Part shown: positions 1 through 44,306 of the stretch, piece after piece
Layout: each line of letters opens with the position of its first letter
How positions within the stretch are numbered: position 1 is the stretch's first letter
Program-made: the position numbers and the translations under genes
Assembly (NCBI GenBank): GCA_016204605.1
Contig: JACQKK010000121.1
Span: 1-44,306, forward strand
Direction: 5' to 3'
Source of the DNA: Candidatus Lambdaproteobacteria bacterium
Lineage (GTDB): Bacteria > SAR324 > JACQKK01
DNA length: 44,306 nt
Notes under the pieces: generated by a model
Databases searched by the model: none
What the model was told of the DNA's origin: nothing
What the model saw: the letters and a program-made list of their open reading frames with translations, nothing else

Positions 1-1
1 C

Positions 2-238
2 GAGCTGGCGCGGCTCTGGCACGACCTGGACACAACCGTGCCCGCCGCCATCGACGAGCTCGGATCGCTGCGCGCTGTCGCGCTCACGCTCGATACCGCG
101 CGCTGTCTCAAGGTGCCACAGGCCACCGGCCTGGCCCAACACCTCCTCGACGCCGCCGGCGTGCGCCTGCCCCAGGCCCTCCCCGCCCGCAGCACCCAGG
201 TAGCCACCCGCAAACCCCTCGCCGCCGGACGAAAATAG
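2..238 (+). CDS. C-terminal fragment of an unidentified protein, possibly a transposase
   Basis: This reading frame is open from the left edge of the window and ends at a TAG at 236-238, so only the last 78 residues are present and the real start lies outside. The fragment is rich in Leu, Ala and Arg, with a helix-like stretch ending in a Leu-Pro motif (AAGVRLPQALP) and a basic tail. That style resembles the end of IS1634/IS4-like DDE transposases, and a clearer IS1634-like remnant lies near 12.4 kb. No catalytic motif is included, so the family assignment is a guess. A GTG at 38 could act as an internal start, but uninterrupted coding back to base 2 makes a truncated gene more likely. Confidence 0.4.
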   Translation, partial: ELARLWHDLDTTVPAAIDELGSLRAVALTLDTARCLKVPQATGLAQHLLDAAGVRLPQALPARSTQVATRKPLAAGRK

Positions 239-578
239 CCTGTCACTTCCGCAGCTTATCCCTCCAAGTGCGCGCGCTTCGGGGTGGAAGATGTGTTTCG
301 AAACGAGCTCTCCGCGAAGATCCGCCTGCGGCACGTGCGTGTGGGCACGCGAGTCCAAGCTGCCGCCACCGGCAACGTTAGGCGCAGGGCAGCGCACCGG
401 CACCTCACCCCGCGCCGGCGAAAGCTCCAGCCCGATGATTGGCAGGAATTGGGCTGGAATTAAGTTAACGCCTATGCCCGCAAGGGGGGAGGGGGCAAGG
501 TTCCGTTGCGCCGTCGTGGCTGGTTCGATTGACGCTCCCACTGTGCAGCCCCGGCTGGCGCCGGGGCTGGATACGGGA
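239..578. other. Non-coding spacer between the left-edge fragment and rplC
   Basis: No convincing gene is seen in these 340 bases. The plus-strand open frames crossing it run into the antisense of rplC and have no family signature. The only structured element is the hairpin at 546-569 just beyond the rplC stop. There is no rplD-like sequence, which would normally follow rplC. Confidence 0.6.
546..569 (-). terminator. Hairpin downstream of rplC, possible terminator
   Basis: A perfect 10-bp inverted repeat (CAGCCCCGGC / GCCGGGGCTG) with a TGGC loop starts ten bases after the rplC stop codon on the minus strand. No T-tract follows, so this is either a terminator of non-canonical type or an RNA-stabilising 3' hairpin. 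The structure is directly visible; the function is inferred from position. Confidence 0.5.
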
Positions 579-1220
579 TCAGGCCTTCGCCGCCGCCACC
601 TTGCGCGCCTTGCGGATCTCCACGACGGCGCCGGTGTGGCTGGGGATGGCTCCGCGGATCAGGATCAGGTTCCGCTCCGGCACCAGCCGGGAGATCACGA
701 GGTTCTGGATGGTGACCCGGCGCGCGCCCTGATGGCCGGGCATGCGCTTGTTCTTGAACACGCGCCCCGGGAAGGTGCGGTTCCCGATCGAGCCCGGCCG
801 GCGGTGGAACCGCGAGCCGTGGGCCGCGGGGCCGCCGGCGAAGTGGTGGCGCTTGATGACGCCCTGGAAGCCCTTGCCCTTCGAGATGCCGATCACGTCC
901 ACCTTCTCGCCCACGGCGAACATGCTCAGGTCGAAGGTTTGGCCGGGCTGGACGGCCTCACCGGCGTCGGCGCGGAACTCCCGCAGCACCTTGGTGGGCG
1001 CGACGCCCTTGAAGTGGCCGCGGGTGGGCTTGTTGACGCGGTTCTCGTGGGTGATCGGGTCGAACCCCACCTGCACGGCATCGTAGCCGTCGTTGGCGGC
1101 GGTCTTGACCTGCACCACCGTGACCGGCCCCACCTCGACCACCGTGACCGGGATGCGCTCGCCGGTGGCGGTGAAAATCTGGGTCATGCCGAGCTTGCGA
1201 CCCACCATTCCGTTCAACAT
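579..1220 (-). CDS. rplC: 50S ribosomal protein L3
   Basis: L3 binds near the 3' end of 23S rRNA and is one of the first proteins assembled into the large subunit. The 213-residue product has the family start (MLNGMVGRKLGMTQIF), the central KGKGFQGVIKRHHFAGGPAAHGS segment and the RRPGSIGNRTFPGRVFKNKRMPGHQG signature. Histidine stands in the GHQG motif where enterobacterial L3 carries the glutamine methylated by PrmB, so that modification is not expected. The ATG at 1218-1220 has a GGAAGAG ribosome-binding site. The location is odd: L3 normally sits second in the S10 operon (rpsJ-rplC-rplD-rplW-rplB), but here rpsT is upstream and no ribosomal gene is downstream. It may be a relocated single copy or a second copy. 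Confidence 0.95.
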   Translation of the reverse strand: MLNGMVGRKLGMTQIFTATGERIPVTVVEVGPVTVVQVKTAANDGYDAVQVGFDPITHENRVNKPTRGHFKGVAPTKVLREFRADAGEAVQPGQTFDLSMFAVGEKVDVIGISKGKGFQGVIKRHHFAGGPAAHGSRFHRRPGSIGNRTFPGRVFKNKRMPGHQGARRVTIQNLVISRLVPERNLILIRGAIPSHTGAVVEIRKARKVAAAKA

Positions 1221-1296
1221 GGTCTCTTCCCGTCAAGGGTGAGGCCCCTCGGGCGGCCGGCGCGCGCAAAGAGCGGCGCGCAGCCAGCCCGCGGGC

Positions 1297-1566
1297 TCAC
1301 GCCGCCTGGAGCTTCTTCAGGGCCGCAAAGAGCCGCGACTTGCGGCGTGCGGCGTTGTTCCTGTGGATGACGCCTTTGGTCACGGCCCGATCGATGACCG
1401 CCTGGATCTGCTGGAAGCCCGCCTGCGCGCCGGGGATGTCCTTGGCGGCGAGGAGCTCGCGGTACTTCTTGAGCGCGGAGCGGAACGCCGAGCGCAGCGC
1501 GCGGTTGCGCAGCCGGCGCTTCAGGTTCTGCCGGGCCCGTTTGATCGCGGAAAGATGGATCGCCAT
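1297..1566 (-). CDS. rpsT: 30S ribosomal protein S20
   Basis: S20 is a small helical protein that binds 16S rRNA in the body of the small subunit. The 89-residue product is very basic, starts with MAIHLSAIKRARQNLKRRLRNRA and has the conserved VIDRAVTKGVIHRNNAARRKSRL segment. Its size fits the family (about 85-90 residues). The ATG is at 1564-1566. The gene lies 76 bp upstream of rplC in the same direction and may be co-transcribed with it. Its 5' side is an unusually long 265-bp spacer with a three-copy 20-bp tandem repeat. In E. coli S20 is controlled translationally through its leader; whether that holds here cannot be seen. Confidence 0.95.
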   Translation of the reverse strand: MAIHLSAIKRARQNLKRRLRNRALRSAFRSALKKYRELLAAKDIPGAQAGFQQIQAVIDRAVTKGVIHRNNAARRKSRLFAALKKLQAA

Positions 1567-1745
1567 GTCTCGACTCCTGCGCAGCGGGCGTCGGCCCGCC
1601 GTGTGGTTCATGCCGGTCGGTGAACGTCCCGCGGCGGCGGGAGTTCCGGTCTGCCGGGCGGCCGCGCCGCCCCCTGTGTTCACTCCATCGCCTTCATCAC
1701 ACTGGCCTTCAGCACGATCGCCTTCAGCACGGCACGGCCACCGCT

Positions 1746-1803
1746 TGGCGCGCCATGGCTCAGACTGGCGCGCCATGGCTCAGACTGGCGCGCCATGGCT
1801 CAG
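1746..1803. repeat. 20-bp tandem repeat, about 2.9 copies
   Basis: The unit TGGCGCGCCATGGCTCAGAC occurs at 1746-1765, 1766-1785 and, truncated, 1786-1803. Each unit contains two perfect palindromes, GGCGCGCC and CCATGG. The array lies between the yraN stop and rpsT, upstream of rpsT on the minus strand. A shorter local duplication (GCCTTCAGCACG, twice) lies just before it near 1700-1735. Copies are identical, so the expansion looks recent or is maintained. Confidence 0.9.
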
Positions 1804-1831
1804 CACAGCGTGGCCGCAGAACCGGATGGCC

Positions 1832-2185
1832 TCAGAACGCGTTGATCAGATGCTCGATGCTCCGCGTATGGCCGCCCAGCTCCACCGAAACCACATCGAA
1901 GCGCGGCTGGAGCGCCAGCTCCGGATGCTCCGCGCAGTAGAGCGCGCCCAGTTGCCGCAGCTTCTCCCGCTTGCGCGCCGTCACGGACAGGCTCGGGTGC
2001 AGCGGCGCCCCGGCCGTCCGGGTCTTGACCTCGACGAACACCAGGTAGCCGTCGTGGGTCGCCACCAGGTCGATCTCGCCCCGCGCGCGGCGGAAGTTGC
2101 GCGCGCGGATCGCATACCCCTGGCGCTCGAGGAACCGGGCGGCCAGCCCTTCGCCCCGCCGCCCCAGCTCCGCTTTCGCGTTCAC
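1832..2185 (-). CDS. yraN: YraN family putative endonuclease (UPF0102)
   Basis: The product is 117 residues, the usual YraN length. The core RRARGEIDLVATHDGYLVFVEVKTR has the E-x-D...E-x-K pattern of the restriction-endonuclease/Holliday-junction-resolvase-like fold, preceded by the family start GRRGEGLAARFLERQGY. The cellular role is not well established. The GTG start at 2183-2185 overlaps the rnhB stop (GTGA), indicating translational coupling. Starting further upstream would only read rnhB in another frame. It closes the rpsP-rimM-trmD-rplS-rnhB-yraN run, a common order in bacteria. Confidence 0.88.
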   Translation of the reverse strand: MNAKAELGRRGEGLAARFLERQGYAIRARNFRRARGEIDLVATHDGYLVFVEVKTRTAGAPLHPSLSVTARKREKLRQLGALYCAEHPELALQPRFDVVSVELGGHTRSIEHLINAF

Positions 2186-2784
2186 GCCGGCGCCCTCACC
2201 CGGAAGCTGCGCCGGTGGATGGGGCTCGCTCCGAGCCTCGCCAGCGCCTCCCGATGGGCCTCGGTGCCGTAGCCCTTGTGGCGCTCGAAGCCCCAGCCGG
2301 GATACCGCCGCGCATAGGCGCCCATGATCCGGTCGCGCACCACCTTGGCCAGGATCGAGGCCGCCGCGATCGAGTTCGAGCGGGCGTCGCCCGCCACCAC
2401 GGCCCGGGCCGGCAGTGCCAGCCGCGGCAGAGTGTTGCCGTCCACCAGCACGCAATCGGGGGCGGGCCGCAGGCTGGCGATGGCCCGCGCCATCCCGGCG
2501 AGCGTGGCCCGCAGGATGTTCACCCGATCGATCTCCGCCGGCATCACCGCGGTGATGCGCCAGGCGATGGCCCGGCGCCGAATCTCCGGGAACAGCCGCT
2601 CCCGCTGCGCGGGGGCCAGCTTCTTCGAATCGTTAAGCCGCAACTCGGGCGGCCACTCGGGCGGGAGCACCACCGCCGCCACCACCACCGGCCCGGCGAG
2701 GGGTCCCCGCCCGGCTTCGTCCACGCCCGCGACCAGCCGGTAGCCCTGCGCCCAGAGCTCCCGTTCCAGCCGGAAATCAGGCAT
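2182..2784 (-). CDS. rnhB: Ribonuclease HII
   Basis: RNase HII cuts the RNA strand of RNA/DNA hybrids and initiates removal of single ribonucleotides misincorporated in DNA. The 200-residue product has the family start GVDEAGRGPLAGPVVVAAVVL, with acidic metal-binding residues D22 and E23, then D115 (VDGN) and D133 (GDARSNSIAAASILAKV), and the C-terminal GYGTEAHREALARLG segment that contacts substrate. The length is normal. The start overlaps the last codons of rplS by 8 bases, and its stop overlaps the GTG of yraN, so the three genes are probably co-translated. Confidence 0.95.
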   Translation of the reverse strand: MPDFRLERELWAQGYRLVAGVDEAGRGPLAGPVVVAAVVLPPEWPPELRLNDSKKLAPAQRERLFPEIRRRAIAWRITAVMPAEIDRVNILRATLAGMARAIASLRPAPDCVLVDGNTLPRLALPARAVVAGDARSNSIAAASILAKVVRDRIMGAYARRYPGWGFERHKGYGTEAHREALARLGASPIHRRSFRVRAPA

Positions 2785-3136
2785 TCACCAGTTCCCGCAG
2801 GCGTGCCTTCTTGCCGCGCAGTTGGCGCAGGTAGTAGAGCTTGGCCCGCCGCACCTTGCCGCGCCGCAGCACCTCGACGCTTTCGATCAGCGGCGAGTGG
2901 GTAGGGAAGATGCGCTCCACGCCGAAGCCCTGGGTGACCTTGCGCACGGTGAAGGTCGAGGTCAGGTGGCTCTGGCCGTCGTGCCGGCGGATCAGCACGC
3001 CGGCGAACGCCTGCACGCGCTCCTTCTCGCCTTCGCGGATGCGGTAGTTGACCTTGACCTGGGCGCCGATGGCCAGCTCCGGCAGGCCCTTGCGCAACTC
3101 CGCCGCTTCCAGCCATTCGATCTGCTGTCGCCTCAT
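2777..3136 (-). CDS. rplS: 50S ribosomal protein L19
   Basis: L19 sits at the interface of the 30S and 50S subunits. The 119-residue product has the conserved IREGEKERVQAFAGVLIRR and the FGVERIFPTHSPLIESVEVLRRGKVRRAKLYYLR block, which covers most of the family profile. The ATG at 3134-3136 is chosen because it gives the normal length and has an upstream GGAG; an earlier in-frame start would add a 44-residue low-complexity extension. It follows trmD by 128 bp and overlaps rnhB, the classic rpsP-rimM-trmD-rplS arrangement. Confidence 0.96.
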   Translation of the reverse strand: MRRQQIEWLEAAELRKGLPELAIGAQVKVNYRIREGEKERVQAFAGVLIRRHDGQSHLTSTFTVRKVTQGFGVERIFPTHSPLIESVEVLRRGKVRRAKLYYLRQLRGKKARLRELVNA

Positions 3137-3264
3137 CTCTCCACCACTCCACGTCGGTAGGTCATCGCATCGGCGGTGTGCGCCGGCGGGTGCGGGGGCT
3201 GCCCCCCTCGCGCCCGGGTTCGTTGGCCCTGGCCTGTGTGCACGGCCGCAGTTGCTCGCGGCCG

Positions 3265-4059
3265 TCATTCCGCTTCCGGATCGTCCGCCGCAGCCCGCCT
3301 GCCCTGCCCCGTGGGCGGATGCCGCGCCGAGCCGTCTGGCGCCAGCGGCTCCCGCGGCGGCGGCTCCGGCCTCAGCAGATCGGGTCGGCGGCGCGCCGTG
3401 CGGGCCTGGGCCTGCTCCTGACGCCAGCGGGCGATCCGGCCATGGTCGCCCGAGAGCAGCACCTCGGGTACCGCCATCCCCTCGAAGGTCGGGGGACGCG
3501 TGTAGTGCGGGTATTCGAGCAGCCCGCCCGCGAACGATTCCTCGCTGCGCGACTCCGCATTGCCGAGCACGCCCGGCACCAGCCGGGCCACGGCCTCGAT
3601 CACGATCATGGCGACCGCCTCGCCGCCCAGGGCCACGTAGTCGCCACCCGAGAGCTCCTCATCCGCGAGGCCCAGCCGGATGCGCTCGTCGAAGCCCTCG
3701 TAGCGCCCGCAGATCAGCAGCAGCGCCTCCTTCCGCTGTGCCAGCGCCTCGGCCTTGGCCTGGCGGAAGGGCTCGCCCTGCGGGCTGACGAGGATCTTCC
3801 ACAGCCGCCGGCCCTCGCGCGCGTGCAGCGCCTCGCGCTCCCGCACCGCGGCGAAGATGGGCTCGGGCCGCAGCACCATACCCGGACCGCCGCCGTAGGG
3901 CACGTCGTCCACCAGCCGATGGCGCCCCAGCCCGTGCTCGCGGAAGCTGACCGGCTCCACGGCCAGTAGCCCGCGCTGGATCGCCTTGCCCAGCACGCCC
4001 TCGGCCAGGAACGGCCCGAACAGCGCGGGGAACAGGGTCAGCACGTCGAAGCGCAGCAT
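3265..4059 (-). CDS. trmD: tRNA (guanine-N1)-methyltransferase
   Basis: TrmD methylates G37 next to the anticodon of certain tRNAs using S-adenosylmethionine and so prevents frameshifting. The protein (264 residues) starts MLRFDVLTLFPALFGPF and has the SPOUT-class trefoil-knot region: LLICGRYEGFDERI, EELSGGDYVALGGEAVAMIVIEAVARLVPGVLG, and then RPPTFEGMAVPEVLLSGDH. The C-terminal 40 residues are Pro/Arg/Ala-rich and poorly conserved. A GTG three codons upstream (4068) is an alternative start; the ATG at 4059 was chosen because it matches the usual family N-terminus. Confidence 0.95.
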   Translation of the reverse strand: MLRFDVLTLFPALFGPFLAEGVLGKAIQRGLLAVEPVSFREHGLGRHRLVDDVPYGGGPGMVLRPEPIFAAVREREALHAREGRRLWKILVSPQGEPFRQAKAEALAQRKEALLLICGRYEGFDERIRLGLADEELSGGDYVALGGEAVAMIVIEAVARLVPGVLGNAESRSEESFAGGLLEYPHYTRPPTFEGMAVPEVLLSGDHGRIARWRQEQAQARTARRRPDLLRPEPPPREPLAPDGSARHPPTGQGRRAAADDPEAE

Positions 4060-4107
4060 AATGGCCACGCCGGGCTCAGGCCCGCGCCCTGCGGTTCACG
4101 GTGCGGT

Positions 4108-4632
4108 TCACGGCTGGAGCAGGCCGGGCGGGGGGTCGATCACGATGCGCTTGCGCGCCTGGTCCACCTCCCGGATCACCTCGCCCACCATCGGCACCAG
4201 CACCGCTCCGTCCTGCGAGACGATGCGCAGCATGTCGTACGCGCCCGTCTCCACCACTTCTGCGACCTCGCCCACGGGCACGCCCGCGAGCGTTTCCACC
4301 GCACAGCCGATCAGCTCGTCGACGAAGTACTGGTCCGCCTCCAGCGGCGCCAGCCGATCCCGTTCGACCAGCAGTTCCGCGCCGACCAGCCGCTCCGCCG
4401 CATCACGGTCCGGCACCCCCTCGAGCGCCACGATCCACAGGCCGTTGCCGTCCCGGATGCGGCTGACCTGGTGGGCCTCCAGCCCATGACGCGAATCCAC
4501 GTACAGCTCGGTCAGGCTCGCGAGGAAGCCCGGCGCATCGCTGAGCGACGCCACCCGCAACTCGCCCTTGAGGCCGTGGGCCCGCACGACCTTGCCCACG
4601 CACACCAGCCGCTCGCGGTCGATCAACGCCAT
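4108..4632 (-). CDS. rimM: Ribosome maturation factor RimM
   Basis: RimM helps mature the 3' (head) domain of 16S rRNA and binds ribosomal protein S19. The 174-residue product has the N-terminal RimM barrel motif VGKVVRAHGLKGELRV (residues about 12-27), followed by the PRC-barrel-like C-terminal half with YFVDELIGCAVETLAGVPVGEVAEVVETGAYDMLRI and the ending VPMVGEVIREVD...IVIDPPPGLL. The length is typical. It lies between rpsP and trmD in the conserved operon, with 48-bp gaps on both sides. Confidence 0.95.
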   Translation of the reverse strand: MALIDRERLVCVGKVVRAHGLKGELRVASLSDAPGFLASLTELYVDSRHGLEAHQVSRIRDGNGLWIVALEGVPDRDAAERLVGAELLVERDRLAPLEADQYFVDELIGCAVETLAGVPVGEVAEVVETGAYDMLRIVSQDGAVLVPMVGEVIREVDQARKRIVIDPPPGLLQP

Positions 4633-4680
4633 GGGCCCGTCATAGCCATGGGCAAATGCGCCGCCGCCGTGCCGGCGCGC

Positions 4681-5019
4681 CTAAGCCTGCCCGCCCGCTG
4701 CCGCCGCAGGAGTCTCCCCGCCCGCTGCCGCCGCAGGAGTCTCCCCGCCCGCTGCCGCCGCGGGCGTGGTGCCCGCCACCTCGATGCCGTGCAGGATCAG
4801 GAGCTTGCGCACGCGATCGCTGGGCAGCGCGCCCGCCGCGAGCCAGTACCGGGCCCGCTCGGTATCCACCGTGGACTTGTTCTCCTTCAGCAGCGGGTCG
4901 TAGCTGCCGATCCGCTCCACGAACCGCCCGTCGCGCGGCGCGGTGAGCGCAGAGACCACGATGCGGAAGAAGGGGCGCTTCTTGGTGCCACCCCGTGCCA
5001 ATCGAATCCGAGTCGCCAA
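4681..5019 (-). CDS. rpsP: 30S ribosomal protein S16 with a repeat tail
   Basis: S16 is needed for 30S assembly. The core (residues 1-80) has the family start xATRIRLARGGTKKRPFFRIVV and the RIGSYDPL segment. The proper start appears to be the TTG at 5017-5019: it gives the usual N-terminus and is preceded by GAGGAG seven bases upstream, whereas the next in-frame ATG adds eight unusual residues. After about residue 85 a low-complexity tail of three AAAAGGETP-like units is encoded by a 27-bp tandem repeat; S16 often has a variable tail, but a perfect repeat is less usual. It is the first gene of the rpsP-rimM-trmD-rplS cluster, 61 bp downstream of ffh. Confidence 0.95.
   Translation of the reverse strand: MATRIRLARGGTKKRPFFRIVVSALTAPRDGRFVERIGSYDPLLKENKSTVDTERARYWLAAGALPSDRVRKLLILHGIEVAGTTPAAAAGGETPAAAAGGETPAAAAGGQA
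4689..4761. repeat. 27-bp in-frame tandem repeat in the rpsP tail
   Basis: The 27-base unit is seen at 4689-4715 (one mismatch), 4716-4742 and partially at 4743-4761. Being nine codons long, it adds or removes whole AAAAGGETP units without changing frame, so its copy number can vary among strains without breaking S16. Confidence 0.88.
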
Positions 5020-5080
5020 CCGGTTTCTCCTCTGGTCGAACACCCGCGCTGCGCTGCCTGAGCCGCCGCCCCGAGCGGAG

Positions 5081-6439
5081 TCAGTTCAGGACGCCGCCGC
5101 GGGGGCGCGCCTCCCCGCCCTGCATCATCTGCATGAGCTGCTCGGCGCCGCCCGTGGTGGTGATCCGCTTCATCATCTTGCGCATCTGGGCAAACTGCTT
5201 GAGCAGCCGGTGCACGTCGGCCGGCTTGGTGCCGCTGCCCCTGGCGATGCGCTTCTGCCGCGCGGCGTTGACGATGTGGAAGTTCTCCCGCTCGCGCGGT
5301 GTCATCGAGCAGATGATGGCCTCGACGCGCACCAGCTCGCGCTCGTCCATCCTGGTGTTCTTGAGCGCGGCGCCCATGCCGGGGATCATCTCCATCAGGT
5401 CCTTCATGGGCCCCAGCTTGCGCAGCGCCCGGATCTGATCGAGGAAGTCCGCCAGCGTGAACTCGTTGCGGCTCAGCTTGCGCTGGAGCTCGAGCGCCTG
5501 GGACTGGTCATAGGTCTGCTGGGCCTTCTCGATCAGCGTGATCAGGTCGCCCATCCCCAGGATGCGCGACGCCACCCGCTCGGGGTGGAAGCGTTCCAGG
5601 TTGTCGAGCTTCTCCCCCACCGCCATGAACTTGATCGGCAGCCGCGTGACGGCGCGGAGGGCGAGCGCGGCGCCGCCGCGCGCATCGCCGTCCATCTTGG
5701 TGAGGATGTGGCCGGTCAGCCCGAGCCGGCGGTGGAACGCCTCGGCCGTGTTCACGGCATCCTGGCCGCTCATGCCATCGGCGATGAACAGCATCTCGCG
5801 CGGGTGGACGGCGGCCTTGACCCGCTCCAGCTCGGCCATCATCTCCTCGTCGATCGCGAGGCGTCCCGCCGTATCGAGCAGCACCACGTCGGCCCCGGCG
5901 GCGCGGGCCGCGTCGAGCGCGTCCCGCGCGATGCGCACCGGCTCCATCTCCGGGGTCGCGGGGAAGCACGGCACGTCCAGCGCCCGCGCGAGCGTGGCGA
6001 GCTGATCGATGGCCGCCGGCCGGTAGATATCGGCCGGCACCAGGTAGGGCCGCTTGCCCTCGCCCTGGAGGTACTTGGCCAGCTTGCCCGCGGTCGAGGT
6101 CTTCCCGGAGCCCTGCAAGCCGACCAGCATCACCACCGCCGGCGGCAGCCCCGCCAGCCGCAGCGCCTCGTGCTCGCTGCCCATCAGCCGGGTCAGCTCG
6201 TCGCTCACCAGCTTGATGAAGTGCTGGCCGGGCGTGAGCCCGCCCGGCACCGGCTCGCCCAGCACGCGGCCCTTCACCGTCTCCAGGAACTCGCGCGCGA
6301 CGCGGACGTTGACGTCCGCCTCGAGCAGCGCCGTCCGCACGTCCTGCAGCGCGGAGTCGATATTGGCCGCGCTCAGGCGGCCGCTGCCCTGCACGCGCCG
6401 CAGGGCGGCGGTCATCTTCTCGGTCAGGGCTTCGAACAT
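5081..6439 (-). CDS. ffh: Signal recognition particle protein Ffh
   Basis: Ffh is the SRP54-type GTPase that, with SRP RNA, delivers ribosomes making membrane proteins to FtsY. The 452-residue product has the N domain, the G domain with G1 GLQGSGKTS (107-115), DTAGR (189-193) and TKMDGDARGG (from 247), and the methionine-rich M domain with MGDLITLIEKAQ, MKDLMEMIPGMG and a terminal MMKRI...LMQMMQGG. All family landmarks are present. A well-formed minus-strand promoter (6519-6547) lies 80 bp upstream. It heads the ribosomal block ending in yraN; its RNA partner is at 21463-21553 in this window. Confidence 0.97.
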   Translation of the reverse strand: MFEALTEKMTAALRRVQGSGRLSAANIDSALQDVRTALLEADVNVRVAREFLETVKGRVLGEPVPGGLTPGQHFIKLVSDELTRLMGSEHEALRLAGLPPAVVMLVGLQGSGKTSTAGKLAKYLQGEGKRPYLVPADIYRPAAIDQLATLARALDVPCFPATPEMEPVRIARDALDAARAAGADVVLLDTAGRLAIDEEMMAELERVKAAVHPREMLFIADGMSGQDAVNTAEAFHRRLGLTGHILTKMDGDARGGAALALRAVTRLPIKFMAVGEKLDNLERFHPERVASRILGMGDLITLIEKAQQTYDQSQALELQRKLSRNEFTLADFLDQIRALRKLGPMKDLMEMIPGMGAALKNTRMDERELVRVEAIICSMTPRERENFHIVNAARQKRIARGSGTKPADVHRLLKQFAQMRKMMKRITTTGGAEQLMQMMQGGEARPRGGVLN

Positions 6440-6518
6440 GGCTGTGCCTGAAACAGGGCCCAAACAGGGCCCAAAACATAGCTTGCCCTGCAACGCTGCG
6501 GACCACTCCGAACAGCAA

Positions 6519-6547
6519 AAAATAGGGCACGCCCCGTCGGTTGTCAA
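6519..6547 (-). promoter_or_regulatory. Sigma-70-type promoter of ffh
   Basis: Read on the minus strand, TTGACA (6542-6547, a perfect -35 consensus) is followed after exactly 17 bases by TATTTT (6519-6524). It points toward ffh, about 80 bp away. Its -35 box directly touches the -35 box of the divergent efp promoter. Confidence 0.72.
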
Positions 6548-6576
6548 TTGATTTTTCGGTGGGAACTCCCGATAAT
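6548..6576 (+). promoter_or_regulatory. Sigma-70-type promoter of efp
   Basis: TTGATT (6548-6553) is followed after exactly 17 bases by GATAAT (6571-6576), pointing toward efp. The local sequence is markedly A+T-richer than its surroundings, as expected for a promoter. It abuts the divergent ffh promoter with no base between the two -35 hexamers. Confidence 0.7.
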
Positions 6577-6732
6577 ACGCGCGTTTTACAGGGGCGGTCG
6601 CCGGGAGATCGGCACGGGAAGGCGGGCGAGCGCCCGCACCGGACCGCAAGCCGGGGGTACCCGCAGCGGGGTCGGAACGCTTCCCACACCATCGGCGGGG
6701 CATGACGCCCCCGCACCATTCGAGGACCTCCG

Positions 6733-7296
6733 GTGTACGACACATCGCAAATCCGCAAGGGCTTGAAGATCGAGATCGATGGCGAGCCGTACAACGTCGT
6801 CGATTTCCAGTTCGTCAAGCCCGGCAAAGGCAACGCCTTCACCCGCACCAAGATCAAGAATCTGATGACGGGAGCCGTCCTCGAGAAGACCTACCGCACG
6901 GGCGAAAAGCTCCAGGAAGCCGAGCTCGACGAGCGCCAGATGCAGTACCTCTACCACGACGACGGCGGCTACCACTTCATGGATCAGCACTCCTACGAGC
7001 AGATGGCGATCCAGCCCGAAGTGATCGGCGACGACAAGGACTTCCTGTTGGAAAACCTGGTGGTGCCGGTGCTGCTGTTCAAGGGCCGGCCGGTGAGCCT
7101 CACCCTGCCCAACTTCGTCAACCTCGAGGTGGTGGAAACGGAGCCCGGGCTGAGGGGCGATACCGTCTCGGGCGCCCGCAAGGCCGCGAAGATGAGCACC
7201 GGCGCCGTGATCCAGGTGCCGCTGTTCATCGAGCGCGGCGACAAGCTGCGCATCGATACCCGCACCCGCGACTACGTGGAGCGGGTGAAGGGCTGA
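6733..7296 (+). CDS. efp: Translation elongation factor P
   Basis: EF-P relieves ribosome stalling at polyproline stretches. The 187-residue product has the KOW-like N-domain with the loop FVKPGKGNAF, where K32 corresponds to the lysine that EpmA beta-lysylates in E. coli, then two OB-fold domains (LENLVVPVLLFKGRPVSLTLPNFVNLEVVET and GAVIQVPLFIERGDKLRIDTRTRDYVERV). It starts with GTG at 6733, preceded by a GAGGA ribosome-binding site. The lysine at the loop tip, rather than arginine (EarP type), agrees with the adjacent epmA 21 bp downstream, so the two form an operon. Confidence 0.96.
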   Translation: MYDTSQIRKGLKIEIDGEPYNVVDFQFVKPGKGNAFTRTKIKNLMTGAVLEKTYRTGEKLQEAELDERQMQYLYHDDGGYHFMDQHSYEQMAIQPEVIGDDKDFLLENLVVPVLLFKGRPVSLTLPNFVNLEVVETEPGLRGDTVSGARKAAKMSTGAVIQVPLFIERGDKLRIDTRTRDYVERVKG

Positions 7297-7317
7297 GCGG
7301 CCCCCGCCCGCCTTTCC

Positions 7318-8589
7318 ATGACGACCCTGGCGCCCGGCACCTGGCAGATCGCCCGCGTGGTGGACCTGCCGGGGCCGGCCGCCCCCCGCCGCATCGCCCT
7401 CGCCGTCGCCGACCGCCTGATCCTCGCCGAAGCTCCGGCCGGGTTCCTCGCCGGGCTCGCGCCGGGCGACCTGGTGCGGGTACGGATCGAGCCGCCGGCG
7501 CGGCTGCTGGCCCTCGAACGCATCGGCGGCCCGGCGGCCGGCGGCTGGCGCGAGACGGGCGATGCCCTGCGCTGGCGCCGGCCGGGCGCCGCCCGATCGC
7601 GGATGGCCTTCCTCGGCTGGCGCCAGCAGGTGCTGCACACGATCCGCGCCCACTTCGACGGCCAGGGCTTCCTCGAAGTCGAGACCCCCGTGCTGGTGCG
7701 GGCGCCCAGCCCGGAGCCCCAGTTCGCCCCCGTGGCGGCCGGCGGGGGCTACCTCATCACCTCGCCCGAGTTCCAGCTCAAGCGCCTGCTGGTCGGCGGC
7801 TTCGAGCGCATCTACCGGCTGGGACCCGTCTTCCGCGGGGGCGAGATCGGTCGGCTGCACAACCCCGAGTTCACCCTGCTGGAGTGGTACCGGGCCGGTG
7901 CGGGCAGCGATGTCCTGGCCGCCGATCTGGAAGCGCTGCTGGCACGGCTGGCGCCGCTGGCGCTCGAGATCGCCCGCAGCGGCGCCGGTGCACCCTGGTG
8001 CCAGCCTCTCGCACGGCGAGCCGCCCTGCTGGCATCGGGCCCCTTCCCCCGCCGGCCGATCGGCGCCCTGATCCGCGAGCACACGGGCGTCGATCTGCGG
8101 GGCGTCACCACGGCGGAAGCGCTGCGGGAGCGGGCGCTCGCGGTGGGGTTCACCGGCGCCGCGGGGCTCCCCGCCGACTTCGAACGGGCGTTCTTCGCCC
8201 TGTGGGACCCGGTCGAAACCCGACTGGGCGAGGCCCCCGTGCTGGTGACCGAATGGCCCGCGCCGCTGGCCAGCCTGGCGCGCCTGCTCCCCGGCGACCC
8301 TACCCTGGCCGAGCGGATGGAGCTCTACGCGGGCGGCATGGAGCTGGCCAACGGCTTCGCGGAGCTGACCGACCCCGCCGAGCAGCGCCGGCGCTTCGAG
8401 GCGGAACTCGCCGCCCGGCGCGCGGCCGGGCTGCCGCCCCTGCCCCTGGACGAGGCCTTCCTGGCCGCGCTGGAGGAGGGAATGCCCCCCGCCGCCGGCA
8501 TGGCCCTGGGCGTCGAGCGACTGGTGATGCTCGTCACCGGCGCCGCGGAGCTGCGCGACGTGCTCCCGTTCGCCTGGGACGAGCGCTAG
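7318..8589 (+). CDS. epmA: EF-P--(R)-beta-lysine ligase EpmA with N-terminal extension
   Basis: EpmA (also GenX/PoxA/YjeA) is a class II lysyl-tRNA-synthetase paralogue that attaches beta-lysine to EF-P. The catalytic part begins near residue 95 and carries FLEVETPVLVRAPSPEPQF, the class II motif 2 region IYRLGPVFRGGEIGRLHNPEFTLLEWY, GMELANGFAELTD, and motif 3 GMALGVERLVML. The product is 423 residues, against about 325 for E. coli EpmA. The extra 80 or so N-terminal residues have an alternating hydrophobic, beta-rich pattern (WQIARVVDL...RRIALAVADRLILAE...GDLVRVRIE) that looks like a small OB-type barrel. The partner aminomutase EpmB is not in the window. Confidence 0.92.
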   Translation: MTTLAPGTWQIARVVDLPGPAAPRRIALAVADRLILAEAPAGFLAGLAPGDLVRVRIEPPARLLALERIGGPAAGGWRETGDALRWRRPGAARSRMAFLGWRQQVLHTIRAHFDGQGFLEVETPVLVRAPSPEPQFAPVAAGGGYLITSPEFQLKRLLVGGFERIYRLGPVFRGGEIGRLHNPEFTLLEWYRAGAGSDVLAADLEALLARLAPLALEIARSGAGAPWCQPLARRAALLASGPFPRRPIGALIREHTGVDLRGVTTAEALRERALAVGFTGAAGLPADFERAFFALWDPVETRLGEAPVLVTEWPAPLASLARLLPGDPTLAERMELYAGGMELANGFAELTDPAEQRRRFEAELAARRAAGLPPLPLDEAFLAALEEGMPPAAGMALGVERLVMLVTGAAELRDVLPFAWDER

Positions 8590-8695
8590 GCGGCAGCCCG
8601 GCTGGCGATCGGCGCGCTGGCGCCACCCGGAGCGACTGTCTGGGCGCCCCCGCCCGGCCGACCCATCTCGGCCCGGCCCCGCGACCGGAATCCCG

Positions 8696-9160
8696 CTAAC
8701 CCTGCCGCGGCACGACGAGCACGGGCAGGCGCGCTTCCCGCAGCACCTGCTCGGCCACGGAGCCCATCAGCAGGTGGCTCACCCCCGTGCGCCCGTGGGA
8801 GCCGATGACAATGGCGCTCACGCCGCGCCGGTGCGCCTCCGCGACGATGCCCTCGGCGATGGACTCGGCGGTGGTCGCGGCGACGATGGTCTTGACGCGC
8901 TTCTCCGCGGCCGTCTTGGGGGCGAGGGTACGGAGGTGCTCCTCGACCTCGGCGACGGCCTTGGCGCGCTTGCGCGGATTGTAAAGGTCGTCGACCGTGT
9001 AATGGGCGTAGAGGGGGTTCGGCACCTCCGTATGCTCCAGCAGGTGCAGCAGATGCACCTCGCCGCCCACGTCGACGATCGCATACGCGTACGGAATGGC
9101 ACGGTCGCCCGTCGGGGAAAAATCGGTCACCACCAGCACCTTCGTGAACCGGGGAAACAT
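8696..9160 (-). CDS. Universal stress protein, UspA family
   Basis: Members bind ATP or AMP in a Rossmann-like fold and are induced under stress; specific roles vary. The 154-residue product starts MFPRFTKVLVVTDFSPTGDRA and ends with the nucleotide-binding signature GSHGRTGVSHLLMGSVAEQVLREARLPVLVVP (G-2x-G-9x-G-S), indicating the ATP-binding subclass. The ATG at 9158-9160 has an upstream GGAGAGG; the longer open frame beyond it lacks family resemblance. It is convergent with epmA and divergent from the dehydrogenase gene. Confidence 0.92.
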   Translation of the reverse strand: MFPRFTKVLVVTDFSPTGDRAIPYAYAIVDVGGEVHLLHLLEHTEVPNPLYAHYTVDDLYNPRKRAKAVAEVEEHLRTLAPKTAAEKRVKTIVAATTAESIAEGIVAEAHRRGVSAIVIGSHGRTGVSHLLMGSVAEQVLREARLPVLVVPRQG

Positions 9161-9428
9161 GCTCGCTCCTCTCCTCGCCGCGCGCGGACCTGCGCCGAAC
9201 CGGCGCGACCCCCGATCGGTGCGGAAGCCTCGTGTGGTTCCGTCGGATTGTTCTCCATCGGGGCCCCGGAACGCAAGCACGGGCATGGCGCCAGTGCCGC
9301 CGGATAGGGATGGACTCCCCTCGTCAGGCGCGATAGAGGAGCATCGTACACCTGCCGCCGGGGGGAGGCTTCGCGCCACCAGCCATTCCCGGCGGCGCCG
9401 GCACTTTCCGCCAACCTGGAGCTGCGCC

Positions 9429-10424
9429 ATGAAGATCGCCTACTTCTTTCGCGGCAACGCCGCCACGATGGACCTGGTTCCCAAAGACCCGCCGCACGTC
9501 ATCATCCGCGCGCCGCTGAACAACATCTACTCCGAGGAGCAGATGCGGCAGGTGGCCGATGTGGACGGCATCTACGCGTTCGGCTCGTACATCAACGAGC
9601 AGGTCTTCGCCGCGGCCAAGCAGCTCAAGATCGTCCAAACCGCCGGCGCCGGATTCGACAAGCTCGACCTCGCCGCGGCTTCCAAGCGCGGCGTGTTCTG
9701 CTGCAACAACGGCAACCTGAACAGCAACCGCGTGGCCGACTTCTGCATGATGCTGATCCTGACCCAGTTCCGGCGCTATCTGCCCACCAACGAGGCGATG
9801 AAGGCGGGCGACTGGGAGCAGGCGCGGATCGAAGGCGACCAGGGGGTGGAGGTGGAAGGGAAGACCCTCGGCATCATCGGCTTCGGCAACATCGGCTCCC
9901 GCCTGGCCAAGCGCGCGCACGCCCACGACATGAAGGTGCTCTACAACGACCTGCTGCCCAACGTGAACGACGAGATCGCCCGCCAGACCGGCGCGCGGCG
10001 GGTCGAGAAGGAGGAACTCTACCGCAGCTCCGACGTGATCAGCATCAACGCCATGCTGAACGACACCACCCGCGGGCTGATCAGCGCGCGCGTGCTCGGC
10101 ATGATGAAGCCCAGCGCCTACCTGATCGTCACGGCGCGCGGCAACATCGTCGACGAGAAGGCGCTGCGCGCCGCGCTCGATGGCGGCAAGCTGGCCGGCG
10201 CCGGCATCGACGTGTTCGCGTCGGAGCCCTGGGAAGAGAACAACCCGCTGCTGAAGGCGAAGAACATCGGCCTCTCGCCCCACATCGCCGGACGGGGCCA
10301 GGAAGGCGTGGTGCGCTCCTTCAACGCCGGGCTGGAAAACATCAAGAGCTTCGTCTCCACCGGCAAAGCCCCGCGCAACATCCTCAACCCCGAGGCGCAG
10401 AAGATCGCCGCCGTCGCGCGGTAG
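9429..10424 (+). CDS. D-isomer-specific 2-hydroxyacid dehydrogenase
   Basis: An NAD(P)-dependent oxidoreductase of the phosphoglycerate/formate dehydrogenase superfamily. The 331-residue product has the dinucleotide motif GIIGFGNIGSRLAKRAHAHDMKV in the centre, followed by the catalytic arginine region (YLIVTARGNIVDEKAL), the glutamate region (GIDVFASEPWEENNPLL) and the catalytic histidine (LSPHIAGRGQEG). The N-terminus (MKIAYFFRGNAATMDLVPKDPPH) gives no substrate clue. Substrate candidates are 2-hydroxyacids such as glyoxylate/hydroxypyruvate or phosphoglycerate; the ACT domain of many SerA enzymes is absent. It is a single gene, divergent from the stress protein. Confidence 0.9.
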   Translation: MKIAYFFRGNAATMDLVPKDPPHVIIRAPLNNIYSEEQMRQVADVDGIYAFGSYINEQVFAAAKQLKIVQTAGAGFDKLDLAAASKRGVFCCNNGNLNSNRVADFCMMLILTQFRRYLPTNEAMKAGDWEQARIEGDQGVEVEGKTLGIIGFGNIGSRLAKRAHAHDMKVLYNDLLPNVNDEIARQTGARRVEKEELYRSSDVISINAMLNDTTRGLISARVLGMMKPSAYLIVTARGNIVDEKALRAALDGGKLAGAGIDVFASEPWEENNPLLKAKNIGLSPHIAGRGQEGVVRSFNAGLENIKSFVSTGKAPRNILNPEAQKIAAVAR

Positions 10425-10783
10425 GCAGCACCCCCCACCCCGGCCCTCCCTCTCCCCGCAAGGGGCGAGGGGGCCCCTGATCGGCCACCCAGGCGGCCTC
10501 ACCGTCCCCAACCCTCCCGCTCCGGAAGGCGAGGGAGGGCGCACGGCTTGCTGCTCGCCCCCAGGAAGCCCGCCCCGGGCGCAGCGAGGGGAGGGAGCAG
10601 CCGCGCCGCGGCGGGAGTGAGTCGCCCCCGGTTTGCCGGCCGGTTCTCGAAATCATGCCGCAGTTTCGCATGCGGAAGGGACGGCCCACCCCGCTTGCGC
10701 CCGCGCGCGGAGTAACGCACACTCGCGCTTGTGCATCCTTCCCGGCAAGCAGTCGTTCCCCGCTTGGGCGCTTCGCCAGCCCG
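10425..10783. repeat. Intergenic region with GC-rich hairpin repeats
   Basis: The gap after the dehydrogenase holds two imperfect palindromes of the type CCCTC...GAGGG: about 10447-10474 (CCCTCTCCCCGCAAGGGGCGAGGG core) and about 10511-10540 (CCCTCCCGCTCC...GGCGAGGGAGGG). They resemble the elements found after purL and between recR and ybaB. They may act as terminators for the upstream gene. No gene is supported here. Confidence 0.55.
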
Positions 10784-11344
10784 ATGATCCCCAGCCGCTC
10801 CGCATCTGGTGTCGCGTCCCGGCGTTGGACCGTGCTGTGCGCGGCGGCTGGGCTGCTCGCGCTGGTGCGACCCGTCGCGGCCGGGCCGGCCAACGGATTC
10901 GGCCTGGCCGGCGGGCCCGTCGTGCACAGCGTGCGCACCCAGGATCGGTCCGGCACCCTCGCCTACACGAGCGCCGGCGTGGGCCTGTTCGGCGATGCCC
11001 AGTTCACGGTGGACGACCGCTGGTCCCTCGACCCCTATCTCGCCCTGACGGCGGAGCGGGCGCAGGGCGACCTCAGCGCCGACGTCAGCAACGGCATGGC
11101 CGGCTTCCAGCTCCGGCGCTGGGCGGGAGACCGGTATCTCGCCGCCCAGGTCGGCTACCACGTGGAGCTGCGGATCGCCTCGGGTCGGACTTCCACGTTC
11201 TACGGCCCCTCGGCCGGCATCGGGACAGGCGTGGAGCGGGAGAGCGGGCTCACCTACGGCGCCACGTTCGATGCCCTGCGCCTCTTCATCTCACGCGACG
11301 TGCGGCTGGCGCTGCGAATCCACGTCGGCTGGCGGTGGCGGTGA
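10784..11344 (+). CDS. Putative exported beta-barrel protein
   Basis: No family is recognised with certainty. The ATG at 10784 gives a 186-residue product with a Sec-type signal (RRWTVLCAAAGLLALVRPVAAG) ending near residue 35. The mature part has alternating polar/hydrophobic stretches with aromatic ends (FQLRRWAGDRYLAAQVGYHVELRIASG, TYGATFDALRLFISRDVRLALRIHVGWRW) of the sort seen in outer-membrane beta-barrels. The next gene starts on top of its stop codon or three bases after it, so both belong to one operon and may be related surface proteins. An upstream in-frame ATG at 10655 would add 43 residues with no visible signal. Confidence 0.6.
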   Translation: MIPSRSASGVASRRWTVLCAAAGLLALVRPVAAGPANGFGLAGGPVVHSVRTQDRSGTLAYTSAGVGLFGDAQFTVDDRWSLDPYLALTAERAQGDLSADVSNGMAGFQLRRWAGDRYLAAQVGYHVELRIASGRTSTFYGPSAGIGTGVERESGLTYGATFDALRLFISRDVRLALRIHVGWRWR

Positions 11345-11346
11345 AC

Positions 11347-12240
11347 ATGACGCGCCGCCACGCTTTCGCCCTCCTGCTGGCCGCTGCGCTGGCGGCCGTA
11401 TTGCCGGCGCTGGCGCCCGCGGCTGCACAGGCGCAGGGGTCGCCGCGGGAGGCGGCGCCGGTGCTCACACCCATGCAGGCGCCGACGGGCACAGCGCCTG
11501 GCGCCGCGCCGGGGAGCCCGGCTCCGGGCGAGGGGATTGCGCCGGCGGCGCCCGGCCTGCGCGAGCGGGCGGAGCGGGCGCTGGAGGCGGCGCGCCCGGT
11601 CTGGAACGCGGCCTGGGAGCCGCTCAAGGGCCAGTCCCTCACCGTGGGCGGCGGCTACGCGCAGGCCACGCTGAAGTTCCCCGGCCTGGGCGGCGACGCG
11701 ACGGCGAATCCGCAGCTCACCGACAACGGGCGCGTCGTGCCTTTCATCCAGTACGAGACCGCCGAGACGTACTTCAAGACCTACCCGTTGCGCGGCGGCC
11801 AGGCCGCGCTCGGCTACAGCCTGGTGGTCCACTACGCCACATTCTCGGCGGATCGCCAGCTCCGCACCAGTGCGTTTGCAGGGGACGATCTCGGCACCCG
11901 CGTCTCGGGCGACTACGCGGCGGCCGCGCCCCAGGTGTTCGTGCGCCTGGGGCCGCTCTACCCCGACCGGCGCATCTTCTGGAAGTTCGCCGGCGGCCTG
12001 GGCGCGGGCCTGGTGCGCTTCGACGGCACGGTGCTGCCCCACAGCGTCGCAGGCGAGACGGAGCAGCCCGTCGGCCACGGCGCCGCGCGGCTGAGCCTGT
12101 TCACGGCGTTCGCCTGGGAGCTTCAGGTCGACGCGTGGGTGCTCGCCTTCTCCTCGCGCTACCTGGGCGGCTACGCCGCCAACCGGCTGTTCACCTACGA
12201 GCTGTACTCGCTCAGCCTCGGTTACTCGTTCCGGTTCTGA
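11347..12240 (+). CDS. Putative outer-membrane beta-barrel protein
   Basis: A 297-residue product with a clear signal peptide (MTRRHAFALLLAAALAAVLPALAPAAAQAQG), then an Ala/Pro/Gly-rich linker of about 45 residues and a C-terminal domain of about 200 residues with many amphipathic strands (VVPFIQYETAETYFKTYPL, AALGYSLVVHYATFSADRQ, LYSLSLGYSFRF). The last residue is phenylalanine in a strand of aromatic-alternating type, the BAM-recognised C-terminal signature. A GTG at 11341 overlapping the upstream stop (GTGA-like) is an alternative start two codons earlier. The function is unknown; the operon partner upstream is also barrel-like. Confidence 0.68.
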   Translation: MTRRHAFALLLAAALAAVLPALAPAAAQAQGSPREAAPVLTPMQAPTGTAPGAAPGSPAPGEGIAPAAPGLRERAERALEAARPVWNAAWEPLKGQSLTVGGGYAQATLKFPGLGGDATANPQLTDNGRVVPFIQYETAETYFKTYPLRGGQAALGYSLVVHYATFSADRQLRTSAFAGDDLGTRVSGDYAAAAPQVFVRLGPLYPDRRIFWKFAGGLGAGLVRFDGTVLPHSVAGETEQPVGHGAARLSLFTAFAWELQVDAWVLAFSSRYLGGYAANRLFTYELYSLSLGYSFRF

Positions 12241-12368
12241 GGCCGCTGGCGGAGGCGCTCGCTTTCGACGGATGTTCCAGCAGGTTCTTGGCGCAAGGGG
12301 CTGGAAGGGTTCGGGTTGTGGCGATGCGCAGGGTGGGGCTGTAGCCAGCAATGTTTTCTGTTTTCCCG

Positions 12369-12586
12369 TGACATTTGCCGGTGGTGTCGGGAATCGCATC
12401 CACGACGCCTTCGCCGCCTACGGCTACAGCCGCGACAAGAAACGGGGCAAGCAGCAGATCGTGGTGGGGCTGCCGGCGGACCCTGTGGCCGAGCCAGCGC
12501 AGGGAGGGGCCACCGGTCCATAGCGCGGGTGGGAACCGGGATGCCGCCGCCGGGGGCGAAACACTTTAGGGTTGACATTTGCCGGT
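12369..12586. repeat. 14-bp direct repeats flanking a transposase remnant
   Basis: TGACATTTGCCGGT occurs perfectly at 12369-12382 and 12573-12586. The two copies enclose the IS1634-like coding remnant at 12392-12496. They are in the same orientation, so they are not terminal inverted repeats; they could be leftover IS sequence, a duplicated target or recombination scar. Nothing else coding is visible between 12241 and 12851. Confidence 0.6.
12392..12496 (+). pseudogene. Remnant of an IS1634-like transposase
   Basis: A short frame encodes NRIHDAFAAYGYSRDKKRGKQQIVVGLPADP, which matches the core pattern of IS1634-family DDE transposases (a G-Y/H-S-R-D-x-R/K-x-D-x-x-Q-I-V-V/I-G-L stretch near the second catalytic region). 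The similarity stops abruptly on both sides, so this is a decayed internal piece and not a working gene. It lies in a 611-bp gap between the barrel gene and the rhodanese-like gene. The family call rests on pattern recognition of about 30 residues. Confidence 0.62.
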
Positions 12587-12851
12587 CCGACTGTCACAAA
12601 GGTACAGGACACCCGTTGCACCTGACAGTAATTGCCGGGGCGTGGTCCGCCGGCACCGGCGGCTGTGTCTCAAATCCGCGTCCCGAGCGGAACAGCGCGC
12701 GCGGGAGTGTTTGGAAGCGGACTTGCATCGAAGGGGTGGCGGGCGCCACGTTCCCGAAGTGGGAGCCGCCGTCCGCGAGCGCCGGGCAGAGGGGACGCCC
12801 GGAGCCACTGCCACAAGGATCGCCACAAGGATGGGGCACCGGAGCCATGCC

Positions 12852-13226
12852 ATGACGACTCAACCCGCCACGACCCCCGGGGCGCAACCCGCCTACAGCG
12901 GCAGCCCCGGCTGCTTCAGCGAGCTTTCGCCGCGCGAGTTCGCCCAGCGCAAGGATCTGGTGGTGCTGCTGGTGAAGGTCCCCGAGGCCGCGGCCGAATT
13001 CGCGGGCTTCCGCCGCGTGATCGCGATTCCCTGCACGCACGAGCTGGGCGATGCCTTGGCCGGCATCGGCCCGGAGCAGCCGATCGGCCTCGTCTGCCCC
13101 GACGGGGATTGCACGGGCCGCCTCGCCATCCGGCTCTCGGAAGATGGCTACTCGGTGGTGCATCTCTCCGGCGGCATGCGGGAGTGGCACCACACCTTCC
13201 GCTCGGCCCTGCCCGCGACCGGCTGA
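12852..13226 (+). CDS. Rhodanese-like domain protein
   Basis: Rhodanese domains move sulfane sulfur through a catalytic cysteine. The 124-residue product has the late part of the fold: GLVCPDGDCTGRLAIRLSEDGYSVVHLSGGMREW, matching the usual V-x-C-x-x-G-x-R-S-x-x-A...L-x-x-G-F-x-V-x-x-L-x-G-G-x-x-x-W. Cys82 stands at the catalytic position. The loop is longer or altered (CPDGDCTGR) with a second Cys87, and the N-terminal half is poorly conserved (the usual ID.R strand is VLLVKV). The start is the ATG at 12852; another ATG five bases earlier is out of frame. A catalytic or purely sulfur-binding role cannot be decided. Confidence 0.72.
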   Translation: MTTQPATTPGAQPAYSGSPGCFSELSPREFAQRKDLVVLLVKVPEAAAEFAGFRRVIAIPCTHELGDALAGIGPEQPIGLVCPDGDCTGRLAIRLSEDGYSVVHLSGGMREWHHTFRSALPATG

Positions 13227-13465
13227 GCCCCCATGGCACCAGGCGGCTGCGCCCGTCGCGGTGCCGCAGGGATGCCGCAGTGCCGGCGCGCCGACCCAGG
13301 TTTGCCTCGTCTTGAGCCCCAGCCGTTCCTTCCGGTTGCCGTTCGATTTCCCGAGCCAACGTTCCTGGAGCGGTCCCTACCGGCGCCGAACCGCGGTCGC
13401 CGTCATGGCAGGGCCAAGTGGGCGTGTTTGAACCGCATTCTGCCAACCATATCGACACACCCCGC

Positions 13466-14152
13466 TCATGCGGTCGATTGTTTATGCGAGCTCGTCCTAA
13501 AGAACGAAATACTACCTATTACGCCAAACACGATTGTCAGTATGATGCCAACAATTGACAACGGAATCGAGAGGGAATTTAGCAGTCGGTTCCTCTCAAA
13601 CTCCTCATTCCTTGTCTTAATTACGCCAACGAGTTCGCTGAATTTTCTTCTCACGGCATCATGATCGCCTTTGTCGAGAAACGCGACGGAGTCATTCAGA
13701 ATATTCTTCTCTGCCTCCGGCAGACCAGCAAAAGGTGCGAGTTCTTCATTCTTTTTGATGATTTCTGTGACCCAATATTTCCAGATATTTATCTTCTTAT
13801 CGTCAACATCGTTCGCTACACCGTCTCTGTTGACCAATGCAACGAGAAGCCGTCTAAGATATCTACTCATGTCCGCCCTGAAATCATAGTCATCGGCGGA
13901 GTCTCTTTGTAGGCCTTTATATATGTTTACTACATCGTTAACGTCACGTACTGTTCCCAAGTTAAGTGCATTAATCATCACCTTGTTGAATTCCATCGCA
14001 TCGATTCGTGGACTTGATTTACGAATTATTAGGAAAGCAATACCCACGTATATAATGAGAAACAAGAGTATCCCCATAGAAAAAATACCTCTAAAGAGAT
14101 GGCGAAATTCTTCACGTAAGATTGTCCGATAAATGAAGGTGAGAGCATTCAT
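13466..14152 (-). CDS. A+T-rich orphan gene, predicted membrane protein
   Basis: No family is recognised. The ATG at 14150-14152 has GGGAGG seven bases upstream, giving 228 residues. A hydrophobic segment near residues 24-44 (IFSMGILLFLIIYVGIAFLII) and another near the C-terminus (IPLSIVGIILTIVFGVIGSISFF) enclose a charged, mainly helical middle of about 150 residues, so the middle probably faces one side of the membrane as a hairpin-anchored domain. Base composition and codon use are strikingly A+T-rich compared with every neighbour except the gene at 17542-18060, which suggests recent transfer. It lies downstream of purL, separated by a fragment of the purL 3' end. Function is unknown; a toxin or defence role is possible but unsupported. 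Confidence 0.72.
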   Translation of the reverse strand: MNALTFIYRTILREEFRHLFRGIFSMGILLFLIIYVGIAFLIIRKSSPRIDAMEFNKVMINALNLGTVRDVNDVVNIYKGLQRDSADDYDFRADMSRYLRRLLVALVNRDGVANDVDDKKINIWKYWVTEIIKKNEELAPFAGLPEAEKNILNDSVAFLDKGDHDAVRRKFSELVGVIKTRNEEFERNRLLNSLSIPLSIVGIILTIVFGVIGSISFFRTSSHKQSTA

Positions 14153-14233
14153 AATTCCGCCTCCCGTGTCACTCTTGGCAGTTCGCCACATACTATGCGA
14201 TTGACCAAACCGAGTCTCCACTGTACACAGATA

Positions 14234-14290
14234 TCATAATTCTAGTGGAGGCGCCTGCCACGCCTCCTTGAGCCGGGCCAGCGGCAGGTC
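14234..14290 (-). pseudogene. Duplicate of the purL 3' end with an alternative tail
   Basis: Bases 14253-14290 are a perfect 38-bp copy of 14388-14425 inside purL. Read in the purL frame on the minus strand, the fragment encodes DLPLARLKEAWQAPPLEL and a TGA, while the intact gene encodes DLPLARLKEAWQAPLREL and TGA: same length to the stop, two differing residues, and the last codons (GCG CCT CCA CTA GAA TTA) differ from purL (GCC CCC TTG CGG GAG CTG). It is too short to be a gene. It marks the junction between GC-rich purL sequence and the A+T-rich gene, and looks like a displaced gene end. Confidence 0.85.
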
Positions 14291-14309
14291 GCAGCGACCA
14301 CTCCCCCGA

Positions 14310-14335
14310 CCCCCTCTCCGCCCGCGGAGAGGGGG
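14310..14335 (-). terminator. Strong hairpin downstream of purL
   Basis: CCCCCTCTCCG and CGGAGAGGGGG form a perfect 11-bp stem around a CCCG-type loop, 34 bp after the purL stop codon. There is no T-tract, but position and stability suggest transcription termination or 3'-end protection. It belongs to the same GC-rich palindrome style seen at about 10.45 kb and 18.77 kb. Confidence 0.6.
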
Positions 14336-14368
14336 TATCCGCGTTAGGGGCGCGGGTGAGGTGGGCGT

Positions 14369-17300
14369 TCACAGCTCCCGCAAGGGGGCCTGCCACGCCT
14401 CCTTGAGCCGGGCCAGCGGCAGGTCCAGCCACACGGTAGCACCGCTGCGGATCGCCAGGCGGTCGTGGGCGGCGACGGTGCCCAGGCGGTGGCAGGGCAG
14501 GCCGGCCAGCTCGCGCTCGAAGGCGGCGGCGTGCTCAGGGCGCACGGTGACGACGAGCCGGCTCGCGCTCTCGGAGAACAGCAGCGCCGCGGGCGCAAGC
14601 TGCTCCCGCGCCGCCAACGGGCCGAGATCGAGCTCCATCCCGAAGCCGCCCGCGAACGCCATCTCGGCCAAGGCCACCGCGAGGCCGCCATCGGAGCAGT
14701 CGTGCGCCGCGCTGAGCAGGCCTTCTGCCGTGCAGCGACCGAGGGCGGCGTACCAGCGACGGGCGCGCTCGGGGAACACCTGCGGCAAGGCGCCGCCCGG
14801 GCAGCCCAGCTCGCGGTAGTATTGCGACGCGCCCAGCTCCTCGCGCGTCTCGCCGACGAGGTAGACGAGGTCGCCGGGCGCCTTCGCGTCCATGGTCAGG
14901 GCGCGGCGCACGTCGGGCACGATCCCCACCACCGAGCACAAGAGCGTGGGCAGGATGGAGAGCCGGCGGCCGCCCGAGACGTAGTCGTTCTTCATGCTGT
15001 CCTTGCCCGAGATCAGCGGCACGCCATAGGCGATGGCCACGTCGTGGACGGCGCGCGCGGCGCGGACGAGCTGCGCCAGCTTGTGCGCGGCATCGGGGTT
15101 GCTGTCCGGGATGCCGGCAGACGGCAAGGGGTCGCACCAGCAGAAGTTGTCCAGCCCGGCGATGCGGGCGGGGTCGGCCCCCACGGCGATGGCGTTGCGC
15201 ACCGCCTCGTCGAGCGCGTTCGCGGCCATGGCGTATGTGTCGATGGCGCTGTAGCGGGGGCACAGGCCGTGGGCGATGGCGATGCCCCGCGTGCTCCCGA
15301 GCAGCGGGCGCAGCACGGCGGCGTCGCTCGGCCCGTCGTTGGCCGCACCCACCAGCGGCTTGACCACGGAGGCGCCCTGCACCTCGTGGTCGTAGCGGCG
15401 CACGATGCTCTCCTTCGAGCAGATGTCGAGCCGCCCCAACAGGCGTAACAACACGGCGCCGAGATCGGCGGGCTCCGGCGGCCGGGCCTCGGCATCCCGC
15501 GGGGGCGGGCTCCAGCGCGCGTCCAGCTTCATCGGCGGCAGGCCGTGGTGGAGGAACTCCATCTCGAGCCGAGCCACCACCTCGCCCCCGTAGCGCGCCT
15601 CGAGCACGCCCGAGGCGTTGAACGCGCCGAGCACGGAAGCCTCCACGTCCATGGCGCGGGAGAGCGCCAGCAGCGCCTCGACTTGGGCGGGCGGCACGGC
15701 GAGGGTCATCCGCTCCTGCGATTCCGAGACGAAGATCTCCCAGGGCAGCAGGCCCGGATACTTGAGCGGCGCGCAGTCGAGGCGCAGCACCGCCCCGCCG
15801 GCAGACCCCGGGCCGCCGCACAGCTCGGCCATCTCGCCCACGGAACTGGAGAGGCCGCCCGCCCCGTTGTCGGTGATGGCGTTGTAGAGGCCGCGGTCGC
15901 GCGCGACGAGCAGGAAGTCGAACATCTTCTTCTGCACGATGGGGTCGCCGATCTGCACGGCGCCGACGGGCGCGGCCTCGTTCAGCTCGATCGAGGAGAA
16001 CGTGGCGCCGTGGATGCCGTCCTTGCCGATGCGCCCGCCGACCATCACGATGGCGTCGCCGGGCTGGACCCACTTCCGCCAGCCGGGCTGCCCCCCGAGG
16101 TCGAGCGGCAGCAGCCCGCCCGTCCCGCAGAACACCAGCGGCTTGCCGAGGTAGCTCTCGTCGAAGGTCACCGAGCCGTTGACTGTGGGCACGCCCGACT
16201 TGTTGCCGCCGTGCTCGACCCCCAGCCGCACGCCCTCGTAGATGCGGCGCGGGTGCAGCAGCCCCGCCGGCAGCGGCCCCTCGTAAAACGGCGGGGCGAA
16301 GCAGAACACGTCGGTGTTGAACAGCAGCTCGGCGCCGCGCCCCGTGCCGAAGGGGTCGCGGTTGACGCCGACGATGCCCGTCAGCGCGCCGCCGTAGGGG
16401 TCGAGCGCCGACGGCGAGTTGTGGGTCTCGACCTTGAACACGAATCCCCAGCGCCCGTCGAAGCGCACCACGCCCGCGTTGTCGGTGAAGACCGAGAGGC
16501 ACCAGTCATCGGCCCCCAGCGCCGCGCGCACGCGGGCGGTGGCGCCCTGGATGTAGGTCTTGAACAGCGAGCGCACCACCTCGCGCCGGCCGGCCTCGTC
16601 GGTGTACGCGATCTCAGCGTTGAAGATCTTGTGCTTGCAGTGCTCGCTCCAGGTCTGCGCCAGCACCTCCAGCTCGACGTCGGTGGGCTCCGGCCCCAGC
16701 CCCGTCGTGGCCCGCGCGGCGATCACCTCCGGCCGCGCGAAGTGGGCGCGGATCGTCGCCAGCTCCTCGGCCGTCAGCGCGAGCAGGCGGGCCTGCGAGA
16801 GCGCCGCCAGCGCCACGGGCTCCGCGGGCAGCGGGATGCGCTCGACCCGCACCGGCGCCGTCAGCTCGACCCGCGGCAGCCGGAACAGGCCGCTCGTGCC
16901 TGCCAGGCGGCTCGCCGCCACCTCCCCCGGCGCCAGCACCAGCACCTGCTGGATCAGCTCGTTGGCGAGCCACTCCCGCGCCAGCCCCTCGACCTGCTCG
17001 CGCGTGAGGCGCCCGCGCAGGAAGTAGCCGGTCGCCGCGTGCACCTGGTGGCCCTCGCGCAGGGGAGCGCCGAGCCGGTAGCCGAGCGACTCGCCCGCCG
17101 TGCGGCCCACGTTGTCGGTGACCCCCGGCCGGAAGCCGACCTCGACGTACCAGTCGAAGTCGCCCCGGGCCAGCGACTCCCCATCGAGCGCGCAGGCGTT
17201 GACGATCGGGTCCGTGAACAGGTCCGTGGCGAGCGCGCGCAGGGCCTCCTTCGTGCCGACGTAGCCGGGCGACCGGCCGGCCCCGACCACCGCCAGCGCG

Positions 17301-17455
17301 CCCTCCGGCAGCGCCGCCTCGTCGAAGGCATACACGGCGCAGGTGCGCACGCCCTCGACCGGCAGCCGCGTGAACCGGCGCACGCGCTCCAGCACGGCCT
17401 GCCCGGCGGGGTCCGGCTGCCCGGCGCGGATCGTCACTTCGAGGCGGTGGATCAT
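14369..17455 (-). CDS. purL: Phosphoribosylformylglycinamidine synthase, PurS-PurL type
   Basis: This enzyme makes FGAM from FGAR, ATP and glutamine-derived ammonia in purine synthesis. The 1028-residue product begins with about 175 residues of PurS-like alpha/beta structure (MIHRLEVTIRAG...; KEALRALATDLFTDPIVNA; VEVGFRPGVTDNVGRTAGESL), then the linker and catalytic part with TWSEHCKHKIFNAEI (catalytic His region, 268-282), VETHNSPSALDPYGGA, RIGKDGIHGATFSS, DNGAGGLSSSVGEMAE and, in the second AIRS half, SGKDSMKNDY and AHDCSDGGLAVALAEMAF. It ends after the second AIRS_C domain and has no glutaminase (GATase) domain, so a separate PurQ is needed; none is in the window. That architecture differs from the roughly 1300-residue enzyme of beta- and gammaproteobacteria. 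The ATG at 17455 has only a weak AGGG ribosome-binding site. Confidence 0.95.
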   Translation of the reverse strand: MIHRLEVTIRAGQPDPAGQAVLERVRRFTRLPVEGVRTCAVYAFDEAALPEGALAVVGAGRSPGYVGTKEALRALATDLFTDPIVNACALDGESLARGDFDWYVEVGFRPGVTDNVGRTAGESLGYRLGAPLREGHQVHAATGYFLRGRLTREQVEGLAREWLANELIQQVLVLAPGEVAASRLAGTSGLFRLPRVELTAPVRVERIPLPAEPVALAALSQARLLALTAEELATIRAHFARPEVIAARATTGLGPEPTDVELEVLAQTWSEHCKHKIFNAEIAYTDEAGRREVVRSLFKTYIQGATARVRAALGADDWCLSVFTDNAGVVRFDGRWGFVFKVETHNSPSALDPYGGALTGIVGVNRDPFGTGRGAELLFNTDVFCFAPPFYEGPLPAGLLHPRRIYEGVRLGVEHGGNKSGVPTVNGSVTFDESYLGKPLVFCGTGGLLPLDLGGQPGWRKWVQPGDAIVMVGGRIGKDGIHGATFSSIELNEAAPVGAVQIGDPIVQKKMFDFLLVARDRGLYNAITDNGAGGLSSSVGEMAELCGGPGSAGGAVLRLDCAPLKYPGLLPWEIFVSESQERMTLAVPPAQVEALLALSRAMDVEASVLGAFNASGVLEARYGGEVVARLEMEFLHHGLPPMKLDARWSPPPRDAEARPPEPADLGAVLLRLLGRLDICSKESIVRRYDHEVQGASVVKPLVGAANDGPSDAAVLRPLLGSTRGIAIAHGLCPRYSAIDTYAMAANALDEAVRNAIAVGADPARIAGLDNFCWCDPLPSAGIPDSNPDAAHKLAQLVRAARAVHDVAIAYGVPLISGKDSMKNDYVSGGRRLSILPTLLCSVVGIVPDVRRALTMDAKAPGDLVYLVGETREELGASQYYRELGCPGGALPQVFPERARRWYAALGRCTAEGLLSAAHDCSDGGLAVALAEMAFAGGFGMELDLGPLAAREQLAPAALLFSESASRLVVTVRPEHAAAFERELAGLPCHRLGTVAAHDRLAIRSGATVWLDLPLARLKEAWQAPLREL

Positions 17456-17541
17456 ACGCCCTGATAATCGTTAGGAAATGTGTGCTACAAGACTATCATT
17501 GCTTTCTGTAAACCCATCCGATCGTAATTGAAAGGAACCCA

Positions 17542-18060
17542 ATGAACGCGTTCGATCTGATTCCTTTGGTATCCAACATCTCCGATATCCTGAAAGTGTC
17601 AATTGGAGCCTTGATTGGATTTCTTGGGGTATATTATACAAACCGTGCAATAGATAGAAGGAACAAGATTGAAAGACGCTTGGAGAAGCTGCAGTCCGTT
17701 GTCAGGACTGCATATCTCTTGGAAGAATTTCTAAGTCATATTGATGTGCTGAAATGGGCAGAATTCAACACTAATATTGTCAAGATCATGGGTGAGCTTG
17801 GATCAATTGTAAATATTTATGCACTTGAACTAAAAAACGAAACCGATGCACTGAAACACGAGTGCTTCGTTTTGACAGTAACGATCATGAATGCGTCAGT
17901 AAGAGTAAGTGAGCAAATCAAATCTATGCCGAACGAGAATCCGAGGGCCATATTTCAAAGGGTCATAGGAGAAGACGTGCAACCCTTATCAGAACGAGTG
18001 ACAAAATGCGCCGATGAGTTAATCGCAAAGGCCGGAAATGAAGCACAAAAATTGCGGTAG
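17542..18060 (+). CDS. A+T-rich orphan gene, predicted single-span membrane protein
   Basis: No family is recognised. The ATG at 17542 is preceded by AAAGGAA. The 172-residue product has one hydrophobic segment near residues 18-33 (VSIGALIGFLGVYYTN), followed directly by a highly charged segment (RAIDRRNKIERRLEKLQ) and a long helical domain with alternating Leu/Ile and charged residues, consistent with a membrane-anchored cytoplasmic helical bundle. Composition is A+T-rich and the codons are unlike those of purL and recR, but like the gene at 13466-14152. It runs divergently from purL (86 bp between starts) and stops 8 bp before the end of convergent recR. It was probably acquired by transfer; the role is unknown. 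Confidence 0.75.
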   Translation: MNAFDLIPLVSNISDILKVSIGALIGFLGVYYTNRAIDRRNKIERRLEKLQSVVRTAYLLEEFLSHIDVLKWAEFNTNIVKIMGELGSIVNIYALELKNETDALKHECFVLTVTIMNASVRVSEQIKSMPNENPRAIFQRVIGEDVQPLSERVTKCADELIAKAGNEAQKLR

Positions 18061-18068
18061 TGTTTTCC

Positions 18069-18674
18069 TCACCCCGCCCCCATGTCCCGCCGTCCGTCGA
18101 AGGCCTGATTCAGGGTCACGTCGTCGGTGTATTCGAGGTGGGCGCCGACGGGCATGCCGCGGGCGAGGCGGGTGATGCGGGCGACCTTGCCCGCGAGCAC
18201 GCGGCTCAGGTGGAGTGCGGTGGCCTCGCCGGGGATCGAGGGGTTGGTGGCGATGATGACCTCGCGGAGCGGGCGGCGATCGCAGCGGGCCAGCAGCTCG
18301 GCCACCTTGAGCTGGTCCGGGCCGATGCCGTCGAGAGGCGAGATCACCCCCAGCAGCACGTGGTACAGGCCGCGGAACACGCCGCTGCGCTCGATCACGT
18401 AGACGTCGCTGGGCTGCTCGACCACGCAGATCAGGTCGGGGTCGCGGCGCGCGTCGGCGCAGACCGGGCAGAGCTCCTCCTCGGCGAACCCGAAGCACTG
18501 GGCGCAGAAGCGGATCTTCTCCCGCACCTCGACGATGGCCCGGGCCAGCGCCTCGGCGCGACCGGGCTCGGTGCGCAGCAGATGGAACGCGAGCCGCTGC
18601 GCCGTCTTCTGCCCGATGCCGGGCAGGCGTGCCAGCTCGTGCACCAGCCGTTCGAGGGAGGGGGGAATCTTCAT
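18069..18674 (-). CDS. recR: Recombination mediator RecR
   Basis: RecR works with RecF/RecO to load RecA on gapped DNA. The 201-residue product has the helix-hairpin-helix region (LARLPGIGQKTAQRLAFHLL), the zinc finger CAQCFGFAEEELCPVC (four cysteines), and the Toprim domain (DLICVVEQPSDVYVIE; VIIATNPSIPGEATALHLSRVL). The length matches the family. The start ATG at 18672-18674 was preferred to one 11 codons upstream because it gives the standard N-terminus. It is the last gene of the dnaX-ybaB-recR group, but a 251-bp repeat-containing gap separates it from ybaB. Confidence 0.96.
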   Translation of the reverse strand: MKIPPSLERLVHELARLPGIGQKTAQRLAFHLLRTEPGRAEALARAIVEVREKIRFCAQCFGFAEEELCPVCADARRDPDLICVVEQPSDVYVIERSGVFRGLYHVLLGVISPLDGIGPDQLKVAELLARCDRRPLREVIIATNPSIPGEATALHLSRVLAGKVARITRLARGMPVGAHLEYTDDVTLNQAFDGRRDMGAG

Positions 18675-18771
18675 GGGCGGGTGCGGCTCGAAGGGATCTG
18701 GGTTCAATGGGTTGCAGGGGTGCTGCCTTCGTCGCTCGCGGCGGCCTGCGGGACAACCTCACCCACCCCGA

Positions 18772-18899
18772 CCCTCCCTCTCCAAGAATTGGAGAGGGAG
18801 GGAGGCTCCGTGTCGGCTCCCCGCGCGGGCTGGCGCTTCCCCCCTCCAATTCTTGGAGATGGGGACAGGGGGTGAGGTTACACTCTCCAATTCTTGGAG
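18772..18899. repeat. Cluster of three near-palindromic repeats between ybaB and recR
   Basis: The 15-bp motif CTCCAATTCTTGGAG occurs at 18844-18858 and 18885-18899 and, inverted, at 18780-18794. The first copy is extended to a perfect 14-bp stem (18772-18802, loop GAA) by CCCTCCCT and AGGGAGGG. The motif is followed by GGGG-rich runs (GGGGACAGGGGGTGAGG; CGGGGGCCAGGGGG). This has the look of REP/BOX-like intergenic repeats. One copy could attenuate transcription between ybaB and recR. Confidence 0.82.
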
Positions 18900-18925
18900 C
18901 GGGGGCCAGGGGGCGCGGGCCCGCC

Positions 18926-19240
18926 TCACGCCGTGACGCCGGGAATCTTGAGGCCGCCGGCGAGCTTGCCCAGCTCCTCCTTCATGGCGTCCTGGCTCTG
19001 GCGGATGCCCTCGTTGACGGCGGAGAGCACAAGGTCTTCGACCATGCGCACGTCGCCCGCGGCCAGCAACTCGGGGGCGATGGTACAGGCCAGCGCCTCG
19101 GACTTGCCGTTGAAGGTCATCCGCACCATGCCGCCGCCCGAAGCCACCTCGAAGCGGCGCTGGGCCAGCTCCTCCTGCTTCTGCTTGAGGGTCTCGCCGA
19201 TCTGGGCGGCCTGGCGGATCATGTCGGTGAAGCTGGCCAT
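18926..19240 (-). CDS. ybaB: Nucleoid-associated protein YbaB/EbfC
   Basis: YbaB/EbfC is a small dimeric DNA-binding protein. The 104-residue product has the family pattern: an N-terminal helix (IRQAAQIGETLKQKQEELAQRRFEVASGGGMVRMTFNGKSEALACTIAPELL) and the VEDLVLSAVNEGIRQSQDAMKEELGKLAGGLKIPG C-terminus. Its ATG overlaps the dnaX stop (ATGA, 19238-19241), so translation is coupled. The order dnaX-ybaB-recR is widely conserved. Confidence 0.94.
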   Translation of the reverse strand: MASFTDMIRQAAQIGETLKQKQEELAQRRFEVASGGGMVRMTFNGKSEALACTIAPELLAAGDVRMVEDLVLSAVNEGIRQSQDAMKEELGKLAGGLKIPGVTA

Positions 19241-21324
19241 CAGGGCTCCCTGGCAGAAGGCCCGGCGTGGGGTTCGGCGCGCGTGTCGTCGCCCATGTCG
19301 CCGCCCGCCTTGGCGCCGACCTCGGCGCTCACGATGCGGCTCCCGGGGAAGGCGCGGCGGATGGCGCCCACGGCCGGATCGGCGAGTGCGGCGGCGCGCT
19401 CGGCGGCCCGGCGCACCTCCTCGGTCAGCCGTTGCCTGCCGGCGAGGGTCTGCTCGGGCCGTGCCGTTCTGGTTGTATCATCGATGCGGCGGTGCCGGAA
19501 CCCAGCGCCGAAGGCTTGGGCGAGCGCGCCATCGAGCGCGGCCCGCTCCGCGGCGGTGAAATCGAACGCCGCGCGCGGCGGCACCAGCGCGATGGTCTTC
19601 TCCCCGCCGCCCTCGTCGATGGCGGCGACTTCCGTGCCGCGCAGGTCGGCCGCCAGCCGCCGCTGGCCCCCCTCCTGCACCGCCGCGACGGCGGCCTGCC
19701 AGCGCGGGTCCTCGCACAGGGCCGGCTCGGCCAGCAGCGCCGCGGGATCGCGGGCGGGCGTCTCCTCCTCTGGGGCCGGGGGCGCGTTCTCCGCCGGGGC
19801 CGCAACCGGCTCGCTCCCGGCCCGGGGCGGGCGGGGAGCGCCCGGTGCAGCCCGCACCGCTTGCGGCCGGACCCGCTCGTCCGCCCCGGTCGGTGCCGCG
19901 CGGGGAACCCGCGGAAACGGCGCAGGCTCGGCCTCGCCCTCCGATTCGTAGGCCGCGAGCGGCGGCATCTCGACGTCGGGCGGCCCGGTCTCGTAGGCGG
20001 GCGCGGGCTCCGCTGCGGGCTCGGGCTCCGCGGGGGCGGGTGCCCGGTCGGCGCCCCGCTCCGCTCGCGCGGCTGTGCCCGACGCAGTGCGACTCTGCCG
20101 GGGGGCGGCCGGCCGCGTCGCTCGCGCCGCCTGGGCCTCGGCGGCGGACTCCGGCGCGCGCCCGCCGCGGGCGAAGGCCGGCGCCTTCAGGTGCTCGCGC
20201 ACCTCCGCCAGCAGGTCGGGGACTCCCACCAGCGGCTCGACCCGGCAGGCCTTGACCAGCGCCATCTCGAAGCAGGAGCGCGGGAACTCGCTGCGCTTGA
20301 GCTGCCCCTCCAGCTCGAGGAACAGGTAGAAGAGCTGCTGCACCACGTCGAGGCTGTGCGCCTCGCGCCGGGCCGCGAAGAACTCGAGCGCCTCGGGAGG
20401 GTGATCCTGGAAGTAGGCGTCGCCCTGGGCCAGCACCTTGGCCAGCGCCAGGTCCTTGGTATCGCGCAGCAGCGCCTCCAGCAGCACCTGCAGGTCGTGG
20501 CCGTGCTCGACGATGGCGCGGAAGGTGCCGAGCGCGGCGGGCAGGTCGCGTGCCAGCACCGCGCCGAGCAGCGCCAGCACCTCGCGGGTGTCCATCAGCC
20601 CCAGCAGGCGCAGCACCTGCTCGTCGCCCACCTCCTGGCCCGCGTAGGCCACCACCTGATCGAGGGCCGTCAGCGCATCGCGCATGCCGCCGGCGGCGTT
20701 GCGGGCCACGGCCTCCAGCGCGGAGCGCGAGAGCTTGAGCCCTTCCTGGGCGCACACCCGCTGGAGGTACTCGACCATCACCGCCACCGGGATGCGCGGA
20801 AAATCGAAGCGCTGGCAGCGGGAGAGGACGGTCTCGGGGATCTTGTGCGGGCTGGTGGTGGCCAGGATGAACTTGATGTGCTCCGGCGGCTCCTCCAGGG
20901 TCTTCAGCAGGGCGTTGAAGGACTCCGGGGTGAGCATGTGCACTTCATCGATGATGTACGTCTTGTATCGGCTCTTGGCGGGGGCGTAGCGCGTGTTCTC
21001 GCGCAGCTCGCGGATGTTGTCGATGCCGCGGTTCGAGGCGGCGTCGATCTCGTACACGTCGGGCGAGGCGTTGGCGGTGATCTCGCTGCAGTTCGCGCAG
21101 GCGTTGCAGGGCTCGCCCTCCTCCGGGTTCAGGCAGTTGAGCGCCTTGGTGAGGATGCGCGCCGTGCTGGTCTTGCCCACGCCGCGCGAGCCCGTGAACA
21201 GGTAGGCGTGCGCGACCCGCCCCGTGCGCACCGCCGCTCGCAGGATACGGGCCACCACGTCCTGGCCGACCAGGTCCTGGAACCGGTTGGGGCGCAGCTT
21301 GCGCGCGAGGACGACGTACTCCAT
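19240..21324 (-). CDS. dnaX: DNA polymerase III subunit tau/gamma
   Basis: DnaX is the AAA+ motor of the clamp loader and, as tau, links polymerases in the replisome. The 694-residue product has Walker A GSRGVGKTS (45-53), a four-cysteine zinc module (C64, C73, C76, C79), the Walker B stretch TYIIDEVHML and the sensor region FILATTSPHKIPETVLSRCQRFDF. After about residue 360 a long Ala/Pro/Glu-rich linker leads to a C-terminal domain (about 560-694). No A-rich slippery run of the kind that makes gamma by frameshifting in E. coli is visible. The start ATG (21322-21324) gives the standard MEYVVLARKLRP N-terminus. Confidence 0.95.
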   Translation of the reverse strand: MEYVVLARKLRPNRFQDLVGQDVVARILRAAVRTGRVAHAYLFTGSRGVGKTSTARILTKALNCLNPEEGEPCNACANCSEITANASPDVYEIDAASNRGIDNIRELRENTRYAPAKSRYKTYIIDEVHMLTPESFNALLKTLEEPPEHIKFILATTSPHKIPETVLSRCQRFDFPRIPVAVMVEYLQRVCAQEGLKLSRSALEAVARNAAGGMRDALTALDQVVAYAGQEVGDEQVLRLLGLMDTREVLALLGAVLARDLPAALGTFRAIVEHGHDLQVLLEALLRDTKDLALAKVLAQGDAYFQDHPPEALEFFAARREAHSLDVVQQLFYLFLELEGQLKRSEFPRSCFEMALVKACRVEPLVGVPDLLAEVREHLKAPAFARGGRAPESAAEAQAARATRPAAPRQSRTASGTAARAERGADRAPAPAEPEPAAEPAPAYETGPPDVEMPPLAAYESEGEAEPAPFPRVPRAAPTGADERVRPQAVRAAPGAPRPPRAGSEPVAAPAENAPPAPEEETPARDPAALLAEPALCEDPRWQAAVAAVQEGGQRRLAADLRGTEVAAIDEGGGEKTIALVPPRAAFDFTAAERAALDGALAQAFGAGFRHRRIDDTTRTARPEQTLAGRQRLTEEVRRAAERAAALADPAVGAIRRAFPGSRIVSAEVGAKAGGDMGDDTRAEPHAGPSAREP

Positions 21325-21462
21325 GGGCAGGCCGGAGGCGGGTTGGCGGTGGTGCGCCCCCCGAGCGGCGCATGCAGGGGCCCCAACGGCCGGGCCAACT
21401 GCCCAGCGGCCCGCAGGGCGGGGCCCGGGACGAGCCCTTCCTGACGCGGAATCAGCGGGGAA

Positions 21463-21553
21463 GCCGGGTCTCCACGGCACATCCGCGGGTTCGGGTGCTG
21501 CTTCCTTTCGGACCTGACACGTTGGGAACCCTTGGATTGCGTAGAAACCCGGC
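21463..21553 (-). ncRNA. ffs: Signal recognition particle RNA, small bacterial type
   Basis: Read on the minus strand, 21495-21520 is GUGUCAGGUCCGAAAGGAAGCAGCAC, the nearly invariant SRP RNA domain IV with the symmetric and asymmetric loops that bind Ffh and a GAAA (GNRA) tetraloop. The flanks pair: GCCGGGU at the 5' end with ACCCGGC at the 3' end closes a rod of about 91 nucleotides, the small 4.5S type without an Alu domain. It lies 138 bp upstream of dnaX and is transcribed in the same direction, an association seen in many bacteria. Ends are estimated from the outermost helix. Confidence 0.93.
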
Positions 21554-21800
21554 CGATCGGTACGGCGGCAGGCGGCGTCCCCAGACACGATTGCCGCCCG
21601 CAGGTGATCTTAACCCTGAACGCCGCGAAAAATACAGAGGCTTTAGTGAGGCGGCGCCGGAGCGCGTCCCGGATGGCGACAGGCGCGGGCCCAAGCGCAG
21701 ACGACGCCATGCGCATCGCCGCGTCCCGAAGGGGGGACGACCCTCGGTGCGTCGTGCGGCAGCGGCCACCCGGGGGGCGACCGCCGATGGTGCGGCAGAA

Positions 21801-23390
21801 TTACCTGTCCAGCCACACCTCCTGCATGCGCCAGCTGTTGTAGGCGCTGATATGGGGAATCCAGTTCTTCACGAACGGCCAGTGGGCGTAGTAGTTGTAG
21901 CGATACAGGAGATAGGGCCGCGCCCCCTCGTGCTGCAACTGCACGTCGATCTCCTGGACGAGCTTCCGCCGCGCGGCATCGTCGCTTTCCACCGATTGCC
22001 GGTCGAACTTCTTCTCGATCTCGGGATTGCAGTAGGAGGTGTAGTTGCGGATCGAGGTGCAGGAGTAATTCTCGTAGAGCTGCGCGTCGGGGTCGTCGAT
22101 GAAGGCGGCGGTCTGGTTGCTGCCGATGAGGTAATCGCGGCGGGCCACCTTGGCGAACCAGGTGCCCACTTCCGAAAGCTCGACCGTGGTCTCGATCCCC
22201 ACCTGCTTCAGTTGCCCAGCCATCCAGTTTGCCGGCTCCGAATAGGCCGGCACGGCACGCGTCGAAATCACGAACTTGAGGGGATTCTTGGGGCCGTAAC
22301 CCTCTTCCGCGAGAATCTTCCGCGCCTCGGCCTTGTTCTGCTCGGGGTCGCCGAAGCCGGGCAGGGCCTCGATCTGCGCCTTGTCGAGCCCCCAGTGGCC
22401 CCAAGGCAGCGGGATGAAGGCCGAGCCTGGGACGGCGCCGCCGCGGTAGAGGGTCTTGATCATGGCGTTGCGGTCCAGCGCCAGGTTCACGGCCTGGCGC
22501 AGGCGAATGTTGTTGAACGGCGACCGCTTGGTGTTGATGATCACGTTCTGCGTGCCGCTGGTGACGCGCTCGGCGAAGGCGATCTTCGGATTGCCCGCCT
22601 TGATCTGCTCGGCCACCGGCTTGAGGGTGAACACCGGCGGCGCCGCATCCACCTGTCCTGCGATCAGGGCGGCGACCTGGGACGAGGTGCCCTTGATCAC
22701 GATGAACCTGATCCCGTCGAGATAGGGACGCCCCTTGACGAAGTAGTCCGGGTTCTTGTCTTCAATGACGTGCTGGTCGCGCAAGAACGCCGTGAGCCGG
22801 AACGGCCCCGTCCCAAGCGGCTTGCCGCGCAATTCCGCGAACGAGACGTGTGCCGGGTACACCGCGGACACGCCGCAGGCGAACATCGAGAGCAGGGAAC
22901 TCTGAGGCCGCTTCAGGTGGAAGGTGACCTCGTGGTCGCCGCTGGTGGTGATCTCCCGCACCTGCCCGTACCAGACCCTGCGCGGGTTGAGCTTCATGTC
23001 GCCGCGCTTGGCCCCGCGCACCACGTCGAAGGTGTGCTTCACGTCGGCGGCGGTGAAGGGCCGGCCGTCGTGCCACTTCACCCCTTGGCGCAGCTTGAAG
23101 GCGAGCGCGGTGCGGTCCGCGCTCCAGCTCCAGCTTTCCGCGAGCTCGGGCCGGATGGTGTCCGGGCTTTCCACGGGCTCCGCGTAGTCGTAGTAGACCA
23201 GGTTGTTGTACAGCGCGGACGCGGCGAAGACGTTGTCGGTCGCCGAAGACTCGTGCAAGGAGAGATCGGCGGGCGGCTCGCGGAGCAGGCCGCGCAGGAC
23301 GCCCCCGTACTTCTGTGCGCCCGCAGGCGGTGCGCCCAGCGCCAGTGCCAGGATCAGTGCCGTGAACCACGTGGCGTCGCGTGAGACCAT
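21801..23390 (-). CDS. Peptide-type ABC transporter substrate-binding protein (SBP_bac_5)
   Basis: An exported solute-binding protein of cluster C (peptide/nickel/opine type). The 529-residue product has a signal peptide (MVSRDATWFTALILALALGAPPAGAQ), the family block LRQGVKWHDGRPFTAADVKHTFDVV near residues 98-122, the PLGTGPFRLTAF segment, and IRLRQAVNLALDRNAMI in the second lobe. The ATG at 23388-23390 has a strong GAGGAGG. It is paralogous to the next gene (same length, shared blocks such as DYFVKGRPYLDGI). No permease or ATPase gene is adjacent. The ligand cannot be told from sequence alone. Confidence 0.92.
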   Translation of the reverse strand: MVSRDATWFTALILALALGAPPAGAQKYGGVLRGLLREPPADLSLHESSATDNVFAASALYNNLVYYDYAEPVESPDTIRPELAESWSWSADRTALAFKLRQGVKWHDGRPFTAADVKHTFDVVRGAKRGDMKLNPRRVWYGQVREITTSGDHEVTFHLKRPQSSLLSMFACGVSAVYPAHVSFAELRGKPLGTGPFRLTAFLRDQHVIEDKNPDYFVKGRPYLDGIRFIVIKGTSSQVAALIAGQVDAAPPVFTLKPVAEQIKAGNPKIAFAERVTSGTQNVIINTKRSPFNNIRLRQAVNLALDRNAMIKTLYRGGAVPGSAFIPLPWGHWGLDKAQIEALPGFGDPEQNKAEARKILAEEGYGPKNPLKFVISTRAVPAYSEPANWMAGQLKQVGIETTVELSEVGTWFAKVARRDYLIGSNQTAAFIDDPDAQLYENYSCTSIRNYTSYCNPEIEKKFDRQSVESDDAARRKLVQEIDVQLQHEGARPYLLYRYNYYAHWPFVKNWIPHISAYNSWRMQEVWLDR

Positions 23391-23604
23391 GAGCCTCCTC
23401 CCTCGTTCGTGCTTCCAGCCTGGACGATCCGGCGCTCACGCCGGATCGGCGCCAGGCCACGCATCCCCCGATTCGGCGCAGCGGCCGGGCGGTGCTCTCG
23501 ATTCCGCGCGGCGCCATCATGCGCTGCGGCATCCCGCACGCGGGCGCCTCCTGCCGCGCCACACCGGACCTGCCGGCCGCGGGGCAGAGCGGGCCGCGCC
23601 GGGA

Positions 23605-25194
23605 CTACTTGTCGATCCAGACGTCCTGCATGCGCCCCCAGTTCGACGGCGTGTTGTGGCCGACGAAGTTCTTCACGAAGCCGCGGCGGGCGTTGTAGTT
23701 GATGCGGAAGCCGATGGAGATGGTGGCCACCTCCTCCATCAGCTGGCGCTCGATCCGATGCACCATCTGCAGGCGCTTTGCGGTGTCGATGGTCATGGAT
23801 TGGACGTCGAACGTCTTTTGCAGCTCGGGGTTGCAGTAGTGCGAGTAGTTGCGCGGGGAGCCGCAGGTGTAACCCTCGGACAGCGACGCATCCGGCTCGT
23901 CGAGGGGGCTGCCGGTGGCCTGCACCGCCATCGCGAACTCCTTGCGGATCATGCGCGGGTAGTAGTTCCCGGTCTCGACGATGTCCAGCTCGCCCGCCAC
24001 GTGGACGTGCTTGAGTTCGCCCACGGCCCAGTTGGCCCAGTTCCGGTAGGTGTTCACGTTCTGCGTGGTGATCTTCACCTGGAACGGGTTGGTGGGCCCG
24101 TACCCCAGCTCCGCCATCAGCTTGCGCGCCTCTTCCTTGCCGGCGACGGGGTCGCCATAGCCCGCCACGTCCGCCAGCTCGGATTCCGTGAGGCCCCACG
24201 CGCCGTGCGGCCGCGGCAGCATCACGCCCCCGATGATATAGCCGGGTTCCACCGCGCGCGTGAACGCCGCCTTGTCCAAGGCCAGGGCGAAGGCCCGCCG
24301 CAGCTTGGGGTTGTTGAACGGGGCCACCGCGTGGTTGAGCAGCATGTTCACGACCGTGGGGTTCGGCGTCTTGTTGAACTCCATGTCCGGCACGGTCGCC
24401 TTGAGCGTCTCGTATACCGCCTGCTCGGTCTCGGTCGGCTGGTTCACGTCGAGCTGGCCCGATTGCAGGGCCGCGGTGCGGGTGGCCTTGTTGCGAATGA
24501 TGATGTAGTCGATCCCATCCAGGTACGGCCGACCCTTGACGAAGTAGTCCGTGTTCTTGCGCACCTTGAGCGCCTGGTCGCGCTTGAACTCGACCATCTT
24601 GAACGGGCCGGTGCCCATGGTCTCGGTGCGGTACTTGGCCACCGGCACGTGCGCGGCATAGACCGGCGTGAGCCCGCTGGACAGCATCAGCAGCAACGAG
24701 GGCTGCGGGCGGCCCAGCGTGAAGGTCACCTCGAAGTCGCCGTTGCTGGCGATGTCCTTGACGTTCTTCCACCAGGCCTTGCGCGGGTTGATGCGCAGCT
24801 TCTGCGGCGAGGCTTCGCGCACCACGTCGAAGGTGTGCTTGACGTCCTTGGCCGTGAAGGGCTTGCCGTCGTGCCAGCGCACGCCCTGATTGAGCGTGAA
24901 GGTGATCTGGGTGTAGTCGGCGTTCCAGACCCAGCTCCTGGCGAGGTCGGGAATGAGGGTCTCGACGCTTTCCGCCGGCTTGAGCGGGTCGAAATAGGCC
25001 ACGCTGTTGTACACGCCCCCCATCGGCCAGGCGGTCACGAACGACCCGCTCTCGTCGAGGATGGACAGGCTGTTGGGATTCTCGCGCTGGGCCGATTTCA
25101 GGATGCCGCCGTACTTCTGCGCCTGGGCAGGAGCGGCGGCCAGCACGGCGGCCAGCGCCAGGGTCGACAGGACAGGGATGGGGACGATGCGCAT
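23605..25194 (-). CDS. Peptide-type ABC transporter substrate-binding protein (SBP_bac_5), paralogue
   Basis: A second exported binding protein of the same family and length (529 residues). Signal peptide MRIVPIPVLSTLALAAVLAAAPAQAQ is followed by KYGGILKSAQRENPNSLS. The block LNQGVRWHDGKPFTAKDVKHTFDVV and TMGTGPFKMVEF are conserved, as is LRRAFALALDKAAF. The start at 25194 was chosen for GGAG placement; an in-frame ATG four codons upstream lacks a ribosome-binding site. The 214-bp gap to the downstream copy and the shared architecture suggest a tandem gene duplication, with divergence spread over the whole length. It is divergent from the PilZ gene. Confidence 0.92.
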   Translation of the reverse strand: MRIVPIPVLSTLALAAVLAAAPAQAQKYGGILKSAQRENPNSLSILDESGSFVTAWPMGGVYNSVAYFDPLKPAESVETLIPDLARSWVWNADYTQITFTLNQGVRWHDGKPFTAKDVKHTFDVVREASPQKLRINPRKAWWKNVKDIASNGDFEVTFTLGRPQPSLLLMLSSGLTPVYAAHVPVAKYRTETMGTGPFKMVEFKRDQALKVRKNTDYFVKGRPYLDGIDYIIIRNKATRTAALQSGQLDVNQPTETEQAVYETLKATVPDMEFNKTPNPTVVNMLLNHAVAPFNNPKLRRAFALALDKAAFTRAVEPGYIIGGVMLPRPHGAWGLTESELADVAGYGDPVAGKEEARKLMAELGYGPTNPFQVKITTQNVNTYRNWANWAVGELKHVHVAGELDIVETGNYYPRMIRKEFAMAVQATGSPLDEPDASLSEGYTCGSPRNYSHYCNPELQKTFDVQSMTIDTAKRLQMVHRIERQLMEEVATISIGFRINYNARRGFVKNFVGHNTPSNWGRMQDVWIDK

Positions 25195-25446
25195 GGCATG
25201 CTCCATGGAGAGGGTCAGGTCGGGATGGCACAGCCCCCGGCACACCCCCCCATGGCGGCCATTCGCTACACCTTCGCCTATATCCGATCCGCCCGCGGTG
25301 TCAACTGCCGGCGTCGTCGCGCCCGGCAAATACGCGTCGGCTTTACCTTTGCCGCCAATCCAGCTATAGATGCGGCCATAGGTGCGCGATCCGCCCCATT
25401 GATGCCCTCGCTGCGCAGCCCCCAAAAGTTTTCGGAGGAACGTGCC

Positions 25447-26022
25447 ATGGCAGGAGAGAACGCCCAGCAAGTCCAGGTCGTCGAGGAAGAGAAGGAATCG
25501 CTCCGCGCCGAGAACACTGCCGAGGGCCGCTATATCCCGTTCGGGGGTGGATGTCTGGGGTGGTTCGAGAACTCCGGCGTGCTCAAGAGCGAGATCGGCA
25601 ACAGCTATACGTTCCACACGGCGATCGACCACATGGCCGTGCGGCGCAAGCTCTTTCACCGCTGGGGGGGCGACGTAAACCGGCGCGCGGCGGCGCGCGA
25701 GAAGATTGAACTCGAAATTCCGCTCAATGTCGTCTGGGGCGAACAGCGCTGCGCCGGGTTGACCAAGGATTTCTCACCGCACGGCTTGCGCATGCAGTTC
25801 AGCGAAGACCCGGGCCTGACCAAGGGCCTGTCGGTGCGGGTCGAGGTGGTCGCGAAACCGAAGTCGGAGGAGGTGTTGTTCGAAATCGAATCGCTGATCA
25901 TGTGGGTCTCGAAGGTCGGCCGGCGCAGCCCCCGCTGGAACATCGGCATCGGCTTCGTCAAGCTCGAGCCCGAGCAGGAACTGCATTTGAAGGCATACCT
26001 CCTGGCGAAGTCGCCGGGCTGA
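25447..26022 (+). CDS. PilZ domain protein
   Basis: PilZ domains bind cyclic di-GMP. The 191-residue product has a charged N-terminal part of about 75 residues with no recognised domain, then the PilZ signature: an arginine cluster (NRRAAAREKIELEIPLNVVW, RxxxR-like) and DFSPHGLRMQF (D-x-S-x-x-G), followed by the barrel strands ending FEIESLIMWVSKVGRRSPRWNIGIGFVKL. A GGAGG lies nine bases before the ATG. No enzymatic domain is attached, so a regulatory adaptor role is likely, but its target is unknown. It is divergent from the binding-protein genes. Confidence 0.82.
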   Translation: MAGENAQQVQVVEEEKESLRAENTAEGRYIPFGGGCLGWFENSGVLKSEIGNSYTFHTAIDHMAVRRKLFHRWGGDVNRRAAAREKIELEIPLNVVWGEQRCAGLTKDFSPHGLRMQFSEDPGLTKGLSVRVEVVAKPKSEEVLFEIESLIMWVSKVGRRSPRWNIGIGFVKLEPEQELHLKAYLLAKSPG

Positions 26023-26135
26023 TTGCACGCATGCCGTGTTCGGCGGGCGAAGGGGGATTCCGCCACCGCCCCGTCCCGGGTAGCGGCCTCGGCCGGCGCC
26101 GGTTGTGCGCCCGGCGGGCATCGCGCCCGACCCGC

Positions 26136-26834
26136 TCAACCCTCGCGACGGGCGCGGCAGCGCGACACGTCCCGATACGCGACCACGGACGAGATGCGGT
26201 GGGTGCGCTGGAGCCAGCCCGCCCACTGCCGCGAGCCCGCGAAGAGGTCGAGCGAGCGTCCCCGCACCATCAGCCCCGAGTCGGCCGCGGTGAAGCAGCC
26301 ATCGAGCAGCCGCCCATCGGGGCCGCGGCGCCCGCGCCACGCGGGCAGGTACAGGGCCGTCCCCAGCGGAACGACAGCCGGATCGACCGCCAGCGACCGC
26401 AATGGCCGCAAGGCGTGGTGGCGGGTGCCCAGCCTGGCCCCTTTGCCCCAGGGGTACTCGGTCGGGTTCAGCACCTCGTAACAGAGCCGTTCCCCGCCAT
26501 GGCCGGGCTGGGCGCAGCCGCAGCGCTCCGCGAAGTTCAGCAGCCGCCCGTCCCGCAGGCGCCCCGTGCCCTCGCGCGAAAGCTCCAGCAGGAACGCGCC
26601 CGACGTGTAGGCGAGCACCTCCCGGCAACCCTTGCCGTGGAGGGGCCAGGGACCGATGTGGTCCTCCTGCGCGACGTAGTAGTAGGTGAGGCGGAACCGG
26701 CCCAGAGAGAGTCCCTCGGCGGCGGCGGAGCCGTCGCCTGCCCACAGCGCCGTCAGGGCGAGACTGACCGCGAGCGCCCAGCGGAGCGCCGGCCGGGCCG
26801 TCCTGACCTGCGCCAGGCGGGGCACCTCCTCCAC
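26136..26834 (-). CDS. Exported 3D-domain protein
   Basis: The product (232 residues from a GTG at 26832-26834, which has GGAGGTGA upstream) has an N-terminal signal or anchor (ALRWALAVSLALTALWA). Near the C-terminus are the three conserved aspartates of the 3D domain: D151 (SLAVDPAVVPLGTALYLP), D185 (FTAADSGLMV) and D196 (GRSLDLFAG). 3D domains are the double-psi barrel catalytic part of MltA-type lytic transglycosylases and related YuiC/Rpf proteins that cleave peptidoglycan. The extra central cysteines (FAERCGCAQP, LCYEV) may form disulfides. It is the last gene of a minus-strand run that includes an M23 endopeptidase. Confidence 0.8.
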   Translation of the reverse strand: MEEVPRLAQVRTARPALRWALAVSLALTALWAGDGSAAAEGLSLGRFRLTYYYVAQEDHIGPWPLHGKGCREVLAYTSGAFLLELSREGTGRLRDGRLLNFAERCGCAQPGHGGERLCYEVLNPTEYPWGKGARLGTRHHALRPLRSLAVDPAVVPLGTALYLPAWRGRRGPDGRLLDGCFTAADSGLMVRGRSLDLFAGSRQWAGWLQRTHRISSVVAYRDVSRCRARREG

Positions 26835-26871
26835 AGCGTCACCTCCGTGCCGGTCGCCGCGCGGCGCGCTC

Positions 26872-27810
26872 TCACTGGCCGGGAACGGCGGACTCCTCGG
26901 TCAAGCCGGCCTGCGGGTTGACGGCGATGTCGTCGATGCGGATCTCGAAGTGCAGGTGCGGCCCGGTGCTCTTCCCGCTCGACCCCACGTAGGCGATGGG
27001 ATCACCGCGCTTGACGCGCTGACCTTCGCGCACGAGCAGCTCGTCGTTGTGCGCATAGCGGGTGACGATACCGAAGCCGTGATCGATCACGAGCATGTTG
27101 CCCAGATTCTGGTCCTGGCCCGTATAGGTCACGATGCCATCGGCCGGTGCGCGCACCTGGCTCCCCTTGACCGCGACGATGTCGAGCCCCTCGTGCAGCC
27201 GTTTCAGCCCCGTGAAGGGGTCCACCCGATCCCCGAACGTCGATGACACGAACCCCCGGGTCGGCAGACTGTCGGGGGCGCGCTCGAGCCGATCCTTGTG
27301 CTCGGAGAGGAACGCCTTGAGGTTGTTGAAGCTCTCTTCCTGGTGGCTGGCCATCTCCTCCAGCCGCTTCAGGTCCTTGTCCAGCAGCGTGAGCAGATCC
27401 GCCTTGGCCGGGTCCGCCGTCGCGGCCACCAGGCTCTGCCGGGATTCGGCCGACCCACCGACGCCATAGCCGCTGGAAGCCGGCCGTTCCAGCTCCAGGT
27501 CCCCGATCACCCGCAGCTTGTAGTCGAGCTCGCGCATGCGGGCGATGCGCTCCTTGAAGGTCTCCACGCGCTGGGAGACCTTCTGCAGGGCCAGTTGCCG
27601 TTGGTTGTAGTCGGAACTGAGGGCTTCGAGCGACCGCACGTCAGTCTGCAGTTGCAGCGTTCGCAGAAAGGAGAACGCGCCCACCGCGGCGAACGCGAGC
27701 ACGAGCGAGGCCCCCGCGAGGAACAGACCGGAGCCGATCCGGAGCCGCAGCACCCGGGAGGTCCTCTGCGGAATCACGATGACGGTGAAGCCTTCCCTGA
27801 GGAATCGCAT
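26872..27810 (-). CDS. M23 family metallopeptidase, membrane-anchored
   Basis: A zinc endopeptidase of LytM/M23 type, acting on peptidoglycan cross-links in the periplasm. The 312-residue product has a short basic N-terminus, one transmembrane span (residues about 27-48), a coiled coil (about 55-100 and 145-175) and the M23 domain with H206-x3-D210 (LHEGLD), H254 and H285-x-H287 (GPHLHFEIR), the full zinc ligand set. The N-terminus MRFLREGFTVIVIPQ is common in this subfamily. It is followed by the 3D-domain gene (37 bp gap), suggesting joint cell-wall remodelling. Confidence 0.93.
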   Translation of the reverse strand: MRFLREGFTVIVIPQRTSRVLRLRIGSGLFLAGASLVLAFAAVGAFSFLRTLQLQTDVRSLEALSSDYNQRQLALQKVSQRVETFKERIARMRELDYKLRVIGDLELERPASSGYGVGGSAESRQSLVAATADPAKADLLTLLDKDLKRLEEMASHQEESFNNLKAFLSEHKDRLERAPDSLPTRGFVSSTFGDRVDPFTGLKRLHEGLDIVAVKGSQVRAPADGIVTYTGQDQNLGNMLVIDHGFGIVTRYAHNDELLVREGQRVKRGDPIAYVGSSGKSTGPHLHFEIRIDDIAVNPQAGLTEESAVPGQ

Positions 27811-27891
27811 GGGGACGGAAGCGGCTCTGACAGCGTGCGTGCTGGAGCGGCGGCGGCGGCGCGCCGTCGCGGGGGCGATCCGGCGCCGGGG

Positions 27892-28788
27892 TCAGCCCCC
27901 GCGCAGCGCGTCTCTTTTGGATACCATGCCGGGCGCCGATGTGCCAAGCACGCGCGCGAGGAAGGGCGCCATCTGATCGGCCCGCAGGCGCTTCCCCTCC
28001 GCCCCGATGCCGAGGGTGCGGCCGCGCTCGGGGCGGTGGAAATCGGAGCCGCCGGTCACGAGCAGCCCCAGCCGATCCGCGAGGGCCTGGAAGAACCGGC
28101 GCCGGCTCCGGCTGTGGGCGGCGGCGCGCACCTCGATACCGTCGAGGCCCGCCTGCGCCATGGCCTCGACCTGCCGGCGCACCGCGTCGTCGTCGCGCCC
28201 GAGGGTGCCCGGGTGGGCCAGCACGGCCAGGCCGCCGCAGGCATGGATGCAGCCGACGATCTCCGGCACATCGACGATCTCCTTCTCGATGAAGGCCTCC
28301 GCCGCGGCGCCCAGGTAGCGATCGAAGGCGTCGCGGAACGAGTGCACGACGCCGCGCGCCAGCAGGGCCTGCGCCACCTGCGGCCGGCCGAAGTATGTGC
28401 CGCCGGCGCTCTGGCCGAGCACCTCCTCGCGCGCCAGGCGCACGCCGAGCTCCGCCAGTCGCGCCAGGATGCGCTCCAGCCAGGCCAGCCGCGCGACCTG
28501 CACGCGGGCCAGGTGGGCGGCCAGTGGGGCGGCATCCGGCGCAATGGCGTAGCCGAGGATGTGGCAGGCGCCATCCGGCGTGCGCGCCCCCAGCTCGATC
28601 CCCGCCAGCACCTGCACGGCGACGAGCGCCCCGGCGCCTTGCGCTTCCGCGACCCCTGCCATCGAATCGTGGTCGGTGAGCGCCAGCAGGCCGATCTCCT
28701 GCCGGGCCGCCTCGTGCACCAGCTCCGTCGGCGTGAGGACGCCATCGGAGTGGGTCGAATGGATGTGCAGGTCGACGGCATCGGGCAT
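27892..28788 (-). CDS. PHP domain phosphoesterase
   Basis: The PHP fold is a metal-dependent phosphoesterase. The 298-residue product has DLHIHSTHSDG (H8, H10, D15), LALTDHDS, a GIEL motif, AVLAHPGTLGRD and GSDFHRPERG, the metal-binding sites of the YciV/RNase AM-like subfamily (3',5'-nucleoside bisphosphate phosphatase or 5'-3' exoribonuclease). Length is normal for that group. The exact substrate cannot be decided. It is 30 bp downstream of the acyl-CoA dehydrogenase stop, in the same direction. Confidence 0.88.
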   Translation of the reverse strand: MPDAVDLHIHSTHSDGVLTPTELVHEAARQEIGLLALTDHDSMAGVAEAQGAGALVAVQVLAGIELGARTPDGACHILGYAIAPDAAPLAAHLARVQVARLAWLERILARLAELGVRLAREEVLGQSAGGTYFGRPQVAQALLARGVVHSFRDAFDRYLGAAAEAFIEKEIVDVPEIVGCIHACGGLAVLAHPGTLGRDDDAVRRQVEAMAQAGLDGIEVRAAAHSRSRRRFFQALADRLGLLVTGGSDFHRPERGRTLGIGAEGKRLRADQMAPFLARVLGTSAPGMVSKRDALRGG

Positions 28789-28818
28789 GACGGGCCGCGT
28801 GCGGGTGGGGGGCCGGTA

Positions 28819-29994
28819 TCAGAACGCGGAGAAGCCGGTCAGACCCTGTCCGATGATCAGGCTGTGCACCTCGTTGGTGCCCTCGTAGGTGTAGACCGAC
28901 TCGAGGTTCAGCATGTGGCGCACCGGGCAATACTCGAGCGAGATGCCGTTGGCGCCATGGATCGCACGCGCCATGCGGGCGATGCGCAGCGCCTGCGCCA
29001 CGCTGTTCTTCTTGCACATGCTCACCTGCTGCGGCGTGACCTTGCCCGCGTCCTTGAGCCGCGAGATGTGGAGATTCATCAGATCGGCCTTGGTGATCTC
29101 CAGCGCCATCTCGACGAGCTGATCCTGGATGAGCTGCTTGCTGCCGATGGGCTTGCCGAACTGGGTGCGCGTCCGCGCATAGGCCAGCGCCGACTCGAAG
29201 CAGGCCTTGGCCGCGCCGATGGCGCCCCAGGCGATCCCCATCCGCGCCTGGTTCAGGCAGGCCAGCGGCGAGCCCAGCCCGTTGCTTAGCGGGAGCATGC
29301 TCTCCTTGGGCACCACGCAGTCGGAGAGCACGATCTCGCCCGTGTGCGAGGCGCGCATGGACATCTTGCTCTTCATGGGCGGCGTCTCGAAGCCCTTGCT
29401 GCCGCGCTCGACGATGAAGCCGCGCACCGCCTTGTGGCTGTCCTCATCGAGCTTGGCCCAGACCACCGCCACGTCGGCCACCGGGGAATTGGTGATCCAG
29501 GCCTTGGTGCCGTTGAGCACGAAGGTGTTCCCGCGTGTGCGGGCGAAGGTGCGCATGCCGCCGGGGTCGGAGCCATGGTCGGGCTCGGTCAGCCCGAAGC
29601 AGCCGATCTGCTGCCCGCGCGCCATCGGCGGCAGGTGGGCCTGCTTCTGCTCCTCCGAGCCGAAGCGATGAATGGCGTACATGGCCAGCGAGCCCTGCAC
29701 CGAGACGAAGCTGCGCAGGCCGCTGTCGCCGTACTCGATCTCCTGCAGCATCAGGCCGTAGGAGACCATGTTCACGCCCGCGCAGCCGTACCCGGTCAGG
29801 TTCGCGCCCAGGTAGCCCAGCGCGCCCAGCTCCGGCACCAGCTCGTCGGGGAACGTCTTGCGCTCGAAATGATCGGCGATCTGGGGCAGCACTTGCTCGG
29901 CGACGAACGCGCGCGCCGTGGCGCGGATCAGCGCTTCCTCCTCGGTGAGCAGGCCCGGCAGCCCGCTCAGGTCATCGAGGGTCAGGGTGTCCAT
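28819..29994 (-). CDS. Acyl-CoA dehydrogenase, glutaryl-CoA dehydrogenase-like
   Basis: An FAD-dependent dehydrogenase of acyl-CoA thioesters. The 391-residue product has GCFGLTEPDHGSDPGGMRTFA (FAD/substrate loop), WITNSPVADVAVVWAK, the ARTRTQFGKPIGSKQLIQ stretch and the ending VYTYEGTNEVHSLIIGQGLTG with the catalytic glutamate in YEGT. The overall pattern and IHGANGISLEY resemble glutaryl-CoA dehydrogenase, which also decarboxylates its substrate. Substrate assignment is an inference. It starts the minus-strand run leading to the PHP, M23 and 3D genes. A second, distinct acyl-CoA dehydrogenase is at 36897-38093. Confidence 0.9.
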   Translation of the reverse strand: MDTLTLDDLSGLPGLLTEEEALIRATARAFVAEQVLPQIADHFERKTFPDELVPELGALGYLGANLTGYGCAGVNMVSYGLMLQEIEYGDSGLRSFVSVQGSLAMYAIHRFGSEEQKQAHLPPMARGQQIGCFGLTEPDHGSDPGGMRTFARTRGNTFVLNGTKAWITNSPVADVAVVWAKLDEDSHKAVRGFIVERGSKGFETPPMKSKMSMRASHTGEIVLSDCVVPKESMLPLSNGLGSPLACLNQARMGIAWGAIGAAKACFESALAYARTRTQFGKPIGSKQLIQDQLVEMALEITKADLMNLHISRLKDAGKVTPQQVSMCKKNSVAQALRIARMARAIHGANGISLEYCPVRHMLNLESVYTYEGTNEVHSLIIGQGLTGFSAF

Positions 29995-30503
29995 CGCGAA
30001 CAGCCTCGGTCGGGATCGGGAGGCGGCCGCCGGCGGTGATGTTCCGTGGGGCGTCCGCGGGTCAGCGGAGGAGGGAAAAACCATAGCAGCCGGCGCCGCC
30101 GAACACAAACGCCGCCCCGGTCTGGTGTTGACTCCGTTTCGCCGAAGCGAGCGGGTTTCCGCCGCGGCCTCACCCCTCGCCGGGCGGGTACGAGGCAGCG
30201 TCGCTGCCCCGACGGAGCGGGGCGTCCCTTGGCCTGCGGCCAGGGGGCGCCGCGGCGGGGCCAGGTCGTGGTCATGCCCGACACGTTCCGGCCGAGCGTC
30301 GTGCACCCCCGGGCGGCTGGGGACTAGCCCTCCGCCGCAATCCGGTGTAAATCTCTGTTTCCGGGGTGGTCACAGGTTCGTCGCCACAGCGCGGGCGCCG
30401 GTGCCGAGGCCCATTCGGAACCATGCGGAACCGCGAGGGGCAGGTGGGCCGGCAAGGGGGGCCGGAGCCTCAGCGCGTGTCGATCATCCCAGACGTGCCG
30501 GCC
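29995..30503. other. Intergenic region between acyl-CoA dehydrogenase and greA
   Basis: A divergent 509-bp gap. No gene with a recognisable signature is seen. It must carry the promoters for both flanking units, but no pair of boxes stands out; TTGACT at about 30127 has no convincing -10 partner. GC-rich inverted stretches (for example the GCCGCGGCGGGG-type runs) have no clear form. Confidence 0.5.
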
Positions 30504-30980
30504 ATGAACGAGCGCATTCCTATCACCAAGCAGGGGCTCGAACGCCTCAAGGGTGAGATGAAGACGCTGATGACCGTGGAGCGGCCTGCCGTGCAGCGGG
30601 CCATCGCAGAGGCGCGCGCGCACGGCGACCTGCGGGAGAACGCGGAGTTTCACGCCGCCAAGGAGCGCCAGGCGTTCATCGAGGGGCGCATCCAGGAGAT
30701 CATCGCCAAGATGCCGAACTTCCAGGTGGTCGAACCCGCCGGCAACCGCACCGGCAAGGTGGCGTTCGGCGCCACCGTCACCTTGGAGAACGTGGCGTCC
30801 GGCGAGTCCATGCGGTACCAGATCGTCGGGCCGGACGAGGCGGACCTGCAGAGCAGTCGCATCTCTTTCCAATCGCCCATCGCGCGCGCGCTCATCGGAC
30901 GGCAGGAAGGCGAGGTGGTGCAGGTGGTCGTCCCCAAGGGGCGGATCGAGGTCGAAATTACCGAAGTGCGTTACGACTGA
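30504..30980 (+). CDS. greA: Transcription elongation factor GreA
   Basis: GreA rescues backtracked RNA polymerase by stimulating cleavage of the transcript's 3' end. The 158-residue product has the coiled-coil stalk with the catalytic tip GDLRENAEFHAAKERQ (acidic D and E residues) and the C-terminal FKBP-like domain with ISFQSPIARALIGRQEGEVVQVVVPKG. The length is normal. The ATG at 30504 gives the standard MNERIPITKQGLERL N-terminus; a GTG nine codons earlier is possible. There is only a weak ribosome-binding site. Confidence 0.96.
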   Translation: MNERIPITKQGLERLKGEMKTLMTVERPAVQRAIAEARAHGDLRENAEFHAAKERQAFIEGRIQEIIAKMPNFQVVEPAGNRTGKVAFGATVTLENVASGESMRYQIVGPDEADLQSSRISFQSPIARALIGRQEGEVVQVVVPKGRIEVEITEVRYD

Positions 30981-31234
30981 CCCCGGTCGCGCCGGCCATC
31001 GCGTCGCGGGTGCAGTGACTTCCGCGCGCACCGGGGCAGAAAACCGAATCGTGTGTCGCTAAACCGTCCGGCGCCGGTGGAGGATTCGCCTTGCTTTTTG
31101 CCCAGAGAATCAATAAGTGCTTAGTGTTCTCCTGTGAGTCTGCGGTTCGGGCCGAACCTGTGCGGCGTCGCGAAAAAACCCCGTCATGGGCCGGGTAGGT
31201 ACGGCCCGGAGCCTTGGGGCGAGCGAGAGACCTC

Positions 31235-31903
31235 ATGCCAATGACAACCGACTACAGGCTGGTCCCGGATATCCCCGCTGATCTGCTTCGCACCTACCTG
31301 AAGCAGACCGAGATCGCCGTGGATACGGAAATGCAGGGGCTGCGCATCGGCCGTGACCAGCTTTGCCTGGTGCAGTTGTGCGATCGGCAAAACAACGTGT
31401 GCCTGATCCGTGTCCATCCGCCCGAGGCCCCGCCCAATCTGACGACGCTGCTCACGCACCCCGGCGTCACGAAAATCTGCCACTTCGCGTTGACGGATGT
31501 GGCGTTCATCCGGCTCAGCCTGAACGTCATCGTGACGCCGTTCTGCTGCACCAAGGTGATGAGCAAGCTCTCGCGCACCTATACCGAAAAGCACGGGCTG
31601 CTCCATCTGGCCGCGGACCTGCTGGGCAAGGAGCTGAACAAGGAGAACCAGCAGACCGACTGGAGCACGAACGAGCTCAGCCCCTCCCAGCTCCAATACG
31701 CCGCGGGCGATGTGCTGCACCTGCTGGCGATCTATGATATTCTACGCGGTAAGCTGGAGCGCCGCGGCAGGATGCCCACGGGCATCACCGCCGTCGAGCT
31801 GAACCAGCGCGCGCAAGCCTGTCTGCCCGCCCTAGTCGAGTTGCTGCTCAACGGCTACGGCGACCGCGATCAGGGCTGGGAGACCAGCCTGTTCTCCCAC
31901 TGA
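31235..31903 (+). CDS. Ribonuclease D-like 3'-5' exonuclease (catalytic domain only)
   Basis: A DEDDy-type 3'-5' exonuclease. In the 222-residue product the four acidic metal ligands and the tyrosine are visible: D30 and E32 (VDTEMQGL), D88 (CHFALTDVAFI), then Y155 and D159 (QLQYAAGDVLHLLAIY). The stretch DWSTNELSPSQLQYAAGDV is typical of RNase D. The HRDC domains found after the nuclease in E. coli Rnd are absent; short versions are common outside enterobacteria. Targets are likely structured RNA 3' ends. It lies 254 bp after greA and may have its own promoter. Confidence 0.9.
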   Translation: MPMTTDYRLVPDIPADLLRTYLKQTEIAVDTEMQGLRIGRDQLCLVQLCDRQNNVCLIRVHPPEAPPNLTTLLTHPGVTKICHFALTDVAFIRLSLNVIVTPFCCTKVMSKLSRTYTEKHGLLHLAADLLGKELNKENQQTDWSTNELSPSQLQYAAGDVLHLLAIYDILRGKLERRGRMPTGITAVELNQRAQACLPALVELLLNGYGDRDQGWETSLFSH

Positions 31904-32166
31904 TCGGCTCAAGATCCGCAACATCCCGCCAGCAGCCGACCCCGGACGCGCGCTCGCAACCGCAGGCGCGACCGATGCTGTGACTGGCCCGACCAAGCGG
32001 CGACACCGCTTGCTCGCACGAATTCGGTATGATAGCGGAGTGACGATGTCCCAGTGCCGACTAGGCACACCGCCGGCGCCGACCGGCCTCCTTTCCACGT
32101 GACCCACCGTTCTGGTCGTCCCGTGGCCGAGGACCTCCCCGCAAACCTGACGAGGAAGGGCGTTCG

Positions 32167-32993
<827 letters not shown>

Positions 32994-33006
<13 letters not shown>

Positions 33007-33023
33007 GGGAGGCGCCTCTGAGG
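32994..33023. repeat. 15-bp tandem duplication at the MoxR-VWA junction
   Basis: GAGGCGCCTCTGAGG is repeated exactly at 32994-33008 and 33009-33023. The first copy contains the TGA stop of the MoxR gene. The second copy, followed by GAGGG, forms the ribosome-binding region of the VWA gene. Each unit contains the palindrome GAGGCGCCTC. Confidence 0.9.
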
Positions 33024-33031
33024 GAGGGCGC

Positions 33032-34237
33032 ATGTTCCAGGACTTCTTCTACCAGCTCAGGGAAGGGGGCGTCCCCGTGACGCTCAAGGAATACCTCGCC
33101 TTCCTGGGCGCGCTCGACCAGCGGGTGATCGAGCCCGACGTGGAGCAGTTCTACTTCCTCGCCCGCACGGCGCTCGTCAAGGACGAGCGCTTCTTCGATG
33201 CGTTCGACAAGACCTTCGGCGCGTTCTTCAAGGGCATCGAGAAGTTCTTCTCGCTCAAGGTCGAGGAGATTCCGAGGGAGTGGCTGGACGGGCCCCTGCG
33301 GCGCCTGTTCTCCGCGGAGGAGCTGGCCAAGATCAAGGCCCAGGGTAGCTGGAAGGCCCTGATGGAAGCCTTCGTCAAGATGCGCGAGGAGCAGCAGGCG
33401 CGCCACCAGGGCGGCAATCGCCGCATCGGCACGGGCGGCAAGGCGCCCTTCGGCCAGGCGGGCATGAACCCCCGCGGGCTGCGCGCCGGGGAGGAAGGCA
33501 AGCGACTCGAACAGGGCATCAAGGTCTGGGAGAAGCGCGAATACCAGAACCTCTCCGCCGAAACCCACATCAACACCCGCAACATCAAGCTCGTGCTGAA
33601 GCGGCTGCGGCGTTTCACCCGGGAAGGCGCCGACGAGGAGCTCGATATCGACGGCACCATCCGCGAGACGGCGCGCAACGGCGCCATGTTCGACGTGGAG
33701 ATGCGCCCCTCGCGCAAGAACCGCGTCAAGGTGCTGCTGTTCTTCGATATCGGCGGCTCGATGGCGCCCCACATCAAGCGCTGCGAGCAGCTCTTCACGT
33801 CCTCGCGCACGGAGTTCAAGCACCTCGAGACGTACTACTTCCACAACTGCATCTACGAGTTCGTCTGGCGCGATTCGGAAAAGGGCGGCGGCAAGCTCAA
33901 GACGTACGACATCCTGCACAAGTTCAACCGCGACTACCGGGTGATCATCGTGGGCGACGCCTCCATGAGCCCCTACGAGATCATGCAGGTCGGTGGCAGC
34001 GTGGATCACTTCAACGACGAGCCCGGCATCAACTGGCTGACGCGGCTGCGCGATTCCTTCCCGCACATGGTGTGGCTGAATCCCGAGCCGCCCGAGCAAT
34101 GGGAGTTCGTGGAGTCCATCGGCATGATCCGCACGTTCTTCGGCCACCGCATGTACCCGCTCACCCTCGATGGCCTGCACCAGGCCATGACCCTGCTGCG
34201 CCGCACCTCGCACGTGCCGATCCCGGTCGCGCGCTGA
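33032..34237 (+). CDS. VWA domain protein, CoxE-like, partner of MoxR
   Basis: The 401-residue product has an N-terminal all-helical part (1-150), a Gly-rich linker, and a VWA domain from about 232. Its metal-ion-dependent adhesion site reads D239-I-G-G-S243 where most VWA domains have D-x-S-x-S; D239 and S243 remain but the middle serine is glycine, a variant that also occurs in the CoxE-like family. The rest of the fold (SRTEFKHLETYYFHNCIYEFVW, IIVGDASMSPYEI) is intact. Such proteins bind the MoxR ATPase and recruit client proteins. It is co-directional with MoxR and with the downstream peptidase gene. Confidence 0.9.
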   Translation: MFQDFFYQLREGGVPVTLKEYLAFLGALDQRVIEPDVEQFYFLARTALVKDERFFDAFDKTFGAFFKGIEKFFSLKVEEIPREWLDGPLRRLFSAEELAKIKAQGSWKALMEAFVKMREEQQARHQGGNRRIGTGGKAPFGQAGMNPRGLRAGEEGKRLEQGIKVWEKREYQNLSAETHINTRNIKLVLKRLRRFTREGADEELDIDGTIRETARNGAMFDVEMRPSRKNRVKVLLFFDIGGSMAPHIKRCEQLFTSSRTEFKHLETYYFHNCIYEFVWRDSEKGGGKLKTYDILHKFNRDYRVIIVGDASMSPYEIMQVGGSVDHFNDEPGINWLTRLRDSFPHMVWLNPEPPEQWEFVESIGMIRTFFGHRMYPLTLDGLHQAMTLLRRTSHVPIPVAR

Positions 34238-34539
34238 CCGGCCGGGGCGGCCGGGCGCCACGCCTGGCCTCCAGAACCTGCTTGGGCCGACCTGCCTTGC
34301 CCCGGCGGCGCGCCACTCCCGGCCGCCCTCTCCCGCCACGCTGGTTTCGTCGGCGCCGCGCCGTCGCGAGCGGCCCCCGCGGGCGCGGCCGCGCCCACGC
34401 TGGCGACCGGCGCAAGTTGCCTCTGGCCGGGCGGGGGTCGCCGGCGCTAGGATCGCGGATGACATCGCGTGGCCGCTCCCCGGCCGCTGCCGGGTGGCGA
34501 CCGAGCGGGTGGTCGGCGATCGTTCAACCCAGGGTGACC
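34238..34539. other. GC-rich spacer before the membrane peptidase gene
   Basis: About 300 bases, very GC-rich, with no supported gene. The open frames crossing it have no family signature and end in the neighbours. No clear promoter was seen. Confidence 0.5.
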
Positions 34540-35616
34540 ATGGTCTCACGCGCCAGCGCTTCCCCCGGTTCCTGGGCCTCGCTCCGCGCCGGGACGGTGC
34601 TGCGGCTCGGCGCGGCACTCGCGTCGATCGGCGCGCTCGCCGTGGTCGGGCTGGCCCTGACCGCGCCCTGCCTGCGGGCGGACGAGGCGGTGCAGAAGCG
34701 GTTCGCCGAGGGGCTCACGTTCGTGTACGCGCCGGAGGACGGCGCGCTGGCCGAGGCGCTCTGGCCGACCCTGATCGCCGACCGCGAGGCGATAATGGCG
34801 CGGCTGGAGCTATACCCGGCCGGCACGCTGCGCGTGGTGCTGGCCCCCACCCTGGCCGCCTTCCGCGAGGCGAGCCTGCCCGGCACGCCCGCCGAGGCCC
34901 TGGGGGTGTACTACCCGGAGCTGAACACGATCCTGCTGCGCTCGCCCCGCACCGATCCGGCGGGAAGCTGGGATATCCGGGGCGTGGCCCGCCACGAGCT
35001 GGCCCACGGCGTGCTGCACCTGGCCCTGCCGGTGGCCATCCCGCGCTGGCTGGACGAGGGGCTGGCCATCCTGATGGCGGACGAGCTGAGCTTCCTCGAC
35101 GATTCGCAGCTCACGCTGCTCGCCTACGCCGGCCGCCTGCTGCCCCTGCGCGAGCTGATCGAAGGGTTTCCGGAGGGCCACGGCGCGACCTCGCTGGCCT
35201 ACGCGCAGGCGGCCTCGCTGGTGCGATACCTGCTCGCCCGCGGCGGGATCGAGGGCATCCGCAGGCTGCTGGAGGCGATGGCCCAGGGCGCTCCGCTCAG
35301 CGAAGCCATCCACGTCACACGCGGAATCACGGAGGCGGAGCTGGAGCGCGAGTGGCAGGCCTCGCTCGAGGGGCGCTTCTCGGTGTGGTCGCTGGTCACC
35401 ACCACGTCGGTGCTGGGCGGGGTCGGCGCGCCGCTGGCGGTCTGGGCCGCATGGCGCCGGCGCCGCGTGCAACGCGCCAGGCTGGCGGAGTGGGCGGCCG
35501 AGGAGGCGCGCCAGGCCGAGCGGCTGGCGCGCCTCGACCACGCCCGGCAACTGGCCGCCCGGCGCGAAGCCAGCCAGGGGCCGGGCTCCCATACCGACCC
35601 CGCCCGGCTGAACTGA
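34540..35616 (+). CDS. Membrane-anchored gluzincin peptidase (peptidase MA-like)
   Basis: A predicted zinc metalloprotease. The 358-residue product has an N-terminal hydrophobic segment (about 22-46) serving as signal or anchor, the zinc motif HELAH (H152, H156) in VARHELAHGVLHLALP, and the third ligand E173 in RWLDEGLAILM, the MA-like/gluzincin pattern. A second hydrophobic segment (VLGGVGAPLAVWAAW) near residue 300 is followed by a strongly basic Arg/Ala tail, presumably cytoplasmic. So the catalytic domain faces the periplasm. It follows the VWA gene with a 302-bp gap; a link to the MoxR-VWA pair is possible but not proven. Confidence 0.85.
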   Translation: MVSRASASPGSWASLRAGTVLRLGAALASIGALAVVGLALTAPCLRADEAVQKRFAEGLTFVYAPEDGALAEALWPTLIADREAIMARLELYPAGTLRVVLAPTLAAFREASLPGTPAEALGVYYPELNTILLRSPRTDPAGSWDIRGVARHELAHGVLHLALPVAIPRWLDEGLAILMADELSFLDDSQLTLLAYAGRLLPLRELIEGFPEGHGATSLAYAQAASLVRYLLARGGIEGIRRLLEAMAQGAPLSEAIHVTRGITEAELEREWQASLEGRFSVWSLVTTTSVLGGVGAPLAVWAAWRRRRVQRARLAEWAAEEARQAERLARLDHARQLAARREASQGPGSHTDPARLN

Positions 35617-35894
35617 GCGTCGCATGCGAACGATGATGCGAACGCCCCGACCATAATGCGCTCAATGGTCCCGGACGAAGAAGGGAGACGAGGCGTCGAG
35701 CCCGAATCGCAGGAAGCAAACAGGACCACAAATCATTTGCCAAAGCGAAGCCTTGCGGGTACTCACTGAGGAGCTTGCCGTTCGGCAGGCTTGGGGTTTC
35801 GTGCCGTGGCAGCTCCCGTCACGTCCTTCTGCGCGGAGGGTTGGACACCTGCAACGGCTCTGTTCCGCGTGCAACCTGTCCACGGTGACGATCG

Positions 35895-36890
35895 ATGGCG
35901 AAGTTCGACTATGGCGCGTTCTTCGGCCCGATCCCGACCCTGGCGGACGCGCTCCGCGACAGCCCCACGCGCTTCTGGGAGCCCACGCCCGAGCAGCTCG
36001 CCCAGCCCCACGAGTACGTGCTCTATCTGGGCTGCAACGTGTTGCGCACGACGCACCTGGCCGAGGCCATCGTGGCCGTGCTGAGGGCGATGGGGGTGGA
36101 TTTCATCACGCTGGGCGGGCCGTCGAGCTGCTGCGGCGTCGTCCACGCGCGGAATGGCGACGCGAATGCCGCGACGCGGCTGACCCAGCACACCTTGGAC
36201 AAGTTCACGGGCGTGCGGCCGAAGGCCGTGCTGGTCTACTGCCCTTCCTGCCACGCGCGGATGGACAGTGTGCTGCCCGAGGGTGGCTTCGACTTCGACG
36301 TGCCCTACCTGCACGTCACCGAATTCATCGCCGGGCGGCTGGGGCAGCTTGCTTTACGGCATCCAATTGCGCGCCGCATCGGCCTGCACGCTCACGTGGG
36401 GTTGCCTCAGCAGCGCAAAGACACGGATTCCACCCTGGCGATCCTGCATGCGATTCCGGGCCTGGAGGTCGTCGAGCTGCCCGCCGGTGCCGAATGGGGT
36501 CGCGCGTGCACGTCGCAGCAGCTAGCGACCTTAGGGGCGGAGCGCATCCATGCCATGGTGGCGGGCATGTTCGCCGAGGCCCGCGCGCAAGGCTGCGACG
36601 GCGTGGCCGCCGTGTACCATTCATGCTACCGGGAACTGCTGCCCAACGAAGCGGAGCACGGCCTGGAGTTCCTCAACTACGTGGAACTGCTGGCGGCCTC
36701 GTGCGGCCTGGGGCCCTTTCCCGCCCGTTACAAGACCTTCAAGCTGGCGCAGGATACCGAGGCGGCCTTTGCCGCGCTATCTCCTCGCGCCGCCGAGCGG
36801 GGCCAGCATCTGGACCGGCTACGCCGCTCGGTGGAATCTCACTTTGCTCCTGCGGCTCCCCGTGCGGGAGGCAAGGATGGCGTTTCCTGA
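35895..36890 (+). CDS. CCG (cysteine-rich) domain protein, HdrB/GlpC-related
   Basis: CCG domains bind a noncubane iron-sulfur cluster in heterodisulfide-reductase-like and lactate/glycolate-oxidase-related proteins. The 331-residue product has one complete motif: C47, then C79-C80-G81, then C116-x-x-C119. The second repeat (from about residue 163) keeps the surrounding pattern (LHAHVGLPQQRK...ILHAIPGLEVVEL; VYHSCYREL) but lacks CCG: only C205 (GRACT) and C244 (HSC) remain. It thus has one cluster site and one decayed site. There is no adjacent HdrA/C, GlpA/B or Lut gene. Function is undetermined. Confidence 0.8.
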   Translation: MAKFDYGAFFGPIPTLADALRDSPTRFWEPTPEQLAQPHEYVLYLGCNVLRTTHLAEAIVAVLRAMGVDFITLGGPSSCCGVVHARNGDANAATRLTQHTLDKFTGVRPKAVLVYCPSCHARMDSVLPEGGFDFDVPYLHVTEFIAGRLGQLALRHPIARRIGLHAHVGLPQQRKDTDSTLAILHAIPGLEVVELPAGAEWGRACTSQQLATLGAERIHAMVAGMFAEARAQGCDGVAAVYHSCYRELLPNEAEHGLEFLNYVELLAASCGLGPFPARYKTFKLAQDTEAAFAALSPRAAERGQHLDRLRRSVESHFAPAAPRAGGKDGVS

Positions 36891-36896
36891 TCGCGC

Positions 36897-38093
36897 TCAG
36901 CGGGGCAGGCCGAGAATCTGCCCGGCGATCAGGTTGCGCTGGATCTCGGCGCTGCCCGCGGCGATGGTGGCCGAGCGGATGTTGCAGTCGTAGCGCGCCA
37001 GCTCGCCGATCTCCTCCCCCAGCGGCTCATCGCTCCAGGCCACGCCCGCCGGGCCCGGCACGCCGTGGTGCAGCTCGACGATGCGCTGCATCAGCTCCGC
37101 GCCGAAGTTCTTGAAGATCATCAGCTCGGGGCCGCGCTCCTCGCCCCGGCCGATGGTCGAGAGCGTGCGGTAGCGCATGGCGCGCATGCAGTCGGTGTCC
37201 ATCTCCAGCGCCGCCACCTGCCTCCGCAGGGCAGGATCGTCCCAGGCCGCGGCGCCGCTGGCGCCTGCCGGGGCAGCACGGGCCGCCGCCTTCAGGTTCT
37301 CGAGGCTGCGTCCGATCAGGATCGGGTTGGCGCGGTAGTGGGTGAAGCGCTCGTGGCCCAGCACGGCCTTGGCGGCGCTCCAGCCCTTGTTGAGCTCGCC
37401 CACCATCTGCTCGCGCGGCACGAGCACGCGGTCGAAGAACACCTCGTTGAAGTGGGTGAAGCCGTCGATGGTGACCAGGGGCCGCACGGTGATGCCCGGC
37501 GACCGCATCTCCGCCAGGAAGAAGCTGATGCCCTCCTGCTTGCGGCGCGCCTGGGAATCGGTGCGGGCGATGACGAACATCCAGTCCGCCTCGTGGGCGA
37601 ACGAGGTCCAGATCTTCTGCCCGGTGAGGGTGAAGCCGCCCGGCGCCGGCTCCGCGCGCATGGCGAGGCTGGCCAAGTCGGAGCCCGCCCCCGGCTCCGA
37701 GTAGCCCTGGCACCAGCTCACCTCCTGGCGCAGGATGGGCGGCAGGAAGCGCGCCTGCTGCTCGGGGGTGCCCCACTTCATCAGGATCGGCCCGAGCATG
37801 TCCATGCCCAGGGCGTGGCGGAACGGGATGCCCGCGCGCGTCCACTCCTCCTGGAAGATCACCATCCGCAGCACGTCGAAGCCGGCGCCCCCGTGGGCCT
37901 TCGGCCAGGCGGGCGCGAGCCAGCCCCGCGCGGCCAGGGCGTCGATCAGCGGCCGCACCTGCTCCCGCGTCCACGCGTTGCGCCCGACGATGCCCTGCCG
38001 CCGCTCCTTGAAGCGCGGGGGGATGGCGGCTTCGATCCAGCCGCGCACCTCGCTGCGGAATGCCGCCAGCTCCGGGGACTCGTGCAGGTTCAT
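36897..38093 (-). CDS. Acyl-CoA dehydrogenase
   Basis: The second FAD-dependent acyl-CoA dehydrogenase of the window (398 residues), distinct from the glutaryl-CoA-like one. It has CQGYSEPGAGSDLASLAMRA (FAD/substrate loop), KIWTSFAHEADWMFVIARTD, VIFQEEWTRAG, and the C-terminal ATIAAGSAEIQRNLIAGQILGLPR typical of the large acyl-CoA dehydrogenase family active on branched or longer acyl chains, steroid side chains or aromatic-derived acyl-CoA. Substrate is not predictable. The ATG at 38091-38093 was chosen over an upstream start because it begins the conserved part. It is convergent with the CCG gene (6-bp gap). Confidence 0.9.
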   Translation of the reverse strand: MNLHESPELAAFRSEVRGWIEAAIPPRFKERRQGIVGRNAWTREQVRPLIDALAARGWLAPAWPKAHGGAGFDVLRMVIFQEEWTRAGIPFRHALGMDMLGPILMKWGTPEQQARFLPPILRQEVSWCQGYSEPGAGSDLASLAMRAEPAPGGFTLTGQKIWTSFAHEADWMFVIARTDSQARRKQEGISFFLAEMRSPGITVRPLVTIDGFTHFNEVFFDRVLVPREQMVGELNKGWSAAKAVLGHERFTHYRANPILIGRSLENLKAAARAAPAGASGAAAWDDPALRRQVAALEMDTDCMRAMRYRTLSTIGRGEERGPELMIFKNFGAELMQRIVELHHGVPGPAGVAWSDEPLGEEIGELARYDCNIRSATIAAGSAEIQRNLIAGQILGLPR

Positions 38094-38268
38094 CGGCGAA
38101 TGACCATTGGGGTGAAGGGTTGCGGCGCAGCAGACCTCCGCCCGCCGGCCGACTTCGCGCCGGTTATAGCGCAACGGCTCTCGCGGGCATACCGCCGCCG
38201 GCGATGGAATGAGGCTCCGCGGCGGCTGCTCGCCAATCCGGGCCTGCCGGCGCGGCGCCCGTGCCGCA

Positions 38269-38661
38269 TCAGCGCATCAGAATCTGCCAGGCGATGACGA
38301 TCTGGCACGCCCAGCCCGCCAGGAACGCGAGCGTGCGCGCCCAGGGAATGGCGAACACGCATACGAGGTAGTGGACGATCCGTATCCAGAGGTAGATCTG
38401 GGCCGCGCCGACGATGGCGGGGCTGCTGATCCCGGCCGCATTCGCCACCAGCACCAGGGGCGCGAAGACGACCAGGTTCTCGACGGCGTTGTAGTGGGCC
38501 TGCTTCGCCCGCTCCGCCCAGCGGGACTGGTGTGGGGGGTCCTTCGGGAAGCCCAGCGTGTCCCTGATGCCCCACACGACGAACCGGTCGGCGATGTAGG
38601 GGATCCACAGCATCAAGGTCCACACCGTGACCCAGCCCAGCCAGAACAGTTCGGGTTTCAT
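38269..38661 (-). CDS. MAPEG family integral membrane protein
   Basis: MAPEG proteins (related to microsomal glutathione transferases) are four-helix membrane proteins. The 130-residue product has hydrophobic segments at about 7-27, 63-82, 84-104 and 107-127, and the family motif RAKQAHYNAVENLVVFAPLVL with an arginine/asparagine pattern in the second helix. Bacterial members often have unknown substrates. The ATG at 38659-38661 gives the normal length. It is co-directional with the acyl-CoA dehydrogenase (175-bp gap). Confidence 0.85.
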   Translation of the reverse strand: MKPELFWLGWVTVWTLMLWIPYIADRFVVWGIRDTLGFPKDPPHQSRWAERAKQAHYNAVENLVVFAPLVLVANAAGISSPAIVGAAQIYLWIRIVHYLVCVFAIPWARTLAFLAGWACQIVIAWQILMR

Positions 38662-39300
38662 GGGTGTCTCCGGTTGGCGCGAGGCTTCGCGCGGTTGACG
38701 AGAGGCGTGCCCGGCGCGGGAAAGAAGGGCACCGCGGCAACGCTCCGGCTTGCGATCATCGGCGGCTGCGCCGTCCGGGTCGGGGGCGGCCCGCACCCGT
38801 CGCGCACTGCACCGTCATACCGATGAACCCATACCCATGTCCAGACCGCCTTGGGGGAGCCCGGGCCTTGGTCGCACCTCGCCGCGAGCGGAGGCCGGCC
38901 TGCGATCGCGGGCGGGGGCCGCTGGGCCCCGCTCCGGCTTCGCACGTCGTCACTCCCTGCGATCCGCGGGCCATGGCGGGCCTGGCCGCGCCCGGGGAGG
39001 GGTCGAGCGTCCGGCCAGCGCGCATCCGGCAGCCACAGGCGGCGCTTCGGCCCACCTGGGCGCGGACAGATTCGCCGCTGCCCTGGGGCGGGTTCCGGGC
39101 ACCGGGACGCGCCGCAACGCCCCGAATGCGCCGAATCGCCCCAACTCGTCACTGGTCGGCCCCGGGCTGGCGGGTCGGGGGCGCACTGGGGACTTGTGGC
39201 CGGAGCCCGTTGGTGGTTAATCCAGTCCCAGATGAGGATGCCCCGCCCGCGCAACGGCGAGGCGCCAGGACCCGCCACACGCACACGGAGGGGAGCGCCG
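38662..39300. other. Intergenic region between MAPEG and C1q-like genes
   Basis: A divergent gap of 639 bases with long open frames in several directions, all without a family signature or a convincing ribosome-binding site. It probably holds promoters for both neighbours, but no -35/-10 pair stands out. I see no RNA gene in it. Confidence 0.45.
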
Positions 39301-39741
39301 GTGAAACGGGGAGCGTTGATTCAGAGCATGGAGGAGCAGGAGTTCCTGGGCCACGGCTGGCGCGAGGTCAAGTGGCTGCCGCTGGCGAGCGCGGTGGTGT
39401 ACGACCTGGGCGGGCCCTGGTTCCGGCCCGATCAGCCCACCCGGCTCACGGTGCCCCCCGGCGTGGACTGGGTGCAGGTGGCCGCCAACATCGCCCTCAA
39501 GGACCCCTGGGATGGCCATGCCGTCCTGCGCATCGCCAAGAACGGCGGCGTTTTCTCCGGCCAGCCCGGCCAGACCATCGGCCACGGCATCTACTGGTCG
39601 CGCATCAACATCGCCTCCGCGCCGCTGCCGGTGAAGCCGGGCGACTACTTCACCGTGGAAGCCAACCACAACCGGCGCAACCTGCCCCAGGTGCTGGGGC
39701 TGGCGCACGAGAGCTGGTTCTCCGTCTGGGCGCTCCCTTGA
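39301..39741 (+). CDS. Small protein with a C1q/TNF-like jelly-roll pattern
   Basis: The GTG at 39301 has AGGGGAG upstream; the 146-residue product has no signal peptide. From about residue 45 the sequence follows a jelly-roll strand pattern: TRLTVPPGVDWVQVAANIAL, HAVLRIAKNGGVFSG, then VKPGDYFTVEANHN and ESWFSVWAL, resembling the C1q/TNF-like domain (an NG turn, GDYF before the last strands). This type of domain occurs in phage tail and surface proteins. Family assignment is tentative. It lies upstream of motA but is not clearly co-transcribed (218-bp gap). Confidence 0.55.
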   Translation: MKRGALIQSMEEQEFLGHGWREVKWLPLASAVVYDLGGPWFRPDQPTRLTVPPGVDWVQVAANIALKDPWDGHAVLRIAKNGGVFSGQPGQTIGHGIYWSRINIASAPLPVKPGDYFTVEANHNRRNLPQVLGLAHESWFSVWALP

Positions 39742-39959
39742 GACGGAGCGGGGCAGCCGCGCCGGCGGCGCGTGGGTGGGCCATGGGGTGCTTTGTGCTC
39801 GACCGCCATTCGGCGTAGAATGCGCCGATCCGCCTCGCATCCGGCCGCCCTGGCGCCGGGGCGGGAACCACGCTGCGGCGGGGTCAATCACCTGGGAGCG
39901 TCGCGCTGCTCCCTGTCGTGGGCGCCTCCTGCCCGAGTTCATCGAGGAGTCTTTGAGCC

Positions 39960-40751
39960 GTGGGTGCGATCTTCTTTCTTGCGCTCGGCCTGTTTTCACT
40001 GGCGGGTGCCTTCGTCATCGAAGGGGGCCACCTGGGCGCCCTGTTCGTGGAAACCGCCGCCATCATCGTGTTCGGAGGCACGGCAGGCGCGCTCGGTCTT
40101 TCGTTCCCGCTGGGCGACATCAAGCGCCTGGCGGCGGTGTTCAAGATCGCCCTCTCGGAAGGCCGGCACGATCTGGTCGCGGACATCTCCTACTTCATCG
40201 ACGTGGCGGGGGTGGTACGGCGCGAGGGGGTGCTGGCGCTCGAAGGCATGCTGGACAAGGCGGCGGAGATTTCCCACATGGCGCGCACCGGCCTGCAGCT
40301 CGTGGCCGACGGCATCGAGGAGCACTTCATCCGCGAGACCCTCGAGCTGTATGCCGAGCAGGCTTCCGAGCGCCACCACGGCGGCTTGGCCATGTTCGAG
40401 CAGGCGGGCGGGTTCGCACCCACCATGGGCATCATCGGCACGGTGATGGGGCTGGTGCACGTACTGGGCAACCTGAGCGATCCGGGCAGCCTGGGGCCTG
40501 CGATCGCCGTGGCCTTCATCGCCACGCTCTACGGCGTCGCCTCGGCGAACGTGTTCTGGCTGCCGATCGCGGCCAAGCTCAAGGCGCTGGACAAGCTGGA
40601 GCTGCACCATTCCCGGGTCATCATCGAGGGGGTGATGCTGATCCAGCAGGGGGCCAATCCCAAGATGGTCGAGGAACGGCTGAAGGCCTACCTGGCACCG
40701 ACCCACCTCGCCGCATTCGATTCCTACGGAAGACCGAAAGATGAAACCTAA
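39960..40751 (+). CDS. motA: Flagellar motor stator protein MotA
   Basis: MotA, with MotB, forms the proton- or sodium-conducting stator of the flagellar motor. The 263-residue product starts with a GTG (39960; GAGGAG upstream), has two N-terminal membrane spans (about 1-21, 27-49), a large cytoplasmic loop (EGVLALEGML...HMARTGLQLVADG) and the C-terminal span pair with GGFAPTMGIIGTVMGLVHVL and GPAIAVAFIATLYGVASANVFWLPIAAKLK, which are family landmarks. It overlaps motB by 11 bases. Confidence 0.96.
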   Translation: MGAIFFLALGLFSLAGAFVIEGGHLGALFVETAAIIVFGGTAGALGLSFPLGDIKRLAAVFKIALSEGRHDLVADISYFIDVAGVVRREGVLALEGMLDKAAEISHMARTGLQLVADGIEEHFIRETLELYAEQASERHHGGLAMFEQAGGFAPTMGIIGTVMGLVHVLGNLSDPGSLGPAIAVAFIATLYGVASANVFWLPIAAKLKALDKLELHHSRVIIEGVMLIQQGANPKMVEERLKAYLAPTHLAAFDSYGRPKDET

Positions 40752-41448
40752 GCCGCCGGAAAAGGAGCCCAGCAGCGAGCGCTGGCTGCTCACCTATGCG
40801 GACCTGATCACGCTGCTGATGATCTTCTTCGTGGTGATGTACGCGCTCAGCAGCGTGGATGCGAAGAAGTTCCAGCAGCTGGCCCAGGCGCTTTCCGGCG
40901 TGTTCGGCGGCAGCCAGAGCTTCATCGGCACTACGGGCGGCCCCGCCATCGTTCCGCAGCCCGGCGCGCAGTTGCCGGATCGCACCTACGACGAGATCCA
41001 GGATTACATCCAGCAGCACCAGCTGCAGCAGCAGGTGAGCGCGCTCCGGGAAGACCGCGGGGTCGTGGTGACGCTCGACGAGAACTTCCTGTTCCAATCG
41101 GGCCGCGCCGAAATCGCCCAGCCCAGGATCCAGGCCCTCGCGAACCTGGGCAAGGTGCTGGCGTCGGCCAACAACTACATCCGGGTGGAAGGCCACACCG
41201 ACAACGTGCCGATCGCCGCCGGCCCCTACCACAGCAACTGGCAGCTCTCCTCCGCGCGCGCGACATACATCACGGAGCTGCTGATCGCCTACGCGGGCAT
41301 CCGGCCCCAGCGGCTCTCCGCGATGGGTTACGGCGAGTATCGCCCCATTGCGGACAACGCCACCGAAGCGGGCCGGGCGAAGAACCGTCGCGTCGAGATC
41401 GTGCTCCTCAACCCCAAGTACGATTCCTCCGAGCGCAACGCCCGCTGA
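40741..41448 (+). CDS. motB: Flagellar motor stator protein MotB
   Basis: MotB anchors the stator to peptidoglycan and provides the ion-binding aspartate. The 235-residue product has the membrane span WLLTYADLITLLMIFFVVMYAL with the critical D21, a plug/linker region (about 40-90), and the OmpA-like peptidoglycan-binding domain with the VEGHTDNVPIAAGPYHSNWQLSSARA block. The start codon lies within motA (11-base overlap), so the two are co-translated. It is convergent with the PilZ gene. Confidence 0.95.
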   Translation: MKPKPPEKEPSSERWLLTYADLITLLMIFFVVMYALSSVDAKKFQQLAQALSGVFGGSQSFIGTTGGPAIVPQPGAQLPDRTYDEIQDYIQQHQLQQQVSALREDRGVVVTLDENFLFQSGRAEIAQPRIQALANLGKVLASANNYIRVEGHTDNVPIAAGPYHSNWQLSSARATYITELLIAYAGIRPQRLSAMGYGEYRPIADNATEAGRAKNRRVEIVLLNPKYDSSERNAR

Positions 41449-41473
41449 GGTCGGGCGACCCGCCCCGCGCCGA

Positions 41474-42574
41474 TTACGCGGGCGACGGTACCGCGGCCGC
41501 GGCGCCGCTTTTGGCCGCGGCCTGCTGCGCGTCGAGAAACGTGGTCAGCTTCAGGCGCTGGAGTTCGCGCATGCCCGTGAAGCGGCCGTGGACTTGCAGC
41601 GTTCCGTCGGGGCGCTCCACGGTGCCGAGCACGGAGAGCGAGACGGCGTCGGGAATCTGGATGGGCGGCAGCTTGCACAGCAGCAGGTCGCCCTCCTGCG
41701 GCTGGTATTCGCGCGGCTGCACGACGAGCATGGCGCCCCCGATGCTCAGATCGGCGACGTAGCCGGCCAGTTGTTGCGAAGGCAGCTCCTCGGGCACCCA
41801 TCCCTGCACGTGGGTGGACACCACCTCCTGACCGACCAGGCTGAACTCCGTGTCGATGTGCACGGGGATGCGCGGCGCGTGGCGGATCAGCAGGCGCTGA
41901 ATCTGGCCCGTGTGATCCATCGCTACCACCTGGGGGTTCTGGCCGACCAGCCGCGCCTCGAAGGTGTACTCCGCGTCGTCCTCGCGGGTCAGCCGGAACG
42001 CGAGCGTCTTAAAGCGCCGCAGATCGACGGGGTTGCCCTTGGCCGTGGGCGGCTTGAGGTAGAAGAAGCGCTCGGTGATGCCGACGATGGTCGTCAGGAA
42101 CCCCACCTCGCCCTGCACCGGCAGCGTGCACTGGATGCGCTGGCCGGCCGCCAGCATGCGCGTATCCTCGAACGGGTTGCGCAGGTTGCCGAAGCCGTAG
42201 CTGAGCTTCTGCCGCAGCGCGGGAATCTGGCGGATCGCGGGATCGTCCGCGTGCCGCGTGCGGAAGTCGCGCACGATCTCCTCGAACGCCTTGCGCGATT
42301 CGAGCATCGAGAGCTGTCGCGCCGGGTTCTTGCTTTCGCACAGCGTCTCGAGCGCCTTGCGATCCCGGGTGCTCAGGCGCAACTCGCTGAGCAACTGGTT
42401 GAGCCGCGTCTCCGCTTTCGGCCTGCCCACAGCCTTCTCGGGCAGGCGGCGGATCAGCACGAACAGCAGGGCGATCCCGAGCGCGACCAGCAGCACGCCC
42501 ATGATGCTCATGATGGCCGTCTGGTTGAACTCGGTGGTGAGGCTCTGCTGGAGCTCCAGAATCTTCGGATTCAT
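41474..42574 (-). CDS. Membrane-anchored PilZ protein, YcgR-like
   Basis: The 366-residue product has one transmembrane span near residues 22-42 (IMSIMGVLLVALGIALLFVLI), a linker helix, a YcgR-like N-domain (about 130-225, FEDTRMLAAGQRIQCTLPVQGEVGFLTTIVG) and a C-terminal PilZ domain with RHAPR (RxxxR) and YVADLSIGGAMLVV (D-x-S-x-x-G). This suggests a cyclic-di-GMP-dependent regulator that brakes or modifies the flagellar motor, as for YcgR; location beside motAB (convergent, 25 bp gap) agrees. Having the domain tethered to the membrane is not the soluble YcgR form of E. coli. Confidence 0.85.
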   Translation of the reverse strand: MNPKILELQQSLTTEFNQTAIMSIMGVLLVALGIALLFVLIRRLPEKAVGRPKAETRLNQLLSELRLSTRDRKALETLCESKNPARQLSMLESRKAFEEIVRDFRTRHADDPAIRQIPALRQKLSYGFGNLRNPFEDTRMLAAGQRIQCTLPVQGEVGFLTTIVGITERFFYLKPPTAKGNPVDLRRFKTLAFRLTREDDAEYTFEARLVGQNPQVVAMDHTGQIQRLLIRHAPRIPVHIDTEFSLVGQEVVSTHVQGWVPEELPSQQLAGYVADLSIGGAMLVVQPREYQPQEGDLLLCKLPPIQIPDAVSLSVLGTVERPDGTLQVHGRFTGMRELQRLKLTTFLDAQQAAAKSGAAAAVPSPA

Positions 42575-42797
42575 GGCCGTATCATGCCCAGAACAGTCGG
42601 TGCGCGTGAGTCGGGCCCCGGCGCCGCACCGGAATGCCCCGCAGACCAGCTTAGCACCGATGGGACGCGAGGGATTTCCTTGTGCTATCCGTGGCACACG
42701 CGCCGGCGTGGGCAGGCGTGACGGCCTGCGCGCGCCAAGGCATCCGAAACACGGCGGGTGCGCCGGTTATCGCGGGCGATCGCAGGGGAGAGCAGCG

Positions 42798-43232
42798 ATG
42801 GAGCAACGGCTGAGTCTGATCACGCTGGGCACGCGCGATCTCGCCCGCGCCCGCCGGTTCTACGAGCAGGGACTGGGCTGGCGCCCCGCCGCAATCAGCC
42901 AGCCTTCGGTCGCATTCTACCGGTTGGGCGGCATGGCCCTGGCGCTTTACTCCCGCAATGTCCTGGCGACCGATGCCGGCCTCGCCGATCGCGGCGGCGA
43001 CGGGTTCGGGGGCCTCTCGCTGGCCTACAACGTCCGCGAGAGGCGCCAAGTGGCCCAGGTGCTCGCCGAGGCCGGACGCGCGGGTGGCCGCATCCTGAAA
43101 CCGGGCGAGGACACGGCCTGGGGCGGCCACTCGGGCTACTTCGCCGATCCCGACGGCCACGTCTGGGAGGTGGCCTGGAACCCGGCCTGGACCATTCTGC
43201 CCGATGGCTCCATCCGCCTGCCGGACGAGTAG
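42798..43232 (+). CDS. VOC (glyoxalase/bleomycin resistance-like) protein
   Basis: A single-domain vicinal-oxygen-chelate protein of 144 residues, made of two beta-alpha-beta-beta-beta modules. It begins SLITLGTRDLARARRFYEQGLGW and ends with SGYFADPDGHVWEVAWNPAW, the family end with a metal-binding glutamate. VOC proteins include glyoxalase I and antibiotic-binding proteins; specific function cannot be told. It lies six bases upstream of comM in the same direction. Confidence 0.88.
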   Translation: MEQRLSLITLGTRDLARARRFYEQGLGWRPAAISQPSVAFYRLGGMALALYSRNVLATDAGLADRGGDGFGGLSLAYNVRERRQVAQVLAEAGRAGGRILKPGEDTAWGGHSGYFADPDGHVWEVAWNPAWTILPDGSIRLPDE

Positions 43233-43238
43233 CCCCCG

Positions 43239-44294
<1,056 letters not shown>

Positions 44295-44306
44295 GGCAGC
44301 GTTGCC

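Follow-up and report, generated by a model that had tools for sequence, protein, structure and literature searches.

Two touching back-to-back promoters predicted between divergent ffh and efp genes in a Candidatus Lambdaproteobacteria genome are probably an incidental arrangement

The window (the whole stretch of 44,306 nucleotides that was analysed) carries ffh, the gene encoding the signal recognition particle (SRP) protein, and efp, the gene encoding elongation factor P (EF-P), in divergent orientation, the latter being followed by a gene encoding a protein similar to the EF-P lysine ligase (Table 1). The 293 bp between ffh on the minus strand and efp on the plus strand (6440-6732) hold two putative promoters. 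The minus strand reads TTGACA-17-TATTTT (6547..6519) and the plus strand TTGATT-17-GATAAT (6548..6576), and the -35 hexamers of both strands touch at 6547/6548 with a gap of 0 bases. These are two full pairs of -35 and -10 boxes on opposite strands, facing away from each other and with spacers within 16-18 bp, as is characteristic of a divergent back-to-back sigma-70 pair, and each has a gene on its own strand behind it (ffh from 6439, efp from 6733). The boxes, the 17-bp spacings, the zero gap and the position between divergent ffh and efp had all been given by the initial annotation, and direct reading of the sequence confirmed them to the base. The minus site matches the consensus at 10 of 12 positions and the plus site at 9 of 12, the plus site being the weaker of the two (-35 box 4/6, -10 box 5/6). 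Transcription would start near 6512 on the minus strand and near 6583 on the plus strand, about 71 bp apart. The reading of these sites as promoters is probably right, strongly so on the ffh side and moderately on the efp side.

Table 1. Genes and predicted promoter features at the ffh/efp locus (positions are those of the window)
Feature	Position	Strand	Evidence or remark
ffh, signal recognition particle protein, 452 aa, ATG at 6439	5081..6439	-	TIGR00959, 559.1 bits (cut-off 473.2)
Predicted ffh leader, about 73 nt, predicted start near 6512	6440..6512	-	Inferred from the -10 box
ffh -10 box, TATTTT	6519..6524	-	Direct reading and consensus scan; TANNNT at spacer 17/18 in 7/7 family genomes with a full ffh
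ffh -35 box, TTGACA (TGTCAA on the plus strand)	6542..6547	-	Direct reading and consensus scan; kept in relatives
Putative efp -35 box, TTGATT, abutting the ffh -35 box	6548..6553	+	Direct reading and consensus scan
Putative efp -10 box, GATAAT	6571..6576	+	Direct reading and consensus scan
Predicted efp leader, about 150 nt, strongly folded	6583..6732	+	Start near 6583 inferred
efp, elongation factor P, 187 aa, GTG start at 6733	6733..7296	+	TIGR00038, 254 bits (cut-off 185.8)
epmA/genX-like EF-P lysine ligase gene, downstream of efp	7318..8589	+	TIGR00462, 285.5 bits, just below the cut-off (286.9)

Other features were found in the same window. The gene encoding the bacterial small SRP RNA (RF00169, 54.9 bits) lies at 21460-21553 on the minus strand, which places the RNA and protein parts of SRP about 15 kb apart. 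Ribosomal protein S16 (TIGR00002) is encoded at 4681-5043, also on the minus strand, and its C-terminal tail is made of repeated PAAAAGGET-like units. Moreover, the predicted ffh leader contains a perfect tandem repeat of AAACAGGGCCC, in two 11-bp copies (6451-6472).

The two sites stand out from what would be expected by chance. A consensus scan of 4500-8500 returned exactly these two, against an average of 0.1 in shuffled sequences (n=50), and six sites with at least 9/12 matches were found in the whole 44-kb window. When 6440-6732 was submitted to 20,000 dinucleotide shuffles, a minus site of at least 10/12 occurred in 0.18% of them and a plus site of at least 9/12 in 2.0%; a divergent pair of equal strength with a gap of -2 to 5 never occurred, nor did one in 20,000 shuffles of the AT-richer 6500-6600. 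With the ffh box held fixed and 6548-6732 shuffled, 0.9% of the sequences had a plus site (9/12) at some position and 0.06% had one exactly at 6548; the values were 0.7% and 0.1% when only the AT-rich 6548-6600 was shuffled. The genome shows a preference for promoter spacing of 17 or 18: TTGACA-N10..26-TANNNT has 72 matches (17 for the reversed control pattern), 41 of them with one of these two spacers according to a tally compiled by hand, where about 8.5 would be expected from an even distribution. At 40 other strict TTGACA-17/18-TANNNT sites in this genome, no opposing site of at least 9/12 was found within 200 bp upstream; two of these sites offered only about 160 bp for the scan, and some may lie inside genes and not be promoters.

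The family to which this genome belongs is represented by ten genomes, three of which yielded no full ffh. TTGAC(A/T)-17/18-TANNNT is found upstream of ffh in all seven of the others, this genome included. The distance from the -10 box to the ATG is 79 bases here and 39-196 in the six relatives (39-42 in four of them, 148 and 196 in the other two). In two other families TTGACA lies at most 120 bp from ffh in 37 of 38 upstream regions (29/29 in the family of the same order, 8/9 in that of the same class), the sole exception being G042, whose ffh match begins at residue 2 and whose start is uncertain. Forty upstream regions had been taken in other families, from which G142 and G086, outside the class, were excluded for these counts; G016 and G045 do not figure among them, their ffh being near a contig end. 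A -10 box at normal spacing is recognisable in just 12 of the 38 regions, TANNNT at a spacer of 16-18 being present in 8/9 of the class-level family and in 0/29 of the order-level family (4/29 with the looser NANNNT). The ffh -35 box is thus shared by more relatives than the full promoter is, as far as the scan recognises the latter. In G007 the ffh promoter has nearly the same sequence as in the window (CCAATTGACA...GGGGC...CCCTAATTT), yet efp is not the neighbour, which indicates that the ffh promoter is independent of efp. Taken as a prediction from comparative sequence, the ffh promoter is well supported as an old element belonging to ffh, with a TTGACA-type box that is kept whatever gene adjoins upstream.

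The gene order itself is rare. Among 145 genomes efp was found in 132 and ffh (E<=1e-80) in 123, nine of these 123 being without efp. Only 3 of the 114 genomes with both genes have them in divergent order, namely this genome, G001 and G004, all of one family; this is a lower bound, since draft contigs can hide adjacency, which was assessed visually from the contig numbers and coordinates. Within the family the order occurs in three of the six genomes with both genes. The distance between the -35 boxes is 0 bp in the window, 86 bp in G001, where the efp-side box is a TTGACA with a poor -10, and 205 bp in G004, where the efp-side site reads TTGGCG-17-TATGAT. The boxes thus abut in one of three divergent genomes, the other two being of other genera, and this is not the pattern of a conserved co-regulated pair. 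Moreover, no opposing site better than 7/12 was found within 10 bp of the ffh promoter in six other family genomes. In the best 80 of 516 named loci with a relative of EF-P, no ffh of more than 40% identity was found beside efp in the available flank, which includes at least 1000 bases upstream of efp in 72 of the 80. In one distant genome (G140:C5:172694-174939) ffh and efp are neighbours in the same orientation, with about 420 bp between them. The abutting arrangement appears confined to one genome among those compared, this being the only one of its genus, and there is no sign of a conserved control device. The initial annotation had proposed that its reading would fall if the boxes lacked conservation in relatives: such a lack was found for the abutting pair and for the efp box, whereas the ffh box is conserved.

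On the efp side a promoter is plausible, and it is seen in this genome only, the genus having no second genome in the comparison. Within 300 bp upstream of efp, the plus site alone reaches at least 4/6 and 3/6 matches at spacers of 15-19. The distance from the efp-side box to the start codon is 94-117 bp in G001, G004, G005 and G007 and 185 in the window, and the best efp-side sites of G002 and G003 reach 8/12. The putative leader is rich in G+C (73% in 6584-6732) and, together with 13 bases of the gene, folds to -77.8 kcal/mol, the region before the start codon being mostly paired. The folding has a z-score of -1.91, and 6 of 200 shuffles fold as well. A structured RNA in this leader was considered and rejected on the basis of these values and of the RNA-family search, which gave no match at the gathering score and four weak matches, far below it, in 6300-6900. 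The genome also encodes two EpmB-like proteins (G000:C37:46781-47743, 248 bits, and G000:C14:10597-11457, 225 bits). Neither reaches the TIGR03821 cut-off of 369 despite the EpmA-like gene behind efp, and both could be lysine 2,3-aminomutases serving another role.

The TTGA of the plus -35 box is one half of the palindrome TCAATTGA, the other half of which begins the ffh -35 box; in other words, TTGATT opens with the reverse complement of the TCAA that precedes TTGACA. Three of seven family genomes (G000, which is the genome of the window, G004 and G008) have this TCAA flank in front of the ffh -35 box, their ffh promoters containing TCAATTGAC(A/T), and G007, which has CCAATTGACA, carries CCAA instead. 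AATTGAC was found in none of the 38 upstream regions of the two other families. The possibility of TCAATTGA being a genome-wide element was discarded, TCAATTGA-N18..20-TANNNT having one match here and between 0 and 4 per genome in the rest of the family (nine genomes). The recurring flank may nevertheless have a role that is unexplained by incidental abutment.

It is quite probable, in our judgement, that two ordinary housekeeping promoters of the sigma-70 type, back to back between ffh and efp-epmA, came to touch in this lineage and that their abutment is incidental, not selected. The ffh promoter would be ancestral and would stay with ffh regardless of the upstream neighbour, and in this lineage efp would have gained a promoter whose -35 box takes in the bases beside the ffh -35 box. 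The opposite strand of the TCAA flank already reads TTGA, and GATAAT 17 bp further on would complete the efp site; we infer such an origin of the efp promoter from the flank of the ffh box. Each promoter would recruit the housekeeping holoenzyme independently. Given the footprint sizes of polymerase, two enzymes bound with starts about 71 bp apart would likely come into contact at their upstream edges, as the initial annotation reasonably supposed, or exclude one another there, with interference mainly when both promoters are strongly used.

A different reading would be that the abutment is a device selected for coupling, in which a polymerase at one promoter blocks the other and so balances SRP against EF-P. 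It could draw on the zero gap, on the two spacers of 17 and on a pair far above local shuffles, as well as on the competition documented at bidirectional promoters under strong activation of one direction (PMC12825309, as available in part). However, neither of the two relatives that share this gene order has the abutment, the order is found in just 3 of the 114 genomes with both genes, and competition at basal level was absent at five promoters in the same partly available source. In addition, from the literature on EF-P, SRP, promoters and ffh, the accessible part of PMC7844537 names EF-P only in its reference list. Selected coupling seems very unlikely to us, and still a little less credence is given to an efp promoter grown from the symmetric sequence that flanks the conserved ffh -35 box into a zero-gap pair in which mutually exclusive polymerase binding sets the SRP:EF-P ratio. 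The suggestion of the initial annotation that transcription of SRP and EF-P is coordinated, or meaningfully competes, is unsupported, since only one of the genomes compared shows the arrangement and the other two genomes with divergent order among the 114 have well separated -35 boxes.

It could also be that only the ffh promoter is real, the plus site being a by-product of the TCAATTGA palindrome and of local AT-richness, and that efp is read from a promoter missed by the scans. This would be in keeping with a plus site seen in this genome only, whose TTGA is already given by the flank of the ffh box, with the position of the efp-side box 94-117 bp, not 185, upstream in four of the six family relatives with an efp locus, and with the length of the implied G+C-rich leader of 150 nt. 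Nevertheless a GATAAT exactly 17 bp away does not follow from the palindrome, just 0.06-0.1% of shuffles produce a site at 6548, and the 300 bp upstream of efp offer no alternative at the thresholds given above. We consider a spurious efp site unlikely; as the -10 box is unrecognisable in most regions of the order-level family, its probability was slightly raised and our confidence in an incidental contact of two promoters slightly lowered. The chances seem slimmest for TCAATTGA being bound by a regulator that spans the two -35 boxes and governs both genes, which we regard as extremely improbable. The 8-bp palindrome does occur at three family ffh promoters (G000, G004 and G008), and each of these genomes has only 1-2 palindrome matches at promoter spacing from TANNNT, but two abutting TTGA halves generate such a palindrome by themselves, and AATTGAC is missing from all 38 regions of the other two families.

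Read as two ordinary promoters that came to touch, the locus would offer a clean example of a conserved housekeeping promoter, that of ffh, staying put while the neighbouring gene changes. It also suggests that a second promoter may arise from the symmetric flank of an existing one, and that a geometry which is exact and striking in a single genome may show no sign of selection when relatives are compared.

Lambda PR/PRM are back-to-back divergent sigma-70 promoters, and the present arrangement resembles them in having two complete promoters that face away from each other, with upstream edges near enough for polymerase interference. It differs in that the -35 boxes abut exactly, with no known shared operator or regulator, and in that the promoters are predicted. 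Bidirectional promoters on Salmonella plasmids are reportedly treated in one study (PMC10268837) and overlapping divergent promoters in uxuR in another (PMC10016265). About 25% of E. coli genes are in divergent pairs, according to the available part of a study on divergent promoters and supercoiling (PMC4469952). The bidirectional promoters of E. coli described by Warman, Grainger et al. (PMC12825309), whose report is likewise used here in part, are distinguished by their authors from separate divergent promoters. There, polymerases exclude each other, basal transcription was too low for competition at all five promoters tested, and competition arose when one direction was strongly activated; by analogy, interference at the ffh/efp locus is possible at high expression. 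The two systems are alike in that mutual exclusion of two polymerases would be expected and in that symmetry of the promoter DNA permits starts both ways. They differ in that the promoters of that report share a -10 box and have starts most often 18, and also 10 or 23, bp apart, whereas here the -10 boxes are separate (6519-6524 and 6571-6576), one to each promoter, and about 71 bp separate the predicted starts, which places the ffh/efp pair outside the bidirectional promoters with a shared -10 and with the divergent back-to-back ones.
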